The notes below the pieces were generated by a model. It saw only the letters and a program-made list of their open reading frames with translations. It ran no database searches and was not told the DNA's origin. Positions 1 to 64,000 of a stretch of DNA of 64,000 nt are shown here, one piece after another; position 1 is the stretch's first letter, and every line of letters begins with the position of its first letter. This DNA comes from Pelagibacterium limicola (lineage in GTDB: Bacteria > Pseudomonadota > Alphaproteobacteria > Rhizobiales > Devosiaceae). Made by a program: the position numbers and the translations under genes. The stretch is taken from NCBI RefSeq assembly GCF_015694405.1, contig NZ_JADQDB010000003.1, positions 372,001 through 436,000 of the forward strand. Reading direction: 5' to 3'.

Positions 1-1677
1 ACTTTGCGCCATCTGCTCCAGCGCATCGCCGATGTTGGCTTCGTCGAGCGAAACCCGCACACCGCCCACGTCGGATTTATGCGCGATCTCGTTGGAGAGC
101 ACCTTGAGAACCACTTTCCCTCCCAGTTCTCGTGCTGCAGCGACGGCCTCCTCGGCACTTTGCACAATGCGCTGCTCTGCGCCTGCGAGGCCAAAGCGCT
201 CGAAAAGTTCGCGCGAGTTTGCTTCGTTGAGCGTCCCTGAAGGAAGGATACTTTTATCAATGCCGCCATTGGCAATCTGTGGGGCACCGGCGCGAATGGC
301 CCGGGGCAGTGCAGCGATAAGCGCCGATGCACAGGTTTCAGGATCGGTATAGCTTGGGATGCCTATGAGATTGAGATCACGAAGAATGTCGGGCGCGCTG
401 GGGCTGACGTAGGCAATCAAAGGCTTATCGCTTTTGGCCGCGCCATTCTTGATCGCACCGACCGCAACATCGGGTTGCGCCAGTGCTGATGATCCGACGA
501 CCACGACAACGCCATCGATGGACTGCGACGTCAACAATGCCTCGGTTGCCGCAGTCATCACCTCGGGTCGGACACCTGCAAGCGTTACATCAACCGGGTT
601 GGCCATTGATGGCTCACCGACTGCGAGAATGGATTGCAGGCGTTCGGCCGTCTGGGCGTCCAGTAGCGGTACGTCCAGTCCGCCGAGCCCGCAATTGTCG
701 GCCACAAGGCTGCCAGCTCCACCAGTTGAGGTCAGAACGGCAACGCGCTTGCCCTTCATCACGCGTTCGGTAGCCAGCATGTTGGGTAGATTCAGAAGGT
801 CGCCAAATGTTTCTGCCCTGATGATACCGGTCTGACGGAAGAGTGCGTCATATACCCGGTCCTCACCCGCCAGTGCGCCGGTATGTGACACGGCCGCGCG
901 CGCGCCGGACTCCGACCTTCCAACCTTATAGACGACCAGTGGCTTGCCTACGGCCTGTGCACGCCCGGCGGCAGCTCGGAATTTATCGATCGATCTGATG
1001 CCTTCGACATAGGCTGCAATGACGCGGGTGTCCTTGTCGTTGACGTAATAATCAATGAGATCGGCAATCTCTACATTCAGTTCATTGCCTGTCGACGCAA
1101 GTTTTGAAAAGCCAATACCTTGCGCGGTTCCCCTCGAAAGCAACGCCCCCAGAATGCCCCCGCTCTGGGATGCGACCGAAATCCCACCCACGGGAAGATT
1201 TTCCATTTCCAGCGCGCCGCTCGCTGAGAGAACGATACCCTTGTGAAGGTCCATCGCACCTATCGTATTCGGTCCCAGAACGCGCATGGACCCGGCTGCT
1301 TCAAGCAACTCCACTTGACGGGCGGCACCTTCCGCACCTGCTTCTCCGTACCCTGACGCGAGGACGACCGCTAGCTTGGTCCCGCGCGCAGCCAGTTCAC
1401 GGACAGCCTGATGAGCGCGCTCCACGCCGAGCAGTACAATAGCCGCGTCTGGCGCTTCTGGAAGATCGCCAATCGAACCAAAACACTTCAGGCTCGCAAT
1501 TTCATCGGCCTTGGGATTGATCGGGTAAATCCGGCCCGTATAGCCGTGTTTGAGCAAATAATTGACCGGACGCCCTCCGGTCTTTCCCGGATCCGCCGAG
1601 GCACCCACTACCGCCACGCTTTGTGGACTGAAAAGAGCATCAAGAGCTGCAAATTGGTTGATGATGCCCAGAGTCAT
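1..1677 (-). CDS. NDP-forming acyl-CoA ligase (acetate-CoA ligase family), 3' end outside window
   Basis: Makes an acyl-CoA from a carboxylic acid, CoA and a nucleoside triphosphate, with a phosphorylated enzyme intermediate. Reading in from 1677, the protein begins MTLGIINQFAAL and enters a Rossmann CoA-binding domain (SVAVVGASADPGKTGG). A succinyl-CoA-synthetase-like flavodoxin domain follows (ISVASQSGG, then AAVSHTGALAGED). Near the window edge a beta-type ATP-grasp domain begins (KVVLKVLSNEIAHKSDVGG), so alpha and beta parts are fused, as in PimA-type and aryl-acid ligases. The start at 1677 has GAGGAG six bases upstream; a GTG one codon earlier is too close to it. The gene is divergent from the LysR gene at 1897. 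The substrate cannot be read from the sequence; the nearby beta-oxidation genes suggest an organic acid longer than acetate. Confidence 0.85.
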   Translation of the reverse strand, partial: MTLGIINQFAALDALFSPQSVAVVGASADPGKTGGRPVNYLLKHGYTGRIYPINPKADEIASLKCFGSIGDLPEAPDAAIVLLGVERAHQAVRELAARGTKLAVVLASGYGEAGAEGAARQVELLEAAGSMRVLGPNTIGAMDLHKGIVLSASGALEMENLPVGGISVASQSGGILGALLSRGTAQGIGFSKLASTGNELNVEIADLIDYYVNDKDTRVIAAYVEGIRSIDKFRAAAGRAQAVGKPLVVYKVGRSESGARAAVSHTGALAGEDRVYDALFRQTGIIRAETFGDLLNLPNMLATERVMKGKRVAVLTSTGGAGSLVADNCGLGGLDVPLLDAQTAERLQSILAVGEPSMANPVDVTLAGVRPEVMTAATEALLTSQSIDGVVVVVGSSALAQPDVAVGAIKNGAAKSDKPLIAYVSPSAPDILRDLNLIGIPSYTDPETCASALIAALPRAIRAGAPQIANGGIDKSILPSGTLNEANSRELFERFGLAGAEQRIVQSAEEAVAAARELGGKVVLKVLSNEIAHKSDVGGVRVSLDEANIGDALEQMAQS

Positions 1678-1718
1678 CACGATCTCCTCATTCCACTTCA
1701 AAGCGCCACGCGGCCAAA

Positions 1719-1790
1719 AAAGTCCGCGAACGTCTATTCTCATTTGGCCGGACTTTGGGTGTTGCTTGCTTGTTGGACAACTGAGAATAG
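1719..1790. promoter_or_regulatory. Two interlocked inverted repeats between acyl-CoA ligase and lysR
   Basis: AAAGTCCG (1719-1726) is mirrored by CGGACTTT (1749-1756). CTATTCTCA (1734-1742) is mirrored by TGAGAATAG (1782-1790). Both arms are perfect and the pairs interlock. They lie in the 219-base divergent intergenic region of a LysR gene and its likely target, where LysR proteins usually bind. That this is the operator is inference. Confidence 0.4.
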
Positions 1791-1896
1791 GGAGCGGACA
1801 TCCAAACATCTGGTTAGGCTCGAAGCGGCCCGGTTTTGATTTGATTGACCAACCTTGGGTTATGCAAATATGCTCGCCTTCGGGAGGAGTATCTAA

Positions 1897-2820
1897 ATGC
1901 TCAAACGAAACGCACCGCTTAACGCACTGCGCGCTTTTGAAGTCGCCGCACGTTATCTCAGCTTCACGTTGGCTGCCCAGGAGCTCAACGTCACACAGGT
2001 TGCGGTCAGCAAGCAGGTGAAGACTCTCGAAGACTATCTTGAAACCCAGCTGTTCGTGCGCGGACACCGGTCACTTGCTCTCACCGAGGAAGGCAAGCGA
2101 CTGGTTGCTCATCTGACGTCGGCGTTTGAAGAAATTTACGAAGGAATTGATTCTATAAGCATGCGCGGGCGACGCGATGTGGTGGCTATTCAGGCCTATA
2201 CAACCTTCGCTCAGCGATGGCTGATTCCCCGCCTTTCCAAATTCCATGCAGCCCATCCCGACATAGAGGTGCGCATTTCGGCCTCCCTGCAACCTGTGGA
2301 TTTTTCCTCAGGCCAGTTGCACTGCGCGATCAGGTCGGGGGACGGGAAATATACCGATTGCCAAAGCGAATTGCTGATCCCAATCGTGCTGACGTCTGTC
2401 TGTTCTCCGAACCTCTTGGGAAACGGGAACCTGAACGTTCCCGAAGACCTTCCAAACCACACGCTGATTCACAGTCTGGCCAGGCGCGATGATTGGGGGC
2501 GTTGGCTCGCCGGCTCCGGCAATTCGGACCTTCATTGCCCACGCAACATGAAACTGGAAAACTCGGCTCTTTGCTACGAGGCGGCAGCCGAGGGTATCGG
2601 GGTGGCGATGGCGATCCAGGCGCTTGTTCAGCCGGCGCTCAATAACGGACAGTTGGTGGAGCCTTTCAAGGCGCGCGTACGGCTTGATGAGGGCTACCAC
2701 TTCATCTGGCCATCCAACAGGCCGCTTCGCGGAAGCGTGCAGATTTTTCACCAGTGGTTGCTTGCCGAGGCGGCGTCAACTATTGCCGCCGCCCAAGCCA
2801 TAGAGACACGGTCCGCCTGA
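1897..2820 (+). CDS. LysR-family transcriptional regulator (GcvA-like)
   Basis: A 307-residue LysR-type regulator of normal length. The winged helix-turn-helix is at residues 5-65 (LNALRAFEVAARYLSFTLAA, then VSKQVKTLEDYL). The periplasmic-binding-like effector domain runs from about residue 90 to the end and contains the stretch RWLIPRLSKFHAAHPDIEV, typical of the GcvA/AmpR branch. A clear GGGAGGAG lies ahead of the ATG. It is divergent from the acyl-CoA ligase and ends 13 bases from the convergent hydratase/dehydrogenase gene, so it probably controls this acid-degradation locus. The effector is unknown, though an acyl-CoA or the free acid would be usual. Confidence 0.9.
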   Translation: MLKRNAPLNALRAFEVAARYLSFTLAAQELNVTQVAVSKQVKTLEDYLETQLFVRGHRSLALTEEGKRLVAHLTSAFEEIYEGIDSISMRGRRDVVAIQAYTTFAQRWLIPRLSKFHAAHPDIEVRISASLQPVDFSSGQLHCAIRSGDGKYTDCQSELLIPIVLTSVCSPNLLGNGNLNVPEDLPNHTLIHSLARRDDWGRWLAGSGNSDLHCPRNMKLENSALCYEAAAEGIGVAMAIQALVQPALNNGQLVEPFKARVRLDEGYHFIWPSNRPLRGSVQIFHQWLLAEAASTIAAAQAIETRSA

Positions 2821-2833
2821 AACAGGTTTGCTC

Positions 2834-4891
2834 TCAATTGTCGGGATTGCCGATTCCGAACTTGCGCAAATCGGCCAGACGCTTGTTTGGGCCGGCGTCG
2901 GCAACGAAACTCGCGCAGGCATGAGAAAATCGCACCGCGTCCTGTCGGCTCGCCCAGTGTAGCGGCCCTCCGGTCCAGCGGGGGAATCCGTAACCGTTGA
3001 CGAGAACCACGTCGATATCCCCAGGACGCAGCGCAATGCCCTCTTCAAGCACGAGTCCGGCTTCGTTGACGATAGCTGCCAACGCCCGCAACTGGATCGT
3101 TTCCGGATCAATCTGCTTGCGCTCGACCCCCTTTTCCATCGAGGCCTTCATTATCAGGTTTTCGACTTCCGGATCTCTTTCCGGCTGTCCGCCATCGCCA
3201 TAGCGGTAGTATCCCAACCCCGTCTTCCGCCCCAAACGCCCGGCTTCGCACAGTCGATCGGGAATATGCACATACCTTCCAGAAGCTGCCTGCGCGCCTC
3301 CATTCTGCTGGCGCATCCGCCATGCAATGTCGAGCCCGGAAAGATCGGCGACTGCGAACGGCCCCATTGCAAATCCAAATGCCTCAAGGGCGGCATCGAC
3401 TTCGTGAGGCAAAGCCCCATCTTCGAGCATGATTTCACAGCTTGCCCTGTAGGCGGAATAGATGCGGTTGCCGATAAACCCGAAGCCGTTTCCGGCCTCG
3501 ACGGCCTGTTTGCCAAGGCGCTTGGCGACGGCAAGTCCAGTCGCCATTGCCTCGTCGGAGCTGAATTTGCCGCCAACGACTTCGAGCAGCTTCATTGCAT
3601 AGGCGGGAGCAAAAAAGTGCAACCCAACGACATTCTCGGGGCGGCTCGTCGCATCCGCGATAGCATCGATATCCAGATAAGACGTGTTGGTAGCGAGCAG
3701 TGCCTGCTTGTTTGCAACGACGTCAAGTTCGCGAAACAGCGCGGTCTTGGCGCCGAGATCTTCGATGATGGCCTCGATGAGGACGTCGCAAGTATCGAGC
3801 TTGGAAAGATCATATCCAGTTGCCAGATTACTCTTGGCAGCATCGGCTGCCCCCGAAGACAGCCGTCCAGCCGACTGTGCCCGATCAAGGACGGTGCCGA
3901 TCAAGGTGCGCGCACGCGCAATTGCACCCTCGTCGGAGTCGATAAGCGTCACACTGTAGCCCGCTTGCAGAATATTTGCAGCGATACCAGCTCCCATCGT
4001 TCCCGCACCCACGACCCCAAAACTGGAGAACGGCCTTGCCTTGGCCTGCCTGCCCTCCCGGCCCCGGCCCGCATCCCGTTCTGCGAAAAATATGTGCCGT
4101 AGTGCCCGTGCCTCATCTCCTGTGCGCAACCGCTCGAAAACTGCGCGCTCACGATTGAGTCCTTCCTGTGCGGAAACATGCCCTGCAAGTCTGATGCAGT
4201 CTATCGCCGCTGCGATATGTGGTCGGTGTCGGCCCGACCCAAGCGCCTTGCGTGCAGCAGCCTCTACGCTTTCCACAGCTTTATCCGGGACCGATCGGTC
4301 AATCACCCGCCGCTTTGTCCCGACCAACGCTACGGCCAACTGCCTTGCAGCGACCCTGAGATCGCTTTCGACAACCTTGTCGACCATTCCCAAGGCCAGC
4401 GCCTGCTCAACCGGCAGCCTCTTGCCCGTGCAAATAAGCTCGATCGCCTTGGACGCGCCTACAATCCTGGGAAGTTTCTGGGTTCCACCTGCCCCCGGGA
4501 TGACCCCGAGCGTCGTTTCCGGCAGGCCCACCAAGGCTCCTGACAAGGCTATCCGCGCGTCGCAGGCGAGGGCCAATTCATAACCACCGCCAAAAGCCGC
4601 GCCCTGTAGTGCGGCGACAAAAGGTAATCGCGACGACTCTATTTTGGAAAGGATCGCCGGCAATTGAGGATATGCGAGCGGAAGGTCAAATTCGCTGATG
4701 TCTGATCCGGCTACGAACGTCTTTCCGGCCCCGATCAGGACGACCGCTTCGATCTCCTTGTTCCCCTCGATTTCGCCAAGGGCAGCAAAAAGATCCGAAC
4801 GCACATCGCTTGAAATGGCGTTTACGGGCGGATTATCCAAAATCAGAAGCGCGACCGAGCCGTCTCGATCGATGTGAACAGTTCCACCCAT
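2834..4891 (-). CDS. Fused enoyl-CoA hydratase / 3-hydroxyacyl-CoA dehydrogenase (FadB/FadJ/PimF type)
   Basis: A bifunctional beta-oxidation enzyme that hydrates a 2-enoyl-CoA and oxidises the 3-hydroxyacyl-CoA with NAD. The crotonase domain is at residues 1-190, with the oxyanion segment GAAFGGGYELALACDARIA (catalytic Glu near 105) and a second Glu at about 125 (LPETTLG). After a linker the NAD-binding motif GVVGAGTMGAGIA stands near residues 292-304. The C-terminal 3-hydroxyacyl-CoA dehydrogenase domains follow (GFIGNRIYSAYR; YGFPRWTGGP). The length of 685 residues fits the family. It converges on lysR and is divergent from the thiolase at 5259. In the PimF arrangement such a protein works with an NDP-forming ligase and a thiolase, as here. 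Confidence 0.92.
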   Translation of the reverse strand: MGGTVHIDRDGSVALLILDNPPVNAISSDVRSDLFAALGEIEGNKEIEAVVLIGAGKTFVAGSDISEFDLPLAYPQLPAILSKIESSRLPFVAALQGAAFGGGYELALACDARIALSGALVGLPETTLGVIPGAGGTQKLPRIVGASKAIELICTGKRLPVEQALALGMVDKVVESDLRVAARQLAVALVGTKRRVIDRSVPDKAVESVEAAARKALGSGRHRPHIAAAIDCIRLAGHVSAQEGLNRERAVFERLRTGDEARALRHIFFAERDAGRGREGRQAKARPFSSFGVVGAGTMGAGIAANILQAGYSVTLIDSDEGAIARARTLIGTVLDRAQSAGRLSSGAADAAKSNLATGYDLSKLDTCDVLIEAIIEDLGAKTALFRELDVVANKQALLATNTSYLDIDAIADATSRPENVVGLHFFAPAYAMKLLEVVGGKFSSDEAMATGLAVAKRLGKQAVEAGNGFGFIGNRIYSAYRASCEIMLEDGALPHEVDAALEAFGFAMGPFAVADLSGLDIAWRMRQQNGGAQAASGRYVHIPDRLCEAGRLGRKTGLGYYRYGDGGQPERDPEVENLIMKASMEKGVERKQIDPETIQLRALAAIVNEAGLVLEEGIALRPGDIDVVLVNGYGFPRWTGGPLHWASRQDAVRFSHACASFVADAGPNKRLADLRKFGIGNPDN

Positions 4892-5258
4892 TGCCGAATT
4901 ACCCGCTCATTCTGCCCAACAGAAAATAGCGGACCAATGGTCAGACACCTGGCCGAAGCCGATCCACGTCCGCTATTGAAGCAGTCTGGAAATGATAATT
5001 GGGTAAGACAACTGCAGCTTCCTTGGCCAGACCTTACTTATTGTAATGATAGCGATCTACCGCTGGGCGTTGACCACCGGCGTGCCGGCTGTTTCTGCCA
5101 CGCACTTCATCAAAATTCGCTCTACCATGCACAACGTTATGCCTGCAAAACGATTTCTCGGTTCAGTAGTCTGGAAATAGTGCGATTAAGACGATCAACC
5201 AATGCTGATCGACAATTTGGACCATAACTGAACTCAATCGAATTTCGGGAACCAGCAA
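4892..5258. other. Intergenic region between divergent beta-oxidation genes
   Basis: These 367 bases separate the starts of the hydratase/dehydrogenase (minus) and the thiolase (plus). I see no convincing gene. It is the only space for the promoters of both. It is AT-rich in the middle (around 5035-5060), but no motif was clear enough to call. Confidence 0.5.
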
Positions 5259-6464
5259 ATGCCCCAAGCATTCATCTGCGATTATATCCGCACACCCATC
5301 GGACGCTTTGGCGGCGCGCTGTCCTCGGTTCGGCCCGACGATCTGGGCGCAACCGTCTTGAAGGCGCTTGTCGAGCGCAACGCATCGGTCGATTTCGATG
5401 CGGTCGATGATGTCATTTTCGGCAATGCCAATCAGGCCGGCGAAGACAATCGCAATGTCGCGCGCATGAGCCTGCTGCTGGCCGGGCTTCCCGTCGCCGT
5501 CACCGGCACGACGATCAACCGGCTGTGCGGTTCGGGTCTGGATGCCGTGCTCACAGCAGCGCGCGCCATCAAGGCGGGTGAAGCTGATCTCATGATCGCG
5601 GGCGGCACGGAATCCATGAGCCGCGCACCCTTTGTCATGCCCAAGGCCGATACCGCATTTTCGCGCAATGCGGAAATCTACGACACGACCATTGGCTGGC
5701 GTTTCGTCAACCCGGTGATGAAGAAGCTCTACGGCGTCGATTCCATGCCCGAGACGGGCGAGAATGTTGCTGAAGACTACAAGGTCAACCGCGAGGATCA
5801 GGACCAGTTCGCGTTGAGGAGCCAGAACAAGGCTGCCGCAGCCCAAGCCAATGGCCGTCTTGCAAGGGAAATCACACCTGTCACCATCCCCCAGCGCAAG
5901 GGCGATCCGATTGTCGTCGACAAGGACGAACATCCGCGCACAACGACGATCGAAACCCTCGCCAAGCTCGGTACACCCTTCAAGAAAGAAGGCGGCACAG
6001 TGACGGCTGGCAACGCTTCGGGCGTCAATGATGGTGCGGCCGCGCTCATCATTGCATCCGAAGCCGCGGTCAAGAAATACGGCCTTACCCCGCTCGCCCG
6101 CATAACCGGTGGCGCAACCGCCGGTGTGCAGCCGCGCGTCATGGGGATCGGCCCGTTGCCGGCATCGGAAAAACTCGCAGCACGGCTCGGCATCAAGCCA
6201 AGCGATTTCGATCTCGTCGAACTCAACGAAGCCTTTGCAAGTCAGGGCATTGCGGTGCTGCGCGGGCTCGGGATCGCCGAAGACGCCGATCACGTCAATC
6301 CCAATGGCGGCGCCATCGCGCTCGGCCATCCGCTCGGCATGTCGGGCGCCCGCATTGCCGGCACGGCAGCGCTTGAGATGAGCCTGACGGGCAAGAGACG
6401 CGCACTGGTCACCATGTGCATCGGCGTCGGCCAGGGCATCGCGGCGGCGCTGGAAGCGGTCTGA
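5259..6464 (+). CDS. pcaF: Thiolase, 3-oxoadipyl-CoA thiolase-like (PcaF/PaaJ)
   Basis: Cleaves a 3-oxoacyl-CoA with CoA, releasing acetyl-CoA. The 401-residue length and opening (MPQAFICDYIRTPIGRFGGA, then LSSVRPDDLGA) match the 3-oxoadipyl-CoA thiolase branch closely. Catalytic residues are in place: acylated Cys90 (NRLCGSG), His357 (GGAIALGHPLG) and Cys387 (TMCIGVGQG). The ribosome site is weak. The gene is monocistronic here and divergent from the hydratase/dehydrogenase. PcaF normally yields succinyl-CoA plus acetyl-CoA at the end of the beta-ketoadipate or phenylacetate route. No other pca or paa gene is in the window, so the true substrate may be another dicarboxyl-CoA. Family certain, exact substrate inferred. 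Confidence 0.85.
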   Translation: MPQAFICDYIRTPIGRFGGALSSVRPDDLGATVLKALVERNASVDFDAVDDVIFGNANQAGEDNRNVARMSLLLAGLPVAVTGTTINRLCGSGLDAVLTAARAIKAGEADLMIAGGTESMSRAPFVMPKADTAFSRNAEIYDTTIGWRFVNPVMKKLYGVDSMPETGENVAEDYKVNREDQDQFALRSQNKAAAAQANGRLAREITPVTIPQRKGDPIVVDKDEHPRTTTIETLAKLGTPFKKEGGTVTAGNASGVNDGAAALIIASEAAVKKYGLTPLARITGGATAGVQPRVMGIGPLPASEKLAARLGIKPSDFDLVELNEAFASQGIAVLRGLGIAEDADHVNPNGGAIALGHPLGMSGARIAGTAALEMSLTGKRRALVTMCIGVGQGIAAALEAV

Positions 6465-7179
6465 CCTTCAGAGCGCCAAATCCCCCGCGCCACGGTCCGC
6501 ACGGTCCGGCAGATAATATCGAGCGCTGCGGTCTTTGCCACGCCTTTCCGAGTGGTGAGACCGACGGCATTCTTGCGGACTGCGGAATCTCAGCATGACC
6601 CATGGTAGCCAATACAATATATGACCTTTTGAACCGTCTTATGCATCATTCCACCAAGAAGTGCGTCCGCACACCGGCAACAAGTGAACGACCTAGACAG
6701 GTAAAACGGATCTTGACCAATAGCTAGCCGTCCGGACGTTTCACTGCCTTTGTTCGCAACATTGCAAGTTCTCATCTCCGCCAACCGCTACCAACAGGCC
6801 CATCGCGATATTACTGCGATTTCGCAGAAAAATGTGTTTCCTGAGTACGTTATCGCGCCATAGAGTACGATGTGGTAGCGGAGGACCGCTGCCGCCAATC
6901 CTCACACCTACCAGAAATACGCTACAGGCTCCGATTGTTTTCTCGGCTTCTGGCGGCGTAGGTATGCTTTTCCGATAACCTCTATGACGCAGAACACGGA
7001 TCATCAGGTTTGGGCGAGAGTCTTCAAAATGTCGCCGTTCAGAATTGACGCCACAAACACGAGTTAGCCGCAGAGCATGCCCACCAGTGTGTCGAGGACA
7101 GGTGCCAACCGATGCAGGACTGAACAGTCGCCGAAATGCAGCGTGGCGCAAAACCCATCATGGCGATAGCCGTTCCGCC
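6465..7179. other. No gene seen between thiolase and IS630 remnant
   Basis: These 715 bases carry only short open frames without a ribosome site, recognisable motif or plausible composition; the longest is antisense at 6741-7151. No tRNA or strong hairpin was noticed. The stretch is probably decayed DNA next to the insertion sequence. Confidence 0.5.
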
Positions 7180-8235
7180 CTAGAGCGGAACCCGAGCTGA
7201 TTCAATTGACACGGGTTCTCAAATCAGATCGTTTCTGATTCAGCATGTCTGCCGGATGAGGAGGCTGGTGGACATGTCTAAAGCTCTCTCGCTCGACCTT
7301 CGCAGAAGTGTTTTCGCCGCCGGGCCAGCGGGCTCAGCCATCGCCAGGCAGTTGAACGCTTTAATGTCAGCGCTGCGAGTGTCAGCCGCTGGAGGACGCG
7401 TGAGCGCGATCAGGGAGCGCCTCGTCCCAAGGCGCTGGGCGGTGATCTTCGATCCGGACGCATCGACGCCTGTAAGGTTTTGATCCTACCGCTGCTGGAG
7501 GAGACGCCCGACATTACGATCAAGGAGTTGCGGCAAGCGCTGAGCGCGCGTGGTCACCGCTTCGGATTCGGCACGATTCAGCGCTTCTTTATCCGTCACG
7601 CCATCACTCGAAAAAAACGACGCTCCACACATCCGAGCAGGACCGGCCAGACATCCTGAAACAGCGGCAGGAGTGGTTCGAGGGACAGCTTGATCTTGAC
7701 CCGACCAGGTTGGTGTTCATCGATGAGACGTGAGCGAAGACCAACATGGCTCGCACCCATGGCCGGGCACCTCGAGGCGAACGACAGCAGGTCGGTGCAC
7801 CTCATGGCCACTGACGCACGCATACCTTCGTAAGTGCACTGACGCAGCGGGGCATGATCGCATCGTTCGTTCTCAACGGGCCGATCAACCGCCTCGCATT
7901 CGAAACCTATGTTGAGCAGGTTCTGGTGCCCGAGTTGCGGCCCGGGGACATCGTGATCATGGACAACCTGTCCAGCCATAAAAGAACGCGCACCCGTGAC
8001 CTGATCGAAGCTGCCGGCGCAACGCTGAAATCCCTGCCGCCCTACAGCCCCAACTTCAATCCGATCGAAAACGCCTTCTCCAAACTCAAGGCGATGCTCC
8101 GTAAAGCGGCAGAACGAACCGTTGATGCGCTTTGGAATAGGATTGGCAAACTGGTCGAAACCTTCACGCCCAAAGAATGCGCAAACTACTTCGCTGCTGC
8201 AGGACATGATGCAGACTGATCGGATTCCGCTCTAG
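7180..8235 (+). mobile_element. IS630-family insertion sequence, inactive copy
   Basis: The element is about 1056 bp, normal for the family. The left terminal inverted repeat CTAGAGCGGAACCCGA (7180-7195) is mirrored by TCGGATTCCGCTCTAG (8220-8235) with one mismatch. The outermost CTAG at each end fits the TA target preference of IS630/Tc1 elements. The transposase gene inside is broken in several places, so the copy cannot move by itself. It sits between the thiolase and a sugar ABC transporter. Confidence 0.85.
7274..8219 (+). pseudogene. IS630-family transposase, frameshifted and interrupted
   Basis: The reading begins MSKALSLDLRR at 7274, the usual start of these transposases. It changes frame near 7345, where the helix-turn-helix continues as SAASVSRW in another frame. 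It changes again near 7620. A TGA at 7731-7733 replaces the expected Trp after VFIDET, which holds the first catalytic Asp. After further damage around 7760-7840 the last 121 codons are intact (7854-8219) and hold the second Asp ([10 protein letters not shown]) and the catalytic Glu ([11 protein letters not shown]). With at least three frame changes and stop codons, programmed frameshifting cannot explain it. Confidence 0.85.
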
Positions 8236-8467
8236 ACACTTCGGCTTATTCAAGCATGAACCGTGTTCATGGCCTGCGGACAGACCTCCCGTCTGACCGA
8301 GATTTTGTTCGCCCAGCCCAACAATTGGGAATTTCTGCATTGCTCAACTTTCGTCTATTCGACTTTATGCGGACGAAAAAAGCTTGCACTCATTGATGCA
8401 GTTCATACAGCTCGAGTTTTTCCCGCAGTAGTTATCAACACTGTCACTACATTGGAGGGGTTTTATT

Positions 8468-9697
8468 ATGCTTAGAACAACGTGCGCGGCATTTTTCACT
8501 ACATTTTCACTTGCGTTGCCTGTTTGGGCCACAGACCTTGAAGTAACCCATTGGTGGACATCTGGCAGCGAAGCCGCTGCGGTACGGGTTTTGGCAGACA
8601 AGTTTAACGCCACCGGACACAACTGGGTCGATGGAGCTATTGCTGGCGCGGGTGGGGTCGCGCGCCCACTGATCACCAGCCGCATTACAGGCGGTGACCC
8701 GATGGGCGCGACGCAGTTCACTCATGGGCGCGCCATGGGCGAACTTATCGAAGCTGGGTTCATGCGGGATTTCACCGACTTGGCTGAACGTGAAGGATGG
8801 CGCGACCTCATATTTCCATCAACGCTGCTTGATGATTGTACATTTGAAGACCGTATCTACTGCGTTCCATCCAATACACATTCACAGCAATGGCTCTGGC
8901 TGAGCACAGAGGCTTTTGCGACCGCAGGAGTCAAAGTACCCACCAGTTGGACGGAGTTTGTTGCGGCCGCGCCAACCCTTCGTGAGCACGGCATTGTTCC
9001 GCTGGCGACTGGTCGCCAGCCATGGCAGATGCAACTGATCTTCAATGCGCTGATGATTTCGGTAGGAGGCCCCGATGTCTTCAATCGCGTCTATGGCGAC
9101 AAGGATGCCGAATTTGCTGGCGGCCCTGAAGTGGCAATTGTCTTTGCGGCCGCCGATGATGCTCGCCACATGATCGTAGGCTCGAACGTCCAGGAATGGA
9201 ACCTTGCCGCACAGATGTTGATCGACGGCAAAGCTGCGGGCCAGATCATGGGCGATTGGGTGCAGGGTGAATTCGTTCACGCAGGGCTTACTATCGGCAC
9301 CGACATTGTGTGCTTGGCTGGCATGGGTGAGCACCAATACCTCACAGCGGCTGGCGATGCATTCTTCTTCCCCAAGGTCAACGACCCCTCCATACAGGAA
9401 GCTCAAGAGGCGCTCGCCTCCATTATTCTTCAGCCGGTCACCCAAGTCGAATTCAATCTTGCCAAAGGATCGTTGCCGGTCCGGCGCGATGTCGAACTTC
9501 ACAACGTGACGCCTTGCATGCAGGCGGGAATGGGGATCCTTAACAGCGGGCAGATCGTCAGCAGCGCCAACAGCCTGTTGTCTCCTGACACCATCGCCCA
9601 GATTACAGATCTGATGGTGGAATTCTTCAACGACACCAGCTTCCCGGTCGAACAGGCTCAGGAAGAGTTCGCTGCTATTGTTCGCACGGCAGACTAG
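8468..9697 (+). CDS. Sugar ABC transporter substrate-binding protein (family 1)
   Basis: The periplasmic receptor of the importer encoded by this and the next three genes. It has 409 residues. A signal peptide occupies residues 1-21 (core CAAFFTTFSLALPVWA), followed by the mature start TDLEVTHWWTSGSEAAAV, typical of glucose/oligosaccharide-binding proteins of solute-binding family 1. GGAGG lies ahead of the ATG. The 232 bases between the insertion sequence and this gene must hold the operon promoter. The closest known type binds glucose or mannose-like sugars; the linked glycosidase suggests a glycoside or amino-sugar ligand. The specificity is inferred only. Confidence 0.9.
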   Translation: MLRTTCAAFFTTFSLALPVWATDLEVTHWWTSGSEAAAVRVLADKFNATGHNWVDGAIAGAGGVARPLITSRITGGDPMGATQFTHGRAMGELIEAGFMRDFTDLAEREGWRDLIFPSTLLDDCTFEDRIYCVPSNTHSQQWLWLSTEAFATAGVKVPTSWTEFVAAAPTLREHGIVPLATGRQPWQMQLIFNALMISVGGPDVFNRVYGDKDAEFAGGPEVAIVFAAADDARHMIVGSNVQEWNLAAQMLIDGKAAGQIMGDWVQGEFVHAGLTIGTDIVCLAGMGEHQYLTAAGDAFFFPKVNDPSIQEAQEALASIILQPVTQVEFNLAKGSLPVRRDVELHNVTPCMQAGMGILNSGQIVSSANSLLSPDTIAQITDLMVEFFNDTSFPVEQAQEEFAAIVRTAD

Positions 9698-9766
9698 TCG
9701 ACGTCCAAGTACGCGAGGATGACACCCCTCGCGTACAGATTATCCGATTTCCAAGGAGATGACGCC

Positions 9767-10660
9767 ATGGCACAGGCTGCGCGGCGCATTGGGATATTGC
9801 GAAACCTTTCGGCCAAGTTTGCCTCGGTTCCCATGATCCTCACAGCGCTCATTGTCTATTTAGGATTTTCTCTGTGGACCATTCTGTATTCGTTCACGAA
9901 CTCCAGACTGCTTCCGCAGACCAACTGGGTAGGCCTTGCACAGTACGAACGACTGTGGTCGACCCGACGCTGGCTCATCTCCATTGAGAACCTCATGATT
10001 TATGGTTCTTCAATGCTGGTACTTTCTCTGGTCATCGGCTTCGTTCTGGCCGCGCTTTTGGACCAGAAGATCCGCTTCGAGAACACTTACAGGGCGATAC
10101 TGCTCTATCCTTACGCCCTGAGTTTCATTGTGACTGGACTTGTGTGGCAATGGCTACTCAACCCGGACCTTGGAGTTCAACATTTCGTCAGGGGGCTTGG
10201 TTTCCCTGACTTCGTATTTGATCCCCTTTCCAGTTCCGATTTCGTGCTCTTCGGCGTCATCGCCGCGGCGCTATGGCACGGGACCGGGCTCGTTATGTGC
10301 CTGATGCTGGCCGGTCTGCGCGGCATTGATGAGGACATCTGGAAGGCGACGCGCGTTGAGGGCATCCCCCAGTGGAAAACGTATCTGTTTGTCGTAATCC
10401 CGATGATGAAGCCGGTTTTCGTGACGACCCTTGTTTTGATCACGTCCGGCATAATCAAGCTGTACGACCTCGTCATCGCCCAGACCGGCGGCGGACCTGG
10501 GCTATCATCGGAAGTCCCGGCCAAATACGTGTTCGATTACATGTTCCAGTCTCAAAACCTGGCACAAGGATTCGCTGCCTCAACCATGATGCTTGCCGCC
10601 GTGGCCCTGGTCATCATTCCTTGGGCATTCCTGGAATTCGGGGGGAAAAAACGTGCATAA
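9767..10660 (+). CDS. Sugar ABC transporter permease (MalF/UgpA type)
   Basis: An inner-membrane permease with about six transmembrane segments (LTALIVYLGFSLWTILYSF, then LVLSLVIGFVLAALL). The coupling-helix EAA-like loop that contacts the ATPase is at ATRVEGIPQWKTYLFVVIPMM. I chose the ATG at 9767 because AAGGAG precedes it by eight bases; an in-frame ATG at 9719 has no ribosome site and would add 16 hydrophilic residues. It lies 69 bases after the binding-protein gene and overlaps the next permease by eight bases, so the two are translationally coupled. Confidence 0.9.
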   Translation: MAQAARRIGILRNLSAKFASVPMILTALIVYLGFSLWTILYSFTNSRLLPQTNWVGLAQYERLWSTRRWLISIENLMIYGSSMLVLSLVIGFVLAALLDQKIRFENTYRAILLYPYALSFIVTGLVWQWLLNPDLGVQHFVRGLGFPDFVFDPLSSSDFVLFGVIAAALWHGTGLVMCLMLAGLRGIDEDIWKATRVEGIPQWKTYLFVVIPMMKPVFVTTLVLITSGIIKLYDLVIAQTGGGPGLSSEVPAKYVFDYMFQSQNLAQGFAASTMMLAAVALVIIPWAFLEFGGKKRA

Positions 10661-11594
10661 GCTTCAAGTCTCTAACGCTGAAATCGCTTCGAACGGTTCG
10701 GATGCCAGAGTAATGATCGGTCCGCGCGGCATGAAGCCGGTACGCCGACTTTCGCCTCGCAACGTAATCATCTACGGCACCCTTACAATCCTGGCACTCT
10801 ACTATCTGCTGCCGCTCTACGTGATGGTGGTAACGTCTCTCAAGGGAATGCCGGAAATCCGCATGGGGAATATCTTTGCCCCGCCGGTGGAACTGACTTT
10901 CGAGCCTTGGATTCAGGCTTGGGCCCACACATGCACAGGACTGAGTTGCGATGGGCTTTCGCGAGGATTCTTCAACTCTGTAAAGATTACCATCCCCTCG
11001 GTCATCGTTTCGATCGCCGTAGCGTCGGTGAACGGCTACGCCTTGGCCAACTGGCGCTTTAAAGGCGCCGACATCTTCTTCACTATCCTGATCATCGGGG
11101 CATTCATCCCCTACCAAGTCATGATCTATCCGATGGTCATCCTGCTCAGGGAAATGGGCCTTTACGGGTCGCTTGGCGGTCTCGTTCTCGTGCACACCGT
11201 GTTCGGTATGCCGATCCTTACCCTTCTGTTCAGGAACTATTTCAGTTCACTACCCGAGGAATTGTTCAAGGCTGCCCGTGTCGATGGGGCCGGATTCTGG
11301 AGCATCTATTTCAATATCATGCTGCCCATGTCGCTGCCCATATTCGTTGTTGCCATCATACTTCAGGTTACGGGCATCTGGAATGACTTCCTGTTCGGCG
11401 TGATCTTCACACGCCCGGAGAACTATCCGATGACCGTCCAGCTGAACAACATCGTGAACTCGGTTCAGGGCGTCAAGGAATACAACGTCAACATGGCGGC
11501 CACCGTGCTAACCGGCCTTGTTCCGCTCGCAATTTATTTCGCTTCAGGCAAACTCTTTGTCCGCGGCATTGCCGCCGGCGCCGTCAAAGGATGA
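10653..11594 (+). CDS. Sugar ABC transporter permease (MalG/UgpE type)
   Basis: The second permease of the importer: six predicted membrane spans, with the EAA loop at EELFKAARVDGAGFWSIYF. The likely start is GTG at 10653, inside the end of the preceding gene, with a G-rich stretch (10640-10645) as ribosome site. The ATG at 10713 is a less likely alternative. The periplasmic insert containing CTGLSCDGLSR (two Cys) after the first helix is longer than in MalG and typical of the glucose/mannose-type permeases. The gene overlaps the ATPase gene by four bases (ATGA). Confidence 0.88.
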   Translation: MHKLQVSNAEIASNGSDARVMIGPRGMKPVRRLSPRNVIIYGTLTILALYYLLPLYVMVVTSLKGMPEIRMGNIFAPPVELTFEPWIQAWAHTCTGLSCDGLSRGFFNSVKITIPSVIVSIAVASVNGYALANWRFKGADIFFTILIIGAFIPYQVMIYPMVILLREMGLYGSLGGLVLVHTVFGMPILTLLFRNYFSSLPEELFKAARVDGAGFWSIYFNIMLPMSLPIFVVAIILQVTGIWNDFLFGVIFTRPENYPMTVQLNNIVNSVQGVKEYNVNMAATVLTGLVPLAIYFASGKLFVRGIAAGAVKG

Positions 11595-12676
11595 AACAGA
11601 TGGAACCCAGCATCCTCATAAATCAACTGACCCTGAACTACGGTCCGGTCGAGGTGCTCAAGAAGCTCGACCTGGACGTTCCCAAGGGAGAGTTTCTCGT
11701 TCTGCTTGGATCGTCGGGCTGTGGCAAGTCGACACTCCTCAACTGTATCGCCGGGCTACTTGAGCCAACCGATGGCCAAATTCATATCAATGGCAGGAAT
11801 GTTACCTGGGAAGAACCTTCTCGGCGCGGCATTGGCATGGTGTTCCAATCCTATGCGCTTTACCCACAAATGACGGTTGAAAAAAACCTTACTTTTGGAC
11901 TCAAGAATGCAAAGGTACCACGCAATGAGATTGCCGAGCGTGTCGCACGTGCCGCCGGAATCCTGCAGATCGAACCGCTGCTCAAGCGCAGACCTTCAGC
12001 ATTGTCCGGCGGACAGCGACAGCGCGTCGCCATCGGGCGCGCTCTAGTCCGCGACGTCGACGTATTCCTGTTTGATGAGCCCCTTTCGAACTTGGACGCA
12101 AAGCTGCGCGCAGAGTTGCGCGTCGAGATCAAGCGCCTGCATCAGAATCTGGGCAACACAATGATCTACGTTACGCACGACCAGGTAGAGGCAATGACGC
12201 TCGCTGATCGTATCGCGATCATGCGCGGCGGAGAGATCATGCAACTCGCCAGCCCCTCCGAAATTTACAACCTCCCGGTAAACAAGTACGTCGCTTCTTT
12301 TATCGGATCACCATCGATGAATTTCTTCGAGGCTGTATTGGGTCAGGGCGAAATCAAGCTCAAGGAACTATCCTTTCCCCAGCAAGATTATCAATGGTCT
12401 TCCGAACAGCGTTCGGGACAGGTCTGGTTCGGGGTTCGTCCTGAACATGTTGTGAGCGGAGACGCGCTTGGCAAATGCAAGACTCAGTTTGATGTCGTTG
12501 TGGATATGGTGGAGCCAATGGGTTCAGAAACTCTGGTCTGGGCCAAGCTTGCTGGGGAACCGTTCCGCTTCCGACTCGACGGGCAGACCCGAATTGTCAA
12601 GGGTGATACTGTAAGGGTCGGTTTTGACCTTTCACTCGCGTCCATGTTCGACGCCCAAACCGAGCGGCGCATCTAG
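11591..12676 (+). CDS. ABC transporter ATP-binding protein (MalK/UgpC type)
   Basis: The ATPase that drives the sugar importer, 361 residues, normal for the MalK group. Motifs: Walker A GSSGCGKST (40-48), signature LSGGQ (138-142), Walker B FLFDEP (159-164) and H-loop His196 (VTHDQVEAMT). A C-terminal TOBE-like regulatory domain runs from about residue 240 (VRPEHV near 277). ATGA overlaps the stop of the upstream permease. The glycosidase gene follows after 57 bases, probably in the same operon. Confidence 0.95.
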   Translation: MKQMEPSILINQLTLNYGPVEVLKKLDLDVPKGEFLVLLGSSGCGKSTLLNCIAGLLEPTDGQIHINGRNVTWEEPSRRGIGMVFQSYALYPQMTVEKNLTFGLKNAKVPRNEIAERVARAAGILQIEPLLKRRPSALSGGQRQRVAIGRALVRDVDVFLFDEPLSNLDAKLRAELRVEIKRLHQNLGNTMIYVTHDQVEAMTLADRIAIMRGGEIMQLASPSEIYNLPVNKYVASFIGSPSMNFFEAVLGQGEIKLKELSFPQQDYQWSSEQRSGQVWFGVRPEHVVSGDALGKCKTQFDVVVDMVEPMGSETLVWAKLAGEPFRFRLDGQTRIVKGDTVRVGFDLSLASMFDAQTERRI

Positions 12677-12733
12677 AATGTCCGGTTCCGCCGCCAGTCC
12701 CCTCCTCTCTGCGAGGCATGCCTGGGTTTTGAA

Positions 12734-14431
12734 ATGGGTAGGTTGAATATCGCTTTCGGTGATCGATCGCTCAGTGCAGCACCGTTCAATCTCGACGACG
12801 CCGATCTGGCATGGGTCCGATCGACTTTCGATGCATTGAATCTCGACCAGAAGCTCGGCCAGCTCATCATCCCCATTTGCAGGGATCTTTCCGCTGAGGC
12901 GCTTGACCAACAACTGGCATTGGGCGTGGGAGGCCTTCACCGCCTCCCGCGCCGCGCCGAAGCCGAATTGCGTGATAGCGCAGCCTATGCGCAGTTGAAA
13001 GCCGCAACTCCGCTGCTTATGACGTGCGACATTGAGTTCTCCGAGAAGAGCAGTGTGGGCTCTGGCACCTTTTTCCCAAATCAAATGGCGATCGGGGCAA
13101 CAGGCGACCGCGTTCACGCGACACGCATGGGTGCAATGGCCGCTCGCGAAGCAGGCTATCTTGGCTTCAACCTCAGTTGGTCGCCGATAGGCGACTTGGC
13201 CGCCAACTTTCGATCGAGCGTTGTGAACACGCGCGCTTTCGGGGCCGACCCAGCTGCGGTGAGCGCCTTTGTAATGGAGTACCACCGGGGTGCACGCGAG
13301 AACGGCTTCGCGACATGTCTCAAGCATTGGCCTGGTGATGGCGTGGACGATCGCGACCAGCATTTCGTAACATCGCGCAATTCTCTGCCACTGGACGAAT
13401 GGCGTACAAGCTTCGGCAAAATCTACGCTGACGCCATTGCCGATGGTGTACAAATCATTATGGCCGGACATATCACCTTGCCAGCCTATGGGGCTTCTTT
13501 GGGCGATGACGCTGACAGTCCGCAGCATATGCCTGCATCGCTCAATGCCGACCTTAGCATCCGCCTTCTGCGGCAGGAGCTTGGATTCAATGGCGTCGTC
13601 GTTTCCGATGCGACACTTATGAATGGGTTTGGAGCGTGCGGGCCGCGTGAAACAATTGTTCCGATGTGCATCGAGAACGGATGCGACATCCTGCTTTTCC
13701 CCAAGGATACTCTGGAAGATATCGGTCACTTGCGACGCGGCTTGGAAACGGGGCTCTTGACCAAGGAGCGTTTAGACCAGGCCGTGCTGCGAGTGCTCGC
13801 GCTCAAGGCTTCGATGGGCCTTCACCTCTCGCGTGGCGCAATACCAGACAAGTCGAACAAACCGCAGAGGCTTGCATCTAAAGAACATCGCCAATGGGCA
13901 CGCGAAGCATCGGAAGCGGCCGTCACGCTGGTGAAAGATACTCAGCACCTGCTGCCTTTGCGCCCTGATAAGCATCGGCGGATTCTCCTCGCGCAACCGC
14001 AGGAGCGCTTCAGCCCATCCGGGCCGCTTCAGCCTCTTGAGATCGACCGGCTATTGCGCGAAGCCGGTTTCGAGGTTCATTGTTATCAGCCTGACGAGCC
14101 GATCGACGCTACGGCGTACGACATCGCAATGTATGTGCAGGCCGAAGAGGGCATGTCGGCCAAGGAGCATCTCGGGCCCCGCTGGAGCGAGTTCCACGGC
14201 CGCTTTCCCGCATCCATGAACCGTCTCTGGCACTGGCTGCCCACCATTTATGTGTCGCTCGGCACGCCGTTCCTGCTCTATCACATGCCCGAGTGCAAGA
14301 CGTTCGTAAACGCCTACTCCGCGATCCTGCCCATGCAGCAAGCGGTCGTCGATGCGCTAATGGGCAAAATTGCGTTCTCCGGCCGGAGCCCGGTCGATGC
14401 CTTCTGCGGGCTGCCCGAAGCAGAGAATTGA
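12734..14431 (+). CDS. Glycoside hydrolase family 3, NagZ-like (beta-N-acetylhexosaminidase/beta-glucosidase)
   Basis: Hydrolyses beta-glycosides, probably of the sugar imported by the preceding transporter. It has 565 residues with no signal peptide, so it is cytoplasmic. The TIM-barrel domain carries the NagZ-type motif KHWPGDG (197-203) with Asp208 and His210, the Asp-His pair that acts as acid/base in N-acetylglucosaminidases. The nucleophile Asp292 lies in VVVSDATLM, where NagZ usually has SDDLSM. A C-terminal domain from about residue 385 (EASEAAVTLVKD) makes it longer than single-domain NagZ (about 340) and more like two-domain GH3 enzymes. The start is uncertain: no strong ribosome site. 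Confidence 0.85.
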   Translation: MGRLNIAFGDRSLSAAPFNLDDADLAWVRSTFDALNLDQKLGQLIIPICRDLSAEALDQQLALGVGGLHRLPRRAEAELRDSAAYAQLKAATPLLMTCDIEFSEKSSVGSGTFFPNQMAIGATGDRVHATRMGAMAAREAGYLGFNLSWSPIGDLAANFRSSVVNTRAFGADPAAVSAFVMEYHRGARENGFATCLKHWPGDGVDDRDQHFVTSRNSLPLDEWRTSFGKIYADAIADGVQIIMAGHITLPAYGASLGDDADSPQHMPASLNADLSIRLLRQELGFNGVVVSDATLMNGFGACGPRETIVPMCIENGCDILLFPKDTLEDIGHLRRGLETGLLTKERLDQAVLRVLALKASMGLHLSRGAIPDKSNKPQRLASKEHRQWAREASEAAVTLVKDTQHLLPLRPDKHRRILLAQPQERFSPSGPLQPLEIDRLLREAGFEVHCYQPDEPIDATAYDIAMYVQAEEGMSAKEHLGPRWSEFHGRFPASMNRLWHWLPTIYVSLGTPFLLYHMPECKTFVNAYSAILPMQQAVVDALMGKIAFSGRSPVDAFCGLPEAEN

Positions 14432-14455
14432 TCCCTTGGCCGATGAGCCTGTCAC

Positions 14456-15010
14456 TCAGGACTTGGGTGGAAATACGCGCTCCCGGCCGTCCGATGGCGA
14501 CAGGTCGAACAGATCCGCAGTCATCGCGATAAGGCTGTAATAGCCGACAACGCCAACCAGATCGACCATCGCGTCCTTGCCCAAGGTCTCAAGAGCTTCG
14601 CGATAGAGCGCTTCAGGAACGCGATGCTCTTTCGCAAGGCTCTTGGTGACCTCGTACACAAGCCGGTCCTGCTGATTGTCAAGTTCGGGTACACGGCCGC
14701 TGCTGAGCGCATCGAGAAGTTCGGGCGAAAGACCAGCCTCCGCAGCGGACTGTTGATGAGCCCACCAGGGCAACTCGACCTTCCATTCGGCCAGGAGCGT
14801 CATGATCGCCAGTTCGGACAAGCGCTTGGGAAGCGAGGAATTGTAGCGGCAGTAGCTACCGAGCGTTTGCGCTGCCTCAGCCAGTTCAGGGCGATGAAGC
14901 CAGAGCGCGAGCGGACCGCGCACCCGGCCGCGCGGCCCGGCCATGATCATGTCATAGACCCGCTGCTGGTCGGGAGAAAGGTTATCGAAATCGGGGGGAG
15001 CCAGCCTCAT
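14456..15010 (-). CDS. Carboxymuconolactone decarboxylase/AhpD-like family protein
   Basis: A 184-residue all-helical protein of the CMD family. The family block ELAIMTLLAEWKVELPWWAH, then QQSAAEAGL, is near residues 65-95, with the conserved His that binds or protonates the substrate in decarboxylases. No CxxC is present, so it is not an AhpD-type peroxidase reductase. The ATG at 15010 is preferred over one four codons earlier because GAGG precedes it at the right distance. It follows the LnmK-like gene by 123 bases in the same direction and may be the last gene of the Nit1C-type operon. Its role there is unknown. Confidence 0.8.
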   Translation of the reverse strand: MRLAPPDFDNLSPDQQRVYDMIMAGPRGRVRGPLALWLHRPELAEAAQTLGSYCRYNSSLPKRLSELAIMTLLAEWKVELPWWAHQQSAAEAGLSPELLDALSSGRVPELDNQQDRLVYEVTKSLAKEHRVPEALYREALETLGKDAMVDLVGVVGYYSLIAMTADLFDLSPSDGRERVFPPKS

Positions 15011-15133
15011 CTTGCACCTCATACAGCTGGAAAAGGGATCGTAGCCCTATCCCAAGCATTGCTTTACGGTCTTAATCGTCCGGCTTCTGGTTGATCCGCA
15101 AGTTCCTTATTCATTAGCAGGACAAACTACAGG

Positions 15134-15976
15134 TTATGCGCAAGTGTTCGGCTGCGTTTCCGAAAGCACTGGACGCACATGCCGGGATGTTCTTACGCAG
15201 GCGATCAACAGCCCGTCGTCGCGAAATATTCCCATGCCCAGGCGGGTCTTCAAAACCTCAATGCTATCACCCTGGTCCAGATTGCCCAGATATACAACAT
15301 CCCTGCGTGCGAGCGGAGCAAGGCTTCTGTTCGTCTCCCACTGTGCACGTTCCGCCAATCGGGAAAAGACAGGGAAATACAGCAGACCGACCGCATTGAA
15401 ATCCAGACTTGGACAGGGCCTCTCGCGATACCCTTTGTCCGAAGCCGCGAGAAGCTCCTGACTGGATTTCGATACTTCCCGCGCGGCATTGTTCAGTGCA
15501 AGCAAGGTCGCGGGAGCACTTGGCAATTCGGCTTCACTGACAGTCCGGTTGCGCACAATCCGGCGATTGAGGCCGGATTCGTCGTGACTGACAAAGGTTG
15601 AGATCATCGAGAGCCGTGCCAGTTCCTGGCCTTGGTGGCAAACGGCGTGGATAGAACCCGTTCGTCCGCGACTTAGCCTGAATATACCGGACTTTATAAT
15701 AACTTCGGCACCTTGCAGACGTATCGTAGAGCGCGAAACTTCAAGGGAGGTCGCGCAGAATGCCGCATAGGCGGGACGGCCCTCGCTGTCGGTAAACACG
15801 GCCCGATCCAGGCCCGCGGCTTCGGCAATCAGCGACCAATGAATGTCACCGCATTCGCGTAAGAGCCATTGCTCGGAAAGCCCCTCAGGCGCGAGCTGTG
15901 CCATGCCAAGACGAATGGTACGGACCTGTTCGACAGGAGCGAGAGCACGATCCGCCAATGCCATGACTGCGCTCAT
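15134..15976 (-). CDS. LnmK-like protein, Pnap_2097 family (putative acyltransferase/decarboxylase)
   Basis: A 280-residue protein whose opening (IRLGMAQLAPEGLSEQWLL followed by RECGDIHW) resembles LnmK and the related Pnap_2097 family. LnmK is a double hot-dog-fold enzyme of leinamycin biosynthesis that transfers and decarboxylates methylmalonyl-CoA onto an acyl carrier protein. No acyl carrier gene is nearby. Its ATG overlaps the stop of the flavoprotein gene (ATGA), so it is translated with the Nit1C genes. A function in modifying or sequestering an acyl group in this pathway is possible but not shown. Assignment by remembered motifs; moderate certainty. Confidence 0.65.
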   Translation of the reverse strand: MSAVMALADRALAPVEQVRTIRLGMAQLAPEGLSEQWLLRECGDIHWSLIAEAAGLDRAVFTDSEGRPAYAAFCATSLEVSRSTIRLQGAEVIIKSGIFRLSRGRTGSIHAVCHQGQELARLSMISTFVSHDESGLNRRIVRNRTVSEAELPSAPATLLALNNAAREVSKSSQELLAASDKGYRERPCPSLDFNAVGLLYFPVFSRLAERAQWETNRSLAPLARRDVVYLGNLDQGDSIEVLKTRLGMGIFRDDGLLIACVRTSRHVRPVLSETQPNTCA

Positions 15977-17253
15977 TCGGCGGCTGCCACAGCGTCAGTA
16001 TTCGCGTTGCGTTCGATTATTTCGGCCAGATAGACACTGTCTTCTTCAATGCCGAGGAAACGGCCGGAGCCCCAGGTATTCAGCCATCCCAGGCCGATGA
16101 AATATAACCCCGGAGCTGCGGTAACGCCGCGATCGAACACCGGACGCCCCTTTTCGTCGAACACGTCCACTTCGAGCCAGCTATAGTTGGCCCTGAAACC
16201 GATCGCCCAAATGACCGAAGTGATGCCGAGTTCGGCAGCATCGATTTCGGTCACTTCGCTTTCCGGCTCCCATACCTTCTCGAAGGGTTGGGTCGATGGC
16301 GCATCAATGCCCTGGCGCTCGATATAGGCGTCGATCTGCTCGCAAATGCGAACATAGCTGGCATCGGCATCATCGAGGTTCTTCTTGAGGTCAGGCAGGA
16401 ATTCGATCCGGCTGCCGTCCATATCGGACAGCGAACCATAAAGCGACACGCCGTTTTCAAGGTGCCAGCGGCGCAGGTCGATTTCCTTGCCCCCGTCCCG
16501 GCCCGACATATAGTGGTTGGTCTGGGTCAGCGCTTTGACAGGGTCGGGGTGTTCAGCAATCGTAACGGCGTAGTGGCCAGCATCGTACAACCAATCGGTT
16601 GCGTCCCGGCCGCGATACTTGCGCGGGCTACGCGGTGCCGGGCCCACGGCAAGATGCACCTTGCGCCCCGCGCGCACGAAATCTTCCATGATCTGTACCC
16701 CAGACTGCCCGGTTCCCACGATCAATGTGGCACCGTTGGGCAGCTGGTCCGGGTTCCGATAGGACACCGAGTGCATCTGCATGATCGAAGGGTCGAGCCG
16801 TTTGGCATATGCCGGCTCGATCGGATTGTCATATCCGCCAGTGGCCACAACCACCTGATCGCAGGTCCATACGCCAGCAGAAGTTTCAACGACATATCCG
16901 CCGAGGGTGCGCGGCGAAACGCGGGTCACTTCAACATTTTCGACGATGTTGGGAGAAAAGGTCGACGCAAAGGCATCCAGATAATCGACGATTTCATTCC
17001 GGAGCATGAACCCATGCGGATCGGTGCCACCAAATTGCTTGTCGTAGTGGAAGCCGGGCAGACGGCATTGCCAGTTTGGCGTAACCAGGCAAAAGCTGTC
17101 CCAACGATTGACGCGCCAGGAATGAAATTTTTCATGGCGTTCAAACACCACGCTTTCGATATTCTTCTTGCCCAGATTATAGGCCACAGAAAGTCCGGCC
17201 TGCCCTCCGCCAACGATCACCACGGGAATATGCGGATGTGCGGTGTCATTCAT
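15973..17253 (-). CDS. nitH: MSMEG_0569-family flavin-dependent oxidoreductase (NitH-like)
   Basis: A flavoprotein monooxygenase-like enzyme of about 426 residues. An N-terminal FAD Rossmann motif (VVIVGGGQAGLSVAYNLG) is followed by a second dinucleotide motif (TLIVGTGQSGVQIMEDF) for NADPH and a C-terminal ATG-like region (GLYFIGLGWLNTWGSGRFLG). The start at 17253 follows AAGGA by seven bases; an upstream ATG at 17268 overlaps the previous stop but lacks a ribosome site. This family is restricted to Nit1C-type clusters, where it may oxygenate a cyanide-derived adduct or nitrile. The exact reaction is unknown. Confidence 0.88.
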   Translation of the reverse strand: MNDTAHPHIPVVIVGGGQAGLSVAYNLGKKNIESVVFERHEKFHSWRVNRWDSFCLVTPNWQCRLPGFHYDKQFGGTDPHGFMLRNEIVDYLDAFASTFSPNIVENVEVTRVSPRTLGGYVVETSAGVWTCDQVVVATGGYDNPIEPAYAKRLDPSIMQMHSVSYRNPDQLPNGATLIVGTGQSGVQIMEDFVRAGRKVHLAVGPAPRSPRKYRGRDATDWLYDAGHYAVTIAEHPDPVKALTQTNHYMSGRDGGKEIDLRRWHLENGVSLYGSLSDMDGSRIEFLPDLKKNLDDADASYVRICEQIDAYIERQGIDAPSTQPFEKVWEPESEVTEIDAAELGITSVIWAIGFRANYSWLEVDVFDEKGRPVFDRGVTAAPGLYFIGLGWLNTWGSGRFLGIEEDSVYLAEIIERNANTDAVAAAE

Positions 17254-17264
17254 GATCAGTTCCT

Positions 17265-17552
17265 TCATCTGGAAATCGACAGGCAGGTGACTTCGGCGCC
17301 CGCCTGTTGTGCAAATTGGGTTCCGCGAAGCTCGATCCGCTGCAACTGGTCCAGGGCTGAACTGCAGGCAAAGCCGTATTTGCGCTCAACCCGCTCGGAC
17401 GCCATGTTCAACGAAGATCTGGCCCGTTCAAGAAACTCGGGCAGCGGATAGCTCTGACCCGGGGTGAACCAATCGGTTATGACGCTGGAGGGGGAATAGC
17501 AGCGCTCTTCGCTGTTATCGGGCCAGCGCACATACCAGTACATCTCAGGCAT
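17265..17552 (-). CDS. nitG: MSMEG_0570-family nitrogen starvation response protein (NitG-like)
   Basis: A 95-residue protein that begins MPEMYWYVRWPDNSEERCYS, the hallmark opening of the MSMEG_0570 family, and contains the conserved KYGFACSSALDQL segment. The biochemical role is not known. The ATG at 17552 has GAGG six bases upstream and overlaps the end of the AIR-synthase-like gene by eight bases. It is a constant member of Nit1C clusters between the AIRS-like protein and the flavoprotein. Confidence 0.88.
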   Translation of the reverse strand: MPEMYWYVRWPDNSEERCYSPSSVITDWFTPGQSYPLPEFLERARSSLNMASERVERKYGFACSSALDQLQRIELRGTQFAQQAGAEVTCLSISR

Positions 17553-18525
17553 AATCCACCTCACTCGCGCGCAGGTTCAGGTAGGGGGTCTCCGCATGGT
17601 CCCAAAACAATGCCGTTTCCTCGCCCGCGCGGAGCCGGATTTTTGATCCGCGCACAATTTGGCCAATCGGCCCGGCCCAGACATCATGTGCAAGAAAACG
17701 ACCGCAGACTGTCTCAACGCTGTCCGGTGGGACCGCGAGCAGGAAGCCGAAGCTCGGGAAAGTCCGGAGCCAGCGCTCTACCGGCACCGCGCGGGGCCGT
17801 ATCAACCGGTCAACATCGATATCTATGCCCACTCCCGAGCATTCGGCCATCATCAGAGCGGTGCCGACAATACCACCCTGACTGATATCTTTTCCGGCGC
17901 AGACCAATTGCGTTTCCGAAAGAAAGGGCAGAATTTCGAGCTTATCTCTAAGCTGCCGGGGACTTTGCGATCCGGCTGCGAAAAAATTGTCGTAGTTCCT
18001 GTAGTCACCATTGAGGTCGATGGCCGCAACGAGCACATCGCCAGGCCGGGCCGCGAAACTGGAAATGATCGCCCTGGCGCGCCCCAGTATCGACACCGCC
18101 AGGCCAAGGCTGCCCGCTGCAAAATTCGTGTGACCGCCAAGGATCGGCACATCGTAGGCTGCGCCAGCGTCACGCAACCCCTCCAGCAAAGGACGTGCGG
18201 TAGCGGAATCCGGGGCCCACACCTGATCGAGCACGCCCACGGCTCGCCCGCCCATTGCCGCTATGTCGGAAATATTGACCATGAGGCCGCACCAGCCAGC
18301 AAACCACGGATCGTCATTGACGAAAGCCGGGATGAACCCCTCTCCGGCCAGAAGATCGAATGTGCCGTCGCCGCGCGGCAGAACCGCAGCATCGTCGCCC
18401 GGCCGCCCGGCACTCTTTGCCCCTATATCGAGCATGCCCGTCGCGGCACCAATGGCCAGCTTTGAGCGGATTGACGGATGCTGCCGCAGGCTCGCCGCCA
18501 GTTGTTGAACGTCAGCAATGCTCAT
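17545..18525 (-). CDS. nitF: Sll0787-family AIR synthase-like protein (NitF-like)
   Basis: A 326-residue member of the PurM/ThiL/SelD ATP-dependent superfamily. The N-terminal domain shows the GDDAAVLPRGDGTFDLLAG strand-loop and WFAGWCGLMVNISDIAAMGG, which build the ATP and metal site. The C-terminal domain carries KDISQGGIVGTALMMAE. Members phosphorylate or activate carboxyl or amide substrates. The role in Nit1C is unproven, perhaps activating an intermediate made by the nitrilase or radical SAM enzyme. The ATG at 18525 overlaps the GNAT stop (ATGA). In Mycobacterium the AIRS and GNAT parts are fused; here they are two genes. Confidence 0.87.
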   Translation of the reverse strand: MSIADVQQLAASLRQHPSIRSKLAIGAATGMLDIGAKSAGRPGDDAAVLPRGDGTFDLLAGEGFIPAFVNDDPWFAGWCGLMVNISDIAAMGGRAVGVLDQVWAPDSATARPLLEGLRDAGAAYDVPILGGHTNFAAGSLGLAVSILGRARAIISSFAARPGDVLVAAIDLNGDYRNYDNFFAAGSQSPRQLRDKLEILPFLSETQLVCAGKDISQGGIVGTALMMAECSGVGIDIDVDRLIRPRAVPVERWLRTFPSFGFLLAVPPDSVETVCGRFLAHDVWAGPIGQIVRGSKIRLRAGEETALFWDHAETPYLNLRASEVDYA

Positions 18526-19061
18526 GCTGCGCTCCGCCTTGCCATGAAGTACCAACCGGTATCTGGGTCAGTTATCGGTGCGTATTTCGCCAGATCGGCC
18601 GACATGCACAGATGCGGGACGCCGTGATAATCCACTTCGTGCAGGCCCTGCCAGTGGAGACGGCGGAACAATGGGACGTTCTGCATCTGCACATGGGCGA
18701 GGAAAGTATGGCAACCACGTGCGTTGGCGGTACTGACGGCAAGGCGAATGAGTTCTGCCCCCAGCCGCCCAACCTTACGATAATCGGCGTCCACGGCCAG
18801 CCTTGATCCCCACCATAGGCCCGGCTGCTCCTCATGTATGCGCACCGTGCCCACCACGCGATCGGGCTCATGCCCCAGGGTGGAAAGGGCAACCAGATGG
18901 GTTGCGATCAGGTCGATGTCGTCGCGATCATCACTCGCAAAAATAGCCTGTTCATCGACAAATACGCGCCGGCGCAGTTCGGCGGCTCCGCGCGCTTGCC
19001 ATGGCCTGGATGCCGCGCGGATGAAATAGCCCGGCGAACGAAACTGCACGACCCCGGACAT
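18522..19061 (-). CDS. nitE: MSMEG_0567-type GNAT N-acetyltransferase (NitE-like)
   Basis: A 179-residue GNAT-fold protein starting MSGVVQFRSPGYFIR. The acetyl-CoA binding region is DRVVGTVRIHEE to DYRKVGRLGAELI, a V-x-x-x-x-R/G-x-G/A-like turn. It corresponds to the GNAT half of the fused mycobacterial MSMEG_0567. The start lies two bases after the radical SAM stop codon, with GGTGG as ribosome site inside that gene. The acceptor amine is unknown. Its place between the radical SAM and AIRS-like genes is the standard Nit1C order. Confidence 0.87.
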   Translation of the reverse strand: MSGVVQFRSPGYFIRAASRPWQARGAAELRRRVFVDEQAIFASDDRDDIDLIATHLVALSTLGHEPDRVVGTVRIHEEQPGLWWGSRLAVDADYRKVGRLGAELIRLAVSTANARGCHTFLAHVQMQNVPLFRRLHWQGLHEVDYHGVPHLCMSADLAKYAPITDPDTGWYFMARRSAA

Positions 19062-19063
19062 GG

Positions 19064-20164
19064 CTAAACCACCTTGAGTTTTTCGTAGGTAGAAAGCGCC
19101 GAACACGCACCGCATCGCCCGCAACCAGCCTTGATGTCGGAAGACTTCATGCCAGCCTCGACGATCATCTCACCCAAAGGCCGCAAAATAGATGCCATGA
19201 ACTCCGCCTTCGGAGCCGGGTGGCTCTCAAGCGGCGTGCCGGAAATGGGCACGAAAGGCACCACGAATGGATAAACGCCCATGCTGCAAAGCTTTTGCGA
19301 CGTCTCAAGGATGGCTTCGGCGCTGTCGCCCAGCCCGGCGAGGATATAGGTGGAAACCTGTCCCCGCCCGAAAACCTTCACTGCCGCCTCGAACGAAGAA
19401 AAATACTTCTCGAGTGGGACCGATGCCTTGCCTGGCATGATGCGGGCGCGAACCTCGGGTGTTACCGCTTCAAGATGCATGCCCAGAGCGTCGATCCCTG
19501 CATCTGCCATGCGTTCATGCCAGACGTCATCTGCTGGTGGTTCGCATTGTCCTTGGATTGGAATATTGACCGCTGCCTTGATCGCGCGGGCACTCTCGGC
19601 CAGAACAGCGGCCCCTCGATCCAGGCTGGCAGGGGTGCCGGTTGTCATGACCATATGCTCGATCCCGTCGAGTTCGACGGCAGCCTTGGCAACCTCGGCC
19701 AATTGCTCAGGTGTCTTGTGAGCGATGGTGCGGCCTGCCGCCAGACTTTGACCTATGGCGCAGAACTGACAGGTTTTCTTACGGCTTTCATAGCGAATGC
19801 AGGTCTGGAGCACGGTCGTGGCCAGCACATTGCGCGAGTGCAACGTTGCGATGTGGCTATAGGGGATTCCTTCCGCGGTTTTGAGGTCGTAGAAGCGCGG
19901 ACGGCCGGGAAAGCGCACCCGCGCCACCTCAACGCCTTCGCGAGTCACGCGCGACAGGCCGTCTTCGGCAGGCGCCTCAACCAGAAAGGGGCTTTCAAAC
20001 GCGGGCGCGGTATGGACCGGGACCATTACCGTAGTCGCGCCAATCGTCACCGCCTTGTGGTCCGATGGGCCCGCGCCGCCACGGCGGCTTTCATGGCCCG
20101 CACGCGGGTCCACCAAGCGCATGCCCCGCGTTTGAAGCTCATTGATGAGTTCGGAGCTAGACAT
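19064..20164 (-). CDS. nitD: MSMEG_0568-family radical SAM protein (NitD-like)
   Basis: A 366-residue radical SAM enzyme. The cluster-binding cysteines appear as Cys122, Cys132 and Cys135 ([15 protein letters not shown]), a C-x9-C-x2-C spacing instead of the usual C-x3-C-x2-C. The TIM-barrel glycine-rich GGE-like region follows as VMTTGTPAS. The C-terminus has a second Cys group ([12 protein letters not shown]) that may bind another iron-sulfur cluster. Start chosen at 20164 after GAGGAG; it overlaps the nitrilase end by eight bases. An upstream in-frame start would add 44 residues encoded inside the nitrilase gene. In Nit1C clusters this protein is obligatory but its reaction is unknown. Confidence 0.9.
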
Positions 20165-21158
20165 TTTCACACTCCTCTTCGGTAATTCCGGAGGCAAGCT
20201 CATACTTCTCCGGCTGATCGCCACGATCCTCGACCGTCTGGCGTGGCAGAGCGGGCCGGGTATCGTGAACAAGGTGAAGCAAGTCAGGGCGGGCATAATG
20301 GCCGACGCTGTCCATCATGCGCTTGCGTTTGGTAACGAGCTTCATGTCCATGTCTGCAATCAGTATTCCCTCTCCCTGGGTCAGCGGTTCGGCGAGGTGC
20401 CGCCCTTCGGGAGAAATGATGCAGGTCATGCAGCCATCGCTCACCGCCTTTTGCATTGCAGGATCAGGATGGATGGATGCGATCTGCTCGACGGTCAGCC
20501 AGCCGGTGGCATTGACAACGAAGCACCCGGACTCAAGTGCGTGATGACGCATTGTCACTTCAATCTGTTCGGCAAAAATCGGCCCGACAAGACTTCCAGG
20601 AAACTGCGCAGCATGAATTTCTTCGTGCTGTGTCATGAGCGCGTAACGGGCCAGAGGATTATAATGCTCCCAACACGCCAGAGCCCCGACACGGCCAACC
20701 TTGGTCTCCACAACCTTGAGGCCGGCGCCGTCGCCCTGCCCCCAGATCATCCGCTCGTGATAGGTTGGGGTGATCTTGCGCCGCTTCAGCGCCAGCATCC
20801 CGTCGGCGTCAATGATTAGCTGCGTGTTGTATAGCGAACCATGATCGCGTTCGTTGACGCCAAGAACGATGACAGCCCCGCTCTTGCGGGCGGCATCTGC
20901 GATCGCCTGTGTTTCGAGCGAAGGTACCGTCACCGCTTCCCTATAAAGCTGGAGATGCGCGGCACCTTGCTGCACAGGCGGTAGAACAAAAGAAAAATAT
21001 GGATAGTAGGGTACAAAGGTCTCGGGAAAGACGATGAACTGCGCACCCTTCCCGGCCGCCTCCGCAATGGCATTGAGAACCCGCTCCACGGTCCCGGCCC
21101 TACCGGTCAGGTCCGGGGCAATCTGAACGGCTGCGGCTCGTATCACATCGCTGCGCAT
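20157..21158 (-). CDS. nitC: Nit6803-type nitrilase (NitC-like, Sll0784 family)
   Basis: Hydrolyses a nitrile to acid and ammonia, the nitrogen-releasing step of the Nit1C pathway. In 333 residues the catalytic triad is complete: Glu46 (VFPETF), Lys128 ([13 protein letters not shown]) and Cys162 ([12 protein letters not shown]). The YYPYFSF stretch after the Glu is typical of the Synechocystis Nit6803 group, which prefers arylacetic and fumaric nitriles. The gene is second in the operon, 70 bases after the Sll0783-like gene. Proposed role: hydrolysis of a nitrile formed from cyanide plus a carbonyl compound by other cluster members. Confidence 0.92.
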
Positions 21159-21228
21159 AAAATCTGCCTGTTTGGTGGCTGTTCAAGAAAATCTGCAGGG
21201 CCGCGAACGACCCTGCATATGGCGAGGG

Positions 21229-21711
21229 TCAAACGGTCCAGGTGTCGAGAATGACGGCGTTTGCCTTTTTGTGGATCAGGATGCAGTCGAGCACATCCTG
21301 GGGCGCGATTGGGGTAATGCCGGGCAACAGCGAAGGCTCGCCATGTCCATACAATGCCTGCAGTGCAAACCGGCACGCATAGACCTTACCGCCTTCATTC
21401 ATAAACTTCTTGAGGTTGACGGCAAAGTTCTGATGCCCCGGGAAAGCCTCATCGCCCAATGTCGGGAAGCCCCGTTGAATTCCCAGCGTAACACCTGGCC
21501 CATAGAGCAGGATCGACGTCTCATAGCCCTTCCGGTTGAGCCGGATAGCGTTGAGAATATTGACCAAACCGATTGAGCCTTCAAATGCAACCGTATGGAA
21601 CGTCACGAGTGCCTTTTCGCCCTCATCCGCCTTTACGTCCTCAAAAACCTTCTGCTCATAATCTACAAAATAGTCGCCGTCCTTGTGCGCTGGCTGGGTA
21701 ACTGCAGGCAT
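21229..21711 (-). CDS. nitB: MSMEG_0572/Sll0783-family nitrogen starvation response protein (NitB-like)
   Basis: A 160-residue protein starting [20 protein letters not shown] at 21711 after GGAGAAAG; an upstream in-frame start has no ribosome site. The middle ([26 protein letters not shown]) has the alternating strand-helix look of DsrE-like folds, though this is only an impression. The Cys in [14 protein letters not shown] may be functional. It is the first gene of the nit operon, which continues to at least 15134. Members are induced by nitrogen starvation in Synechocystis and are required for cyanide assimilation in Pseudomonas Nit1C strains. Molecular function unknown. Confidence 0.88.
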
Positions 21712-21757
21712 TTTCTTTCTCCGGGTTAGTGAATATGGGAGAGCGTATGCCTGGAAA

Positions 21758-21917
21758 AATGTATGGGTCAATTGTCAGTTTAATATGCATACAATAATTC
21801 TGTAATTTGACTCATATGTGCATATATTTTGCGCACGGGAGCTATTTCTTCGGCATCCCACTGCTCAGAATATCGCTAATGATGGCTAGATATTAGAGAA
21901 AATGTGATCCATACATT
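21758..21917. promoter_or_regulatory. Mirrored 13-base boxes in the nitB-mocR divergent region (candidate operator)
   Basis: AATGTATGGGTCA (21758-21770) reappears in inverted orientation as TGATCCATACATT (21905-21917) with one mismatch. The boxes stand about 50 bases ahead of the nitB start and 35 ahead of the regulator start, so each could serve one promoter. The DNA between them is strongly AT-rich (for example 21779-21835). MocR proteins commonly bind repeated boxes in the divergent region they share with their target, so this is a good operator candidate. It rests on sequence symmetry alone. Confidence 0.5.
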
Positions 21918-21952
21918 GTGCAACATATTGATCGACTCAATTTGAGGAACTC

Positions 21953-23320
21953 ATGCAGAACTGGACTCCGGGCATGCGGAGTGACGGAACGCCCCGCTAC
22001 CTCATGATCGCAGAGGCAATTGCTGAGGACATCAAGTCCGGACTGCTTAAGCCCGGCATGCGGCTTCCACCTCAAAGGCAGCTTGCTGCCAGGCTCAAGA
22101 TCGACTTTACAACCGTTACGCGCGCCTATTCCGAGGCACAGGCGCGAGGGCTGGTGAATAGCCAAGTCGGTCGCGGAACCTTTGTCGCCGCGAGCGCCGC
22201 ATCAACCACATTGGCGGATCCATCCCGTGAGGCGAGCGAAGACCTCGTGATGAATATGCCGCCCGAACCAACAGACCCCGCGTTGGTCGAGAAGATGCGC
22301 GATGGCCTGCACTATGTGTCAGCCAACCTTATTCAATTGCTGCGCTATCAATCGGCCATTGGCAGCGAACAGGACAGGTCCGCGGCTTCAAGTTGGCTGT
22401 CGCTGCGCGGTCTCATGGCAAAACTCGAACGCATCGCGGTCACGCCCGGAGCGCACGCTACAATCACGGCCATATTGGCCATGACCGTCGAACGCAATGA
22501 CACGGTATTGTGCGAAAAAATTACCTATCCCGGCATTCGGAGTATCGCCCAGCGTCTCAATGTCAACCTTGTCGGGGTTGAAATGGACAACCAGGGCGTG
22601 CTTCCCGATGCCTTGGAGGAAGCGATCAAACGCCACCAGCCGCGTATGCTTTATCTCAATCCGACCCTGCAAAATCCCACAACGATCACCTCACCGACGG
22701 CACGGCGCCTGGAGATTTCCCAGATTATCAGCGACTACCGCGTGCAACTGATCGAAGATGACGCCTATGGTTTTGTGCCTGACAAGGCTCCAGCCCCAAT
22801 CGCCGCTTCGGCTCCGGATCTGACCTGGTATATCGGCGGATTGGCAAAGTGCATCGGAGCAGGGCTGCGTCTGGCCTATACCGTTGCGCCATCGGCAAAA
22901 CATGCGCTTGCGCTGGAAGGGTCACTGCGCGCGCTTATGGTGATGCCGTCAACATTGCCTATGGCGCTCGCGACACGCTGGATAGAAGATGGAACCGCGG
23001 ACCTTGTCAGACGCTTTATTCGCAAGGAAACCGCTATCCGGCAGGACATTGCTGCAGAGGCCCTTCATGGCCTCGAATTCCTTTCGGCCGAAAACGCATT
23101 CAATGTATGGTTGCGCCTTCCGCCCGGTACGAGCCGGGCAAACATCATGGCGAATATGACGGGCCGGCACATCGGCATCATTCCTTCCGATGCGTTCACT
23201 GTCGGCGGCACCGCAGACGAATGTGTGCGCGTATGTCTTGGCGGATCCATTGGCCGCACCGAACTGCAAGGAGGGCTGGCCTATCTGGCCCACTTGCTCA
23301 TGCCAGAGCCCAACTACTGA
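21953..23320 (+). CDS. MocR-type regulator (GntR helix-turn-helix fused to PLP aminotransferase fold)
   Basis: A 455-residue regulator. The N-terminal GntR winged helix is at residues 13-80 (LMIAEAIAEDIKSGLLKPG, LPPQRQLAARLKID, GLVNSQVGRGTFV). The C-terminal fold-type I aminotransferase domain has the likely PLP lysine at 299 (GGLAKCIGAGLRLAY) and the NPTLQNPT segment near 236-243. ATG with GAGGAAC upstream. It is transcribed away from the Nit1C-type operon and is probably its activator or repressor, sensing an amino acid or amine that reacts with PLP. A MocR regulator here is unusual as far as I recall for Nit1C clusters. Confidence 0.9.
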   Translation: MQNWTPGMRSDGTPRYLMIAEAIAEDIKSGLLKPGMRLPPQRQLAARLKIDFTTVTRAYSEAQARGLVNSQVGRGTFVAASAASTTLADPSREASEDLVMNMPPEPTDPALVEKMRDGLHYVSANLIQLLRYQSAIGSEQDRSAASSWLSLRGLMAKLERIAVTPGAHATITAILAMTVERNDTVLCEKITYPGIRSIAQRLNVNLVGVEMDNQGVLPDALEEAIKRHQPRMLYLNPTLQNPTTITSPTARRLEISQIISDYRVQLIEDDAYGFVPDKAPAPIAASAPDLTWYIGGLAKCIGAGLRLAYTVAPSAKHALALEGSLRALMVMPSTLPMALATRWIEDGTADLVRRFIRKETAIRQDIAAEALHGLEFLSAENAFNVWLRLPPGTSRANIMANMTGRHIGIIPSDAFTVGGTADECVRVCLGGSIGRTELQGGLAYLAHLLMPEPNY

Positions 23321-23352
23321 TCCGTCGCCCGGCTGCAATACCGGTAACCAAA

Positions 23353-23385
23353 TCCGGGAAATGATTCTCGCAATCATTTCCCGGA
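23353..23385. terminator. Perfect 14-bp hairpin downstream of the MocR gene
   Basis: TCCGGGAAATGATT (23353-23366), loop CTCGC, then AATCATTTCCCGGA (23372-23385). The stem is perfect and begins 33 bases after the regulator's stop codon. On the plus strand only AAAAGC follows, not a T tract, so it may act as an mRNA-end stabiliser or a protein-binding palindrome rather than an intrinsic terminator. Confidence 0.5.
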
Positions 23386-23804
23386 AAAGCAGAGCGGACC
23401 TTCGGACCAGACTGTTTTAAAGACCAGCCAGAATGTCCCGGACCTTTTCGGGGCAGTCGCCCAAAGTCTCGATGGCGCTTACGCTGTCGATCGACGCAGC
23501 TTAGAATGCGGACACAGACTTTCGCTCGAATGCCACGCTACAGTACGCCAAGATTGGCTTAGTGATGATGCCAGTATGGTTCCGGATATCCCACCAGAAT
23601 GGCGACTTCTTGAACCAAAAAGCTGCCAACTTGTTTGAGCTAGTGTAAGCGCGACACCCATTTTTGCACTGCGAAGCGGTTTTCTATTCATGTCGCGAGC
23701 ACACGATAGTCGCCTTCCCTACCCACGTGGCGCCGTCCGTTCCAATTGAACATTGAAGCCGTACGGTTGATCATCGTCACGAAAACTGCTGGCGGACCAC
23801 GAAC
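23386..23804. other. No complete gene seen between the hairpin and prtN
   Basis: These 419 bases show no convincing complete gene. On the minus strand, near 23431-23490, a short frame reads SVSAIETLGDCPEKVRDILAGL and stops. It could be the tail of a lost protein-coding gene, but I cannot identify it. Confidence 0.4.
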
Positions 23805-24068
23805 TTGAACACACTCTTCTTACTCATGGCGCAGTATGAGGGACGCGTTATTGTTCCCGCAGAAACCGTGTGCAAAGACTATTTTTCCCACCTCACGCTC
23901 ACCAAATTCTTGCGCAAAGTGAGCGCTGGAGAAATCGAGCTTCCAATTACCCGGGCAGAAAAAAGCCAGAAAAGCGCGAAGGGCGTTCATCTTCAGGACC
24001 TAGCCTCATACCTCGACAAGCGACGCCAGATCGCACTGTCCGAAGCGCACGCCTTCCGTCGGAAATAG
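23805..24068 (+). CDS. PrtN-family (pyocin activator-like) small DNA-binding protein
   Basis: An 87-residue protein with a TTG start. MNTLFLLMAQYEGRVIVPAE, then CKDYFSHLTLTKFLRKVSAG, then SQKSAKGVHLQDLASYLDKRR reproduce the pattern of PrtN-family proteins, named after the Pseudomonas pyocin activator and shaped like small winged-helix/excisionase proteins. In alphaproteobacteria such genes are often found beside integrases of genomic islands. No pyocin or phage structural gene is present. It lies 180 bases from the truncated dusA, so a role as recombination directionality factor of an island is the likeliest reading. The ribosome site is weak. Confidence 0.75.
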   Translation: MNTLFLLMAQYEGRVIVPAETVCKDYFSHLTLTKFLRKVSAGEIELPITRAEKSQKSAKGVHLQDLASYLDKRRQIALSEAHAFRRK

Positions 24069-24249
24069 TGCCTCGAGGCCGACTTCATGCCTGGTTTTTG
24101 GCAATCCGCTGATCAGCGCCAGTCGGGACGACACATCTGCCATCTAACTGAACCTTAGTCACACTTCCTTGGTTCCGACCAGACTCGTCCAACAAATACA
24201 ACAACGGTACAACATTAGAAAATCGTCACACCTAAAACATTGAATTCAA

Positions 24250-24321
24250 TTATCTATTCGAGACGCCCGTCCAATCCATCATGGGAGCAACGGAGAATTT
24301 TCGGGCGGTACGGAGGCTCAT
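24250..24321 (-). pseudogene. dusA: Truncated 5' end of dusA (tRNA-dihydrouridine synthase A), island attachment site
   Basis: From ATG at 24321 the minus strand reads MSLRTARKFSVAPMMDWT and then leaves the family (GVSNR, stop at 24250-24252). KFSVAPMMDWT is the invariant N-terminus of DusA, which reduces uridine in the D-loop of tRNAs and is normally about 330 residues, continuing DRHCRYFHR or similar. The break falls right after the APMMDWT codons (24268-24288), where a known family of integrases inserts genomic islands. The real dusA promoter side is to the right (24322-24404). The island would lie to the left, with an intact dusA expected at its far end outside the window. Confidence 0.75.
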
Positions 24322-24404
24322 CGCGACAGCTTTGTTGGGTGCTTGCGCGGTTCCATACCGGAGGGCGGCGGCGCTGTCCAATCTCGGCATGGTGATCGGC
24401 CGCA

Positions 24405-25094
24405 TCACAAGGCGAATATCTCGCCCGTTCGGCAATTGCGGACGCGATCTACGACCTTGCCGTTCCAATGATAGTCGAAATGGTCGCCCTGCACGGGTGG
24501 CGGGATGAGGTTGGGCCAGAAGATGCCGGCGCATTGGCCGCCCGGGGAGCGGACGCTCTTGTAGACGACGCCGTTGGCGCCCTTGGCGCGCAGGTCGCGC
24601 CCGAGCGATTGAGACGCCGAATAGTCGGTGGGGTGGTGGTATTTGCCGAATTCCCGCAGGTCGGCGAGGTCGAGATCGATGGCATTGATGAGAAGGCGGA
24701 ACTGAGAGGTCCAGCCAGGCGCTTCATTGGACGCGGCCATCGTGCGGCCGTGGTGATAGGCGACTTCGCGAATGGCCACTTCCTCACTGTCGCCGGCGCT
24801 GTAGACCCCATATGTGCCGTCGGTGAACCGGCCGGGACGGTCGGTGCTGACATGGACGAAGGGGGCCATGAGGAGGCTGGCGCCGGCGCCGCCCACGCGC
24901 CGGTCCGGGGGAACGAGATCGAGACGGCCCAGGTGTTCCCATAGGCGCGGGTTGGTCTTGGATTCGGCGGAGGCAAGCGCCTCCCAATCGCGTGGGTCGG
25001 CGATATCCTCAAAAAGATCGATGGGCGGGTGGATCGAGCGGATGATGCGGCAAGCGCGCGGCCAGCTTACGCGGACGGGCGGGATTGAGGTCAC
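24405..25094 (-). CDS. RES-domain toxin
   Basis: A 229-residue RES-family toxin, an ADP-ribosyltransferase-like enzyme whose known members destroy NAD+. The fold's signatures are visible: the early Arg-rich strand ACRIIRS, the block GRFTDGTYGVYSAGDSEEVA followed by IREVAYHHGR (catalytic Glu) and a late Ser region (PTDYSASQSLGRDLR). The start is GTG at 25094, overlapping the stop of the antitoxin gene (GTGA), which gives translational coupling. The pair sits just outside the dusA fragment. Confidence 0.88.
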   Translation of the reverse strand: MTSIPPVRVSWPRACRIIRSIHPPIDLFEDIADPRDWEALASAESKTNPRLWEHLGRLDLVPPDRRVGGAGASLLMAPFVHVSTDRPGRFTDGTYGVYSAGDSEEVAIREVAYHHGRTMAASNEAPGWTSQFRLLINAIDLDLADLREFGKYHHPTDYSASQSLGRDLRAKGANGVVYKSVRSPGGQCAGIFWPNLIPPPVQGDHFDYHWNGKVVDRVRNCRTGEIFAL

Positions 25095-25501
25095 CAGCCG
25101 CCCCGTTCGGCGTCGAGATAGGCACGGACTCGGGCGAGCGAGAACATATCGCCCTGCGCCATGATGTTTGCAGGGGATTTGCCCCCCAGCGCGCTATTGG
25201 GCTTGCTGATCCACTCATAGCCGCGGGCGGGATCGGAAAAGAGATAGCGCAAGCCCTTGTGTATGCCCATGAGCAGCGAGAGGCGCGTTGCGAGATCGCG
25301 GTCGATGCGACCGATCTCACCCGCCTTCCACCGTGCCCAGGTGCGCGCGGCGAGACCCCCGAGGATTTCGCGCGCCTCGGCGTCCGACAGCTGCCAGCGT
25401 TCGAAGAGGTTCATCACGGCGCGCGCCATCGCTTCCGCTTCGGTAGCGGTGATGAGCGGGACCTCGGGCGCGGCCTTGGTGCGCGGCACTTCTTGCAGCA
25501 T
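25091..25501 (-). CDS. Xre/MbcA/ParS-type antitoxin of the RES pair
   Basis: A 136-residue antitoxin. The N-terminal Xre-like helix-turn-helix is near residues 30-90 (ARAVMNLFERWQLSDAEAREI to TWARWKAGEIG). The C-terminal MbcA/ParS toxin-binding domain follows (LSLLMGIHKGLRYLF, ISKPNSALGGKSPANIMAQG). ATG at 25501 with GGAG upstream (a further in-frame start lies 48 bases earlier). It neutralises the RES toxin encoded next and probably represses the shared promoter in front of it. Confidence 0.9.
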   Translation of the reverse strand: MLQEVPRTKAAPEVPLITATEAEAMARAVMNLFERWQLSDAEAREILGGLAARTWARWKAGEIGRIDRDLATRLSLLMGIHKGLRYLFSDPARGYEWISKPNSALGGKSPANIMAQGDMFSLARVRAYLDAERGGW

Positions 25502-25603
25502 GGCTATCTCCTTTTGGCGTAAAATAGGCGTCATTACGCCATTTGGCAAGACTCAACCATTGGATTACTTGGCGAGGCGTCGAAGGCGCGATAGAGAACG
25601 GCA

Positions 25604-26539
25604 ATGCTCGCCCTTATCTTTTCCGCTCTTCTCCCTATCGCGCTCATCATCACCCTGGGGCATCTGCTCCGCCGTTTCGGGTTTCTGGGGGAAGCCTTCT
25701 GGCCGCAGGCCGAGCGGTTGGCCTATTTCGTGCTGCTGCCCCTGCTCTTTGCCCACGGGCTCTACAGGGCCGATCTGAGCGGCGTGCCGGTCGGCGCAAT
25801 GATCGCCGGGCTTTCCGGACCGGCTGTCATCGGTACGCTCGTCATGCTCGTCGCCAACCGGGCGTTCCGGTTCGAAGGGCCGGTGCTGACCTCGGTCATC
25901 CAGGGCAGCATCCGGTTCAACAATTATGTCGGCGTTACTGCGGCGGTGGGGCTGCTGGGCGTTTCGGGTGCGGCGCTGGCGGCGGTCACCAACGCCATTC
26001 TGGTACCCACGGTCAATGTGCTCTGCGCGCTAGTGTTCGCGCGCTACGGCACCCGCCAGCCAACGGCGTTCGGCGTCGTCAAATCCATCGCACTCAATCC
26101 GCTCATTCTCGGCTGCGTGGCCGGAATCGTTCTGCGGCTGACGGGGATCGTGCTGCCGCAAGGGATTGAAGGGTTCATGCAGGCGATGGGTCAGGCGGCG
26201 CTGCCCATCGGGCTTTTGTGCGTCGGGGCGGCGCTGAACTGGGAAGCGCTTGGGCGGGGCATCCGCCCTGCCCTCGTCGCAACGGCAGGAAAATTTTTGC
26301 TGGTCCCCGCGATCACCGTCGCAATCTGCCTTGCCGTGGGCCTGAGCGGGCCGGCGGCGCTGGTCGTCTTCATGATCCAGTGCCTGCCTACCGCATCATC
26401 CTCCTACGTGATGGCGCGGCAGCTCGGCGGGGATGCGCCGCTGATGGCAGGGATCATCGCGTTCCAGACGGTGCTGGGCGCCGTTACGGTGCCGCTCGCG
26501 CTGCTGCTGGTCGCCCCGATGATCGGCGCGACCGTCTAG
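25604..26539 (+). CDS. AEC-family (auxin efflux carrier-like) transporter
   Basis: A 311-residue inner-membrane protein with about ten hydrophobic segments in two repeats. Typical AEC features are the opening hairpin MLALIFSALLPIALIITLGHLLRRFG, the polar break IRFNNYVGVTAA and, in the second half, CLPTASSSYVMARQLGGD. Known members export malate, malonate or auxin-like anions. No neighbour fixes the substrate here. Divergent from the antitoxin gene and convergent with cfa (16 bases between stops). Confidence 0.88.
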   Translation: MLALIFSALLPIALIITLGHLLRRFGFLGEAFWPQAERLAYFVLLPLLFAHGLYRADLSGVPVGAMIAGLSGPAVIGTLVMLVANRAFRFEGPVLTSVIQGSIRFNNYVGVTAAVGLLGVSGAALAAVTNAILVPTVNVLCALVFARYGTRQPTAFGVVKSIALNPLILGCVAGIVLRLTGIVLPQGIEGFMQAMGQAALPIGLLCVGAALNWEALGRGIRPALVATAGKFLLVPAITVAICLAVGLSGPAALVVFMIQCLPTASSSYVMARQLGGDAPLMAGIIAFQTVLGAVTVPLALLLVAPMIGATV

Positions 26540-26555
26540 GCCGGGCCCGGCTGCC

Positions 26556-27671
26556 CTATCGGATGCTCAGATACCCGCCCGGCAGCCCATGCCGTGAGTA
26601 AACGATCTGCCAGAGCTGTATCCAGCGGGCGCGGAAGATCGCGGCACAGCTCAGGAGGTAATAGCGCCACATGCGATAGAACCGCTCGCCGTACTTGTCC
26701 CTGAGATCGGGCCAGGCGGCCTCGAAATTGGCGTGCCAGGCCATGAGGGTCTTGTCGTAGTCGGCACCGAAATTGTGCCAATCCTCCATGACCAGCAGCC
26801 CTTCGGAGGCGTCCGATATCTGGCGGGGAGAGGGCAGCATGCCATTGGGGAAGATGTATTTTTCCAGCCATGGATCGCCGTGCATCCTGCTGAGATTGCC
26901 GCCGATCGTGTGGAGCAGAAACAGCCCATCATCGGCCAGCAGATCGTTGACCTTGTTGAAGTACCGGCGGTAATTCTTGAACCCCACATGCTCGAACATG
27001 CCGACCGAGACGATGCGGTCGAACTCGCCATCGAGCGACATGTAGTCGATCAGCCGCGTCTCGATGGGCAGGTTGCCGCGCGTATCGTTGGCGTAAGCGG
27101 CCTGTTCCCTGGAAACCGTGATGCCGACGGCCTTAACGCCATAGCGCTCGGCGGCGAACTTGATGAGCCCGCCCCAGCCCGAGCCGATATCGAGCAGGCG
27201 CATCCCTTCCTTCAAGCCGATCTTGCGGCAGATGAGATCGAGCTTGGCCTCCTGCGCGTCCTCGAGATTGTCAGCATCGCGCCAGTACCCACATGAATAG
27301 ACCATGCGCGGGTCGAGCATCCGCCCGTAAAGATCGTTGCCGCGATCGTAATGCTTTTCGGCCACTTCCCTTGGGTCGCTGCGCTGGCGGTTGAAGACGA
27401 TACCCTTTAGGGTCGAGACGGCGAGCGCCAGATCGAGCTTGATCTTGCTCTGCACGTCGTTCACCAGCACGCGATGGATGAACTGGTCGACCGCCTCGGC
27501 ATCCCACCAACCATCCATATAGGCTTCGCCCAGTCCCAGCGAACCTTGCGTCATGATGCGCCGGTAGAGGCGTTCGTCATGCACCTGGATATCCCAGGGC
27601 CTACTTCCGTTGACCTCGACCCCGCATTGGGCGAGCAGGTCAATAATGAAATTCTTGAAACGCTCTGACAT
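26556..27671 (-). CDS. cfa: Cyclopropane-fatty-acyl-phospholipid synthase
   Basis: Transfers a methylene group from S-adenosylmethionine to double bonds of membrane phospholipid acyl chains. 371 residues from MSERFKN. An N-terminal lipid-binding part (TQGSLGLGEAYMDGWWDAEA) is followed by the SAM-binding motif LLDIGSGWGGL and the C-terminal YYLLSCAAIFRARWIQLWQ, which carries the family's active-site Cys. The ATG at 27671 matches the usual N-terminus; an earlier frame extension of 13 residues is hydrophobic and unlikely. Membrane hardening in stationary phase or acid stress is the known role. Confidence 0.93.
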   Translation of the reverse strand: MSERFKNFIIDLLAQCGVEVNGSRPWDIQVHDERLYRRIMTQGSLGLGEAYMDGWWDAEAVDQFIHRVLVNDVQSKIKLDLALAVSTLKGIVFNRQRSDPREVAEKHYDRGNDLYGRMLDPRMVYSCGYWRDADNLEDAQEAKLDLICRKIGLKEGMRLLDIGSGWGGLIKFAAERYGVKAVGITVSREQAAYANDTRGNLPIETRLIDYMSLDGEFDRIVSVGMFEHVGFKNYRRYFNKVNDLLADDGLFLLHTIGGNLSRMHGDPWLEKYIFPNGMLPSPRQISDASEGLLVMEDWHNFGADYDKTLMAWHANFEAAWPDLRDKYGERFYRMWRYYLLSCAAIFRARWIQLWQIVYSRHGLPGGYLSIR

Positions 27672-27749
27672 GGCCAACCCGGACACCACCACCCCGGCAA
27701 CCCAAAACACTATTACAATTTGATTTTCCGCCGTTTGTCCAGACGGGGC

Positions 27750-28010
27750 CTAAACCCAGTCCGACGTACCATCGTCGAGTGGGGTCGAGCCGCCATCCTC
27801 GTCTTCGACAGCTTCAAGCAGATCGACGAGCTCGGCCACCACGCCGGTAGGCATATGTGCCCCTTCGTTGACCCGTGCTTCGTCCGAATGGAGCCACGAC
27901 AATGCCTGCGCAAGTTCGACGGGGCTGGCATCGGTGCGGACGATTTCTGCCGCCAGTTGATTGTCGACCGGCCCCAGCAGCTTTTCGATTTCGCTTCGGT
28001 TCATCGCCAT
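27750..28010 (-). CDS. Small acidic hypothetical protein
   Basis: I do not recognise this 86-residue protein. It starts MAMNRSEIEKLLGPVDNQLA after GGGGAG and is predicted mostly helical in the first 65 residues (LAQALSWLHSDEARVNEG). It ends in an acidic, flexible tail (DEDGGSTPLDDG). No signal or membrane segment. The family-normal start is at 28010; upstream codons in frame are arginine-rich and look non-coding. The gene is monocistronic, between cfa and the divergent DGPF gene. Confidence 0.6.
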   Translation of the reverse strand: MAMNRSEIEKLLGPVDNQLAAEIVRTDASPVELAQALSWLHSDEARVNEGAHMPTGVVAELVDLLEAVEDEDGGSTPLDDGTSDWV

Positions 28011-28188
28011 TTCTGGGTCTCCCCTCGTTGGATTGCGCCGGAAGTAATAATGCGGAACGCCAGCCAGTCGTTCCGCGACGGTAGATTTTATGCGGCCGGA
28101 AAGGCAAAGTCGCCGCCGTGAAAAAACTCGCCGATGCTGTCGGCGGGGCAGAACACTGAACGTCTTATGCATGTGCGAGGAGCGAACC

Positions 28189-28563
28189 ATGCTTTATGCC
28201 ATTCTTTGCTACAACGACGAAGCCGAAGTCGCCGCCTGGTCCAAGGACTATGACGACAAGGTGATGGGCGACCTGATTGCCGTGCAACGGCCGATGGCCG
28301 AGAAAGGCAAGCTCGGCCCGGTCGCCAGGCTCCTCCCCACGACGGCAGCAACGACCATCCGCAAGACAGCCGGCGAGCCGCTGGTGCTCGATGGCCCGTT
28401 TGCCGAAACCAAGGAACAGTTCCTCGGCTTTTACGTGGTCGATTGCGAGAATCTCGAAGAGGTCGTGCAGTTCGTGCGCGAGCTCTGCGCAGTAAATCCG
28501 GGTTCGGGGTCCTACGAGATCCGCCCAGTGGGCTTTTTCAACCAAGGGACGAAATCAGCGTGA
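28189..28563 (+). CDS. YciI/DGPF-domain protein
   Basis: A 124-residue YCII-fold protein with the diagnostic DGPFAETKEQFLGFYVVD stretch near residues 65-82. GAGGAG precedes the ATG. Its stop overlaps the GTG start of the ECF sigma factor (GTGA). DGPF proteins are the standard partners of ECF42-type sigma factors, and they are presumed to take part in sensing or to be the regulated product. The biochemical function is not established. Confidence 0.9.
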   Translation: MLYAILCYNDEAEVAAWSKDYDDKVMGDLIAVQRPMAEKGKLGPVARLLPTTAATTIRKTAGEPLVLDGPFAETKEQFLGFYVVDCENLEEVVQFVRELCAVNPGSGSYEIRPVGFFNQGTKSA

Positions 28564-29822
28564 GCGAAGTCGATAGCGAATGGATGGGGCTGACATTGAC
28601 CGGTGCGCGTCCGCGCGCCGTGGCGGCCCTTTATCGCTACTTCAGGGATATCGATCTTGCCGAGGAAGCGTTCCAGGAGGCGTGCCTCAAGGCGCTCAAA
28701 TCCTGGCCACGCAACGGGCCGCCGCGCGATCCGGCAGCGTGGCTCATTCTCGTGGGTCGGAACACGGGCATCGACACGCTGCGTCGCCGCGCAAAGCAGA
28801 CCGAATTGCCCGACGAGGACAAGCTTTCGGATACGGAAGACCAGGAAGCAAGGGTCGTAGAACAGCTCGACGATTCCCACTACCGCGACGACATCCTGCG
28901 CCTGCTGTTTGTCTGCTGCCATCCCGACCTGCCGGCGACCCAGCAGATCGCGCTGGCGCTCAGGATCGTTTCGGGGCTCTCGGTCAAGCAGATCGCACGC
29001 GCCTTTCTGGTGGGGGAGGCGGCGATGGAGCAGCGCATCACGCGCGCCAAGCGGCGGATTGCCGAAGCGGGCGTGGCATTCGATACGCCGGACGCCCTCG
29101 AGCGCTCCGAGCGGCTCGGCGTCGTTGCGGCGATGATCTATCTGGTTTTCAACGAAGGCTACTCGACGGCCAGCGAAAACCAGCGCGAGCGGCAATCGCT
29201 CTCGGGCGAAGCGATCCGGCTGGCGCGGCTGCTGCTGGGGCTGTTTCCGGCCGAGCCGGAAATCATGGGGCTTCTGGCGCTCATGCTGCTCCAGGAGTCA
29301 CGCGCGGCGGCGCGGTTCGATGCCGAGGGTGATGTGGTGCTGCTCGACGATCAGGACCGGGCACTTTGGGACCGCACGAAGATCTCCGAAGGGCTAGCGC
29401 TGCTCGACAAGGCCATCCGGCACAACCGGCCGGGCGTCTATCAGGTACAGGCCGCCATTGCGGCTACCCATGCCCGCGCGGTACGGCCCGAAGACACCGA
29501 TTGGCGCGGTATCGAACTGCTTTATCGAACCCTCGAACAGATGCAGCCCTCCCCCGTCGTGACGCTCAACCGCGCCGTGGCGGTGAGCAAGGTCGAGGGG
29601 GCCGAGGCTGCGCTGAAGATGGTCGACCCGCTTGCAGCCCAACTCGATGGCTATTTCCATTTTCACGGGCTGCGCGGCTGGCTGCTGATGGAGCTTGGCC
29701 GGGACGGCGAGGCGCGCACGGCCTTCGACCGGGCCATTGCGCTGGCCAATACGACTGCCGAAGCGACGCACATCCGGCAGCATCTGGACACGCTTTCGCG
29801 GCGGCAGACCCGGGCTTCATAG
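28560..29822 (+). CDS. ECF42-type RNA polymerase sigma factor with long C-terminal extension
   Basis: About 420 residues. Sigma region 2 is near residues 10-75 (VAALYRYFRDIDLAEEAFQ to PAAWLILVGRNTGIDTLRRR) and region 4 near 105-165 (LLFVCCHPDLPATQQIALAL, GLSVKQIARAFLVGEAAMEQR). A C-terminal extension of some 230 residues has TPR-like helical repeats (LLYRTLEQMQPSPVVTLNRA; LRGWLLMELGRDGEARTAFD). This architecture plus the DGPF partner defines the ECF42 group, in which the extension is thought to control activity in place of an anti-sigma factor. None is encoded here. GTG start at 28560, coupled to the DGPF gene. Confidence 0.88.
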   Translation: MSEVDSEWMGLTLTGARPRAVAALYRYFRDIDLAEEAFQEACLKALKSWPRNGPPRDPAAWLILVGRNTGIDTLRRRAKQTELPDEDKLSDTEDQEARVVEQLDDSHYRDDILRLLFVCCHPDLPATQQIALALRIVSGLSVKQIARAFLVGEAAMEQRITRAKRRIAEAGVAFDTPDALERSERLGVVAAMIYLVFNEGYSTASENQRERQSLSGEAIRLARLLLGLFPAEPEIMGLLALMLLQESRAAARFDAEGDVVLLDDQDRALWDRTKISEGLALLDKAIRHNRPGVYQVQAAIAATHARAVRPEDTDWRGIELLYRTLEQMQPSPVVTLNRAVAVSKVEGAEAALKMVDPLAAQLDGYFHFHGLRGWLLMELGRDGEARTAFDRAIALANTTAEATHIRQHLDTLSRRQTRAS

Positions 29823-29964
29823 TACCGCGAGTTGAAAAATCTATTCAGGTTGCTCCGCATCTGAATCCGCGTTTGCACGTAACTTACTGTTCTTAAATAT
29901 AATTTCACCACATGTGCGCTTCCGGCGAACCGGCGTTGACATTTCACGCAAACGAATCTATTTA

Positions 29965-29990
29965 ACCGATAAGATAATTAACCTATCGGT
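29965..29990. promoter_or_regulatory. Palindrome before the first arsR-type gene (candidate operator)
   Basis: ACCGATA (29965-29971) is mirrored by TATCGGT (29984-29990) across 12 AT-rich bases. It ends eight bases before the ATG at 29999, which has no ribosome site, so the transcript may be nearly leaderless and the operator would cover the promoter. ArsR repressors typically bind 12-2-12 or similar AT-rich palindromes at such positions. Autoregulation is inferred. Confidence 0.5.
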
Positions 29991-29998
29991 AAATAAAT

Positions 29999-30334
29999 AT
30001 GACCCAGGATCACCTGAGTGTGACGTTATCGGCACTCGCCGACCCCACCCGGCGCGCAATTCTGACGCGGCTCAGTGCCGGGGAAGCGAGCGTCAATGAA
30101 CTTGCGGAACCGTTCGCGATGACGCTGCCTGCGATATCCAAGCACCTCAAGGTTCTCGAGCGTGCGGGACTTATCTCTAGGAGCCGGACGGCACAGTGGC
30201 GGCCTTGCCGACTGGAGGCCGCGCCCATGCGCGGCGTCGCCGACTGGATCGAAAACTATCGTCGCTTCTGGGATGGCAGCCTCGATCATCTCGACGACTA
30301 CCTCAGCGAAATCCAGAAAGGAGAAAAGTCATGA
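29999..30334 (+). CDS. ArsR-family transcriptional regulator
   Basis: A 111-residue winged-helix repressor: LSALADPTRRAILTRLSAGE followed by the recognition region AMTLPAISKHLKVLERAGLI. No metal-binding Cys pair (CxC) is visible, so it belongs to the metal-independent branch that is co-encoded with SRPBCC proteins. It heads a four-base-overlap operon with an SRPBCC protein and a GST. A palindrome lies directly upstream. Confidence 0.92.
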   Translation: MTQDHLSVTLSALADPTRRAILTRLSAGEASVNELAEPFAMTLPAISKHLKVLERAGLISRSRTAQWRPCRLEAAPMRGVADWIENYRRFWDGSLDHLDDYLSEIQKGEKS

Positions 30335-30789
30335 ACGCAATGGCTCCTCAAACGCGTCCGGAACTGACGATCCGGCGCAAGTTTTCAGCCCCGCGCGGAC
30401 TTGTATTCCGGGCTTGGACGGATCCCGATCAGCTCAAACTCTGGTGCTGCCCGACCGGGTTCACTATTCCCCATTCTGAAGCCGACATCCGCATAGGGGG
30501 TGACTATCGCAGTTGTATGCGGTCACCGGAGGGCGACGAGTATTGGACAGGCGGCACGTATCTCGAAATCGTGCCGGACGAGAAAGTTGTCTTCACCCAT
30601 AGCTGGCTCGATGACGCCGGGCAGAAGACGCACGACACGACGGTTACCGTCACCCTGACAGACGCCGAGGGTGGCGGCACGTCGCTTACTCTTCACCAAT
30701 CGTTCTTCCTCAGCGAATCCGCCCGGGACGGCCACGAGGAAGGCTGGAACAGCACGCTCGACGCGCTATCGGAGTACCTCGCAAAATGA
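30331..30789 (+). CDS. SRPBCC (AHSA1-like) domain protein
   Basis: A 152-residue START-like protein: ELTIRRKFSAPRGLVFRAWT at the start, GGTYLEIVPDEKVVFTHSW in the middle, HEEGWNSTLDALSEYL at the end. The fold forms a hydrophobic pocket for a small ligand. In ArsR-SRPBCC cassettes its role is unproven; it may bind or modify the inducer. ATG overlaps the arsR stop (ATGA) and its own stop overlaps the GST start. Confidence 0.88.
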   Translation: MNAMAPQTRPELTIRRKFSAPRGLVFRAWTDPDQLKLWCCPTGFTIPHSEADIRIGGDYRSCMRSPEGDEYWTGGTYLEIVPDEKVVFTHSWLDDAGQKTHDTTVTVTLTDAEGGGTSLTLHQSFFLSESARDGHEEGWNSTLDALSEYLAK

Positions 30790-31373
30790 AGCTCTATTAC
30801 AATCGCGGGGCATGCAGCCTCGCGGACCATATTGTACTGGTTGAAGCGGGAATCGATGTCGACCTGATCCATGTCGATCTCACTAACCGGCTAACCGAGC
30901 ATGGTGACAATTTCGCCGAGGTGAACCCGAAGGGCTATGTCCCTACGCTGGTGTTCGATGACGGCGCAGTGCTGACCGAAAATGTCGCTATCATGGATTG
31001 GGTGAGCGCACAGGCCCCGCAACTGGTGCCACCCGGCCCGCTGGGGCGGCAGCGCAATCTCGAAATGCTGGCTTTTCTGGCGACCGAGGTGCACAGGCCG
31101 TTCATGCGGTCAATGTTTTCTCCCGCAGATGCGGAAAAGGACGCGGCAAAGGATGCGATCGTCTCGCGGCTCTCCCTGATCGCTGACGAGATGGATGCCG
31201 ACTATGTGTTCGGAGACACATTCAGCGCCGCAGATGCCCTGCTCTATGTGATGGTGCGCTGGGCGCGGGATTTCGGGCTCAACCCGCCCGCGAGGCTGCT
31301 CGACTTCGCGCAACGCGTTGAGGCGAGGCCTGGTGTGAAGGAAGCCCTGAGGCGCGAAGGCCTGGCCGCCTGA
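30786..31373 (+). CDS. Glutathione S-transferase (beta-class-like)
   Basis: Conjugates or reduces electrophiles with glutathione in the cytoplasm. 195 residues. The thioredoxin-like domain starts MKLYYNRGACSLADHI, with Cys10 as the expected beta-class active-site residue, and contains the cis-Pro element NPKGYVPTLVFDDG with the LTENVAIMDWV glutathione contact. A helical C-terminal domain follows. It is the third gene of the first ArsR operon (ATGA overlap), which points to detoxification of an organic compound. Confidence 0.9.
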   Translation: MKLYYNRGACSLADHIVLVEAGIDVDLIHVDLTNRLTEHGDNFAEVNPKGYVPTLVFDDGAVLTENVAIMDWVSAQAPQLVPPGPLGRQRNLEMLAFLATEVHRPFMRSMFSPADAEKDAAKDAIVSRLSLIADEMDADYVFGDTFSAADALLYVMVRWARDFGLNPPARLLDFAQRVEARPGVKEALRREGLAA

Positions 31374-31509
31374 TCTTCCGGACCTCGCAATTCGATTCAA
31401 CCGCATCGACCAGCGAATCCGCTATCACGGTTAAGTACCTGAATAAATGCACTAAAATTTTGCGCTCCCCGGGCAGGCTCCTGGGGGCGTGAGATTTTGA
31501 CGCCAATAG

Positions 31510-31563
31510 TTAAGCATCGGCTTGACTATCTACTCTCCGCTTGATACTTAAGGGAATGCTTAA
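31510..31563. promoter_or_regulatory. Inverted repeat before and over the second arsR start
   Basis: TTAAGCAT (31510-31517) is mirrored by ATGCTTAA (31556-31563), the latter covering the ATG of the arsR gene. The 38 bases between contain CTTGACTATCTACTCTCCGC and a TTGATACTT element that could be part of the promoter. Binding at both arms would block transcription and translation starts. This is only a symmetry-based suggestion. Confidence 0.35.
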
Positions 31564-31891
31564 CCAATCAGAACAGCTCGATCACATGTTCCAGGCGCTG
31601 GCGGACCCTGTCCGCCGGGGCATGCTGGAGCGGCTGACCGGCGGCCCCGCTTCGGTCAGCGAGCTTGCCAGGCCTTTGCCGATGTCCCTGCCCGCCGTGA
31701 TGCAGCATCTGGCGGTGCTGGAAAACGCGGGACTGGTACGGACCCAGAAGTTGGGCCGGGTACGGACATGCCAGATCGAACCCGAGGCACTGAGCATGGC
31801 CGAACAGTGGATCAACGACCGCCGCACGCTTTGGAGCCGCAGGCTCGATGCGCTGGGCGAATTGCTGGCAGACAAGGGAGAGTCAACATGA
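31556..31891 (+). CDS. ArsR-family transcriptional regulator (second copy)
   Basis: A 111-residue regulator with the same design as the one at 29999: DHMFQALADPVRRGMLERLT, then SELARPLPMSLPAVMQHLAV as helix-turn-helix, no metal-site cysteines. I chose ATG 31556. A TTG at 31541 is in frame and would add five residues; no good ribosome site distinguishes them. It starts an operon of four genes with overlapping ends (two SRPBCC proteins and a RibD-like reductase). Confidence 0.9.
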   Translation: MLNQSEQLDHMFQALADPVRRGMLERLTGGPASVSELARPLPMSLPAVMQHLAVLENAGLVRTQKLGRVRTCQIEPEALSMAEQWINDRRTLWSRRLDALGELLADKGEST

Positions 31892-32355
31892 GCGTTACAC
31901 ACGGAACCTTCACTTTGGAGCGGACCTATCCGGTTTCCCCGGAGCGCGTTTTCAGCGCGTGGTCGGATCCAAAGCAGATCGAAATCTGGGCTGCACCATC
32001 CGACGGCTGGGTATTCGAAAACGAAACGTTCGATTTCACAATCGGCGGCACCGATCTGAGCCGGTTCGGGCCCAAGGGCGAGGAACCGTTCGTGTCGCTG
32101 GCGCGGTTTGACGATATCGTCCCCAACAGCCGGATCGTTACCGCCTATTCCATCGCAAAAGGCACGACGCGGATCTCGTCGTCGGTGACCACTGTCGAAC
32201 TGATCCCCGATGAGCGTGGCACGGTGCTTCGCCTCACCGAGCAAGGCGCATATTTCGACGGGCACGACAATCCCCAGACACGGCGGGGCGGCGTCCTTTA
32301 TCAGCTCGACCAGCTCGAGGCCTACTTTGCCCCGGAGGTCGCCGACGCAAAATGA
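31888..32355 (+). CDS. SRPBCC (AHSA1-like) domain protein
   Basis: 155 residues: TFTLERTYPVSPERVFSAWS opens the START-like fold; FTIGGTDLSRFGPKGEE and the C-terminal helix GGVLYQLDQLEAYF complete it. It overlaps the arsR stop and the next SRPBCC start by four bases each. It resembles the neighbour at 32352 (both start TLTHG/VTHG-F-LERTY), so the two look like a tandem duplication. Confidence 0.88.
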   Translation: MSVTHGTFTLERTYPVSPERVFSAWSDPKQIEIWAAPSDGWVFENETFDFTIGGTDLSRFGPKGEEPFVSLARFDDIVPNSRIVTAYSIAKGTTRISSSVTTVELIPDERGTVLRLTEQGAYFDGHDNPQTRRGGVLYQLDQLEAYFAPEVADAK

Positions 32356-32807
32356 GTACCCTGACCCACGGCGCATTCAATCTCGAACGCACCTATCGCG
32401 CCAGCCCAGAGCGCGTTTTCAAGGCATTGTCGGATACGGAATCCCGCTCGCGCTGGGGCGCGCCGAGTGCTGACGAGGCGCTGGTCTTTGACAATTCCGA
32501 CTTCCGTGTTGGCGGGCTCGAGATCAGCCATTGCGGGCCCAAGGACAACCTCATGTTCCGGGTTGAAGCGCACTATCTCGCCATCGAGCCGCAAAAATTC
32601 ATCGTGTTCAGCGAGAACGTGTCGGGACCGGGAGGGGCTCTGTCCTCCTCGCTGATCAGTTTCGCGCTTTCCCCTGTCGGGGAAGGCACGCGACTGGAGG
32701 TGTCGGCACAGATCGTGTCCTATGTCGGAGACGAAATGGTGCGCGGCAACCTTAACGGCCTGACGACGGCGTTGCGCAATCTGCAGGGCGAATTGGGGGA
32801 AATCTGA
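32352..32807 (+). CDS. SRPBCC (AHSA1-like) domain protein, tandem duplicate
   Basis: 151 residues, MSTLTHGAFNLERTYRASPERVF opening, similar to the preceding gene in the first 25 residues and less so afterwards. The C-terminal helix reads NLNGLTTALRNLQGEL. ATGA overlap upstream; TGATG junction with the reductase gene downstream. Ligand unknown. Confidence 0.87.
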   Translation: MSTLTHGAFNLERTYRASPERVFKALSDTESRSRWGAPSADEALVFDNSDFRVGGLEISHCGPKDNLMFRVEAHYLAIEPQKFIVFSENVSGPGGALSSSLISFALSPVGEGTRLEVSAQIVSYVGDEMVRGNLNGLTTALRNLQGELGEI

Positions 32808-33373
32808 TGCCGGAACGCAAGATCATCTACTCCATGCAGATGTCGCTCGATGGTTATATCGAGGACACCGAGGGGAGCATCGGGTTCACCAATCCTCCCG
32901 ACGAATTGCACCGGCATTTCAACGAACGCGAAGCCGCGATCGATACGCATATCTATGGGCGGCGGCTCTATGAAATCATGAACGACTATTGGCCCGGCGC
33001 AGCCGCGGATCCCGCCGCATCCCCTGTAACGCTCGACTATGCGCGCATATGGAACAGCAAGGAAAAGCTTGTCTTTTCGCGCACGCTGACTTCTGTAGAG
33101 GGACGCGCGCGGCTCGCGACGCGGGATATTGCCACAGAGGTTGCCGAGCTTAAGGCAAAGCCAGGCAAGGACATGAGCCTCGGCGGCGCGACACTGGCGC
33201 GCGACTTCATCGCGCTGGGGCTGGTCGATGAATTCGAGGTGACCATCTATCCCACCCTGCTCGGCGGGGGCAAACCGATGTTCGGGGATTTTACCCGCGA
33301 GACAAAATTGCGTCTCATCGAGCACAGACACTTTGACGGCGGCTATATGTTCCTGCGGTACGCGGCGGTCTAG
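32807..33373 (+). CDS. RibD C-terminal/dihydrofolate reductase-like protein
   Basis: A 188-residue NADPH-dependent reductase fold. MPERKIIYSMQMSLDGYIED is the standard opening of the RibD_C/YyaP group, followed by FVHIYGRRLYE-like TYxMxGRRLYE (HIYGRRLYEIM) and the cofactor segment DMSLGGATLARDFIALGLVD. These stand-alone members rarely reduce folate; their substrates are mostly unknown. It is the last gene of the second ArsR operon, where it may act on the same compound as the SRPBCC proteins. Confidence 0.88.
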   Translation: MPERKIIYSMQMSLDGYIEDTEGSIGFTNPPDELHRHFNEREAAIDTHIYGRRLYEIMNDYWPGAAADPAASPVTLDYARIWNSKEKLVFSRTLTSVEGRARLATRDIATEVAELKAKPGKDMSLGGATLARDFIALGLVDEFEVTIYPTLLGGGKPMFGDFTRETKLRLIEHRHFDGGYMFLRYAAV

Positions 33374-34968
33374 CCCCCGTCCTTCCACCTCACTCGGTAG
33401 AGGTCGAAGCGCCGGTCGCGCAGGTTGCGGACGGCGCCTTGGGCGCGGGCCCATTGTAGGGTGGAGACGTTGAGATCGGCGACGACGACCATTTCGACAT
33501 TCTCGCTCGCTTCGGCAGCAATGCCGTCGCGGGCGAAGGGCATGTCCGAGGGCGTCAGGATGGCCGAATGGGCGTAGTTGATGTCGAGATTATCGACATT
33601 GGCGAGATTGCCCGTAATGCCCGAGGTCACGACATAGCATTGGTTCTCGATGGTGCGGGCGTGGGCGCAATAGCGCACGCGCAGATGCCCCTGCCGCGTG
33701 TCGGTGCAGTAAGGCACGAACATGATGCGGGCGCCTTGATCCGCGAGGCGGCGGGCCACTTCGGGGAACTCTGAGTCATAGCAGATCATCACCCCGATCG
33801 GGCCGCAGTCTGTGTCGATCACGTCCACGGTGTCGCCGCCCACGATGCCCCAATAGTCGCGCTCGTCCGGCGTGGGATGGATTTTTTCCTGCGCGTGGAT
33901 CGTGCCGTCGCGCAGGAAGACATAGCAGACGTTCTGGATGTCCTCGTCTTCCGTTTCCGTGGGGTGGGAACCGCCGATGATGTTGATGTTCCAGCCCAGG
34001 GCCATCTTCTGCATCCGCTCGAGGAATTCGGGCGTAAACTCGGTCAACCGCACCACCGCCTCATGGGGCGGGCGCTCAGGCTCGCTCGACAGCAGCATCA
34101 GGGTGAAAAGTTCGGGAAAGACGATGAAGTCCGACCCGTAGTCGGCGGCGACTTCCACGAAATACTGCACATAGGCGAAGAATTCGTCGGAATTGGCCAC
34201 CCGGCGCGCTTCCATCTGAACGGTCGTGACGCGTACGGTTTCCTTGGAGCGCTGGTGGGCCGGGCGCTGTTCGTCCTCGGGGTCGTAGCGCGGATTGCGC
34301 CAGACCATGAGCGCGGCGTGTCCTCCGGACGCCTTGTCGTCCGGATGATAGTTACGCAGCAGCATTTCCGGCTCGTAGCCGAGCTTCATCTGGAAAGCCG
34401 CTACGGGATCGCGCACTTCGCGCTCCTTGACCGCCTTGAAATAATCCCGCGCGCGGGGATAGTCCTTCTTGTTGCGGCGATAGCCCGGGAGGCGGCCGCC
34501 AAAGGCGATCCCCTTGAGCCACAGTTCGTCGCAGAGCCGGCTGCGCGCCTCGTAAAGGCGCTTGCCGATGCGGGCGCGCTGGCGGCCGGGATCGACGCAC
34601 ACTTCCACGCCATAGAGCCATTCGCCCTTGGCGTTGTGCATCGAGCCGTAACCGGCGCCGGTGATGTCCTCCCAGGTATGCTGGCGGAAGATGGATTTTT
34701 CGGCCAGCTGGAGAGTGGCGGCGTAGCCGACGATTTCGCCGTCATAAACAGCGACGAACTGGCCCTCTGGAAAAGCGTTGATTTGGCCCCTGATCATACC
34801 CGGCTCGTAGGGCCCCTCTTCGGGATAAACCCGCTGGGTCAGCCTGATGATTGCGGGAATATCGCGGATGCGAGCATTGCGGATCTCGAGGACCGGCTTG
34901 GAAGGCAGCTTGGACAAGAAGGAGGGCTCCGGTGCAAATGGCAACTCATTTGCGCCTTTATACAGCAA
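33370..34968 (-). CDS. Bifunctional GNAT N-acetyltransferase / carbon-nitrogen hydrolase
   Basis: A 532-residue fusion. The GNAT domain covers about residues 27-225 (NARIRDIPAIIRLTQRVYPE; VCVDPGRQRARIGKRLYEAR with the acetyl-CoA loop). The nitrilase-fold amidase covers about 245-525, with triad Glu286 (VFPELF), Lys362 (EKIHPTPDERD) and Cys396 (MICYDSEFPE). The family occurs widely in bacteria, including YhcX of Bacillus, and its substrate is unsettled. The TTG start at 34968 is uncertain; a start nearer residue 18 is possible. It converges with the reductase gene (four-base overlap of ends). It is not related to the Nit1C nitrilase except by fold. Confidence 0.88.
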   Translation of the reverse strand: MLYKGANELPFAPEPSFLSKLPSKPVLEIRNARIRDIPAIIRLTQRVYPEEGPYEPGMIRGQINAFPEGQFVAVYDGEIVGYAATLQLAEKSIFRQHTWEDITGAGYGSMHNAKGEWLYGVEVCVDPGRQRARIGKRLYEARSRLCDELWLKGIAFGGRLPGYRRNKKDYPRARDYFKAVKEREVRDPVAAFQMKLGYEPEMLLRNYHPDDKASGGHAALMVWRNPRYDPEDEQRPAHQRSKETVRVTTVQMEARRVANSDEFFAYVQYFVEVAADYGSDFIVFPELFTLMLLSSEPERPPHEAVVRLTEFTPEFLERMQKMALGWNINIIGGSHPTETEDEDIQNVCYVFLRDGTIHAQEKIHPTPDERDYWGIVGGDTVDVIDTDCGPIGVMICYDSEFPEVARRLADQGARIMFVPYCTDTRQGHLRVRYCAHARTIENQCYVVTSGITGNLANVDNLDINYAHSAILTPSDMPFARDGIAAEASENVEMVVVADLNVSTLQWARAQGAVRNLRDRRFDLYRVRWKDGG

Positions 34969-34995
34969 GGACTGCGTGCGGCGGAAATTGGATCG

Positions 34996-35026
34996 CCCCC
35001 TGCGCCGTATTGGCCGGCGCAGGGGG
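34996..35026 (-). terminator. GC-rich hairpin after the PQQ-type dehydrogenase gene
   Basis: CCCCCTGCGCCG (34996-35007) pairs perfectly with CGGCGCAGGGGG (35015-35026) around a seven-base loop, seven bases after the stop codon of the minus-strand gene at 35033. The downstream side is ATCCAATTTCC, only weakly T-rich, so termination is likely but not certain. Confidence 0.55.
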
Positions 35027-35032
35027 ACTACA

Positions 35033-36166
35033 TTACTCGGCGCTCAAACGCAGAACCTGTCCTTCGGTTTCATCGGTCAACAAATAAAGCGCGCCATCCG
35101 GTCCCTGTACGACGTCGCGGATGCGATAGGGCAGGTTGTCGAAGAGGAATTCATCGCCCAGCACGGTTTCCCCATCCATGTCGATGCGGATGAGGTTGGT
35201 TCCCGCCAGCGCCCCCATGAAGGCGTCGCCCTGCCAGTCGGGGAACATGTCGCCGGTGTAGAAGGCGAGGCCAGAAGGGGCCGGGGATGGCGTCCAGGAC
35301 CGCTCTGCCGCGATGAGATCGTCGGGGAGATCCGTGGGGGGGTCAATCGGCGCCCCGGAATATTCGGTCCCTTCGGTCACGAGCGGCCAGCCGTAATTGC
35401 CGCCGGCCTCGATCCGGTTGAACTCGTCCCCGCCCCGCGGGCCGTGATCGACGACCCAAAGCTGCCCGGTTTCGGGGTGCAGCGCGGCGCCCTGCATGTT
35501 GCGATGTCCATAGCTCCAGATTTCGGGCAGCGCGCCTTCGGTGTCGAGGAAGGGATTGTCGTCCGGCACTGTGCCATCGGGCAGGATGCGGATCACCTTG
35601 CCGAGATGGGAATCGAGATCCTGGGCCTGGTCGCGGAACTGCGCATCCGACCGCTCGCCTGTCGTGATGAAAAGGTAGCCGTCGTTATCGAAGACGAGGC
35701 GGGAGCCGTAGTGCATGGTCGATGGCAGCTTGGGCTGTTGCGAGAAAATGACCTCGACATCGGAAAGCGCGGACAGGTCCTCGTTCAGCACGCCGCGCGC
35801 TACGGCAGTCGAGTTGGTCCCGTCCGGTCCCGGTTCCGCGAAGCTGAGGTAGACGTAGCGGTTGGAGTCGAAATCGGGGTCGAGGGCGATGCCGAGCAGG
35901 CCGCCCTGATCGCGTGCATCGACTTCGGGGACGCCCTCGATGGGATCGGAAAGCGCACCGTCCTCATCGATATGGCGCAACGCGCCACCCCTTTCCGTGA
36001 CCAGCGCACCGCCATCCGGCAGGAAAACGAGGCCCCAAGGGTGTTGCAGCCCCTCGACATAGGGCTCGACCGTTACCGGGCCGTACTCTGTTTCAAAGGT
36101 CTGAGCGAATGCGGGCGTCGCGAGCATGGTGGTCGCCAAGGCAGCGGCGACGAGGTGGCGGGGCAT
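35033..36166 (-). CDS. PQQ-dependent aldose sugar dehydrogenase-like protein (YliI type), exported
   Basis: Oxidises aldoses in the periplasm with PQQ. 377 residues starting MPRHLVAAALATTMLATPAFAQ, a clear Sec signal peptide cut after AFA. The soluble-glucose-dehydrogenase beta-propeller blades are visible: GLQHPWGLVFLPDGGALVTE, GLLGIALDPDF, IWSYGHRNMQGAALHPETG (with the catalytic His region at the YGHRN turn), WVVDHGPRGGDEFN and NYGWPL. The ATG at 36166 has AGGAG six bases upstream. No PQQ biosynthesis gene is in the window, so the cofactor would come from elsewhere. Confidence 0.9.
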   Translation of the reverse strand: MPRHLVAAALATTMLATPAFAQTFETEYGPVTVEPYVEGLQHPWGLVFLPDGGALVTERGGALRHIDEDGALSDPIEGVPEVDARDQGGLLGIALDPDFDSNRYVYLSFAEPGPDGTNSTAVARGVLNEDLSALSDVEVIFSQQPKLPSTMHYGSRLVFDNDGYLFITTGERSDAQFRDQAQDLDSHLGKVIRILPDGTVPDDNPFLDTEGALPEIWSYGHRNMQGAALHPETGQLWVVDHGPRGGDEFNRIEAGGNYGWPLVTEGTEYSGAPIDPPTDLPDDLIAAERSWTPSPAPSGLAFYTGDMFPDWQGDAFMGALAGTNLIRIDMDGETVLGDEFLFDNLPYRIRDVVQGPDGALYLLTDETEGQVLRLSAE

Positions 36167-36313
36167 GAGCATCTCCTGTGTTCCGGGTTGCTTGGGCAAT
36201 GACCGGATCGGAGAAGTGTTCCCCAGGGTGTTCCCGAAACGTGGGAGGGGCGATCACGATTGGTTCAGTGGCAACAAAGACGGGAACCAAGCCCTTTGTC
36301 CCGCTCCGTTGCA

Positions 36314-36336
36314 CCTTCTCCCAGGCAGGGAGAAGG
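36314..36336. repeat. Small palindrome of a recurring intergenic type
   Basis: CCTTCTCCC (36314-36322), loop AGGCA, GGGAGAAGG (36328-36336). Related C/T-rich against G/A-rich palindromes stand at 42590-42619 and 56699-56766, always between genes. It follows the isomerase gene (stop at 36366, minus strand), so it may also stabilise or end that transcript. Confidence 0.5.
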
Positions 36337-36365
36337 CCGGAGGCGACGGGCCGGCGATGCGACGC

Positions 36366-37076
36366 TCAGTAACCCGAACCGCCGCCGATCCCGAACCATT
36401 TGGGATAATCGGACACCAGAAGGTGGATCGGCTCCTGGTCCTCTTCGATTTCAGAGAACCGGCCGATGGGGTCGAGAAAGGTATTGTCGGTACGGTCGTC
36501 GTTGACGGTGGAGACTTCGCCGATCAGCACGTCGCCGCCCTCCCCCCAGAATTTGTGCCAGTTGCCCGGAAGCAGGGTTACGCTTTCGCCGGGATTGAGC
36601 TCGAGGATACCGCCGGCGGGAAGGACGCGGCGGATACCGTCGGTGAAGACTTCGACATCGCTCTCCATGTCGATGCCGGTGCCCGTGCCGTCGTCATTAT
36701 GGAGCTGGAGCGCAAGCCGCGCGCCGCCGCGGTTGATGATGTCCTCGGCCTTGATCGTATGCCGGTGCATGGGGGAAATCTGGTCGCGGCGCGAGATCAT
36801 GATCTTTTCCGCATAGAGCATCCCCGTGCCCTTCGTGAGGTCCGCGGCGTCGCCATTGCGGACGGTAAAGAGAAACAGGCCCAGATTGTCGAAATCGCCC
36901 TGCCCGTAATCGGTCACGTCCCAGCCGAGACCTGCCTTGAGAATGTTGTCGATATCGGCCCGCCGCTCCTTCATCTCGGACGGCGACCAATACGCGAAAG
37001 GCGGCATGATATAACCGAAGGAGCGAATGAACGCGTCGGCTTCGAGGATGATTTCGTTTACGCGGGAGCGTTTCAT
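36366..37076 (-). CDS. D-lyxose/D-mannose isomerase (cupin ketol-isomerase)
   Basis: Interconverts D-lyxose and D-xylulose and, usually also, D-mannose and D-fructose. 236 residues of the cupin type. The metal ligands line up as His104 and His106 (SPMHRHTIKAED), Glu111 and His174 (LLPGNWHKFWGE), matching known D-lyxose isomerases. The opening MKRSRVNEIILEADAFIRS is typical. AAAGGA precedes the ATG at 37076. It lies 24 bases after the beta-mannosidase gene in the same operon, which suggests mannose released there is converted to fructose here. Confidence 0.88.
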   Translation of the reverse strand: MKRSRVNEIILEADAFIRSFGYIMPPFAYWSPSEMKERRADIDNILKAGLGWDVTDYGQGDFDNLGLFLFTVRNGDAADLTKGTGMLYAEKIMISRRDQISPMHRHTIKAEDIINRGGARLALQLHNDDGTGTGIDMESDVEVFTDGIRRVLPAGGILELNPGESVTLLPGNWHKFWGEGGDVLIGEVSTVNDDRTDNTFLDPIGRFSEIEEDQEPIHLLVSDYPKWFGIGGGSGY

Positions 37077-37100
37077 GCGCGATCCTTTACACAATCCGAG

Positions 37101-39578
37101 TCAATAGGTCCGGGCCAGATGGTTGATCTTCAATGACGTCTTCAGATCATCCAGAGCGGGTGCCGCGCCTTTCCGGGGACTATAGCTAAGCCGCGCCGTC
37201 TGACCGGGCAACAGGGTGATGCAGTTGTCCGAGAAATATCCCGGACTATCTACATGAGCGGTAACGAAAAAGGCGGGTTTATCGGCCGAGAGGGAGAGAA
37301 CGGGGACACCGTTTTCCTCGCTCCATACCGCGCTTACCCGAGCGTCGGGCAGGTCGTAATACTTGTAGGCGCGGGGGAAGAAATCGTTGTGCCCCAGGAG
37401 ATTGCCTTCGTCATCGCGCCATTCGAGGAAGAGAAACTCACCCTCCCCCACGACTTTAAGTGGAAGGCGAACCAGTTCAGAGGCTGATTCAAGTCCGAGG
37501 GAAACATCGAGTCTTTTCAGTTCCTTGGTCGCGCCGGTGAGGCTGACCAGCGTGATGAGCAGGCTGACATCGCGCGGAGACGGGCCGTCGTTCATGGCCT
37601 TGACGACGATCTCATCACCTTCGGGGATGGCGACCACGCTGACGGGATTGAAGAAACGTTTTGCAAGGTAATGGAGCAGCTTCCACTGCCCGCCATAATC
37701 GAGGCTCGACCAGCTTGCCACGGGCCAGATGTCATTAATCTGCCAGTAGAGCGTGCCCATGCAGCGCGGCTTGGTGGAGCGCCAGAATTCGATGGCCGTC
37801 TTGATGGCGAGGCCCTGCTGGATCTGGGAGAGGAACACCATCTCCTCGAACCCCTTGGGGAAGCGGAAATAGCGGCACATGGTTTCAAGGATGCGGGCGT
37901 TGCCGCCATCGTTGCGCTGGTGGGTTTCCATGACCGGCGAGGACGGGTTGCGGTCCTTTGGATCGGTGAATGTCTCGATGACGTTCATCGACGTGAAGGA
38001 CTGGAAGCCGAACTCGGAGGCAAAACGGGGCTTCACCGTACGGTAATGCTCGAAGGTTTTTGCCGAATGCCAGACGTCCCAGAAATGCATGTCGCCGCGC
38101 GTGTCGATGTGCCACCCATCGGCAAAGTCCATGTAGCCGAGCGAGGGCGAGGACGGCCAGAAGCGGCGCTGGGGATCTTCGTCGGCGACGATATTTGCGA
38201 GCAGGTTCGAGAGGCGGTCGTAATTGGCAAGGTGCCGGTCGCGGTTCTCGCGGGTTTCGGGATACCAGTTGAGCGATCCGATCACCTCGTTGTCGCCGCA
38301 CCAGATGGCAATCGAGGCGTGGTGTGAGAGGCGGCGGACCTGTTGGGTGATCTCGGTTTCCACATCGGCCAGAAAGGCCCGGTCCGAGGGGTAAGGCATG
38401 CACGAGAACATGAAATCGTGCCAGATGAGCAGGCCCAGCTCATCGCACATGTCATAGAACCAGTCCGGCTCATATTGCCCGCCGCCCCAGACGCGCAGCA
38501 TGTTGTAGTTTGCCGCCTTGGCGCTTTCGAGCAGGTCTCGCACGGCTTCGGGCGTGATGCGCGAGGGAATGGCGTCGGCGGGGATCCAGTTGGCGCCCAT
38601 CGTCGTGATGTCGCGCCCGTTGATCCGGCACTTGAAGGAATGATCGATCTCGTCCTTTTCGATGATCCATTCGAGCTTGCGGAGGCCCACTTTCCGGGTG
38701 GTGACTTCCCCGTCCAGATCGGTGACGAGATCGTAGAGCGGCTGCCCGCCCTGCCCTGACGGCCACCAGATTTTGGGGTTGTCGATAGTGAGAGTGTGGG
38801 TAAAGAGGTTCTCGCCTTTTTGCACCGCTACGCGCCCGCCAATCGTCTGGCCATCGATGGTATGGATCAGCGAAACCTCACCGGATTCAAAGGCATGAAC
38901 CCGCGTCTTGAGCGTCAGAGTCACCTCGCCGTTTTCGTGGCGCTGATCTGCCTGCACGCTTTCGGTGCGCGCAAGGCGCACCCGGCGCAGCGCCATACGG
39001 CCATAGATACCGACCGGCATCAGGCAGATGCCCCAGTCCCAGCCCGCGTGGCAGGCGGTCTTGCGGACGAAATTGAGGTGCGCGACCTTCTGGTTCATCG
39101 CTGCATAGGGAATGGCGAACGGGTGCGCATCGGCGCGGGCCTTGGCGACATCGGGTACGGCGGCGAAATCGATCCGCAGCGTATTGGCCCCTGCACGCAC
39201 CTTGCCGGTGACGTCGATATCGTAGCGGATGAACTGGTTCTGCGTTTGGGCGATCACCTCGCCGTTGAGCGAGACCGTGGCGATGCAATCGACGTCCGAG
39301 AGGGTCAGGGTGATGTAACCCCTGGCAAACTCGGATGGCACCTCGAAGCTGCGCTCGACCGACCATGGGGTCTTATAGACCCAGGCCACCGCGTCCTCGT
39401 TCTGGCCGAAATAGGGATCGGGGATTTCCCCGGCGTCCAGCAGCGCGGTGTGAACGTCTCCGGGCAGGGCGATTTCGCCCCTGTAGCCCCGTTCGGGCGT
39501 CGAAAGGGAAAACCACCCCGCGAGATCGAAATTGCTGTAATCGATTGCAGACACAGCCCGATCGTCGGCGATGGCCAT
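37101..39578 (-). CDS. Glycoside hydrolase family 2 beta-mannosidase
   Basis: Releases mannose from beta-mannosides. 825 residues, no signal peptide. A jelly-roll sugar-binding domain (residues 10-200, ending CHAGWDWGICLMPVGIYG) is followed by an immunoglobulin-like domain, then the TIM barrel. The acid/base Glu431 is in IAIWCGDNEV and the nucleophile Glu522 in KPRFASEFGFQSF. The motif LRVWGGGQYEPDWFYD is typical of GH2 mannosidases. With the isomerase gene behind it, it forms a mannoside-using pair. No transporter is linked, so substrate entry must be encoded elsewhere. Confidence 0.92.
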   Translation of the reverse strand: MAIADDRAVSAIDYSNFDLAGWFSLSTPERGYRGEIALPGDVHTALLDAGEIPDPYFGQNEDAVAWVYKTPWSVERSFEVPSEFARGYITLTLSDVDCIATVSLNGEVIAQTQNQFIRYDIDVTGKVRAGANTLRIDFAAVPDVAKARADAHPFAIPYAAMNQKVAHLNFVRKTACHAGWDWGICLMPVGIYGRMALRRVRLARTESVQADQRHENGEVTLTLKTRVHAFESGEVSLIHTIDGQTIGGRVAVQKGENLFTHTLTIDNPKIWWPSGQGGQPLYDLVTDLDGEVTTRKVGLRKLEWIIEKDEIDHSFKCRINGRDITTMGANWIPADAIPSRITPEAVRDLLESAKAANYNMLRVWGGGQYEPDWFYDMCDELGLLIWHDFMFSCMPYPSDRAFLADVETEITQQVRRLSHHASIAIWCGDNEVIGSLNWYPETRENRDRHLANYDRLSNLLANIVADEDPQRRFWPSSPSLGYMDFADGWHIDTRGDMHFWDVWHSAKTFEHYRTVKPRFASEFGFQSFTSMNVIETFTDPKDRNPSSPVMETHQRNDGGNARILETMCRYFRFPKGFEEMVFLSQIQQGLAIKTAIEFWRSTKPRCMGTLYWQINDIWPVASWSSLDYGGQWKLLHYLAKRFFNPVSVVAIPEGDEIVVKAMNDGPSPRDVSLLITLVSLTGATKELKRLDVSLGLESASELVRLPLKVVGEGEFLFLEWRDDEGNLLGHNDFFPRAYKYYDLPDARVSAVWSEENGVPVLSLSADKPAFFVTAHVDSPGYFSDNCITLLPGQTARLSYSPRKGAAPALDDLKTSLKINHLARTY

Positions 39579-39692
39579 CGCGATTCCTCCCTATCTGAAA
39601 TTGAGAGGCGGCTGCCGGACGGCACCGCTCTTGAACCTTTTCTACTTTAGTTCCATCTGCGGATAAATTGGAAAGTGAAGCGGGAGGGCATC

Positions 39693-40175
39693 ATGACCGA
39701 AATCCAGAACGACAATCCGGGGCTTCCCCACATACCACCGACCTATCCGGTGGCTTTCCTGCTCCTGGCGATATTTCTTGAATTCCTCGTGCCGATCCGG
39801 TTCCTCGCCGCGCCGGCCGTGCTTGCGATCCAGACGCTGGCGGGCGTTCTGCTGGTCTTGGCGGGCCTCACGCTCGATATCTGGGCTTTCCGGCTGTTCA
39901 AGGCCGCGGGCACCAACCCCGAGCCTTTCAAGCCGACCACGGCCATCGTCGTTGACGGGCCCTACAGAATGACGCGCAACCCGATGTATGTCGGCTTTCT
40001 GCTGCTGTTCACGGGCATCGGACTGGTCTTTGCCCTCGAATGGACACTCATCCTCGTGCCCCTGCTTTGGCTGACCCTCGACCGCGTGGTGGTGCGGCGC
40101 GAGGAAGCGTATCTCACCGCCAAGTTCGGGGCGGCCTATACCGATTTCCTCGCGCGGACGCGGCGCTGGATTTAA
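39693..40175 (+). CDS. Isoprenylcysteine carboxyl methyltransferase-like membrane protein
   Basis: A 160-residue integral membrane protein of the ICMT/PEMT-like family. Hydrophobic segments at about 15-35, 45-65 and 95-125, with the SAM-binding stretch VVDGPYRMTRNPMYVGFLLL followed by RVVVRREEAYL. The bacterial members' substrates are mostly unknown. The ATG at 39693 has GGGAGG upstream; the in-frame ATG 18 bases earlier has none. Divergent from the mannosidase. Confidence 0.88.
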   Translation: MTEIQNDNPGLPHIPPTYPVAFLLLAIFLEFLVPIRFLAAPAVLAIQTLAGVLLVLAGLTLDIWAFRLFKAAGTNPEPFKPTTAIVVDGPYRMTRNPMYVGFLLLFTGIGLVFALEWTLILVPLLWLTLDRVVVRREEAYLTAKFGAAYTDFLARTRRWI

Positions 40176-40259
40176 AATACACCTCCAAGTGTCGGGCCTA
40201 TGAAAACTCCGACGTCGTATGGCTATCGGCGCCAAGTGGGCGCTTGGCTGGAGGTAAAA

Positions 40260-40628
40260 ATGATCATTGCGGGTTGGGTTATGTCGGGCCTCTTGGCCCT
40301 GTTCATGCTGGGGGCTTCGGCGGCGCCGAAACTGATGGGGTCGAGCCTCGCGCTAGAGCCGTTAGAGATCGTCGGATGGCCCGCCAAATACGTGCTGCTG
40401 ATCGGACTGATCGAGGTCGCGACGATCGTGCTGTTTCTGATCCCGCGGACGGCGCTGCTGGGCGCGGTTCTGTTCACCGCCCTCCTGGGGGCGGCACTAG
40501 CGGCAAACCTTCGCGTCGACAACCCGCTGTTCAGCCATACGCTATTCAGCGTTTACCTCGGCGTTTTCGCCTGGGTGGCGCTGTGGCTGCGGGAGCCCAG
40601 AATCCGGGACGTGTTCCCCCTCACCTGA
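40260..40628 (+). CDS. DoxX-family membrane protein
   Basis: A 122-residue protein with four hydrophobic helices (IIAGWVMSGLLALFMLGASA, YVLLIGLIEVATIVLFLI, and two more). APKLMGSSLALEPLEIVGWP is the conserved DoxX loop. GGAGG precedes the ATG at 40260. The family is linked to thiol and respiratory stress in some bacteria but its function here is unknown. It converges with the ABC exporter gene. Confidence 0.85.
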   Translation: MIIAGWVMSGLLALFMLGASAAPKLMGSSLALEPLEIVGWPAKYVLLIGLIEVATIVLFLIPRTALLGAVLFTALLGAALAANLRVDNPLFSHTLFSVYLGVFAWVALWLREPRIRDVFPLT

Positions 40629-40644
40629 GGACGGCCGTTCAACC

Positions 40645-42537
40645 CTAAACCGTTTCTCCGTCCGCCTCCGCACCGATGAACCCGCCTGACTGGCGAGTCC
40701 AGAGTTGGGCGTAGCGGCCATCGAGTGCGAGCAATTGGGCATGGGTGCCCTGTTCGACAATGCGGCCGCGGTCGAGGATGACGAGGCGGTCCATTGCTGC
40801 GATGGTCGAGAGTCGGTGGGCGATGGCAATCACGGTCTTGCCTTCCATCAGGCGCCCGAGCTGGCTCTGGATCGCCGCTTCGACTTCGCTGTCGAGGGCT
40901 GAGGTGGCTTCGTCGAGGACGAGGATCGGCGCGTTCTTGAGGATGGCGCGGGCAATCGCGATGCGCTGACGCTGGCCACCCGAGAGTTTCACGCCGCGCT
41001 CGCCGACCTGGGCCTTGTAGCCCTTGCGGCCGCGATGGTCGGCCAGTTCCATGATGAAGTCGTGCGCCTCGGCCTGCCTGGCAGCCGCGACCATTTCGTC
41101 CAGGCTGGCATCGGGCTTGCCGAACAGGATGTTGTCGGCAATCGAGCGGTTGAGAAGCGCGGTATCCTGCGTCACGACGCCGATGCTGGCGCGCAGGGAC
41201 TCCTGGGTCACCTTCGCTATGTCCTGACCGTCGATCAGGATACGCCCGCTCTCGAGATCGTAGAAGCGCAGCAGCAGGTTGACGAGGGTCGACTTGCCCG
41301 CACCTGAATGGCCCACAAGGCCGATCTTTTCCCCCGGTGCGATATCGAGGCTGACATTCTCGATCACGCTGCGCGTGCGTCCGTAGTGGAAACGCACGTC
41401 CTCGAACCGGATCGCAGCGTCGGTTACCTTGAGTGGCGCGGCATCGGGGGCGTCTGTGATCTCGATCGGCTGGGCGACGGTTTCCATCGCATTCTGGATG
41501 ATCCCGAAATGGCGCATCAGGCCGTTGAGCTGGCCCATCAGGCGGCCCAGCATCATGTTGAGCCGCAAGATGAGGCTCAGCGCGAAGGCCACCGCGCCCA
41601 CGCTGATCGCGCCCTCCGCCCAAAGGTGGATCGAGAGCACACCGAAGGCGGTCACCATGACGGCGGACAACAGGCCAAGCGAGGCGCGAGCGCCCGTGAC
41701 CATGCGCGAGAGGCGAGTCGAGGAGAAAAGGAACCGCTCGAACCCGTCGCGGACGTACCGGTCGTTATCGTCGGCGGTGCCGAACAGGCGGATGGTCTGT
41801 ATGTTGGAAAAGCTGTCGGTCACGCGCCCGTTGAGGTTCGAGGCGGCCTCGGCGTTGTCGGCGGCGCGCTGGCGCATGCGGGGCACGAAATACCAGGCGA
41901 GCAAGGCAAAGACGGTGATCCAGACAAGGATCAGCACCACCATGCGCCAATCGAGCTGGGCAAAAAGGAAGATGGTCGTGCCCGTATAGATCAGCATGAA
42001 CCAGAAGACCTGCAGCACCCCGGCGACAAAATCGTTGAGCGAGCCCGAAACCTGGCTGACCTTGGTCACCAACCGCCCGGAGAAGTCGTCGGAGAAAAAG
42101 CGCATCGACTGCTGGGACACATAGCCGTAGGCCTGCCAGCGAACCATGGAGACAAAGCCGCGCCCGATGGTCTGTTCCTCGACCAATGCATTGAAGGCAG
42201 GCACGATGAAGCGGCCCACGATCACGACGCCAAGCATTGCCGCCAGTTCGGGCCCATGCCGGGCGATGAGCCCCGGCCAGCCCTGCCCGCTCATGCCGCT
42301 GTCGAGGATGTCGACCAGCCGGCCCATGTAGAAAAAGAACAGCGCCTCAAAGAGCGCGACCAGCCCGCCGGTCACCATCACGAGCAGATAGGGGCCCTTG
42401 GCCTGGCTCACATAATGCCAGAGAAAGGCCCATATCGTGGGCGGGGGTTGGAGGTTTTCGCGCGGGCGGAACGGATCGATCCAGGTTTCGAAAATGCGCG
42501 ATATCCAGAGGGCGGGATTCCGGGTTTGGCTACTCAT
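40645..42537 (-). CDS. ABC exporter, fused membrane and ATPase domains (MsbA-like)
   Basis: A 630-residue half-transporter. A six-helix export domain (residues 40-360) is followed by the ATPase: Walker A GLVGHSGAGKSTLVN, signature LSGGQRQRIAIARA, Walker B PILVLDEATSALDSE and H-loop AHRLST. Members export lipids or drugs. The gene follows a very similar exporter gene by 120 bases; their ATPase halves are nearly alike, so they look duplicated and may form a heterodimer. Confidence 0.93.
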   Translation of the reverse strand: MSSQTRNPALWISRIFETWIDPFRPRENLQPPPTIWAFLWHYVSQAKGPYLLVMVTGGLVALFEALFFFYMGRLVDILDSGMSGQGWPGLIARHGPELAAMLGVVIVGRFIVPAFNALVEEQTIGRGFVSMVRWQAYGYVSQQSMRFFSDDFSGRLVTKVSQVSGSLNDFVAGVLQVFWFMLIYTGTTIFLFAQLDWRMVVLILVWITVFALLAWYFVPRMRQRAADNAEAASNLNGRVTDSFSNIQTIRLFGTADDNDRYVRDGFERFLFSSTRLSRMVTGARASLGLLSAVMVTAFGVLSIHLWAEGAISVGAVAFALSLILRLNMMLGRLMGQLNGLMRHFGIIQNAMETVAQPIEITDAPDAAPLKVTDAAIRFEDVRFHYGRTRSVIENVSLDIAPGEKIGLVGHSGAGKSTLVNLLLRFYDLESGRILIDGQDIAKVTQESLRASIGVVTQDTALLNRSIADNILFGKPDASLDEMVAAARQAEAHDFIMELADHRGRKGYKAQVGERGVKLSGGQRQRIAIARAILKNAPILVLDEATSALDSEVEAAIQSQLGRLMEGKTVIAIAHRLSTIAAMDRLVILDRGRIVEQGTHAQLLALDGRYAQLWTRQSGGFIGAEADGETV

Positions 42538-42589
42538 GCGCAGAATATGCCCTCCATGGGACCAGACTTCAAACGCAGGCCTTTGGGCC

Positions 42590-42619
42590 CCCTCTCCCGC
42601 CTAGCGTGGAGGGAGAGGG
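42590..42619. repeat. Small palindrome of a recurring intergenic type
   Basis: CCCTCTCCC (42590-42598) and GGGAGAGGG (42611-42619) flank 12 bases, between the two exporter genes. Composition and size resemble the palindromes at 36314 and 56699. Confidence 0.45.
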
Positions 42620-42657
42620 AGCCCTGACCGTCTCGATAGCCCATTCCGGCGTCACCG

Positions 42658-44523
42658 TTATTCCGCTGCGGCCTCATCGAGGTCCACATCGATGAACCCG
42701 CCGGACTGCCGGGCCCAAAGCCGGGCATAGGTGCCGCCGGTCTCGATGAGCTGGGCATGGGTCCCCTGCTCCACCACGCGGCCCTCCTCGAGGACGATCA
42801 GCCGGTCCATCGCAGCGATGGTCGAGAGCCGGTGGGCGATGGCGATCACAGTCTTGCCTTCCATCAGCCGGTTGAGCTGGCTCTGGATCGCCGCCTCGAC
42901 CTCGGAATCGAGCGCCGAGGTGGCTTCATCGAGAACGAGGATCGGTGCATCCTTGAGCAGGACGCGGGCGATGGCGATGCGCTGGCGCTGACCGCCCGAG
43001 AGCTTGACGCCGCGTTCGCCGACATGGGCGTCATAGCCCTTGCGACCCTTGGCGTCGGCCAGCCCCAGGATGAAGTCATGCGCCTCGGCCTGCCGGGCAG
43101 CGGCGATCATCTCCTCGTCGGAGGCATCCGGACGGCCATACTTTATGTTGTCGCGGACCGAACGGTGCAGGAGCGAAGTGTCCTGCGTCACGACGCCGAT
43201 ATTGGCGCGCAGGGTATCCTGGGCGACCGTGGCGACGTCCACGCCGTCGATGAGGATCTGGCCGCTCTGGCGATCGTAAAAGCGCAGGAGCAGATTGACG
43301 ATGGTCGATTTGCCCGCGCCCGAACGCCCGACGAGGCCGATCTTTTCGCCAGGAGGGATCGTGAGATTGAGGCCCTCGATGACGCGCGTGGACCCGGCAT
43401 CGCCCTTCTTGCCATAGTTGAAGGCAACGTCCTTGAACTCGATCCCGCCAACAGCCCGGCCCATACGGGGCGCATTGGGCTCGTCGGCGACCACGCGGGG
43501 CAGCGAAAGCGAATTGATGCCATCCCGCACCGTGCCGATGTTCTCGAACAGCGCCGACATTTCCCACATGATCCACTGGCTCATGCCATGGAAGCGCAGG
43601 ACGATTGCCGCCGCGGCGGCCACCGCGCCGGCTGTCACGAGGTTATCGAGCCACAGCCATATGCCGATGAAGCCCACAGCGAAAAGCAGCAAGGAATTGA
43701 GCACCGTGATGCCCATGTTGAGGATCGTGACGATCCGCATCTGGCGATAGACGGTGCCGAGGAACTCGTCCATCGACTCGCGGGCATAGCTTTCCTCGCG
43801 GCTCGAGTGCGAGAAGAGTTTGACCGTCGCGATGTTGGTATAGCTGTCGACGATCCGCCCGGTCATCATCGAGCGCGCATCGGCCTGCATTTCAGAAATC
43901 TTGCCCAGCTTGGGCACGTAGTACCAGAGCAGCAGGATGTAGGCCGCGACCCACACAAGGAATGGGATGGCGAGCAGCCAGTCGTTCATTGCCGCGAGAA
44001 TGACCGCGCCGATGAAATAGACGATGACGTAGTTGAGCACGTCCAGGAGCTTCATCACCGTCTCACGGACGGCGAGCGCAGTTTGCATCACCTTGGTGGC
44101 GATGCGTCCGGCAAACTCGTCCTGGAAATAGGTCATCGACTGGCGGATGAGATACCGGTGCGCCATCCATCGAATGCGTTGCGGGAAATTGCCCAGCAGC
44201 GTCTGATGAATGATGAGGTTCGAGAACAGTACCAGCAGAGGCAGGACGATGAGCACGAACACGCTCATCCACATAAGCCCCGCGCCTTCTTCGGCCAGAA
44301 ACGTCTCACGGTCGGCGCTCGACAGCCAGTCGATGACGTTGCCGAGAAATGCGAACAGCGCAATTTCGGCGAGGGCAATCGCGGTCGTGAGCATGGCCAT
44401 GCCCGCGAGAGGCCATTTGACCCCGTCCATATAATGCAAACAGAAGGCAAGCAGGCCCTTGGGCGGCTGCGCGGGGTCGCGCGGCGGATAAGGGTCAAGA
44501 CGCTTTTCAAACCAGCCAAACAT
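42658..44523 (-). CDS. ABC exporter, fused membrane and ATPase domains (MsbA-like), tandem partner
   Basis: 621 residues from MFGWFEKRLDPYPPRD. The export domain has six helices (for example GMAMLTTAIALAEIALFAFLG; VLNYVIVYFIGAVILAAM). The ATPase has Walker A GLVGRSGAGKSTIVN, signature LSGGQRQRIAIAR, Walker B ILVLDEATSALDSE. A start at 44610 would add 29 residues without ribosome site; 44523 matches the family N-terminus better but its own ribosome site is weak too. First gene of the exporter pair. Confidence 0.92.
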   Translation of the reverse strand: MFGWFEKRLDPYPPRDPAQPPKGLLAFCLHYMDGVKWPLAGMAMLTTAIALAEIALFAFLGNVIDWLSSADRETFLAEEGAGLMWMSVFVLIVLPLLVLFSNLIIHQTLLGNFPQRIRWMAHRYLIRQSMTYFQDEFAGRIATKVMQTALAVRETVMKLLDVLNYVIVYFIGAVILAAMNDWLLAIPFLVWVAAYILLLWYYVPKLGKISEMQADARSMMTGRIVDSYTNIATVKLFSHSSREESYARESMDEFLGTVYRQMRIVTILNMGITVLNSLLLFAVGFIGIWLWLDNLVTAGAVAAAAAIVLRFHGMSQWIMWEMSALFENIGTVRDGINSLSLPRVVADEPNAPRMGRAVGGIEFKDVAFNYGKKGDAGSTRVIEGLNLTIPPGEKIGLVGRSGAGKSTIVNLLLRFYDRQSGQILIDGVDVATVAQDTLRANIGVVTQDTSLLHRSVRDNIKYGRPDASDEEMIAAARQAEAHDFILGLADAKGRKGYDAHVGERGVKLSGGQRQRIAIARVLLKDAPILVLDEATSALDSEVEAAIQSQLNRLMEGKTVIAIAHRLSTIAAMDRLIVLEEGRVVEQGTHAQLIETGGTYARLWARQSGGFIDVDLDEAAAE

Positions 44524-44995
44524 GGTAGTCACCAAACGGGAAAGACGGCAAAGCCCACACGCGCTTCCCACAATCGCGTGCAGGGACAATCGGCTTTGAT
44601 AATTAAACAAGCGACTACTTGATAAATTTATTCGTGCTATTGGTCAAGCAGCGCCGCTACAAGAACGTTCGGGATCCAATTCGGGCCCGGACGGAGTCGA
44701 TGCAGCCGAACAGAATATCACCAGTTCGTGATTGGCGATGTAACCCGGACGCTACAGTTCGCGATTATTCCCGTCCCAGCGAATCATGCGGCTGGCAAAT
44801 CCACTTCCAATCAATATCCGGACGTCTGTGGAAAGATTTTTCTCGAGGGCTAAGTGACTCTCGCGACTCACGATTTCACTGTCGCTCACCGCGACGGAAA
44901 AAATTGCCTATGGACAAGAGTCTACGTGCCGATTCAAGCTCTTAGCAATCAATGAACGGTTCGGGGGCGCCCGCTTCGAAAGCGGGTGACGTGGC
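44524..44995. other. Promoter region between exporter pair and histidine kinase
   Basis: 472 bases between divergent genes. Nothing resembling a protein or structured RNA gene was seen. The AT-rich part at 44600-44640 is the most promoter-like. Confidence 0.4.
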
Positions 44996-46417
44996 ATGGA
45001 TTCGACGGAGACATCCGGCGTAGGCGCTAAGGGATTCGGCTCAGCGGCAACCGCTTTGGAACCTACACGACAGCCAGGCTACCTCCTCGACGATCTTTCC
45101 CCCGCCCTTCCCACCCTCGCGATTTCCGTCCTGGCAGGCTTGTTTCTCCTTACCCTTTACGACGCTCAATTGGATCGCGTGGCGCCCGAGATCGCATTGC
45201 GCAATGGCGGACTGCTTGCACTGGCGCTGATCGTAACATTCGCCGCGAGACTCATGCGTCCGGCAGCACCTGCGGCGCGGAGCGATCTGGAGCCGGCATT
45301 CGAAGCGGTGCCATACGGACTGGCCCGCTGGTCTGACACCGGGCGATTGATCGCCGCCAATCCGGCGTTCCAATCGCTTCTCCGGCTCGAAGACCGGTGT
45401 GCCAAGCGCGGCATTTCCTATGCCGCCGTTTCCAAAAGCCTCGCCGGCCGGATCGAAGCCCTTCCGGTGCTCGATGAGAGCCGCCAGCGGGTTGTGGAGA
45501 TCGAACGCGAGGATGGCACGACGCTGCTTCTCGATGAGCGCCCTCTTCCCGAAGGCGGGTTCGTGACCATCGTCACCGACATTACCCAGCGCAAGTCAGC
45601 CGACCGCATGCTGGCCGCCATCCGCGAGGAACAGCATACGCTGGCCCAAAAATATCACGAGGAAAAGATCCGCGCCGAGGCAGCCAGCCGGGCAAAGACG
45701 GCGTTCCTCGCCCACCTCTCCCACGATATCCGCACCCCCCTCAACCACATCATCGGCTTTACCGACCTCATCGGCATGGAGACCTACGGTCCACTGGGCG
45801 ATGCGCGGTACAACACCTATCTGCGCGACATCCGGCAGGCGGGCGAACGGCTGCTCAAGCGGTTCTCGGACATTCTGGAATTTGCCGAACTCGAAGGCGG
45901 GCACCGCGTCCTGAAATGCGAGCCCGTCCCTCTCGACGATCTAGTGGCGAACACCGCCGCACGGTTTTCCGGACGCGCGACCCGGGCGGGCGTGCATCTC
46001 GACGTGCAGACCCATGCCTGCGGCTATTTGGCGGGGGATCGGCAATCCCTGGGGCGGATGCTCGACAACGTCGTCGATAACGCCATCCGCTATACGCCGC
46101 GCGGCGGCGAAATCCGGCTCGCGGTGTGGTCGGCGGATGACGGTGTCGTTCTCGAGATTTCCGACACAGGCAAGGGCATGGCCGAAGATCAGCTTTCCGC
46201 GCTCACCCAGCCCTTCGCCGTGTCCGATGCTGGCTGCGCAAGGCATCATGACGGCGTCGGTCTGGGAATTGCAATTTCCCGGGCGATTGCCGAGGCGAGC
46301 GGCGGGCGGCTGGTGATCGACTCCCAGCTCGAGAGCGGAACGACGGTCGCGATCTCGCTCCCGGCTGCACAAGGGCTACCGGCGGTGTGGGACGTCACGC
46401 AGGCGCAGGCCGCTTAG
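44996..46417 (+). CDS. PAS-domain membrane sensor histidine kinase
   Basis: 473 residues. Two hydrophobic helices at about 38-55 and 72-86 anchor it. A PAS fold spans about 98-200 (AFEAVPYGLARWSDTGRLIA ending IVTDITQRKSADRML). The dimerisation/phosphoacceptor helix has His243 (LSHDIRTPLNHI). The ATPase domain shows N box DNVVDNAIRYTP, G1 ISDTGKGMAED and G2 DGVGLGIAISRA. No response regulator is next to it, so it is an orphan kinase. The signal is unknown. Converges with glnE. Confidence 0.9.
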   Translation: MDSTETSGVGAKGFGSAATALEPTRQPGYLLDDLSPALPTLAISVLAGLFLLTLYDAQLDRVAPEIALRNGGLLALALIVTFAARLMRPAAPAARSDLEPAFEAVPYGLARWSDTGRLIAANPAFQSLLRLEDRCAKRGISYAAVSKSLAGRIEALPVLDESRQRVVEIEREDGTTLLLDERPLPEGGFVTIVTDITQRKSADRMLAAIREEQHTLAQKYHEEKIRAEAASRAKTAFLAHLSHDIRTPLNHIIGFTDLIGMETYGPLGDARYNTYLRDIRQAGERLLKRFSDILEFAELEGGHRVLKCEPVPLDDLVANTAARFSGRATRAGVHLDVQTHACGYLAGDRQSLGRMLDNVVDNAIRYTPRGGEIRLAVWSADDGVVLEISDTGKGMAEDQLSALTQPFAVSDAGCARHHDGVGLGIAISRAIAEASGGRLVIDSQLESGTTVAISLPAAQGLPAVWDVTQAQAA

Positions 46418-46458
46418 CACCGGATATCCAGGCCCTTCGCAAACGCCGCACATCGGCG

Positions 46459-49359
46459 TCAGGAGGGGCTGGCCCGCATCTTGCCGTAAAACGCCGCCGC
46501 CGCCGCGCTCACCTCCTTACGCATCGCCTCGATGTCGGTTTCCAGCAACGCAAATGACGGATAGTGCGTGCGCCGCGCAAGGAGGTCGCGGAACGCGTTG
46601 GTCCAGCCTTCATCCTTGAGCGGGTCGAGGAGACACGCGCTCATCAGCTCGAGGATGGAGGAATAGACGCCATGGATTTCGGCCAGCCGCTCGCCTTGCG
46701 GCAGGAGGCCGGTTTCCGCCAGACGGAACAGGACGCGGGCGGGCGGGGCCTGCGGGGCGTCGATTGTCGAGCCATTCAGCAGCTGCGCGGTCTGGGCGAT
46801 GAATTCGAGATCGACGAGGCCGCCGTCGTGCAACTTGAGGTCGAAGGTGTGCCGTGGGGGACGTTCGCGGGCCATCAGGGCCCGCATTTCGAGCACGTCC
46901 GCGATGATCTTTTCCCGGTCGCGCGGCAGGTCCATCACCATTTCGATTTCCGCCGCGATGGCCTCGGTCAGCCCCTCATCGGCCAGCGTCACGCGGGCGC
47001 GGGTAAGGGCTAGGTGCTCCCATGTCCAGGCTTCCTCGCGCTGGTAGGCGCGGAAGCGTTTCAGGCTGGTGGCAAGCGGGCCGGCATTGCCCGATGGGCG
47101 CAGGCGCATGTCCACCTCGTAGAGCACGCCTTCCGCCGTGGGCGCGGAAAGCGCGGCAAGGAACCGCTGCGTCAGCCGCGTGAAATAGGTCGTAGGGTCC
47201 AACAGGCGTTCGCCATCCGAACCCGTCGAGCCTTCGGGCACGTCGTAAAGCAGGATGAAGTCGAGATCCGATGTCGCGGTCATTTCGCGGCTGGCCATCT
47301 TGCCGAAGCCGAGAACGCCGACCTGTGCGCCAGGAATGATGCCGTGCCGTGCAGCGAAGGCTTCGCGGACCGAGGAAAAAAGCCGCGCCATCAACGTTTC
47401 GGCTAGGGCCGTGAACTGGCGGCCCGCCTGCTCGGCGCTCAGCGCGCCGCCGACAAGCCCGGCGGCGAGAAGAAATTTCTGTTCCGAACCCACGATGCGC
47501 GCCCGGTCGATGAGATCCTCATAGCTGCGCGCATCGGCCAGGAAGGCGTCGACACTGGCGACGAGCCGCTCGTGGACGCCGACCTCCCCGGCAAAGGCCG
47601 GATCGATCAGCCCGTCGACGACATGGGCGCGATGGATGACCGCTTCGGCCAGCCGGGGCGCCGAGGCCATGAAATCGATGAGCAGGCTGCGGAGATCTTC
47701 ATGCGTACGCAAAAGCGCGAAGAGCTGAACCCCCGCAGGCAGGCGGGAAAGGAAATTGTCAAAGCGGGTGAAAGCCCCGTCGGCATTGCCCGTTTCGGCA
47801 ATCGAGCGCAAAAGCGCGGGCATCAGTTCGGTCAGATGCTCGCGGGCCTTGGCCGCGCGGGTCGCCGCATAGCCGCCATAGTGCCATTTGCGGATGGTGG
47901 CGGAAACGGCAGCCGGATCGGAAAAGCCGAGGCCCGCCAGCGTCTCGAGCGTTCCCGGGTCGTCGTCCGAACCGGTGAAGACGAGGTTCCCCAATTCCCC
48001 GGCAAGGGACTCCCCTTCCGAGAAGAGGCCCGCATAGTCGTCGGCTACGCGCACAAGGGTCGCACGGTAGTCGCTCTCGAACGCATCGGCGTCCTCGTAG
48101 CCCATCAGGTGGGCGATCTCGCCGATGGCCTCGGGGGTTTCAGGAAGGGTGTGGGTCTGTTCGTCGCGCAGCATCTGCAGGCGGTTTTCCGCCGCGCGCA
48201 GGAACCAGTAGCTCTCGGCCAGCGCGCGCGCCGTGGTGCCATCGATCCAGCGGCCTTCGACGAGCGCCTGCAACGCATCGACCGTGGGCCTTACCCGCAG
48301 GTGTGGGTCGCGCCCCCCAGCGATCAGTTGCTGGGTCTGGACGAAAAATTCGATCTCCCGGATGCCGCCGCGTCCGAGCTTGACGTTGTGGCCCGCCACG
48401 CGCATGCCGCCGACATTGCGGTGCACGTTGATCTGCCGCTTCATGGCCTGGATGTCGGCAATCGTCGCAAAGTCGAGATGCTTGCGCCAGATAAAGGGCG
48501 CGAGCTCCTTCAAAAACTGTTCGCCTGCCCCGATATCGCCCGCGCAGGCTCGGGCCTTGATCCAGGCCGCGCGCTCCCAGTTCTGCCCGCGGCTTTCATA
48601 ATAGCTCAATGCGGCATCGATGGAGATGGCGACGGGCGTCGAGCCGGGGTCGGGGCGCAGCCGGATATCGGTGCGGAAGACGTAACCGTCCACGGTCCGC
48701 TCCTGAAGTATCGCCACCAGCCGCCTTACGATGCGGACATAGAACTTGTTGTGGTCCGCGCCCTCGGGCAGCACGGCGAGAAGCGGATCGTAAAAGACAA
48801 CGATGTCGATGTCTGACGAATAGTTGAGTTCGCGCCCGCCGTGCTTGCCGAGCGCAAAGACGGTAAGGCCTGAGGACTCTGCCGAAGCGCGTTCGGCGGG
48901 CATGGCAAGGTCGCCCCGCGCCGCCGCCTCGCGCATGAGAAAATCGAGCGCCGCGCCGATGGCCGCATCGGCAATGTCGGACATGGCGCGGGTGGTCTCG
49001 CGCGCGGTCCACACCTTGCCGATCTCGGTCACCGCCGAAAGCAGCGCGCCGCGTGCCTTGCCGATGCGCAGCCGGGCCATGAGCGCGGGCTCGTCTGCGC
49101 ATTCGGTGCCAGCGGCGCGCATATCGGCGAGGGTGGCAGCCATGGTTTCTTTGGGATCTGCAGCAAGGGCCGCGCCGAACCATTCCGCGTGACGGAGCGC
49201 GAGATCGCGGAGATAGGGCGCGGTTTCAAAAATCGGACCGAGCGTCGCGGCGGCGCTGCGGATCGGTTCTGCCGAAGGGGCGGCGGCGATGATGTCATCG
49301 AGGGCAGCCGAATGGGCGTCGCCGCCCGGGAGCGGCTGAAGGAGAGCAGCCAAATTCAT
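46459..49359 (-). CDS. glnE: Bifunctional glutamine synthetase adenylyltransferase/deadenylase
   Basis: Adds AMP to or removes it from glutamine synthetase in response to PII and glutamine, setting ammonia assimilation. 966 residues. Two nucleotidyltransferase domains are visible. The N-terminal deadenylylating one has GKHGGRELNYSSDIDIVVFY; the C-terminal adenylylating one has GFGKMASREMTATSDLDFI. Helical linkers separate them (RNVGGMRVAGHNVKLGRGGI near the first). Length is normal. It is the last gene of the ccm-degP-feuPQ-glnE row, 36 bases after the kinase. Confidence 0.95.
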   Translation of the reverse strand: MNLAALLQPLPGGDAHSAALDDIIAAAPSAEPIRSAAATLGPIFETAPYLRDLALRHAEWFGAALAADPKETMAATLADMRAAGTECADEPALMARLRIGKARGALLSAVTEIGKVWTARETTRAMSDIADAAIGAALDFLMREAAARGDLAMPAERASAESSGLTVFALGKHGGRELNYSSDIDIVVFYDPLLAVLPEGADHNKFYVRIVRRLVAILQERTVDGYVFRTDIRLRPDPGSTPVAISIDAALSYYESRGQNWERAAWIKARACAGDIGAGEQFLKELAPFIWRKHLDFATIADIQAMKRQINVHRNVGGMRVAGHNVKLGRGGIREIEFFVQTQQLIAGGRDPHLRVRPTVDALQALVEGRWIDGTTARALAESYWFLRAAENRLQMLRDEQTHTLPETPEAIGEIAHLMGYEDADAFESDYRATLVRVADDYAGLFSEGESLAGELGNLVFTGSDDDPGTLETLAGLGFSDPAAVSATIRKWHYGGYAATRAAKAREHLTELMPALLRSIAETGNADGAFTRFDNFLSRLPAGVQLFALLRTHEDLRSLLIDFMASAPRLAEAVIHRAHVVDGLIDPAFAGEVGVHERLVASVDAFLADARSYEDLIDRARIVGSEQKFLLAAGLVGGALSAEQAGRQFTALAETLMARLFSSVREAFAARHGIIPGAQVGVLGFGKMASREMTATSDLDFILLYDVPEGSTGSDGERLLDPTTYFTRLTQRFLAALSAPTAEGVLYEVDMRLRPSGNAGPLATSLKRFRAYQREEAWTWEHLALTRARVTLADEGLTEAIAAEIEMVMDLPRDREKIIADVLEMRALMARERPPRHTFDLKLHDGGLVDLEFIAQTAQLLNGSTIDAPQAPPARVLFRLAETGLLPQGERLAEIHGVYSSILELMSACLLDPLKDEGWTNAFRDLLARRTHYPSFALLETDIEAMRKEVSAAAAAFYGKMRASPS

Positions 49360-49395
49360 AGCATGTTCCCGGTTTTCGTCACGAACAGATCGGCT

Positions 49396-50817
49396 TTACC
49401 GTGCCGCAAACCGGATAACGGCTTTCGCACCGGGCGCGTTGTCCTCGAAATGTACCGTCCCGCCATGGAGGCGAACGACTGCCGAGACCAGTGAAAGCCC
49501 AAGCCCGGCACCGGGTTCGGTGCGGCTGGATTCGAGCCGCGCGAAACGCTCGAAGACGCGCTGGCGGTCGGCTGGCGGAATGCCCGGGCCGGTATCGGCA
49601 ACTTCAATGACAATGTCTCCAGCCTCCCGCTTTGCCGAAAGGGTCACGGTGCCACCGCCGCCCTCGCTTTCAGCACCATACTTTATGGCGTTTTCGACAA
49701 GGTTCACAAGGGCTTGGCCAATGAGCTCGCGGTTGGCCCGCATGGTGATCGCCGGGGCCACGTCCGCTGTGAGCGTAATCCCTGCGTCTTCGGCGACCGG
49801 GGCATAGAGCTCGGCGACGTCGGCTACGACCTCGCTGATGTCGGTCTCCGACAGCGCGCCGGTCGGCGTACCGGCCTCCGCGCGGGCGATGAGCAGCAGC
49901 GCGTTGAAGGTGCGGATGAGCTGGTCGCTTTCGGCAATCGTCGTTTCAAGCGCGAGGCGCTGGGCCTCGGGGCTGGCGTTCTCCCGCAGCGCCACCTCGG
50001 CCCTGTTGCGCAGCCTGGTCAACGGGGTCTTGAGATCGTGCGCGACGTTGTCGGTCACTTCCTTGAGCCCTGTCATCAGCTGCTCGATCCGGTCGAGCAT
50101 CAGGTTGAGGTGTGTGGCCATGGAATCGAATTCGTCATTCCGGCCAGTCACCGGAATGCGCTCGGAGAGGTCGCCGGACATGATCTTGCGCGAGGTGCCG
50201 GTGATGCCGTCGATCCGGCGAAGCACGTAGCGCGCGGTCACCCCTCCCGCGACGACCGAGAGCAACACGATGGCGACCGAGCCCCAGAGGAACGTCGTAA
50301 ACGCGATGCCCGTAAAACTGCGGCGTTCCCCCACATCGCGCCCGACGACGAGCACGAGCCCGTTGGGGAGCGTCAGCGATTCGACTATGGCGGTACCCAC
50401 GGTCATCGGGAGTTCGTCGGGCTCGCCGTAGATTTCCAGCCCGCGCTCATAGTTGAGTTCGTAACGGCCCGGTTCGACGAGCACCGCGGGGGGAAGGTCG
50501 GTGACGTTGCCGGCGAGCATGGCACCCGTCGGATCGCCCAGATAGTAGATGCCCGGCCCCGGCCGGTCGGCCAATCGCTGGATGGCGAAGACGATGGTCC
50601 GCATGTTGGCCTGCTGGGAGAGCAGCCGGATCTGGGTGACCTCGCGCTCTATCGCGCCAATCTGCTGGCGCTGGATCTGCACCGAGGTCTGGTAGGCCAG
50701 GAACCCCAGGAGGACGATGGCGAAGCCGACGAAAAAGGTGATGAAGAGGGCCGTGAGACGCACGGTCGTCGTGCGCCAGAGGCTGCCGGCAGTGGAAGCG
50801 GCATGTGGGATAGTCAT
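49396..50817 (-). CDS. feuQ: HAMP sensor histidine kinase, FeuQ-like
   Basis: About 473 residues. Two membrane helices (LTALFITFFVGFAIVLLGFL and TTFLWGSVAIVLLSVVAGGV) enclose a periplasmic sensor domain. HAMP follows (LRRIDGITGTSRKIMSGDLS), then the H box DNVAHDLKTPLTRLRNR, N box LVNLVENAIKYG, G1 VADTGPGIPPADRQ and G2 GAGLGLSLVSAVV. I prefer ATG 50817 (GGGGAG upstream); GTG 50883 would overlap the regulator gene. In rhizobia FeuQ-FeuP controls genes for osmoadaptation and cyclic glucan export. The name is given by position and architecture. Confidence 0.8.
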   Translation of the reverse strand: MTIPHAASTAGSLWRTTTVRLTALFITFFVGFAIVLLGFLAYQTSVQIQRQQIGAIEREVTQIRLLSQQANMRTIVFAIQRLADRPGPGIYYLGDPTGAMLAGNVTDLPPAVLVEPGRYELNYERGLEIYGEPDELPMTVGTAIVESLTLPNGLVLVVGRDVGERRSFTGIAFTTFLWGSVAIVLLSVVAGGVTARYVLRRIDGITGTSRKIMSGDLSERIPVTGRNDEFDSMATHLNLMLDRIEQLMTGLKEVTDNVAHDLKTPLTRLRNRAEVALRENASPEAQRLALETTIAESDQLIRTFNALLLIARAEAGTPTGALSETDISEVVADVAELYAPVAEDAGITLTADVAPAITMRANRELIGQALVNLVENAIKYGAESEGGGGTVTLSAKREAGDIVIEVADTGPGIPPADRQRVFERFARLESSRTEPGAGLGLSLVSAVVRLHGGTVHFEDNAPGAKAVIRFAAR

Positions 50818-50875
50818 GAGTCGACTCCCCGCTGCGGGCACCGCTTCCGCGGCAGGATCGCGGCGAGCATCCCGG

Positions 50876-51547
50876 TCAGTCACGGATCATGTATCCCGCG
50901 CCGCGGACCGTCTGCAGCAGTTGCTTGGCATGTCCTTTGTCCACCTTGGCGCGCAGGCGGGACATGTGGACGTCGATGACATTGGTCTGGGGGTCGAAGT
51001 GATAGTCCCAGACATTTTCGAGCAGCATGGTGCGGGTGACGACGCGCCCCGCGTTCTTCATCAGGTATTCGAGGAGGCGGAATTCGCGGGGCTGGAGCAC
51101 GATCGCTTCGCCGGCGCGTTCGACCTTGCGCGAAAGCCTGTCGAGGGTCAGGTCGCCGACCTGGTACTGCGTCTGCGCCTCGGAGGGCGACGAGCGGCGG
51201 GCGAGGACTTCGATGCGGGCAAGGAGTTCGGAAAAGGCGTAGGGCTTGACGAGATAATCGTCGCCGCCTGCCCGCAGCCCCTGCACGCGGTCGTCCACTT
51301 CCCCCAGGGCCGAGAGGATGAGCGCGGGGGTCTGGTCGCTTTCGGCGCGCAGCGACTCGATGATGGAGAGGCCGTCGCGGCGCGGCAACATGCGGTCGAC
51401 GATCAGGACGTCGTAGCTCATGCCCGAGGCCATGGCATAGCCGGTTTCGCCGTCGGCGGCATGATGTGTGTTGTGCCCGCACTCGTCGAGTGCCTGCATG
51501 AGATAGCTCGCCGCTTCCCTGTCATCCTCGATCAGCAGGATCTTCAC
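50876..51547 (-). CDS. feuP: OmpR-family response regulator, FeuP-like
   Basis: 223 residues with a GTG start at 51547 behind GGGGGA. Receiver domain: acidic pair EDD (7-9), phosphoacceptor Asp51 (LIVDRMLPRRDG), Thr/Ser-Ala at LILSALG and Lys in YLVKPYAFSELLARIE. C-terminal winged helix: LQPREFRLLEYLMKNAGRVV and NVIDVHMSRLRAKVDKG. It is upstream of the kinase and downstream of degP, as feuP is in rhizobia. Confidence 0.85.
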   Translation of the reverse strand: MKILLIEDDREAASYLMQALDECGHNTHHAADGETGYAMASGMSYDVLIVDRMLPRRDGLSIIESLRAESDQTPALILSALGEVDDRVQGLRAGGDDYLVKPYAFSELLARIEVLARRSSPSEAQTQYQVGDLTLDRLSRKVERAGEAIVLQPREFRLLEYLMKNAGRVVTRTMLLENVWDYHFDPQTNVIDVHMSRLRAKVDKGHAKQLLQTVRGAGYMIRD

Positions 51548-51564
51548 GCCGGTCCCCCATGGTT

Positions 51565-51588
51565 CCGGCCCCGCCGAGGCGGGGCCGG
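51565..51588 (-). terminator. GC-rich hairpin after degP
   Basis: CCGGCCCCGCC (51565-51575) and GGCGGGGCCGG (51578-51588) form a near-perfect stem. It lies nine bases after the degP stop and before the regulator gene, so it separates the two transcription units. No T run follows. Confidence 0.55.
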
Positions 51589-51596
51589 ATCGTTGC

Positions 51597-53108
51597 TTAC
51601 TGGTCGAGCGGGATGCCGATGAACCGCACCACGCCCTCGCGGGCCACCTTGAGCGGCACCGCAGTACGCCCGCTTTCGCGAACGGCTTCGATTGCCGCAT
51701 TGAACTCGGCGACCGAAGAGACTGCCTGGCCATCGACTTCCTGGATCACGTCACCTGCGCCCAGGCCGCGGGTGGCGGCGATGGAGTCGCGCTCGACGCC
51801 TTCGATCAGCACGCCGTCACCGCCGGGATTGGGCGCGATGATGACGCCAATCGTGGTCTCGGAGGCTTCGGGTTCCGGCTCCTCGATGGGCGCGGGCGGG
51901 ACCGGACCGGCCTCCTCGTCCTCGGGCAGGCGGTCGAGCCTTACGGCAATCTCGATCTCCTGTCCGCCCCTGATGATGCCGAGATTGACAGTCGTACCGG
52001 GCGAGCGCTGGGAGATGATACGCGAGAGCTCGCGGCTCGAGCGCACGCCCTGCCCGTCCACCGAAACGACCACGTCGCCCGAACGCACGCCGGCAGCGCC
52101 GGCCGGCGCACCTTCGATGGGTTCGGTGACAAGGGCACCATTGGTGTTGGTAAGGCCCAGACCTTCGGCAAGGTCGTCATTGAGATCCTGCAGGGAGACA
52201 CCAAGGAAGCCGCGGGTCACGACGCCCTCGGACTGGAGTTGGTCGATCACGTCGCGCACAACCGAGGTGGGGATGGCGAAGGCGATGCCCACGTTGCCGC
52301 CGGACGGCGAGTAGATCGCCGTGTTGACGCCGATCACCTTGCCCTCGATGTTAAAGGACGGGCCGCCGGAGTTGCCGCGGTTGATGGCGGCGTCGATCTG
52401 GATGAAGTCGTCATAGGCGGAGGCGTGGATGTCGCGGCCGCGCGCCGAAACGATACCTGCGGTCACCGTTCCGCCGAGACCGAAGGGATTGCCCACGGCT
52501 ACAACCCAATCGCCCACGCGCGCTTCGCTTTCGGCAAACTCGACATAGGGCAGGTCGCTGCGTTCTTCGCGGACCTTGAGGAGGGCAAGGTCGGTGCGCG
52601 GGTCGGTGCCCACGATATCGACGGCAAGTTCGGTATCGTCATTGAGCAGGACGGTTACTTCCGTTGCGTCCTGGACGACGTGGTTGTTGGTGACGATGAG
52701 CCCGTCCGCGGAAATGATGAAGCCCGATCCCACGGCCTGCATGAACTGGCGCGGGCGGTTGGGGCGGTTTTCGTGAGGCATGCCGAACGGCTCCTCGAAC
52801 TGGTCGAAGAAGCGGCGCAGCGGATGGTCCTCCGGGAGGTCGGGGAAGCGGAACTCGAAATTGGGGCCGCGGCGGGTGAACTGCTGCTGGGCAACTTCAC
52901 CGCGGACGCGGATCGAAACCACAGCGGGGCTGACGGCTTCGACCAGATCGGCGAATCCGGCGGACGGCTCGGTCGCGGGGACGCTGACCTGGGCCTGCGC
53001 GGGTTGCATGGGTATGACGTTGGTGGCGACCGCACCGGTTGCGACGAGCACGGCAAGGGAGGATGCCGCAATCAGCGTGCGGGCGGGTGTCGAGAGGATA
53101 GAGCGCAT
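51597..53108 (-). CDS. degP: Periplasmic serine protease DegP/HtrA
   Basis: Degrades or refolds damaged periplasmic proteins. About 503 residues: signal-like N-terminus (LIAASSLAVLVATGAVATN), trypsin-like domain with His143 (VTNNHVVQDA), Asp173 (RTDLALLKV) and Ser247 (INRGNSGGPS), then two PDZ domains (from about 275, GFLGVSLQDL, and about 400). The Q-linker between the PDZ domains is rich in Pro and Glu. ATG at 53108 with AAAGGA upstream; an earlier in-frame start is possible. Its place between ccmH and feuP is conserved in rhizobia. Confidence 0.94.
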   Translation of the reverse strand: MRSILSTPARTLIAASSLAVLVATGAVATNVIPMQPAQAQVSVPATEPSAGFADLVEAVSPAVVSIRVRGEVAQQQFTRRGPNFEFRFPDLPEDHPLRRFFDQFEEPFGMPHENRPNRPRQFMQAVGSGFIISADGLIVTNNHVVQDATEVTVLLNDDTELAVDIVGTDPRTDLALLKVREERSDLPYVEFAESEARVGDWVVAVGNPFGLGGTVTAGIVSARGRDIHASAYDDFIQIDAAINRGNSGGPSFNIEGKVIGVNTAIYSPSGGNVGIAFAIPTSVVRDVIDQLQSEGVVTRGFLGVSLQDLNDDLAEGLGLTNTNGALVTEPIEGAPAGAAGVRSGDVVVSVDGQGVRSSRELSRIISQRSPGTTVNLGIIRGGQEIEIAVRLDRLPEDEEAGPVPPAPIEEPEPEASETTIGVIIAPNPGGDGVLIEGVERDSIAATRGLGAGDVIQEVDGQAVSSVAEFNAAIEAVRESGRTAVPLKVAREGVVRFIGIPLDQ

Positions 53109-53231
53109 GTCGGTTTTGGTCCTTTCGTTCAAGGCTAACATTCGCATGACGCTTAGATAGGGTCTTTCGCCTTTCCGCACAGTTTCGCCAATATTAAATC
53201 TTGGTAATGGACGCGTCCGAATTGGGGCGGT

Positions 53232-53987
53232 TTACCAGATCGCAGAGCGTATCAATTCGAGCGAGACGAGGGTCAGGACGATCCTGAAGCCCAGGCGGAA
53301 CCCGGTTTCCGGCATTTGTTCGAGCAGTCGGGAACCGGCAAGAGTTCCCAACAGCCCAGTACCGATCATCGCCGCAACCAGCGGCAGATAGGTCCCGAGG
53401 GCAAAACCCAACATGGCAAAGGCAGCAACCTTCAAGCCGTTGGACAACGTCACCACGGCGGCCTGGGTTCCGATGATCGCGCGGCGATCGGGCAGCCATT
53501 TGATGAAATTGGCGACCAGCAGGCCTATCGCCCCGACGAGCATTCCGAGCCCGGATATGATGGCGCCGCCAAGGAAATTGGCGGCCGGGCCTTTGGCGGT
53601 CACCTCGGGCTGTGGACCCCAGGTGCTGTAGAGCACGAAGGCGGCGATGAGGACCATGAACAGCGCTTCGGGGAGCGCCAGCGCAATCTGGGCGCCGATC
53701 AAGGCGCCGGGTATCGCGCCGAGGCCAAACCATATGATCGTCTGCCAATGAAGGTATCGCCGCAGGACCACCGCACGGCCGGCATTGGAGCCGAGCTGCA
53801 CGAGTCCGTGAACCGGGAGCAGCGTAGCGGGCGGGAAGACCAGCCCAAGCCCCGCCAGCATGACAATGCCGCCGCCCAGCCCGAACGCCGCCGTGAGCGC
53901 GGACGTGAAAAAACTGAAGACCAGCAGCGCGACGGCGACCAGCGGCGTCACTTCAGGCGGCAGGAAGCTGGCGAGATCGAAGGGCAT
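53232..53987 (-). CDS. TauE/SafE-family membrane permease
   Basis: 251 residues with about eight membrane helices. AAFGLGGGIVMLAGLGLVFP and the repeat GAIPGALIGAQIALALP are typical of the family, whose members export sulfite, sulfoacetate or other small anions. ATG at 53987 preceded by AAGG; an ATG 36 bases upstream is in frame. It stands between ccmH and degP, where rhizobia usually have no such gene, so it appears to be inserted in the conserved row. Confidence 0.87.
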   Translation of the reverse strand: MPFDLASFLPPEVTPLVAVALLVFSFFTSALTAAFGLGGGIVMLAGLGLVFPPATLLPVHGLVQLGSNAGRAVVLRRYLHWQTIIWFGLGAIPGALIGAQIALALPEALFMVLIAAFVLYSTWGPQPEVTAKGPAANFLGGAIISGLGMLVGAIGLLVANFIKWLPDRRAIIGTQAAVVTLSNGLKVAAFAMLGFALGTYLPLVAAMIGTGLLGTLAGSRLLEQMPETGFRLGFRIVLTLVSLELIRSAIW

Positions 53988-54221
53988 GGGCAGACCTTGG
54001 GGCAAGAACCGGCTCCGGGCCATATCCCTGAAACCCTACCCATCGCAATTGCCGATGTGCGATGCCCCGGTTGCCCGGATTGCGTCGGGTTAGCATAGAA
54101 ACACCGAAGCCCGGGATTCTGGCGGTATCGCACTGGATTCCGGGAATAATCCCGGCTCTTGAGCCCCAGTATCGGCACCCAAGCCATCGGTGATAACCGA
54201 CCTATCGCGATGCCCGAAAGC

Positions 54222-54692
54222 TCAATCCTTGGCCAGCCGCTCGAGGGCCTTGCGCTCTTCGGCGGTGAGTTTGGGGTCGGACGCGGCAGCAGCGGTGGCA
54301 CGTTTGCGGCGCGCACCCAGGATGACGACAACGAGGCCGATCAACAGGAAGACCGGCGCGGCAATCCAGAGCAGGACCGTGTGCAGCGCGAAGACCGGCC
54401 TGAGCAGGACAAACTCGCCGTACCGCGCAACGATATAATTGATGACGTCGGTGTCGCTGTCCCCCGCCACCAGACGTTCGCGCACAAGCAGGCGCAGGTC
54501 GCGCGCCAGTTCGGCGTCCGAATCGTCGATGGACTGGTTTTGGCAGACGAGGCAGCGCAGATTGTGCGAGATGGCCCGGGCGCGGGTTTCAAGAAGCGGG
54601 TCGTCCAGAACCTCGTCGGGCTGGACGGCAAAGCCGTTCACCGGCGCAAGCAGAACCACCGCAACGAGCAGGACGAGGAAACGGCGGATCAT
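54222..54692 (-). CDS. ccmH: Cytochrome c maturation protein CcmH (CycL)
   Basis: Keeps the haem-binding cysteines of apocytochrome c reduced for ligation. 156 residues: N-terminal signal anchor (RFLVLLVAVVLLAPVNG), the redox motif LRCLVCQNQS, and a C-terminal membrane helix (LLWIAAPVFLLIGLVVVILG). The ATG overlaps the ccmF stop by four bases. Short, CcmI is separate. Confidence 0.95.
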   Translation of the reverse strand: MIRRFLVLLVAVVLLAPVNGFAVQPDEVLDDPLLETRARAISHNLRCLVCQNQSIDDSDAELARDLRLLVRERLVAGDSDTDVINYIVARYGEFVLLRPVFALHTVLLWIAAPVFLLIGLVVVILGARRKRATAAAASDPKLTAEERKALERLAKD

Positions 54693-56665
54693 TGCGCCGG
54701 CTCCGACTGCTTGCGGCGTGCCGATTGCGGCGCGCCGATCCGCATGCGGCGGTCGGTCAACGACAGGAACCCGGCACCGGCCATGATCAGCGAGCCGAGC
54801 CAGATCAGCAGCACATAGGGCTTGTACCAAAGCCGCACCACGCGGCCTTCGGCGCCGAAGCGTTCGCCGAACTGAATATACATCTGGGTGAAACCGTAGG
54901 TGTTAATGCCCGCCTCGGTGGTCGGCATGCGGCTCACGGCATAGACGCGGCGCTCCGATGTGATCCCCCGTGTCGTGTTCCATGGCGTCGTGACGCGGAA
55001 TGCGCCCTGTTCGGCCATGTAGTTGGGGCCTTCCACCAGACGTTCGCCATCGTAATGAACGGTATAGCCTGCGATCTCCACGCTCTCGCCCTGCCGCATG
55101 GAGGTGACGATCTCGGTCTGGAACGCCGTGGCGCAGACGATGCCGATGACGGTGACCCCGACGCCGAAATGGGCAATGGCCGTCGACCACACCGAACGTG
55201 GCAGCCCCTTTAGGCGCGACCAGTTCTGGGCGAGGCTCGCGCGGCCGATGGCCCCCTTGTCGGCGATTTCGGCAATGGCTCCGAACATCACCCAGAAACC
55301 GATGCCCAGCCCGATCGGCGCGAGGGAAACGGGGAAGCCCATAAGGGCAAAGACGATGATGGTGACGACCAGCGTCGCGACAATGGCGCCTATCAGGCGC
55401 TGGGTGACCGCGACGAGGTCACTGCGCTTCCAGGCCAGGAACGGCCCGAACGGGATGAGCAGCAGCAGCGGCACCATGAGCGCGCCGAAGGTCACGTCGA
55501 AGAACGGCGCGCCGACGGTGATTCGCGCGCCGGTCAGCGCCTCGAGCACCAGGGGATAGAGCGTGCCGACCAGCACCCCGGCCGTGGCGGCGGAAAGGAA
55601 CAGGTTGTTGAGGATCAGCGCCCCTTCCCGGCTGATGGGGGCAAAGAGGCCGCCCGAGCGCAAGGCGGAGGCGCGCAGGGCGAACAGCAGGAACGCGCCG
55701 CCGACGAAAGCGGCCAGCATGGCGAGGATGACTGTGCCCCGCGTGGGGTCCGACGCAAAGGAGTGGACCGAAGTGAGGATGCCCGAGCGAACAAGAAAGG
55801 TGCCGAGCAGGGACAGCGAGAAGGTGATGATGGCGAGAAAGACCGTCCAGATCTTCAACGCATTGCGTTTCTCCATGACGATTGCCGAGTGCAGCATGGC
55901 GGTGCCTGCCAGCCAGGGCATGAAGCTCGCATTTTCCACCGGATCCCAGAACCACCAGCCGCCCCAGCCCAGTTCATAATAGGCCCAGTACGACCCCATC
56001 GCGATGCCGAGGGTGAGAAAGGCCCAACTGGCCAGGGTCCAGGGCCGCACCCAGCGCGCCCAGGCCGCGTCGATGCGCCCGGAGATGAGCGCGGCCACCG
56101 CAAAGGAAAAGCAGATCGAGAAGCCCACATACCCCAGATAGAGCAGCGGGGGATGGATCGCGAGGCCGATATCCTGAAGGATCGGATTGAGCTCGGTGCC
56201 GTCCATGGGGGCGGGGTCGGCGCGCCAGAAGGGATTCGAGGTAAACAGCACGAAGGCCGAAAAGGCCGCAACCATCAGACCCTGCGTCGAAAGCACCAGC
56301 GTGCGCAGATCGTCGGGGAGGTTGCGCGAGAAAGCCGCGAGGCCCGCCCCGAACAGCGCGAGCGTCAACACAAAGAGCAGCATCGAGCCTTCGTGGTTTC
56401 CCCAGACGCTGGTGAATTTGTAGAGTGTGGGCTGGATCGAGTGCGAATGCTCGTAAACCAGCCGCACCGAGAAATCGGACACCATGAAGGCCTGCACCAG
56501 CGCGGCAAAGGCCAGGCCGACGAGCACGAACTGCATGATCGCCGCCTGCTGCACGAAATGCGACGCGGCGCCGCCTCGCTGCCAGAATGCAAAACCCGCC
56601 ACCGTCTGCGCGAGCGCCAGCGCGAAGGCGAGGACAAAGGCAAAGTGGCCGAGTTCGATAATCAT
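54689..56665 (-). CDS. ccmF: Cytochrome c maturation haem lyase CcmF (CycK)
   Basis: Membrane component that attaches haem from CcmE to apocytochrome c. 658 residues with about 14 to 15 helices. The tryptophan-rich haem-handling motif WGGWWFWDPVENASFMPW is complete. Conserved His residues occur in LAIHPPLLYLGYVG and in TSVHSFASDPTRG. Located 124 bases after ccmE. Confidence 0.96.
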   Translation of the reverse strand: MIIELGHFAFVLAFALALAQTVAGFAFWQRGGAASHFVQQAAIMQFVLVGLAFAALVQAFMVSDFSVRLVYEHSHSIQPTLYKFTSVWGNHEGSMLLFVLTLALFGAGLAAFSRNLPDDLRTLVLSTQGLMVAAFSAFVLFTSNPFWRADPAPMDGTELNPILQDIGLAIHPPLLYLGYVGFSICFSFAVAALISGRIDAAWARWVRPWTLASWAFLTLGIAMGSYWAYYELGWGGWWFWDPVENASFMPWLAGTAMLHSAIVMEKRNALKIWTVFLAIITFSLSLLGTFLVRSGILTSVHSFASDPTRGTVILAMLAAFVGGAFLLFALRASALRSGGLFAPISREGALILNNLFLSAATAGVLVGTLYPLVLEALTGARITVGAPFFDVTFGALMVPLLLLIPFGPFLAWKRSDLVAVTQRLIGAIVATLVVTIIVFALMGFPVSLAPIGLGIGFWVMFGAIAEIADKGAIGRASLAQNWSRLKGLPRSVWSTAIAHFGVGVTVIGIVCATAFQTEIVTSMRQGESVEIAGYTVHYDGERLVEGPNYMAEQGAFRVTTPWNTTRGITSERRVYAVSRMPTTEAGINTYGFTQMYIQFGERFGAEGRVVRLWYKPYVLLIWLGSLIMAGAGFLSLTDRRMRIGAPQSARRKQSEPAQ

Positions 56666-56698
56666 GCGCGTAACGCCCGGTCATGTTGGCCAGCATCG

Positions 56699-56766
56699 CA
56701 CCCTCTCACCCCCATCCCCTCTTGGGAGAAGGTGGATCGCCCAAAGGGCGAGACGGATGAGGGGGC
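56699..56766. repeat. Complex intergenic palindromic repeat between ccmE and ccmF
   Basis: ACCCCCATCC near the left end is mirrored by GGATGAGGGGG near the right end. Inside, TCGCCC-AAA-GGGCGA (56737-56751) forms a second hairpin. The style (CACCCTCTCAC..., GGGAGAAGGTGG...) is that of short dispersed intergenic elements common in alphaproteobacteria, and it resembles the smaller ones at 36314 and 42590. Confidence 0.6.
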
Positions 56767-56789
56767 TGCAATGTCAAGGATACCCACGG

Positions 56790-57233
56790 TCACTCCTCGT
56801 CCCCCTGCCAGACGCCCTGCTGGCGCAGGGTGTCGGCGACTTCGCGGGGCATGTAGTTTTCGTCGTGGCGGGCAAGGACGCTGCTGGCAAGGAAGGTTCC
56901 GTCGCCCTGCACGGCGCCTTCGGCGACAACCCCCTGCCCTTCCCGGAAGAGATCGGGAAGGATGCCCGAATAGCGCGCGGTCATCTGGGTCTCGCCATCA
57001 TGGACGACAAAGACGTTCGCCTCGCCGTCCTGCTGCCAGCTTCCCTCGAGCACGAGGCCGCCGATCCGGATCGGCAGGCCCGGTTCGATGCCTCTCTCGG
57101 CGATCTCGCTCGGCGAATAAAAGAAAACGATCTGGTCGCGCAGCGCGGTAAAGATCAGCGTAGCGGCGAGCGCGAGGACCACGCCGAGGCCGGCAATGAC
57201 GGACAGTCGCTTCTGCTTGCGGGTCAACGCCAC
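56790..57233 (-). CDS. ccmE: Haem chaperone CcmE (CycJ)
   Basis: Binds haem covalently in the periplasm and passes it to CcmF. 147 residues from GTG 57233, which has AAGGAG nine bases upstream (a TTG at 57257 lies before that site). N-terminal anchor (LSVIAGLGVVLALAATLIF), beta-barrel domain (GLVLEGSW; VVAEGAVQGDGTFLA) and haem-binding His123 in LARHDENYMP with Tyr127. Confidence 0.95.
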   Translation of the reverse strand: MALTRKQKRLSVIAGLGVVLALAATLIFTALRDQIVFFYSPSEIAERGIEPGLPIRIGGLVLEGSWQQDGEANVFVVHDGETQMTARYSGILPDLFREGQGVVAEGAVQGDGTFLASSVLARHDENYMPREVADTLRQQGVWQGDEE

Positions 57234-57246
57234 GTTTGCGTTCTCC

Positions 57247-58320
57247 TTATAATCCAAGTTCCTGCGCGAAGGCTTCGAGCGCGATGCGATCCTCGGGCGC
57301 TAGTTCGGCAAGGCCGCGCTGAAGATCGTCGCGCGCCGCATCGGCGCCATCGATCACCAGCCGCGAGCGGACGAGCTGCATCCATTCCGCAGCGCTTCCG
57401 CCTTCGTCATACAGGCGCGCCGCCAACCCCTCAACCATGCCCCTGATCATAACCTCTTGAGTAGCGTCGGGAGTCGGCTCGGCGAGGCTGCCACCCGTCG
57501 TCCCCGCCTGCGCTGCAGCGAGGCCGGAACGGGCCGTCGCGACCCAGGGTTCCGTGCCGACGGCAATATCGAGCAGATACTGCCACAGCGCCGCCGCCTC
57601 GTCATAGTCCTCGCGCCGGGTCAGCTCACCGGCGAGATAGAAGCGGGAACGGACGTGCATCGGGTCCCGATCGGCGGCAGACCGCAAAAGGGCGATCACG
57701 TCGTCGTCGGCCATGCCGTCATTGACCATGATGAGGGCTTCGGCGAGATCGGTTTCCGTCTCGGCGTCGGGTGGATCGAGCGCGAGAATGCGCCGGAAGG
57801 CGTTCGCCGCCTCGGGATAGCGGCCCATCTGCATGTAGACCGGGGCGAGCGCGCGCCATCCACGGACGTCGTTGGGCGTCTCGACCAGCCTCGCTTCGAC
57901 CTGCGCCACCGCCTCGGCGATGCTGACATGCGTTTGGTCGGCGGCGAAATCCCGCGCAGCGAGCGGTTGGGCGGGGAGGTCGGCCCGGCCGATGGCGAAG
58001 TAGGTCCCGAAAGCAACGAGCGCAACCAGGGGCAGTGCCACGAGCATGGGGAGGCGGACGGACCCCTTCGCTGCCTCGTGCTTCTTTTCGCGTTCGAAGC
58101 GCATGACTTCGCGCGCAAGTTCAGCGCGGGCGGCGACCGCTTCGGTGTCCGAGATTCGCCCGATGCGCAGGTCTTCCTCGATGCCCTCGAGCTGGCTGCG
58201 CAGGAATGCGCGCGTCGGGGCATCTCCGTCTTCGGCCATGACTGGCCTGCGCATCGCGAAATAGAGCGCGGCGAGCACGGTGAGCGTCAGTAAAGCGGCG
58301 AATAACCAGAGCAAGTGCAA
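57247..58320 (-). CDS. ccmI: Cytochrome c maturation protein CcmI (CycH)
   Basis: Apocytochrome c chaperone, 357 residues, TTG start. Two helices (LLWLFAALLTLTVLAALYFA and LPMLVALPLVALVAFGTYFA) frame a cytoplasmic loop with coiled-coil character (LEGIEEDLRIGRISDTEAVA). The periplasmic part has TPR repeats (VYMQMGRYPEAANAFRRIL). First gene of the ccmIEFH operon; the stop is 14 bases from the ccmE start. Confidence 0.92.
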   Translation of the reverse strand: MHLLWLFAALLTLTVLAALYFAMRRPVMAEDGDAPTRAFLRSQLEGIEEDLRIGRISDTEAVAARAELAREVMRFEREKKHEAAKGSVRLPMLVALPLVALVAFGTYFAIGRADLPAQPLAARDFAADQTHVSIAEAVAQVEARLVETPNDVRGWRALAPVYMQMGRYPEAANAFRRILALDPPDAETETDLAEALIMVNDGMADDDVIALLRSAADRDPMHVRSRFYLAGELTRREDYDEAAALWQYLLDIAVGTEPWVATARSGLAAAQAGTTGGSLAEPTPDATQEVMIRGMVEGLAARLYDEGGSAAEWMQLVRSRLVIDGADAARDDLQRGLAELAPEDRIALEAFAQELGL

Positions 58321-58462
58321 GCCAAACCCTTGAAAACCAGATCGATCATGTTTCTATAGGCTAAAAATCGTTCGCTTTGCAGGCCCAACCGGGGCGCGCT
58401 TTGCCGCACCGTTCGCGAAAGGCGCGGATGGTGCGGATATTTCGAGGAATACTGGCTGGATC

Positions 58463-59506
58463 ATGGGCGAACCGCAGCAAACCATTGCCGTTGCAGGCTC
58501 GACCCCGTTTGCTTTCGTTCTGGCTGGATTGCTGGCGGCCGATCACGGCCGGAAGGTGTTCGTCATTGCCGGCCCGCCCTCCCCTCATGGCGTTCCACCA
58601 CCACCCTCGCTCTCGGTCGCGCCCCTTACCCGGCCCGAGACCCTGCAACTGGCCGCTGCCAACGCGCCGGATATCATGCGGCGGATCGCCAAAGTCGCCC
58701 CTGCAGCCTTCGACCGGACGGACCTGACCGTCCACGCGACCACGCCCTATCACGCGACGGCGCTGAGCCATTTCCGGCATCTGGGCGCGGGCCTAGGGCT
58801 GGCCGTGGAGCGGCTACCCTCCAGCGAAGACGGGCTTTCGCTGCGGGTGCGTGACGTCACGCGGCTCTCGCCCACGCCGTTCCTCGCGCATGTCCGTCAA
58901 TGGGCATCGCGGATCGGGCTCGAATGGGTCGAGGATAGGGCGAGCCTGTCCATACGCCGCAGCGGCGCGGCGCGGCTGGGCAGCGACGACATCGACCAGC
59001 TCGTCCTTGCCGACGACGAAGCGATTTTCGAGCATCTCGACCCCAACCTCTGCCAGGCCATCGGGTTTGGCGTCGCGCGCACGGCCTTTCTTGCGGAACG
59101 CGGCCACGGCCTGACGGATGTGGACCTGCGCCTGCCTGACGGCACGCTGCTGAGCCCCTGCCGGGATGGAACGTTGCTTGCTTATGCCGATAGTGGCGAC
59201 GGGCTCGCCGATGCGCGGGTGGCGGCCAGCCTGCCTGAGGCCGCGGATACGCGTCAGGCGGCGGTCCGCCATTACCGGCAATTGCGCACCCACGATGGCG
59301 GGCCGGTCGTCGGGATGCCCAAGGGGAGCCGGATTTACCTCTCGGTGGGGCTGGGGATGCTCGATATCGCATTGGCGCCGGTCATTGCGCGGCATATCTG
59401 CGGCCTCGGGCATGGTTTGGAGGCGGAGTGGTGCGGGTTGCGTACGCCCGGCCGGAGCATGGCGGGCTCGCTCGTCGCCGACATCGGGGACGGAGAAGCG
59501 GCATGA
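58463..59506 (+). CDS. Unrecognised Rossmann-like protein preceding SoxA-like gene
   Basis: I do not recognise this 347-residue protein with confidence. It opens with a dinucleotide-binding-like strand (TIAVAGSTPFAFVLAGLLAAD, then HGRKVFVIAGPP), but lacks the strict GxGxxG. The end (GSRIYLSVGLGMLDIALAPV to GHGLEAEWCGLRTPGRSMAG) resembles the closing part of FAD-dependent amine oxidases. It overlaps the next gene by four bases (ATGA), so the two products probably act together, perhaps as a beta-like subunit of a sarcosine-oxidase-type complex. Transcribed away from ccmI. Confidence 0.6.
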   Translation: MGEPQQTIAVAGSTPFAFVLAGLLAADHGRKVFVIAGPPSPHGVPPPPSLSVAPLTRPETLQLAAANAPDIMRRIAKVAPAAFDRTDLTVHATTPYHATALSHFRHLGAGLGLAVERLPSSEDGLSLRVRDVTRLSPTPFLAHVRQWASRIGLEWVEDRASLSIRRSGAARLGSDDIDQLVLADDEAIFEHLDPNLCQAIGFGVARTAFLAERGHGLTDVDLRLPDGTLLSPCRDGTLLAYADSGDGLADARVAASLPEAADTRQAAVRHYRQLRTHDGGPVVGMPKGSRIYLSVGLGMLDIALAPVIARHICGLGHGLEAEWCGLRTPGRSMAGSLVADIGDGEAA

Positions 59507-61455
59507 CCCAGCCCCATCGACTGGGCGCCGCGCTGCCCACCGAATTCGAGACCCCGCTGATCGACAGGTCGCGCCCGGTTGTCTTCACGGTCGATGGCAA
59601 GACGGTTCACGGCTTTGAAGGCGATACGGTTCTGTCGGCTCTCCTTGCAAATGGCGTTCTCAGCGCAGGCACACAGTCCGGGCACGCTGTCGCGCTCGAC
59701 GCGGCTTCCGCGCCGCCCGTTACGGTCGAAGGGGGGCGCGGCCAGATCCCCATGGCGCTTTGCCCGGCGCTGGACGGTGCACAGTACCGCACCGTCGGCC
59801 TCCGCACGGCTGCCGCGCCGCTCAAGTCCCTGTTTTCCCGGCGAGGGTACAGTCTCGGCCACGATCTCGGTGCACCGCGCCGCCCCGGCGGCTGGGTCGA
59901 TTCCGAATCCGACGAAACGATAGAGACCGATTTTGCGGTCGTCGGCGGCGGCGTGGCTGGTCTTTCTGCCGCACTGGCCGCCGCGCGACGCGGATTTCGC
60001 GTGGTTCTGCTCGAAAGAGAAGCCGTGCTTGGCGGGATGGCTGTGTTTTTCGGCAAGGCCGACGGCGAAACGCCTCCGCTCGAGGCCATTTCGGGTCTGG
60101 TCCAGGAGGTCGAACGCCAACCGGCGATCTCGGTTCTGGTTGGCGCCGAGGTGTTCGATCTCGGCCAGAACCGCCTGCGCGCGGTCAGGGTGACGCGGCA
60201 GGCGGGGCTGCCCAAGGCGCACCACATCGCGGTCACCTTCTCCCATGCGGTCCTGGCGACCGGCACCGACGAAAGGATGCCGGTCTATTCCGGCAATCGC
60301 CTGCCCGGTGTCATGGGCGCCGCGGCGCTCTGGCGGCTGGCAAGCCGCTACGGGGTATGGCCGGGCGAGAGTTTCCATCTCCACACGGCCACCAATGCAG
60401 GCTACCGCATCGCCATCCTGGGCGCAGAAGCGGGCAAGTCCGTCCACCGGGCCAGCGATCCGCGGCCCGATCCGCGTACCCGTTTCATCGAGTTCTGCAA
60501 GGCCTATGGCTTCCGGCTCGGCTGGGGCACGCAGATCGCCAAGGCCGGGTCCGACCGCGGCAGCATCGAAGTCCGTCTGGCCGATCCCGTGTTCGGCGGC
60601 GTCGAGGCAGAGCCGGTGCGCGCGGATGCGCTGATCGTTTCGGGCGGATGGCAGCCCGCGCTGGCGCTGTGGCAGTTGGCAGGCGGCGGGCTTGCCTGGG
60701 ACGCGGCACGCCATCGACTGGTGCCCACCGGCGCGGCCGGGCCTGTCGTGCTCGCAGGCGCAGTTGCAGGGTTTTTGGGTACGCCAGCCTGCATCGAGAG
60801 CGGAGCCGTCGGTGTCGCGCGGCTGGTGGGCGACGATCCGCGCCCGATTGCCGATCCGCAGATCGACCCCATTTACGAGAGCCTTGACGGCCCCATGACC
60901 GTCGGTCCGGCGCGGGGACGGCGCGCGCCCCCGGCGTGGTTCGGCCCATCGCGACGGGCCGCGCTCGCGCCGCGCCCGCCGCGCGGACTGCGGGCCTTCC
61001 TCGTGCGCCAGCCACCCGAGCGTCCCGAAGATGTGCGCGCGGCCGAATTGCCGGACGTCGCGGGCGCCCTCGCTGCCGGTGTATTGCCGACTGGTGAAGC
61101 CGCGGACTATTGCCGGCAATGGTGCATTGTCCCGCGCGCCTTCCGGCGCGGCGACCTGCCGGCCAGTCCCGATCCCGAGGCCGGACAATTGCCGCGCTAT
61201 CTCGTCGGCCGTTTCGGTGCCGGTCAGGAGAAATGGAGTCTCAGGCCCGAGCAGGATCGTATCCTCGAGCCGGGCTGCCTTGTCTTTGTCAACACCGACG
61301 ACGCCCATCCCCGCACGGCAATCGGCGTGATCCTTGCGGGCGGCCGTGGGGCGTGCACGGCGCTCATGGCGCGTACCGCGTTCGGGGAAGGCGACGTGGT
61401 TTATGTCCGGGACGGGACGACCCCTATCCCCGCGCGGTTGCGCAGGCGGGAGTGA
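59503..61455 (+). CDS. Sarcosine oxidase alpha subunit-like FAD protein without folate domain
   Basis: 650 residues. The N-terminal ferredoxin-like fold (PVVFTVDGKTVHGFEGDTVL followed by SALLANGV) has no cluster cysteines. The FAD/NAD-binding part begins at ETDFAVVGGGVAGLSAALAA (143-160) and contains GTDERMPVYSGNRLPGVMG. This matches SoxA of heterotetrameric sarcosine oxidases, which is about 1000 residues because of a C-terminal aminomethyltransferase (folate) domain. That domain is absent here; the last 150 residues (RQWCIVPRAFRRG; GQEKWSLRPEQDRIL) are unlike it. No soxB, soxD or soxG gene follows. Substrate unknown. Confidence 0.75.
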   Translation: MTQPHRLGAALPTEFETPLIDRSRPVVFTVDGKTVHGFEGDTVLSALLANGVLSAGTQSGHAVALDAASAPPVTVEGGRGQIPMALCPALDGAQYRTVGLRTAAAPLKSLFSRRGYSLGHDLGAPRRPGGWVDSESDETIETDFAVVGGGVAGLSAALAAARRGFRVVLLEREAVLGGMAVFFGKADGETPPLEAISGLVQEVERQPAISVLVGAEVFDLGQNRLRAVRVTRQAGLPKAHHIAVTFSHAVLATGTDERMPVYSGNRLPGVMGAAALWRLASRYGVWPGESFHLHTATNAGYRIAILGAEAGKSVHRASDPRPDPRTRFIEFCKAYGFRLGWGTQIAKAGSDRGSIEVRLADPVFGGVEAEPVRADALIVSGGWQPALALWQLAGGGLAWDAARHRLVPTGAAGPVVLAGAVAGFLGTPACIESGAVGVARLVGDDPRPIADPQIDPIYESLDGPMTVGPARGRRAPPAWFGPSRRAALAPRPPRGLRAFLVRQPPERPEDVRAAELPDVAGALAAGVLPTGEAADYCRQWCIVPRAFRRGDLPASPDPEAGQLPRYLVGRFGAGQEKWSLRPEQDRILEPGCLVFVNTDDAHPRTAIGVILAGGRGACTALMARTAFGEGDVVYVRDGTTPIPARLRRRE

Positions 61456-61461
61456 GGCTTC

Positions 61462-62718
61462 TCACCCCTGCGCCATGCGGCGGTCGGCGCCGTCACGGGC
61501 GCGGCGGAGGACCTCGGCATATTCAGGGTTGTAGCGGATTTCGGCCATCTTGATCCCGGCATCGATGCGCTCGCGGGCCACCGGGTCGGTCGGATTGGCG
61601 CGGTAATGATCGAGTGCCCGCGTCACCAGCACCTCGACCGCCTGGCCCGTATCGTTCCAGGCCTTGTCCAGAAGGGCGTTCACCGCGAGCGAATCGCGGC
61701 TCTTGCGGATGGTGAGCAGGAGATACAGGCTGTTGAGCGCCATCAACACATCGCCGGGATCGAGAGAGTCGGCGCCGTCACGCGGGCGGCGGAGCGCCTG
61801 GGTCACGTGCAGGCTGATTTCCTTCATCGGCCGCTCGAGGCGCTCGGAAAAACGGGCGGTCAGATTGGTGATGACGGTGCCCCAGAGCGATTTGCGTTCG
61901 ATCTCGAGATTGTAGTTGATGGCCCGCATCAGCCGATGGAAGCGGTCGATCGACTTGCAGGCAAGATCGTGGTCCGCGAACATGCCCGAATGCGCGGAGA
62001 GCTTGCCGATCTGGTTCTGGGCGTGGCTCAGGATCGCCTCGACCAGCGGCGCGTATCCGGCGTTGGCAATGTGAACCTCGGTATTGCCGCCCGACAGCTT
62101 GGTGACCGCCGCCATCACGCGGCTGGGATTGGCCATGTGGCCCACCATCGCCTGCATCCAGAGCGCGCGGGTCAACTGGTTCGAAATACTGATCGATTGC
62201 AGCGCGGCCGAAATGGTTGCCTCGTCCTGCAGCTTGCCGATGGCCTTGCCGAAATTGATCGCCTGTTCGAGCAAGGCATGACGGCGCATGGCCATGATGA
62301 GATAGGGCAGCCGCATGCGCGCATCCTCGCCGCCCATTTGCAGCGTGTTGCGGCGCTCGGCCTCGTAGTCCTCCTTCTCGTGCGCGGCGTTTTCCCTGAG
62401 GCGCTCGAGAAATTCGGGGATCATCAGAAGGAAGGCGGTGCGCGGCTCGGCACCGGAATCGATGGCATCGACCAACCGTGCGACTTCGGAATGAGCGATG
62501 TCGCGTGCGATCCATGTCCAGATGGACTTCGCCAGGTCGCGGTCGACGGCACCCCCGAGATGGTGATGAACGGGAGGATCGACCAGCACGTGATCGAGGG
62601 CGATGTTGAACGCTTCGAGCCCGAGGGGTTCTCCGGCGTTCTTTTTCGGCGCTCCACCGGCGCTAGTCCGGGGCAGCGTCTCTCTTGCAACGCCGGCGCG
62701 GGGCTTGCCTTTCAGCAT
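61462..62718 (-). CDS. Conserved hypothetical helical protein
   Basis: 418 residues that I cannot place in a named family. The first 30 residues are basic and disordered; the rest is predicted helical without membrane segments (for example EFLERLRENAAHEKEDYEAE; ALDHYRANPTDPVARERIDA). Several regular Leu/Ala patterns suggest a helical-repeat scaffold. Its stop is seven bases from the end of the convergent SoxA-like gene. Confidence 0.7.
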   Translation of the reverse strand: MLKGKPRAGVARETLPRTSAGGAPKKNAGEPLGLEAFNIALDHVLVDPPVHHHLGGAVDRDLAKSIWTWIARDIAHSEVARLVDAIDSGAEPRTAFLLMIPEFLERLRENAAHEKEDYEAERRNTLQMGGEDARMRLPYLIMAMRRHALLEQAINFGKAIGKLQDEATISAALQSISISNQLTRALWMQAMVGHMANPSRVMAAVTKLSGGNTEVHIANAGYAPLVEAILSHAQNQIGKLSAHSGMFADHDLACKSIDRFHRLMRAINYNLEIERKSLWGTVITNLTARFSERLERPMKEISLHVTQALRRPRDGADSLDPGDVLMALNSLYLLLTIRKSRDSLAVNALLDKAWNDTGQAVEVLVTRALDHYRANPTDPVARERIDAGIKMAEIRYNPEYAEVLRRARDGADRRMAQG

Positions 62719-62810
62719 AGGGGACTACCACGGACAGAAGGGCCTTTTCCAGATTCGCAATTTATGCGCGGAACGTAAATAAACCTTTGTGCCGGATGCG
62801 CTAAAGCAAA

Positions 62811-62830
62811 CGCCGGGAACGAGCCCGGCG
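62811..62830 (-). terminator. Hairpin terminator after the lipoprotein gene
   Basis: CGCCGGG (62811-62817) and CCCGGCG (62824-62830) form a perfect stem. On the minus strand it is followed by TTTGCTTTAG, a T-rich tail. It lies 25 bases after the stop of the minus-strand gene at 62855. Confidence 0.65.
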
Positions 62831-62854
62831 CTTGCAACTCCTTTAGGCCTGAGG

Positions 62855-63331
62855 TCAGGCGCTGACGACGCCCCAGGCGCCATCGACCTCGCGGCAGGCC
62901 GTGCCGGATTTGGTATAGGTCTGCCCGCCTACCGTCACGCGATGCGAGAACTCGCGGCAATCGAGATTGTTGACGCGGACATAGGGGCCAACGGAGACCT
63001 GTCCGCTGGCGCCGGCGGCACTCCAGGAGCGCGGAGCGCCGGGGCGGCCGAACTGGAGCGCATAGAACTGCGCGTCGTTGGCAGCGCTGCGCTGGGTGGC
63101 GTTGAGCTGAGGCAAGGCGGAGGCGTCGAGATAGGAATAGCTGCCCGGGTCGAGGCGCGCCTGCTGGATTGGCGCGCTCTGCGTGGGCTGGGGCGTTTCG
63201 AATTCAGGCAGGGTTTGCATGGTCGGGGCGGGCGGCAGACTTGCCTGCGTCGTCGAATACCCGGTCGTCCGGCTACACGCCGCCACCGAGAACGCCAGAA
63301 CCACCAGTGCGATTGCTTTCAGCATCTTCAT
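62855..63331 (-). CDS. RT0821/Lpp0805-like surface lipoprotein
   Basis: 158 residues. Lipoprotein signal MKMLKAIALVVLAFSVAAC with the modified Cys at position 19, then a Pro/Gln-rich linker. The C-terminal domain VSVGPYVRVNNLDCREFSHR followed by GGQTYTKSGTACREVDGAW is the conserved end of the RT0821/17-kDa surface-antigen group, with two Cys that may form a disulfide. ATG 63331 preceded by AAAGG. Outer-membrane location expected. It follows the histidine kinase gene. Confidence 0.82.
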   Translation of the reverse strand: MKMLKAIALVVLAFSVAACSRTTGYSTTQASLPPAPTMQTLPEFETPQPTQSAPIQQARLDPGSYSYLDASALPQLNATQRSAANDAQFYALQFGRPGAPRSWSAAGASGQVSVGPYVRVNNLDCREFSHRVTVGGQTYTKSGTACREVDGAWGVVSA

Positions 63332-63405
63332 TTCAGCTACCTTTCCACGGCCGCGTCCGTTTCGCTTCTTCCTCATCGCCCAATGCGGCGAAATTGCGTA
63401 CTGCC

Positions 63406-64000
63406 TCAGGCCCTTGTGCCGCTGCGGGCGGCGGGAAGCAAAAGGGTCGCCTTAAGTCCGCCCATTTCCGACGGGGTCAATGTCAGTGAACCCCCATACA
63501 CATCCACAAGTTCCTTGACGATATCGAGCCCAAGGCCGCTTCCGGGCGTTTTTTCGTCCAACCTGACACCGCGGCGCAACACTTTCTCGGCATCTTCCTG
63601 CGAAAGACCCGGTCCGTCGTCATCGATGACGATCCGCACCCGCCGGGCACCGTCGGGGCCGGCTGATAAACGGACCGAGGTTCTTGCCCATTTGCAGCCA
63701 TTGTCGAGCAGGTTGCCCACCATCTCTTCGAGATCGCTCTCGTCGCCCCGGAACCAGGGGGTGGCCTCGTCCACGACGGTCGCAACATCGCAGGCCTTGT
63801 TGATCTTGGCCATGACGCGGCCCAGCCGCGCGAGCACCGCTGCCGTGTCGGAGCGCTTGCCCACGACGCTTGAACGCGCCGCCAGCCGGGCCTTGTCGAG
63901 ATAGGTCGAGACGATGCGCGACATGTTTTCCGTCTCGGTCATCACCGTCCGGCCCAGCAGGGACGTATCGGCATCGGCTTCGTTGCGCAGCACGGCGAGC
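63406..64000 (-). CDS. Sensor histidine kinase, C-terminal part (5' end outside window)
   Basis: The open frame enters from the window edge. The visible part has the end of a dimerisation helix (SRIVSTYLDKARLAARSSVV) and the HATPase domain: N box MVGNLLDNGCKWA, G1 IDDDGPGLSQEDAEKV, G2 PGSGLGLDIVKELV. The architecture fits PhoQ/FeuQ-like kinases. The phosphorylated His must be beyond position 64000. A partner regulator is expected upstream, outside the window. Confidence 0.88.
   Translation of the reverse strand, partial: LAVLRNEADADTSLLGRTVMTETENMSRIVSTYLDKARLAARSSVVGKRSDTAAVLARLGRVMAKINKACDVATVVDEATPWFRGDESDLEEMVGNLLDNGCKWARTSVRLSAGPDGARRVRIVIDDDGPGLSQEDAEKVLRRGVRLDEKTPGSGLGLDIVKELVDVYGGSLTLTPSEMGGLKATLLLPAARSGTRA

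Follow-up and report, generated by a model that had tools for sequence, protein, structure and literature searches.

A divergent MocR-type regulator as a regular partner of proteobacterial Nit1C clusters, with candidate operator sites and two promoter types

Nit1C is a known bacterial gene cluster linked to the use of cyanide as nutrient, and Jones and colleagues have reportedly devoted a paper to it and cyanide. In the relevant passages on Pseudomonas pseudoalcaligenes CECT5344 and of Podar et al. (2005), the cluster comprises the same seven families, in the same order, as the locus analyzed here (PMC1199592, PMC11049912). The CECT5344 cluster is served by NitA, a sigma54-dependent regulator, whereas the present locus has a MocR-type regulator, here called NitR, and an eighth gene. 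Likewise, the account by Podar et al., in the passages concerned, states that conserved upstream binding sites could not be identified, whereas a conserved word was found in the clusters examined here.

Two MocR-type regulators described elsewhere invite comparison with NitR by description rather than by sequence. MpaR of Pseudomonas aeruginosa, like NitR, has MocR architecture and a predicted pyridoxal phosphate (PLP) lysine and is tied to cyanide; as excerpted, its authors report that full function needs cyanide and that K314 is required, propose a cyanide-modified PLP, and call cyanide sensing by bacteria poorly understood (PMC10790758). MpaR acts on ccoN4 and adjacent loci through ATCTGAT, whereas NitR would act on Nit1C through the ATTG repeats proposed below. 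In CECT5344, according to the sections on this regulator, the MocR protein BN5_1899 controls the cio cluster, including the nitrilase Nit4 (PMC8567248). Like NitR, it lies beside a cyanide-linked cluster (cyanide resistance, nitrilase Nit4), but it is divergent from cio rather than nit1C and is reported as a negative regulator.

The locus occupies positions 15134-23320 of a 64,000-nt stretch of the Pelagibacterium limicola genome (hereafter the window), to which all coordinates refer (Table 1). Gene families were assigned with NCBIfam profiles against curated cut-offs, and gene starts were set near profile starts, the nitD ATG at 20164 being read from the sequence. All seven families from NitB to NitH scored above their cut-offs, in Nit1C order and on one strand, so that the seven minus-strand genes are the already known Nit1C cluster, as the preliminary description of this DNA had proposed. 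It had also described overlaps at nearly every junction; five of the seven junctions, counting that with the eighth gene, overlap (C/D by 8 bp, E/F by 4, F/G by 8, G/H by 4, H/eighth gene by 4), and the remaining two are gaps of 70 bp (B/C) and 2 bp (D/E). NitG, despite a confident model, returned no PDB match at E <= 0.001. For NitB, the low-confidence model (pLDDT 54) yielded weak top PDB matches to DsrE-like proteins (DsrE/DsrF; best E 2.5e-3), which are consistent with the YchN/DsrE reading already published in passages of PMC1199592 and PMC3901256. A computed comparison found the nit cluster absent from congeners, and it looks like part of a horizontally acquired, strain-specific island.

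Table 1. Features of the nit locus in window coordinates, with profile scores and the evidence used
Feature	Position	Strand	Basis
NitR, MocR-type regulator, Nit1C-associated clade	21953..23320	+	PF00392 and PF00155; trees; PLP residues
Candidate operator O2, mocR-proximal site AATGTATGGAT	21907..21917	-	TGTATG core invariant in 10-locus alignment
Candidate operator O1, nitB-proximal half-site ATTGTATGCAT	21785..21795	-	Conserved words
ATTG repeat, -35-like TTGACC, inverted arm CATACATT	21758..21772	-	Putative promoter reading
nitB, MSMEG_0572/Sll0783 family, operon gene 1	21229..21711	-	TIGR04044, 282.9 bits (cut-off 109.85); ATG 21711, GGAG upstream
nitC, Nit6803-type nitrilase	20157..21158	-	TIGR04048, 553.9 bits (cut-off 502.6); PDB 3wuy nitrilase, E 3e-147
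nitD, MSMEG_0568 family radical SAM protein	19064..20164	-	TIGR04043, 600.8 bits (cut-off 303.7); start from sequence
nitE, MSMEG_0567/Sll0786 GNAT	18522..19061	-	TIGR04045, 220.2 bits (cut-off 68.45); Pfam FeeM PF21926, E 1.5e-7
nitF, sll0787 AIR-synthase-like protein	17545..18525	-	TIGR04049, 392.1 bits (cut-off 321.3)
nitG, MSMEG_0570 family	17265..17552	-	TIGR04042, 123.1 bits (cut-off 79.85); model pLDDT 94.5
nitH, MSMEG_0569 flavin-dependent oxidoreductase	15973..17268	-	TIGR04046, 589.1 bits (cut-off 498.35)
Eighth operon gene, Pnap_2097/LnmK family	15134..15976	-	TIGR04099, 214.1 bits (cut-off 125); TIGR04098 (LnmK), 194.4 bits (cut-off 100); 4 bp overlap with nitH

The span given in the preliminary description, starting at 15134, already covered this eighth, co-directional gene, which was missing from its list of seven. 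The Pfam LnmK domain fell below its cut-off in the eighth gene (19.6 versus 26.5). Of the 103 nit loci surveyed, 40 carry a homologue, in every case on the nitH strand and in 37 no more than 120 bp from nitH.

The divergently transcribed NitR is assigned to the MocR type because both its GntR domain (PF00392) and its aminotransferase class I/II domain (PF00155) exceed their Pfam cut-offs, bearing out the earlier call of a divergent MocR-type regulator. The PLP lysine K299, together with N241, D269, Y272 and R306, is invariant in 89 of 89 regulators; the roles of these five residues are presumed from their motif positions. The best NCBIfam model, EhuR (NF052286), scores 410.5-410.8 bits and does not reach its cut-off of 480. 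All nine EhuR members above the cut-off, drawn from 29 genomes, sit in a different clade of 22 rows (support 100) in a quick tree of 136 rows. By both score and tree placement NitR falls outside EhuR/EnuR, and the scanned neighbors of the nit locus include no ectoine genes.

That this regulator type is unusual for Nit1C, as the preliminary description implied, finds no support; among the surveyed Pseudomonadota loci it is the rule. A divergent MocR adjoins nitB in 93 of 103 surveyed loci and in 93 of the 94 from Pseudomonadota, which supports the suggested link between regulator and cluster. Among 385 genomes sampled from the class, 10 carry NitB (the window's own genome counted), and all 10 have a divergent MocR relative at nitB, so the scenario of a regulator found equally beside unrelated genes failed. 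With four candidates scored per genome, the nitB-adjoining MocR was the genome's top match in nine of the ten and ranked second in G111 (327.7 versus 339.9 bits). The quick tree placed 98 of 99 nit-adjacent MocRs in one clade (SH-aLRT 88, with long branches), the outlier being the Acetobacter plasmid MocR. In a careful tree all 50 nit-adjacent MocRs formed one clade (support 100/87), its 69 selected rows leaving out that outlier, the orphan regulator L200, two plasmid-borne members of the nit clade, redundant nit entries and roughly half of those unconnected with nit. Among the MocRs placed in trees, one nit-clade member (G058/L200) lies in a genome without NitB. MocR distances correlate with those of NitBCDFH (r 0.907, with 0 of 2000 permutations as high), a signal in which joint transfer and joint vertical descent are indistinguishable. 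The MocR is thus a regular, dedicated partner of Nit1C in most proteobacterial copies examined, providing a Nit1C regulator common to alpha-, beta- and gammaproteobacteria.

The regions between nitB and mocR were compared in a set of 94, reduced to 93 by removal of one with ambiguous letters and to 48 when made non-redundant (MocR identity <75%). An EM motif search collapsed to low-complexity motifs, each with sites in the hundreds. Gapped-word counts against shuffled sequences took its place, IUPAC patterns then being picked by inspecting the same sequences. The word ATTGNNYGNAT, picked in this way on the sequences in which it is counted, is present in 45 of the 48 non-redundant loci: 35 of 35 alphaproteobacterial loci and 10 of 13 from beta-, gamma- or other classes (shuffled means 2.2 and 0.87). 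In the window's genome, the 16-base pattern around O1 has its sole exact match at O1.

Promoter architecture divides the loci between the window's own clade (clade A, 51 loci) and the other 43 (clade B). Clade A has the strict sigma54 pattern before nitB in 0 of 51 loci, the window included, and ATTGTATG in all 51; of the 43 clade B loci, 35 carry the sigma54 pattern and 5 carry ATTGTATG. In clade A, 37 of the 51 loci have TTGTATG with TTGA[CT] 8-20 bases further along, as does 1 of the 43 in clade B (shuffled mean 0.0); a -10 element could be matched in no more than 17 of the clade A loci. The window's genome does contain rpoN. The window's operon shows neither mark of NitA-type control: the neighboring regulator is a MocR, and the strict -24/-12 pattern before nitB is not matched; a NitA-like sigma54-dependent activator occurs in one of the 103 loci (L156). 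In clade B, the NtrC-like palindrome GCAC-N7-GTGC was found in 4 of 43 loci (shuffled mean 0.57) and three other such patterns in 0 or 1 of 43, so that no enhancer was identified for the clade B sigma54 promoter. We also considered altered DNA contacts as the cause of the operator change. Within the HTH region a single position, 56, sets the clades apart (S in 46 of the 51 clade A regulators, A in 38 of the 43 in clade B), which is too little to support such a claim. Judged from published passages, the conserved operator word and the promoter switch appear new as far as shown, and a Nit1C regulog may be named in the supplementary tables of PMC5320631. The split offers a natural comparison, in which one operon is read from a sigma54-type or a housekeeping-type promoter.

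The computations establish the families of the genes, the lineage of the regulator, the conserved words, the division between promoter types and the absence from congeners; the following scheme of binding, direction of control, signal and chemistry is inferred. The eight genes probably form one operon under NitR, a dedicated divergent PLP-binding regulator that would bind O1 and O2, activate nitB and most likely respond to cyanide. Its most likely targets are the two ATTGTATG-type sites in the nitB-mocR interval, O1 and O2. Located a little upstream of the -35 of a putative housekeeping-type promoter, O1 would let NitR activate nitB once the signal modifies PLP; at O2 NitR would control its own gene. 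The likeliest signal is cyanide itself, which would attack PLP or the imine that PLP forms with lysine K299, whereupon the induced enzymes would release ammonium from a cyanide-derived nitrile via NitC. Because PLP itself reacts with cyanide and MpaR is reported to be cyanide-responsive, cyanide appears at least as good a candidate as an amine or amino acid, the inducer suggested in the preliminary description. The ligand is expected to be cyanide or a pathway intermediate, and through its invariant PLP residues and its candidate operators the regulator gives direct access to the signal to which the pathway responds.

NitR might instead be a repressor relieved by its ligand, a somewhat improbable alternative that draws on the CATACATT arm at 21758-21765, inside the spacer of the proposed promoter; O1, however, is placed upstream of the -35-like TTGACC, where activators typically bind. 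Precedents point both ways: the cio proteins are constitutive in the CECT5344 MocR mutant, in a passage quoting unpublished data (PMC8567248), but the cyanide-responsive MpaR is described as an activator (PMC10790758). As to the signal, NitR could sense an amine or amino acid (an aminonitrile or other intermediate) as an external aldimine, with cyanide acting after conversion. The invariant PLP lysine and its partners would suit this reading, as would EhuR, an ectoine-utilization MocR, being the closest model, yet we consider it unlikely: the EhuR cut-off is missed, members above it fall in another clade, and we know of no amine-forming step of Nit1C. In its favor, EnuR is described, in the part of the source concerned, as a regulator of the MocR/GabR type that represses ectoine catabolism (PMC8739950).

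The purpose of the pathway admits a further reading, on which Nit1C is mainly biosynthetic, making an acylated or glycosylated product of nitrogen starvation, with growth on cyanide arising as a side effect of its nitrilase. The FeeM-like NitE, the LnmK/Pnap_2097 homologues at 40 of 103 loci, an MSMEG_0565-type glycosyltransferase at 20 of 103 and an AMP-binding gene after nitH on Klebsiella and Acetobacter plasmids (weakly matched in one of the 103 loci) agree with it, as does the GlnR site and 263-fold change of MSMEG_0572 in the passage on M. smegmatis (PMC3662644). Passages calling NitC essential for cyanide assimilation in CECT5344 (PMC5333837, PMC8567248) argue against it, and we regard this purpose as rather doubtful.

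Returning to cyanide as the signal, a bolder extension, which we put forward tentatively and hold to be improbable, makes NitR a dedicated proteobacterial Nit1C cyanide sensor that would detect cyanide by its addition to lysine-bound PLP, would descend from a cytochrome-oxidase-linked (DUF983-linked) MocR and, in one clade, would have displaced sigma54 control of the operon by a promoter/operator switch. Of weight also for cyanide as the signal in the main scheme, sister MocRs adjoin DUF983 in 7 of 12 cases, against 2 of 24 among outer MocRs. The window's genome has two DUF983 genes, one of them between COX3 and SURF1, both cytochrome oxidase genes, and cytochrome oxidase is the target of cyanide. 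Against this, just 5 of the 93 nit loci have DUF983 at a distance of about 0.2 kb or less from the MocR. A cyanide-insensitive oxidase was rejected as a regular nit neighbor, CydA being near only 3 of 103 loci. Such an oxidase is nevertheless present on the Alloyangia plasmid.

Profile searches bore out the assignment of seven consecutive minus-strand genes to Nit1C made in the preliminary description: all seven products, NitB to NitH, exceeded the NCBIfam curated cut-offs, and their order (NitB, NitC, NitD, NitE, NitF, NitG, NitH) is that of Nit1C, a cluster already known, by the text available, since Podar et al. 2005 (PMC1199592). The closest PDB entry to NitC is a nitrilase (3wuy; E 3e-147). 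NitG has a confident predicted fold (pLDDT 94.5) with no significant counterpart among solved structures. A Pnap_2097/LnmK homologue follows nitH in 40 of the 103 surveyed loci; Klebsiella and Acetobacter plasmids carry an AMP-binding gene there instead (L161:15663-17333; L163:14842-16477; L-numbers denote loci), a difference that hints at alternative modules for acyl activation. Elsewhere in the window, a long open frame contains a second, weak nitrilase-like match (28%, E 1.9e-5), which may be the amidase portion of a different enzyme. The best NCBIfam model for the divergent regulator (NitR) was EhuR, the ectoine-utilisation MocR, an identity rejected at 410.5 bits against a 480-bit cut-off.

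Features of the window, with candidate assignments marked as such
Feature	Position	Strand	Remark
GH3 gene	12734-14431		left flank
Pnap_2097/LnmK family gene (eighth gene)	15134-15976	minus	4 bp overlap with nitH
NitB to NitH genes	21711 down to 15973	minus	NCBIfam profiles
NitG	17265-17552	minus	
TTGACC	21771-21766		candidate -35 of nitB promoter
MocR-type regulator (NitR)	21953-23320	plus	divergent from nitB; GntR HTH and aminotransferase-like domain
PrtN-like gene	23805-24068		pyocin activator family
RES-domain gene	24405-25094		
Conserved gene	26556-27710		right flank
Nitrilase-like match	33721-34158		within long open frame

The pairing with a divergent MocR, singled out in the preliminary description, recurs widely: such a gene adjoins nitB in 93 of 103 loci with NitB, pooled from three possibly overlapping sources. 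These were 10 genomes from order and class samples, 80 loci representing the best 80 of at least 579 confirmed NitB matches and thus biased toward the window's NitB, and 13 further genomes from a phylum sample (NitB in 16 of 398 genomes). The arrangement was present in all 71 Pseudomonadota among the best 80 and in 22 of the 23 sampled genomes, all from the window's phylum, and in none of nine loci from other phyla, two of which offer less than 0.5 kb and one 1.3 kb of sequence 5′ of nitB. Within the class sample (385 genomes), a MocR adjoins nitB in all ten NitB-bearing genomes and is the genome's top match in nine, ranking second in G111. The phylum sample gave 15 of 16 NitB genomes, our own counted; the exception (G608, locus L156) carries instead an activator resembling NitA, the sigma54-dependent regulator of Pseudomonas pseudoalcaligenes CECT5344, 57% identical to one on an Acinetobacter plasmid. 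Judged from listed frames, nitB lies beside an AraC-type gene in two flavobacterial loci (one checked with Pfam) and beside a LuxR-type gene in Marinoscillum; inspection by eye of listed frames revealed no regulator beside nitB in three cyanobacteria and an Opitutia bin.

Phylogenetic analysis placed 98 of 99 nit-adjacent MocRs in one clade (quick tree of 136 MocRs, SH-aLRT 88), the outlier being an Acetobacter protein on a long branch. In a careful tree built from 69 selected rows, this outlier excluded, all 50 nit-adjacent rows came together (support 100/87). Lysine 299, N241, D269, Y272 and R306 are invariant in 89 of 89 nit MocRs. Among the matches listed, the nearest named locus is that of Nitratireductor sp. 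ZSWI3 (MocR 85%). MocR distances correlated with those of the joined NitBCDFH sequences (r 0.907, 89 rows; 0 of 2000 permutations as high), which shows a common history of regulator and enzymes, whatever the process behind it. Genome G058 holds a nit-clade MocR (L200, 85% to that of L150) beside DUF983 and gave no NitB match in its 1890-contig assembly, possibly through Nit1C loss or a gap in the fragmented assembly.

NitB also occurs on 515 plasmid records, 374 named Klebsiella and 30 Escherichia, with almost all listed Klebsiella rows 76.7% identical to the query. Regulators were inspected on six of these 515 records: a divergent MocR is present on Klebsiella, Allorhizobium and Alloyangia plasmids and, judged from frame position, on an unannotated Paraburkholderia plasmid, while the Acinetobacter plasmid pairs Nit1C with a sigma54 regulator. 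The Acetobacter MocR (L163:6254-7657) is co-directional with the nit genes and does not belong to the nit clade; it may represent a separate pairing that arose independently. Just 5′ of its Nit1C MocR, the Alloyangia plasmid (L166:1263-8349) encodes a second MocR, cytochrome ubiquinol oxidase genes, 5-aminolevulinate synthase, an aminotransferase and DUF983.

The nit MocRs divide into the window's branch (clade A) and the remainder (clade B), a split that the enzyme tree reproduces (support 100, 89 rows). A sigma54 pattern, TGGCAYRN4TTGC, faces nitB in 35 of 94 intergenic regions: 0 of 51 in clade A versus 35 of 43 in clade B. The 8-mer ATTGTATG occurs in 51 of 51 clade A and 5 of 43 clade B regions. 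By a looser score, 42 of 43 clade B regions reach at least 9 of 12 and clade A at most 8; the strict label changes six times on the enzyme tree because the strict pattern fails in eight of the 43 regions of clade B. For 46 of the 51 clade A regions, the distance from the last TTGTATG down to nitB is about 76-104 bases; 37 of the 51 have TTGA[CT] 8-20 bases past that word (shuffled mean 0.0), and 17 have a matching -10 (shuffled mean 0.6). We infer that TTGACC is the -35 of the window's nitB promoter. Since rpoN is present in this genome, sigma54 loss is not the cause of the promoter switch here. In clade B (e.g. L018, L117), a sigma54-type promoter on a MocR-linked operon should require an enhancer-binding activator; none was found by nitB in the loci with the pattern.

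Candidate operator words were also recovered. Alignment of ten intergenic regions from the window's group revealed two invariant TGTATG cores, one close to each gene. ATTG-N2-TGCA occurred in 31 of 48 non-redundant regions (gapped-word counts; shuffled mean 1.5), and TTGA-N2-GCAT, found independently, in 18 of 35 alphaproteobacterial regions and in 11 of the 13 from elsewhere, namely from Beta- and Gammaproteobacteria and from five genomes of other classes. The relaxed half-site ATTGNNYGNAT, picked after the fact on the sequences counted, matched all 35 alphaproteobacterial regions and 10 of the 13 others, against averages of 2.2 and 0.87 in shuffled sequence. By itself ATTGTATG is uninformative, because its 21 copies in the window at up to one mismatch, including an exact one within nitB, equal chance expectation. 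The 16-base pattern ATTGTATGNATATTRA has three genome sites at up to two mismatches, the sole exact one in the nitB-mocR intergenic region.

NitB was absent from all 12 congeners and 24 other family members, and a scan of 60 nearer relatives plus our own genome returned no MocR match at 1e-50 in the 12 congeners. Eleven of the 12 congeners keep the right-flank gene; for the GH3 gene on the left flank, a single congener has a relative, at 40%. DNA similarity longer than 150 bp to three congeners begins at 24405, 26556 or 26596, with none to the left over the about 3, 14.7 and 8.5 kb by which the compared congener regions extended farther, and GC is 0.573 for 1-23400 versus 0.635 for 24405-64000. 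Together, NitB absence, flank conservation, the similarity edge and GC give what looks like a strain-specific island carrying Nit1C and its regulator together. The PrtN-like and RES-domain genes lie at its putative right edge.

We found no MocR regulator of Nit1C in the portions of literature covered. As far as their available text goes, the published GntR/MocR genes alongside Nit1C in CECT5344 are other ones (PMC8567248, PMC5333837, PMC6368324), PMC11049912 names NitA for nit1C and gives mocR for the cio cluster only, and the main text of Suvorova and Rodionov 2016 (PMC5320631) is without "nitrile", "radical SAM" and "nitrogen starvation". Judged by these sources, the regulator lineage, the operator and the switch of promoter are without precedent; earlier publication is possible.

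An amine was the signal for NitR inferred in the earlier reading of the sequence. Two MocR precedents, as far as their available text shows, would by analogy link this family to cyanide: for MpaR of Pseudomonas aeruginosa, the authors proposed cyanide-modified PLP as signal and showed K314 to be necessary (PMC10790758), and a CECT5344 MocR mutant reportedly makes cio proteins constitutively (PMC8567248). Within the flanking sequence covered, DUF983 accompanies 7 of the 12 non-nit MocRs nearest the nit clade versus 2 of 24 outer MocRs, and three further relatives (L201, L202, L203) also have it; among the 93 nit loci with MocR it occurs in 10, about 0.2 kb or less from the MocR in five. COX3 and SURF1 are parts of the oxidase blocked by cyanide, and of the two DUF983 genes in the window's genome one lies between them and the other does not, an association only suggestive of a cyanide signal. 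Six loci without Nit1C (L200-L203, L206, L207) also have a DUF983 gene next to a MocR that belongs to the nit clade or is close to it.
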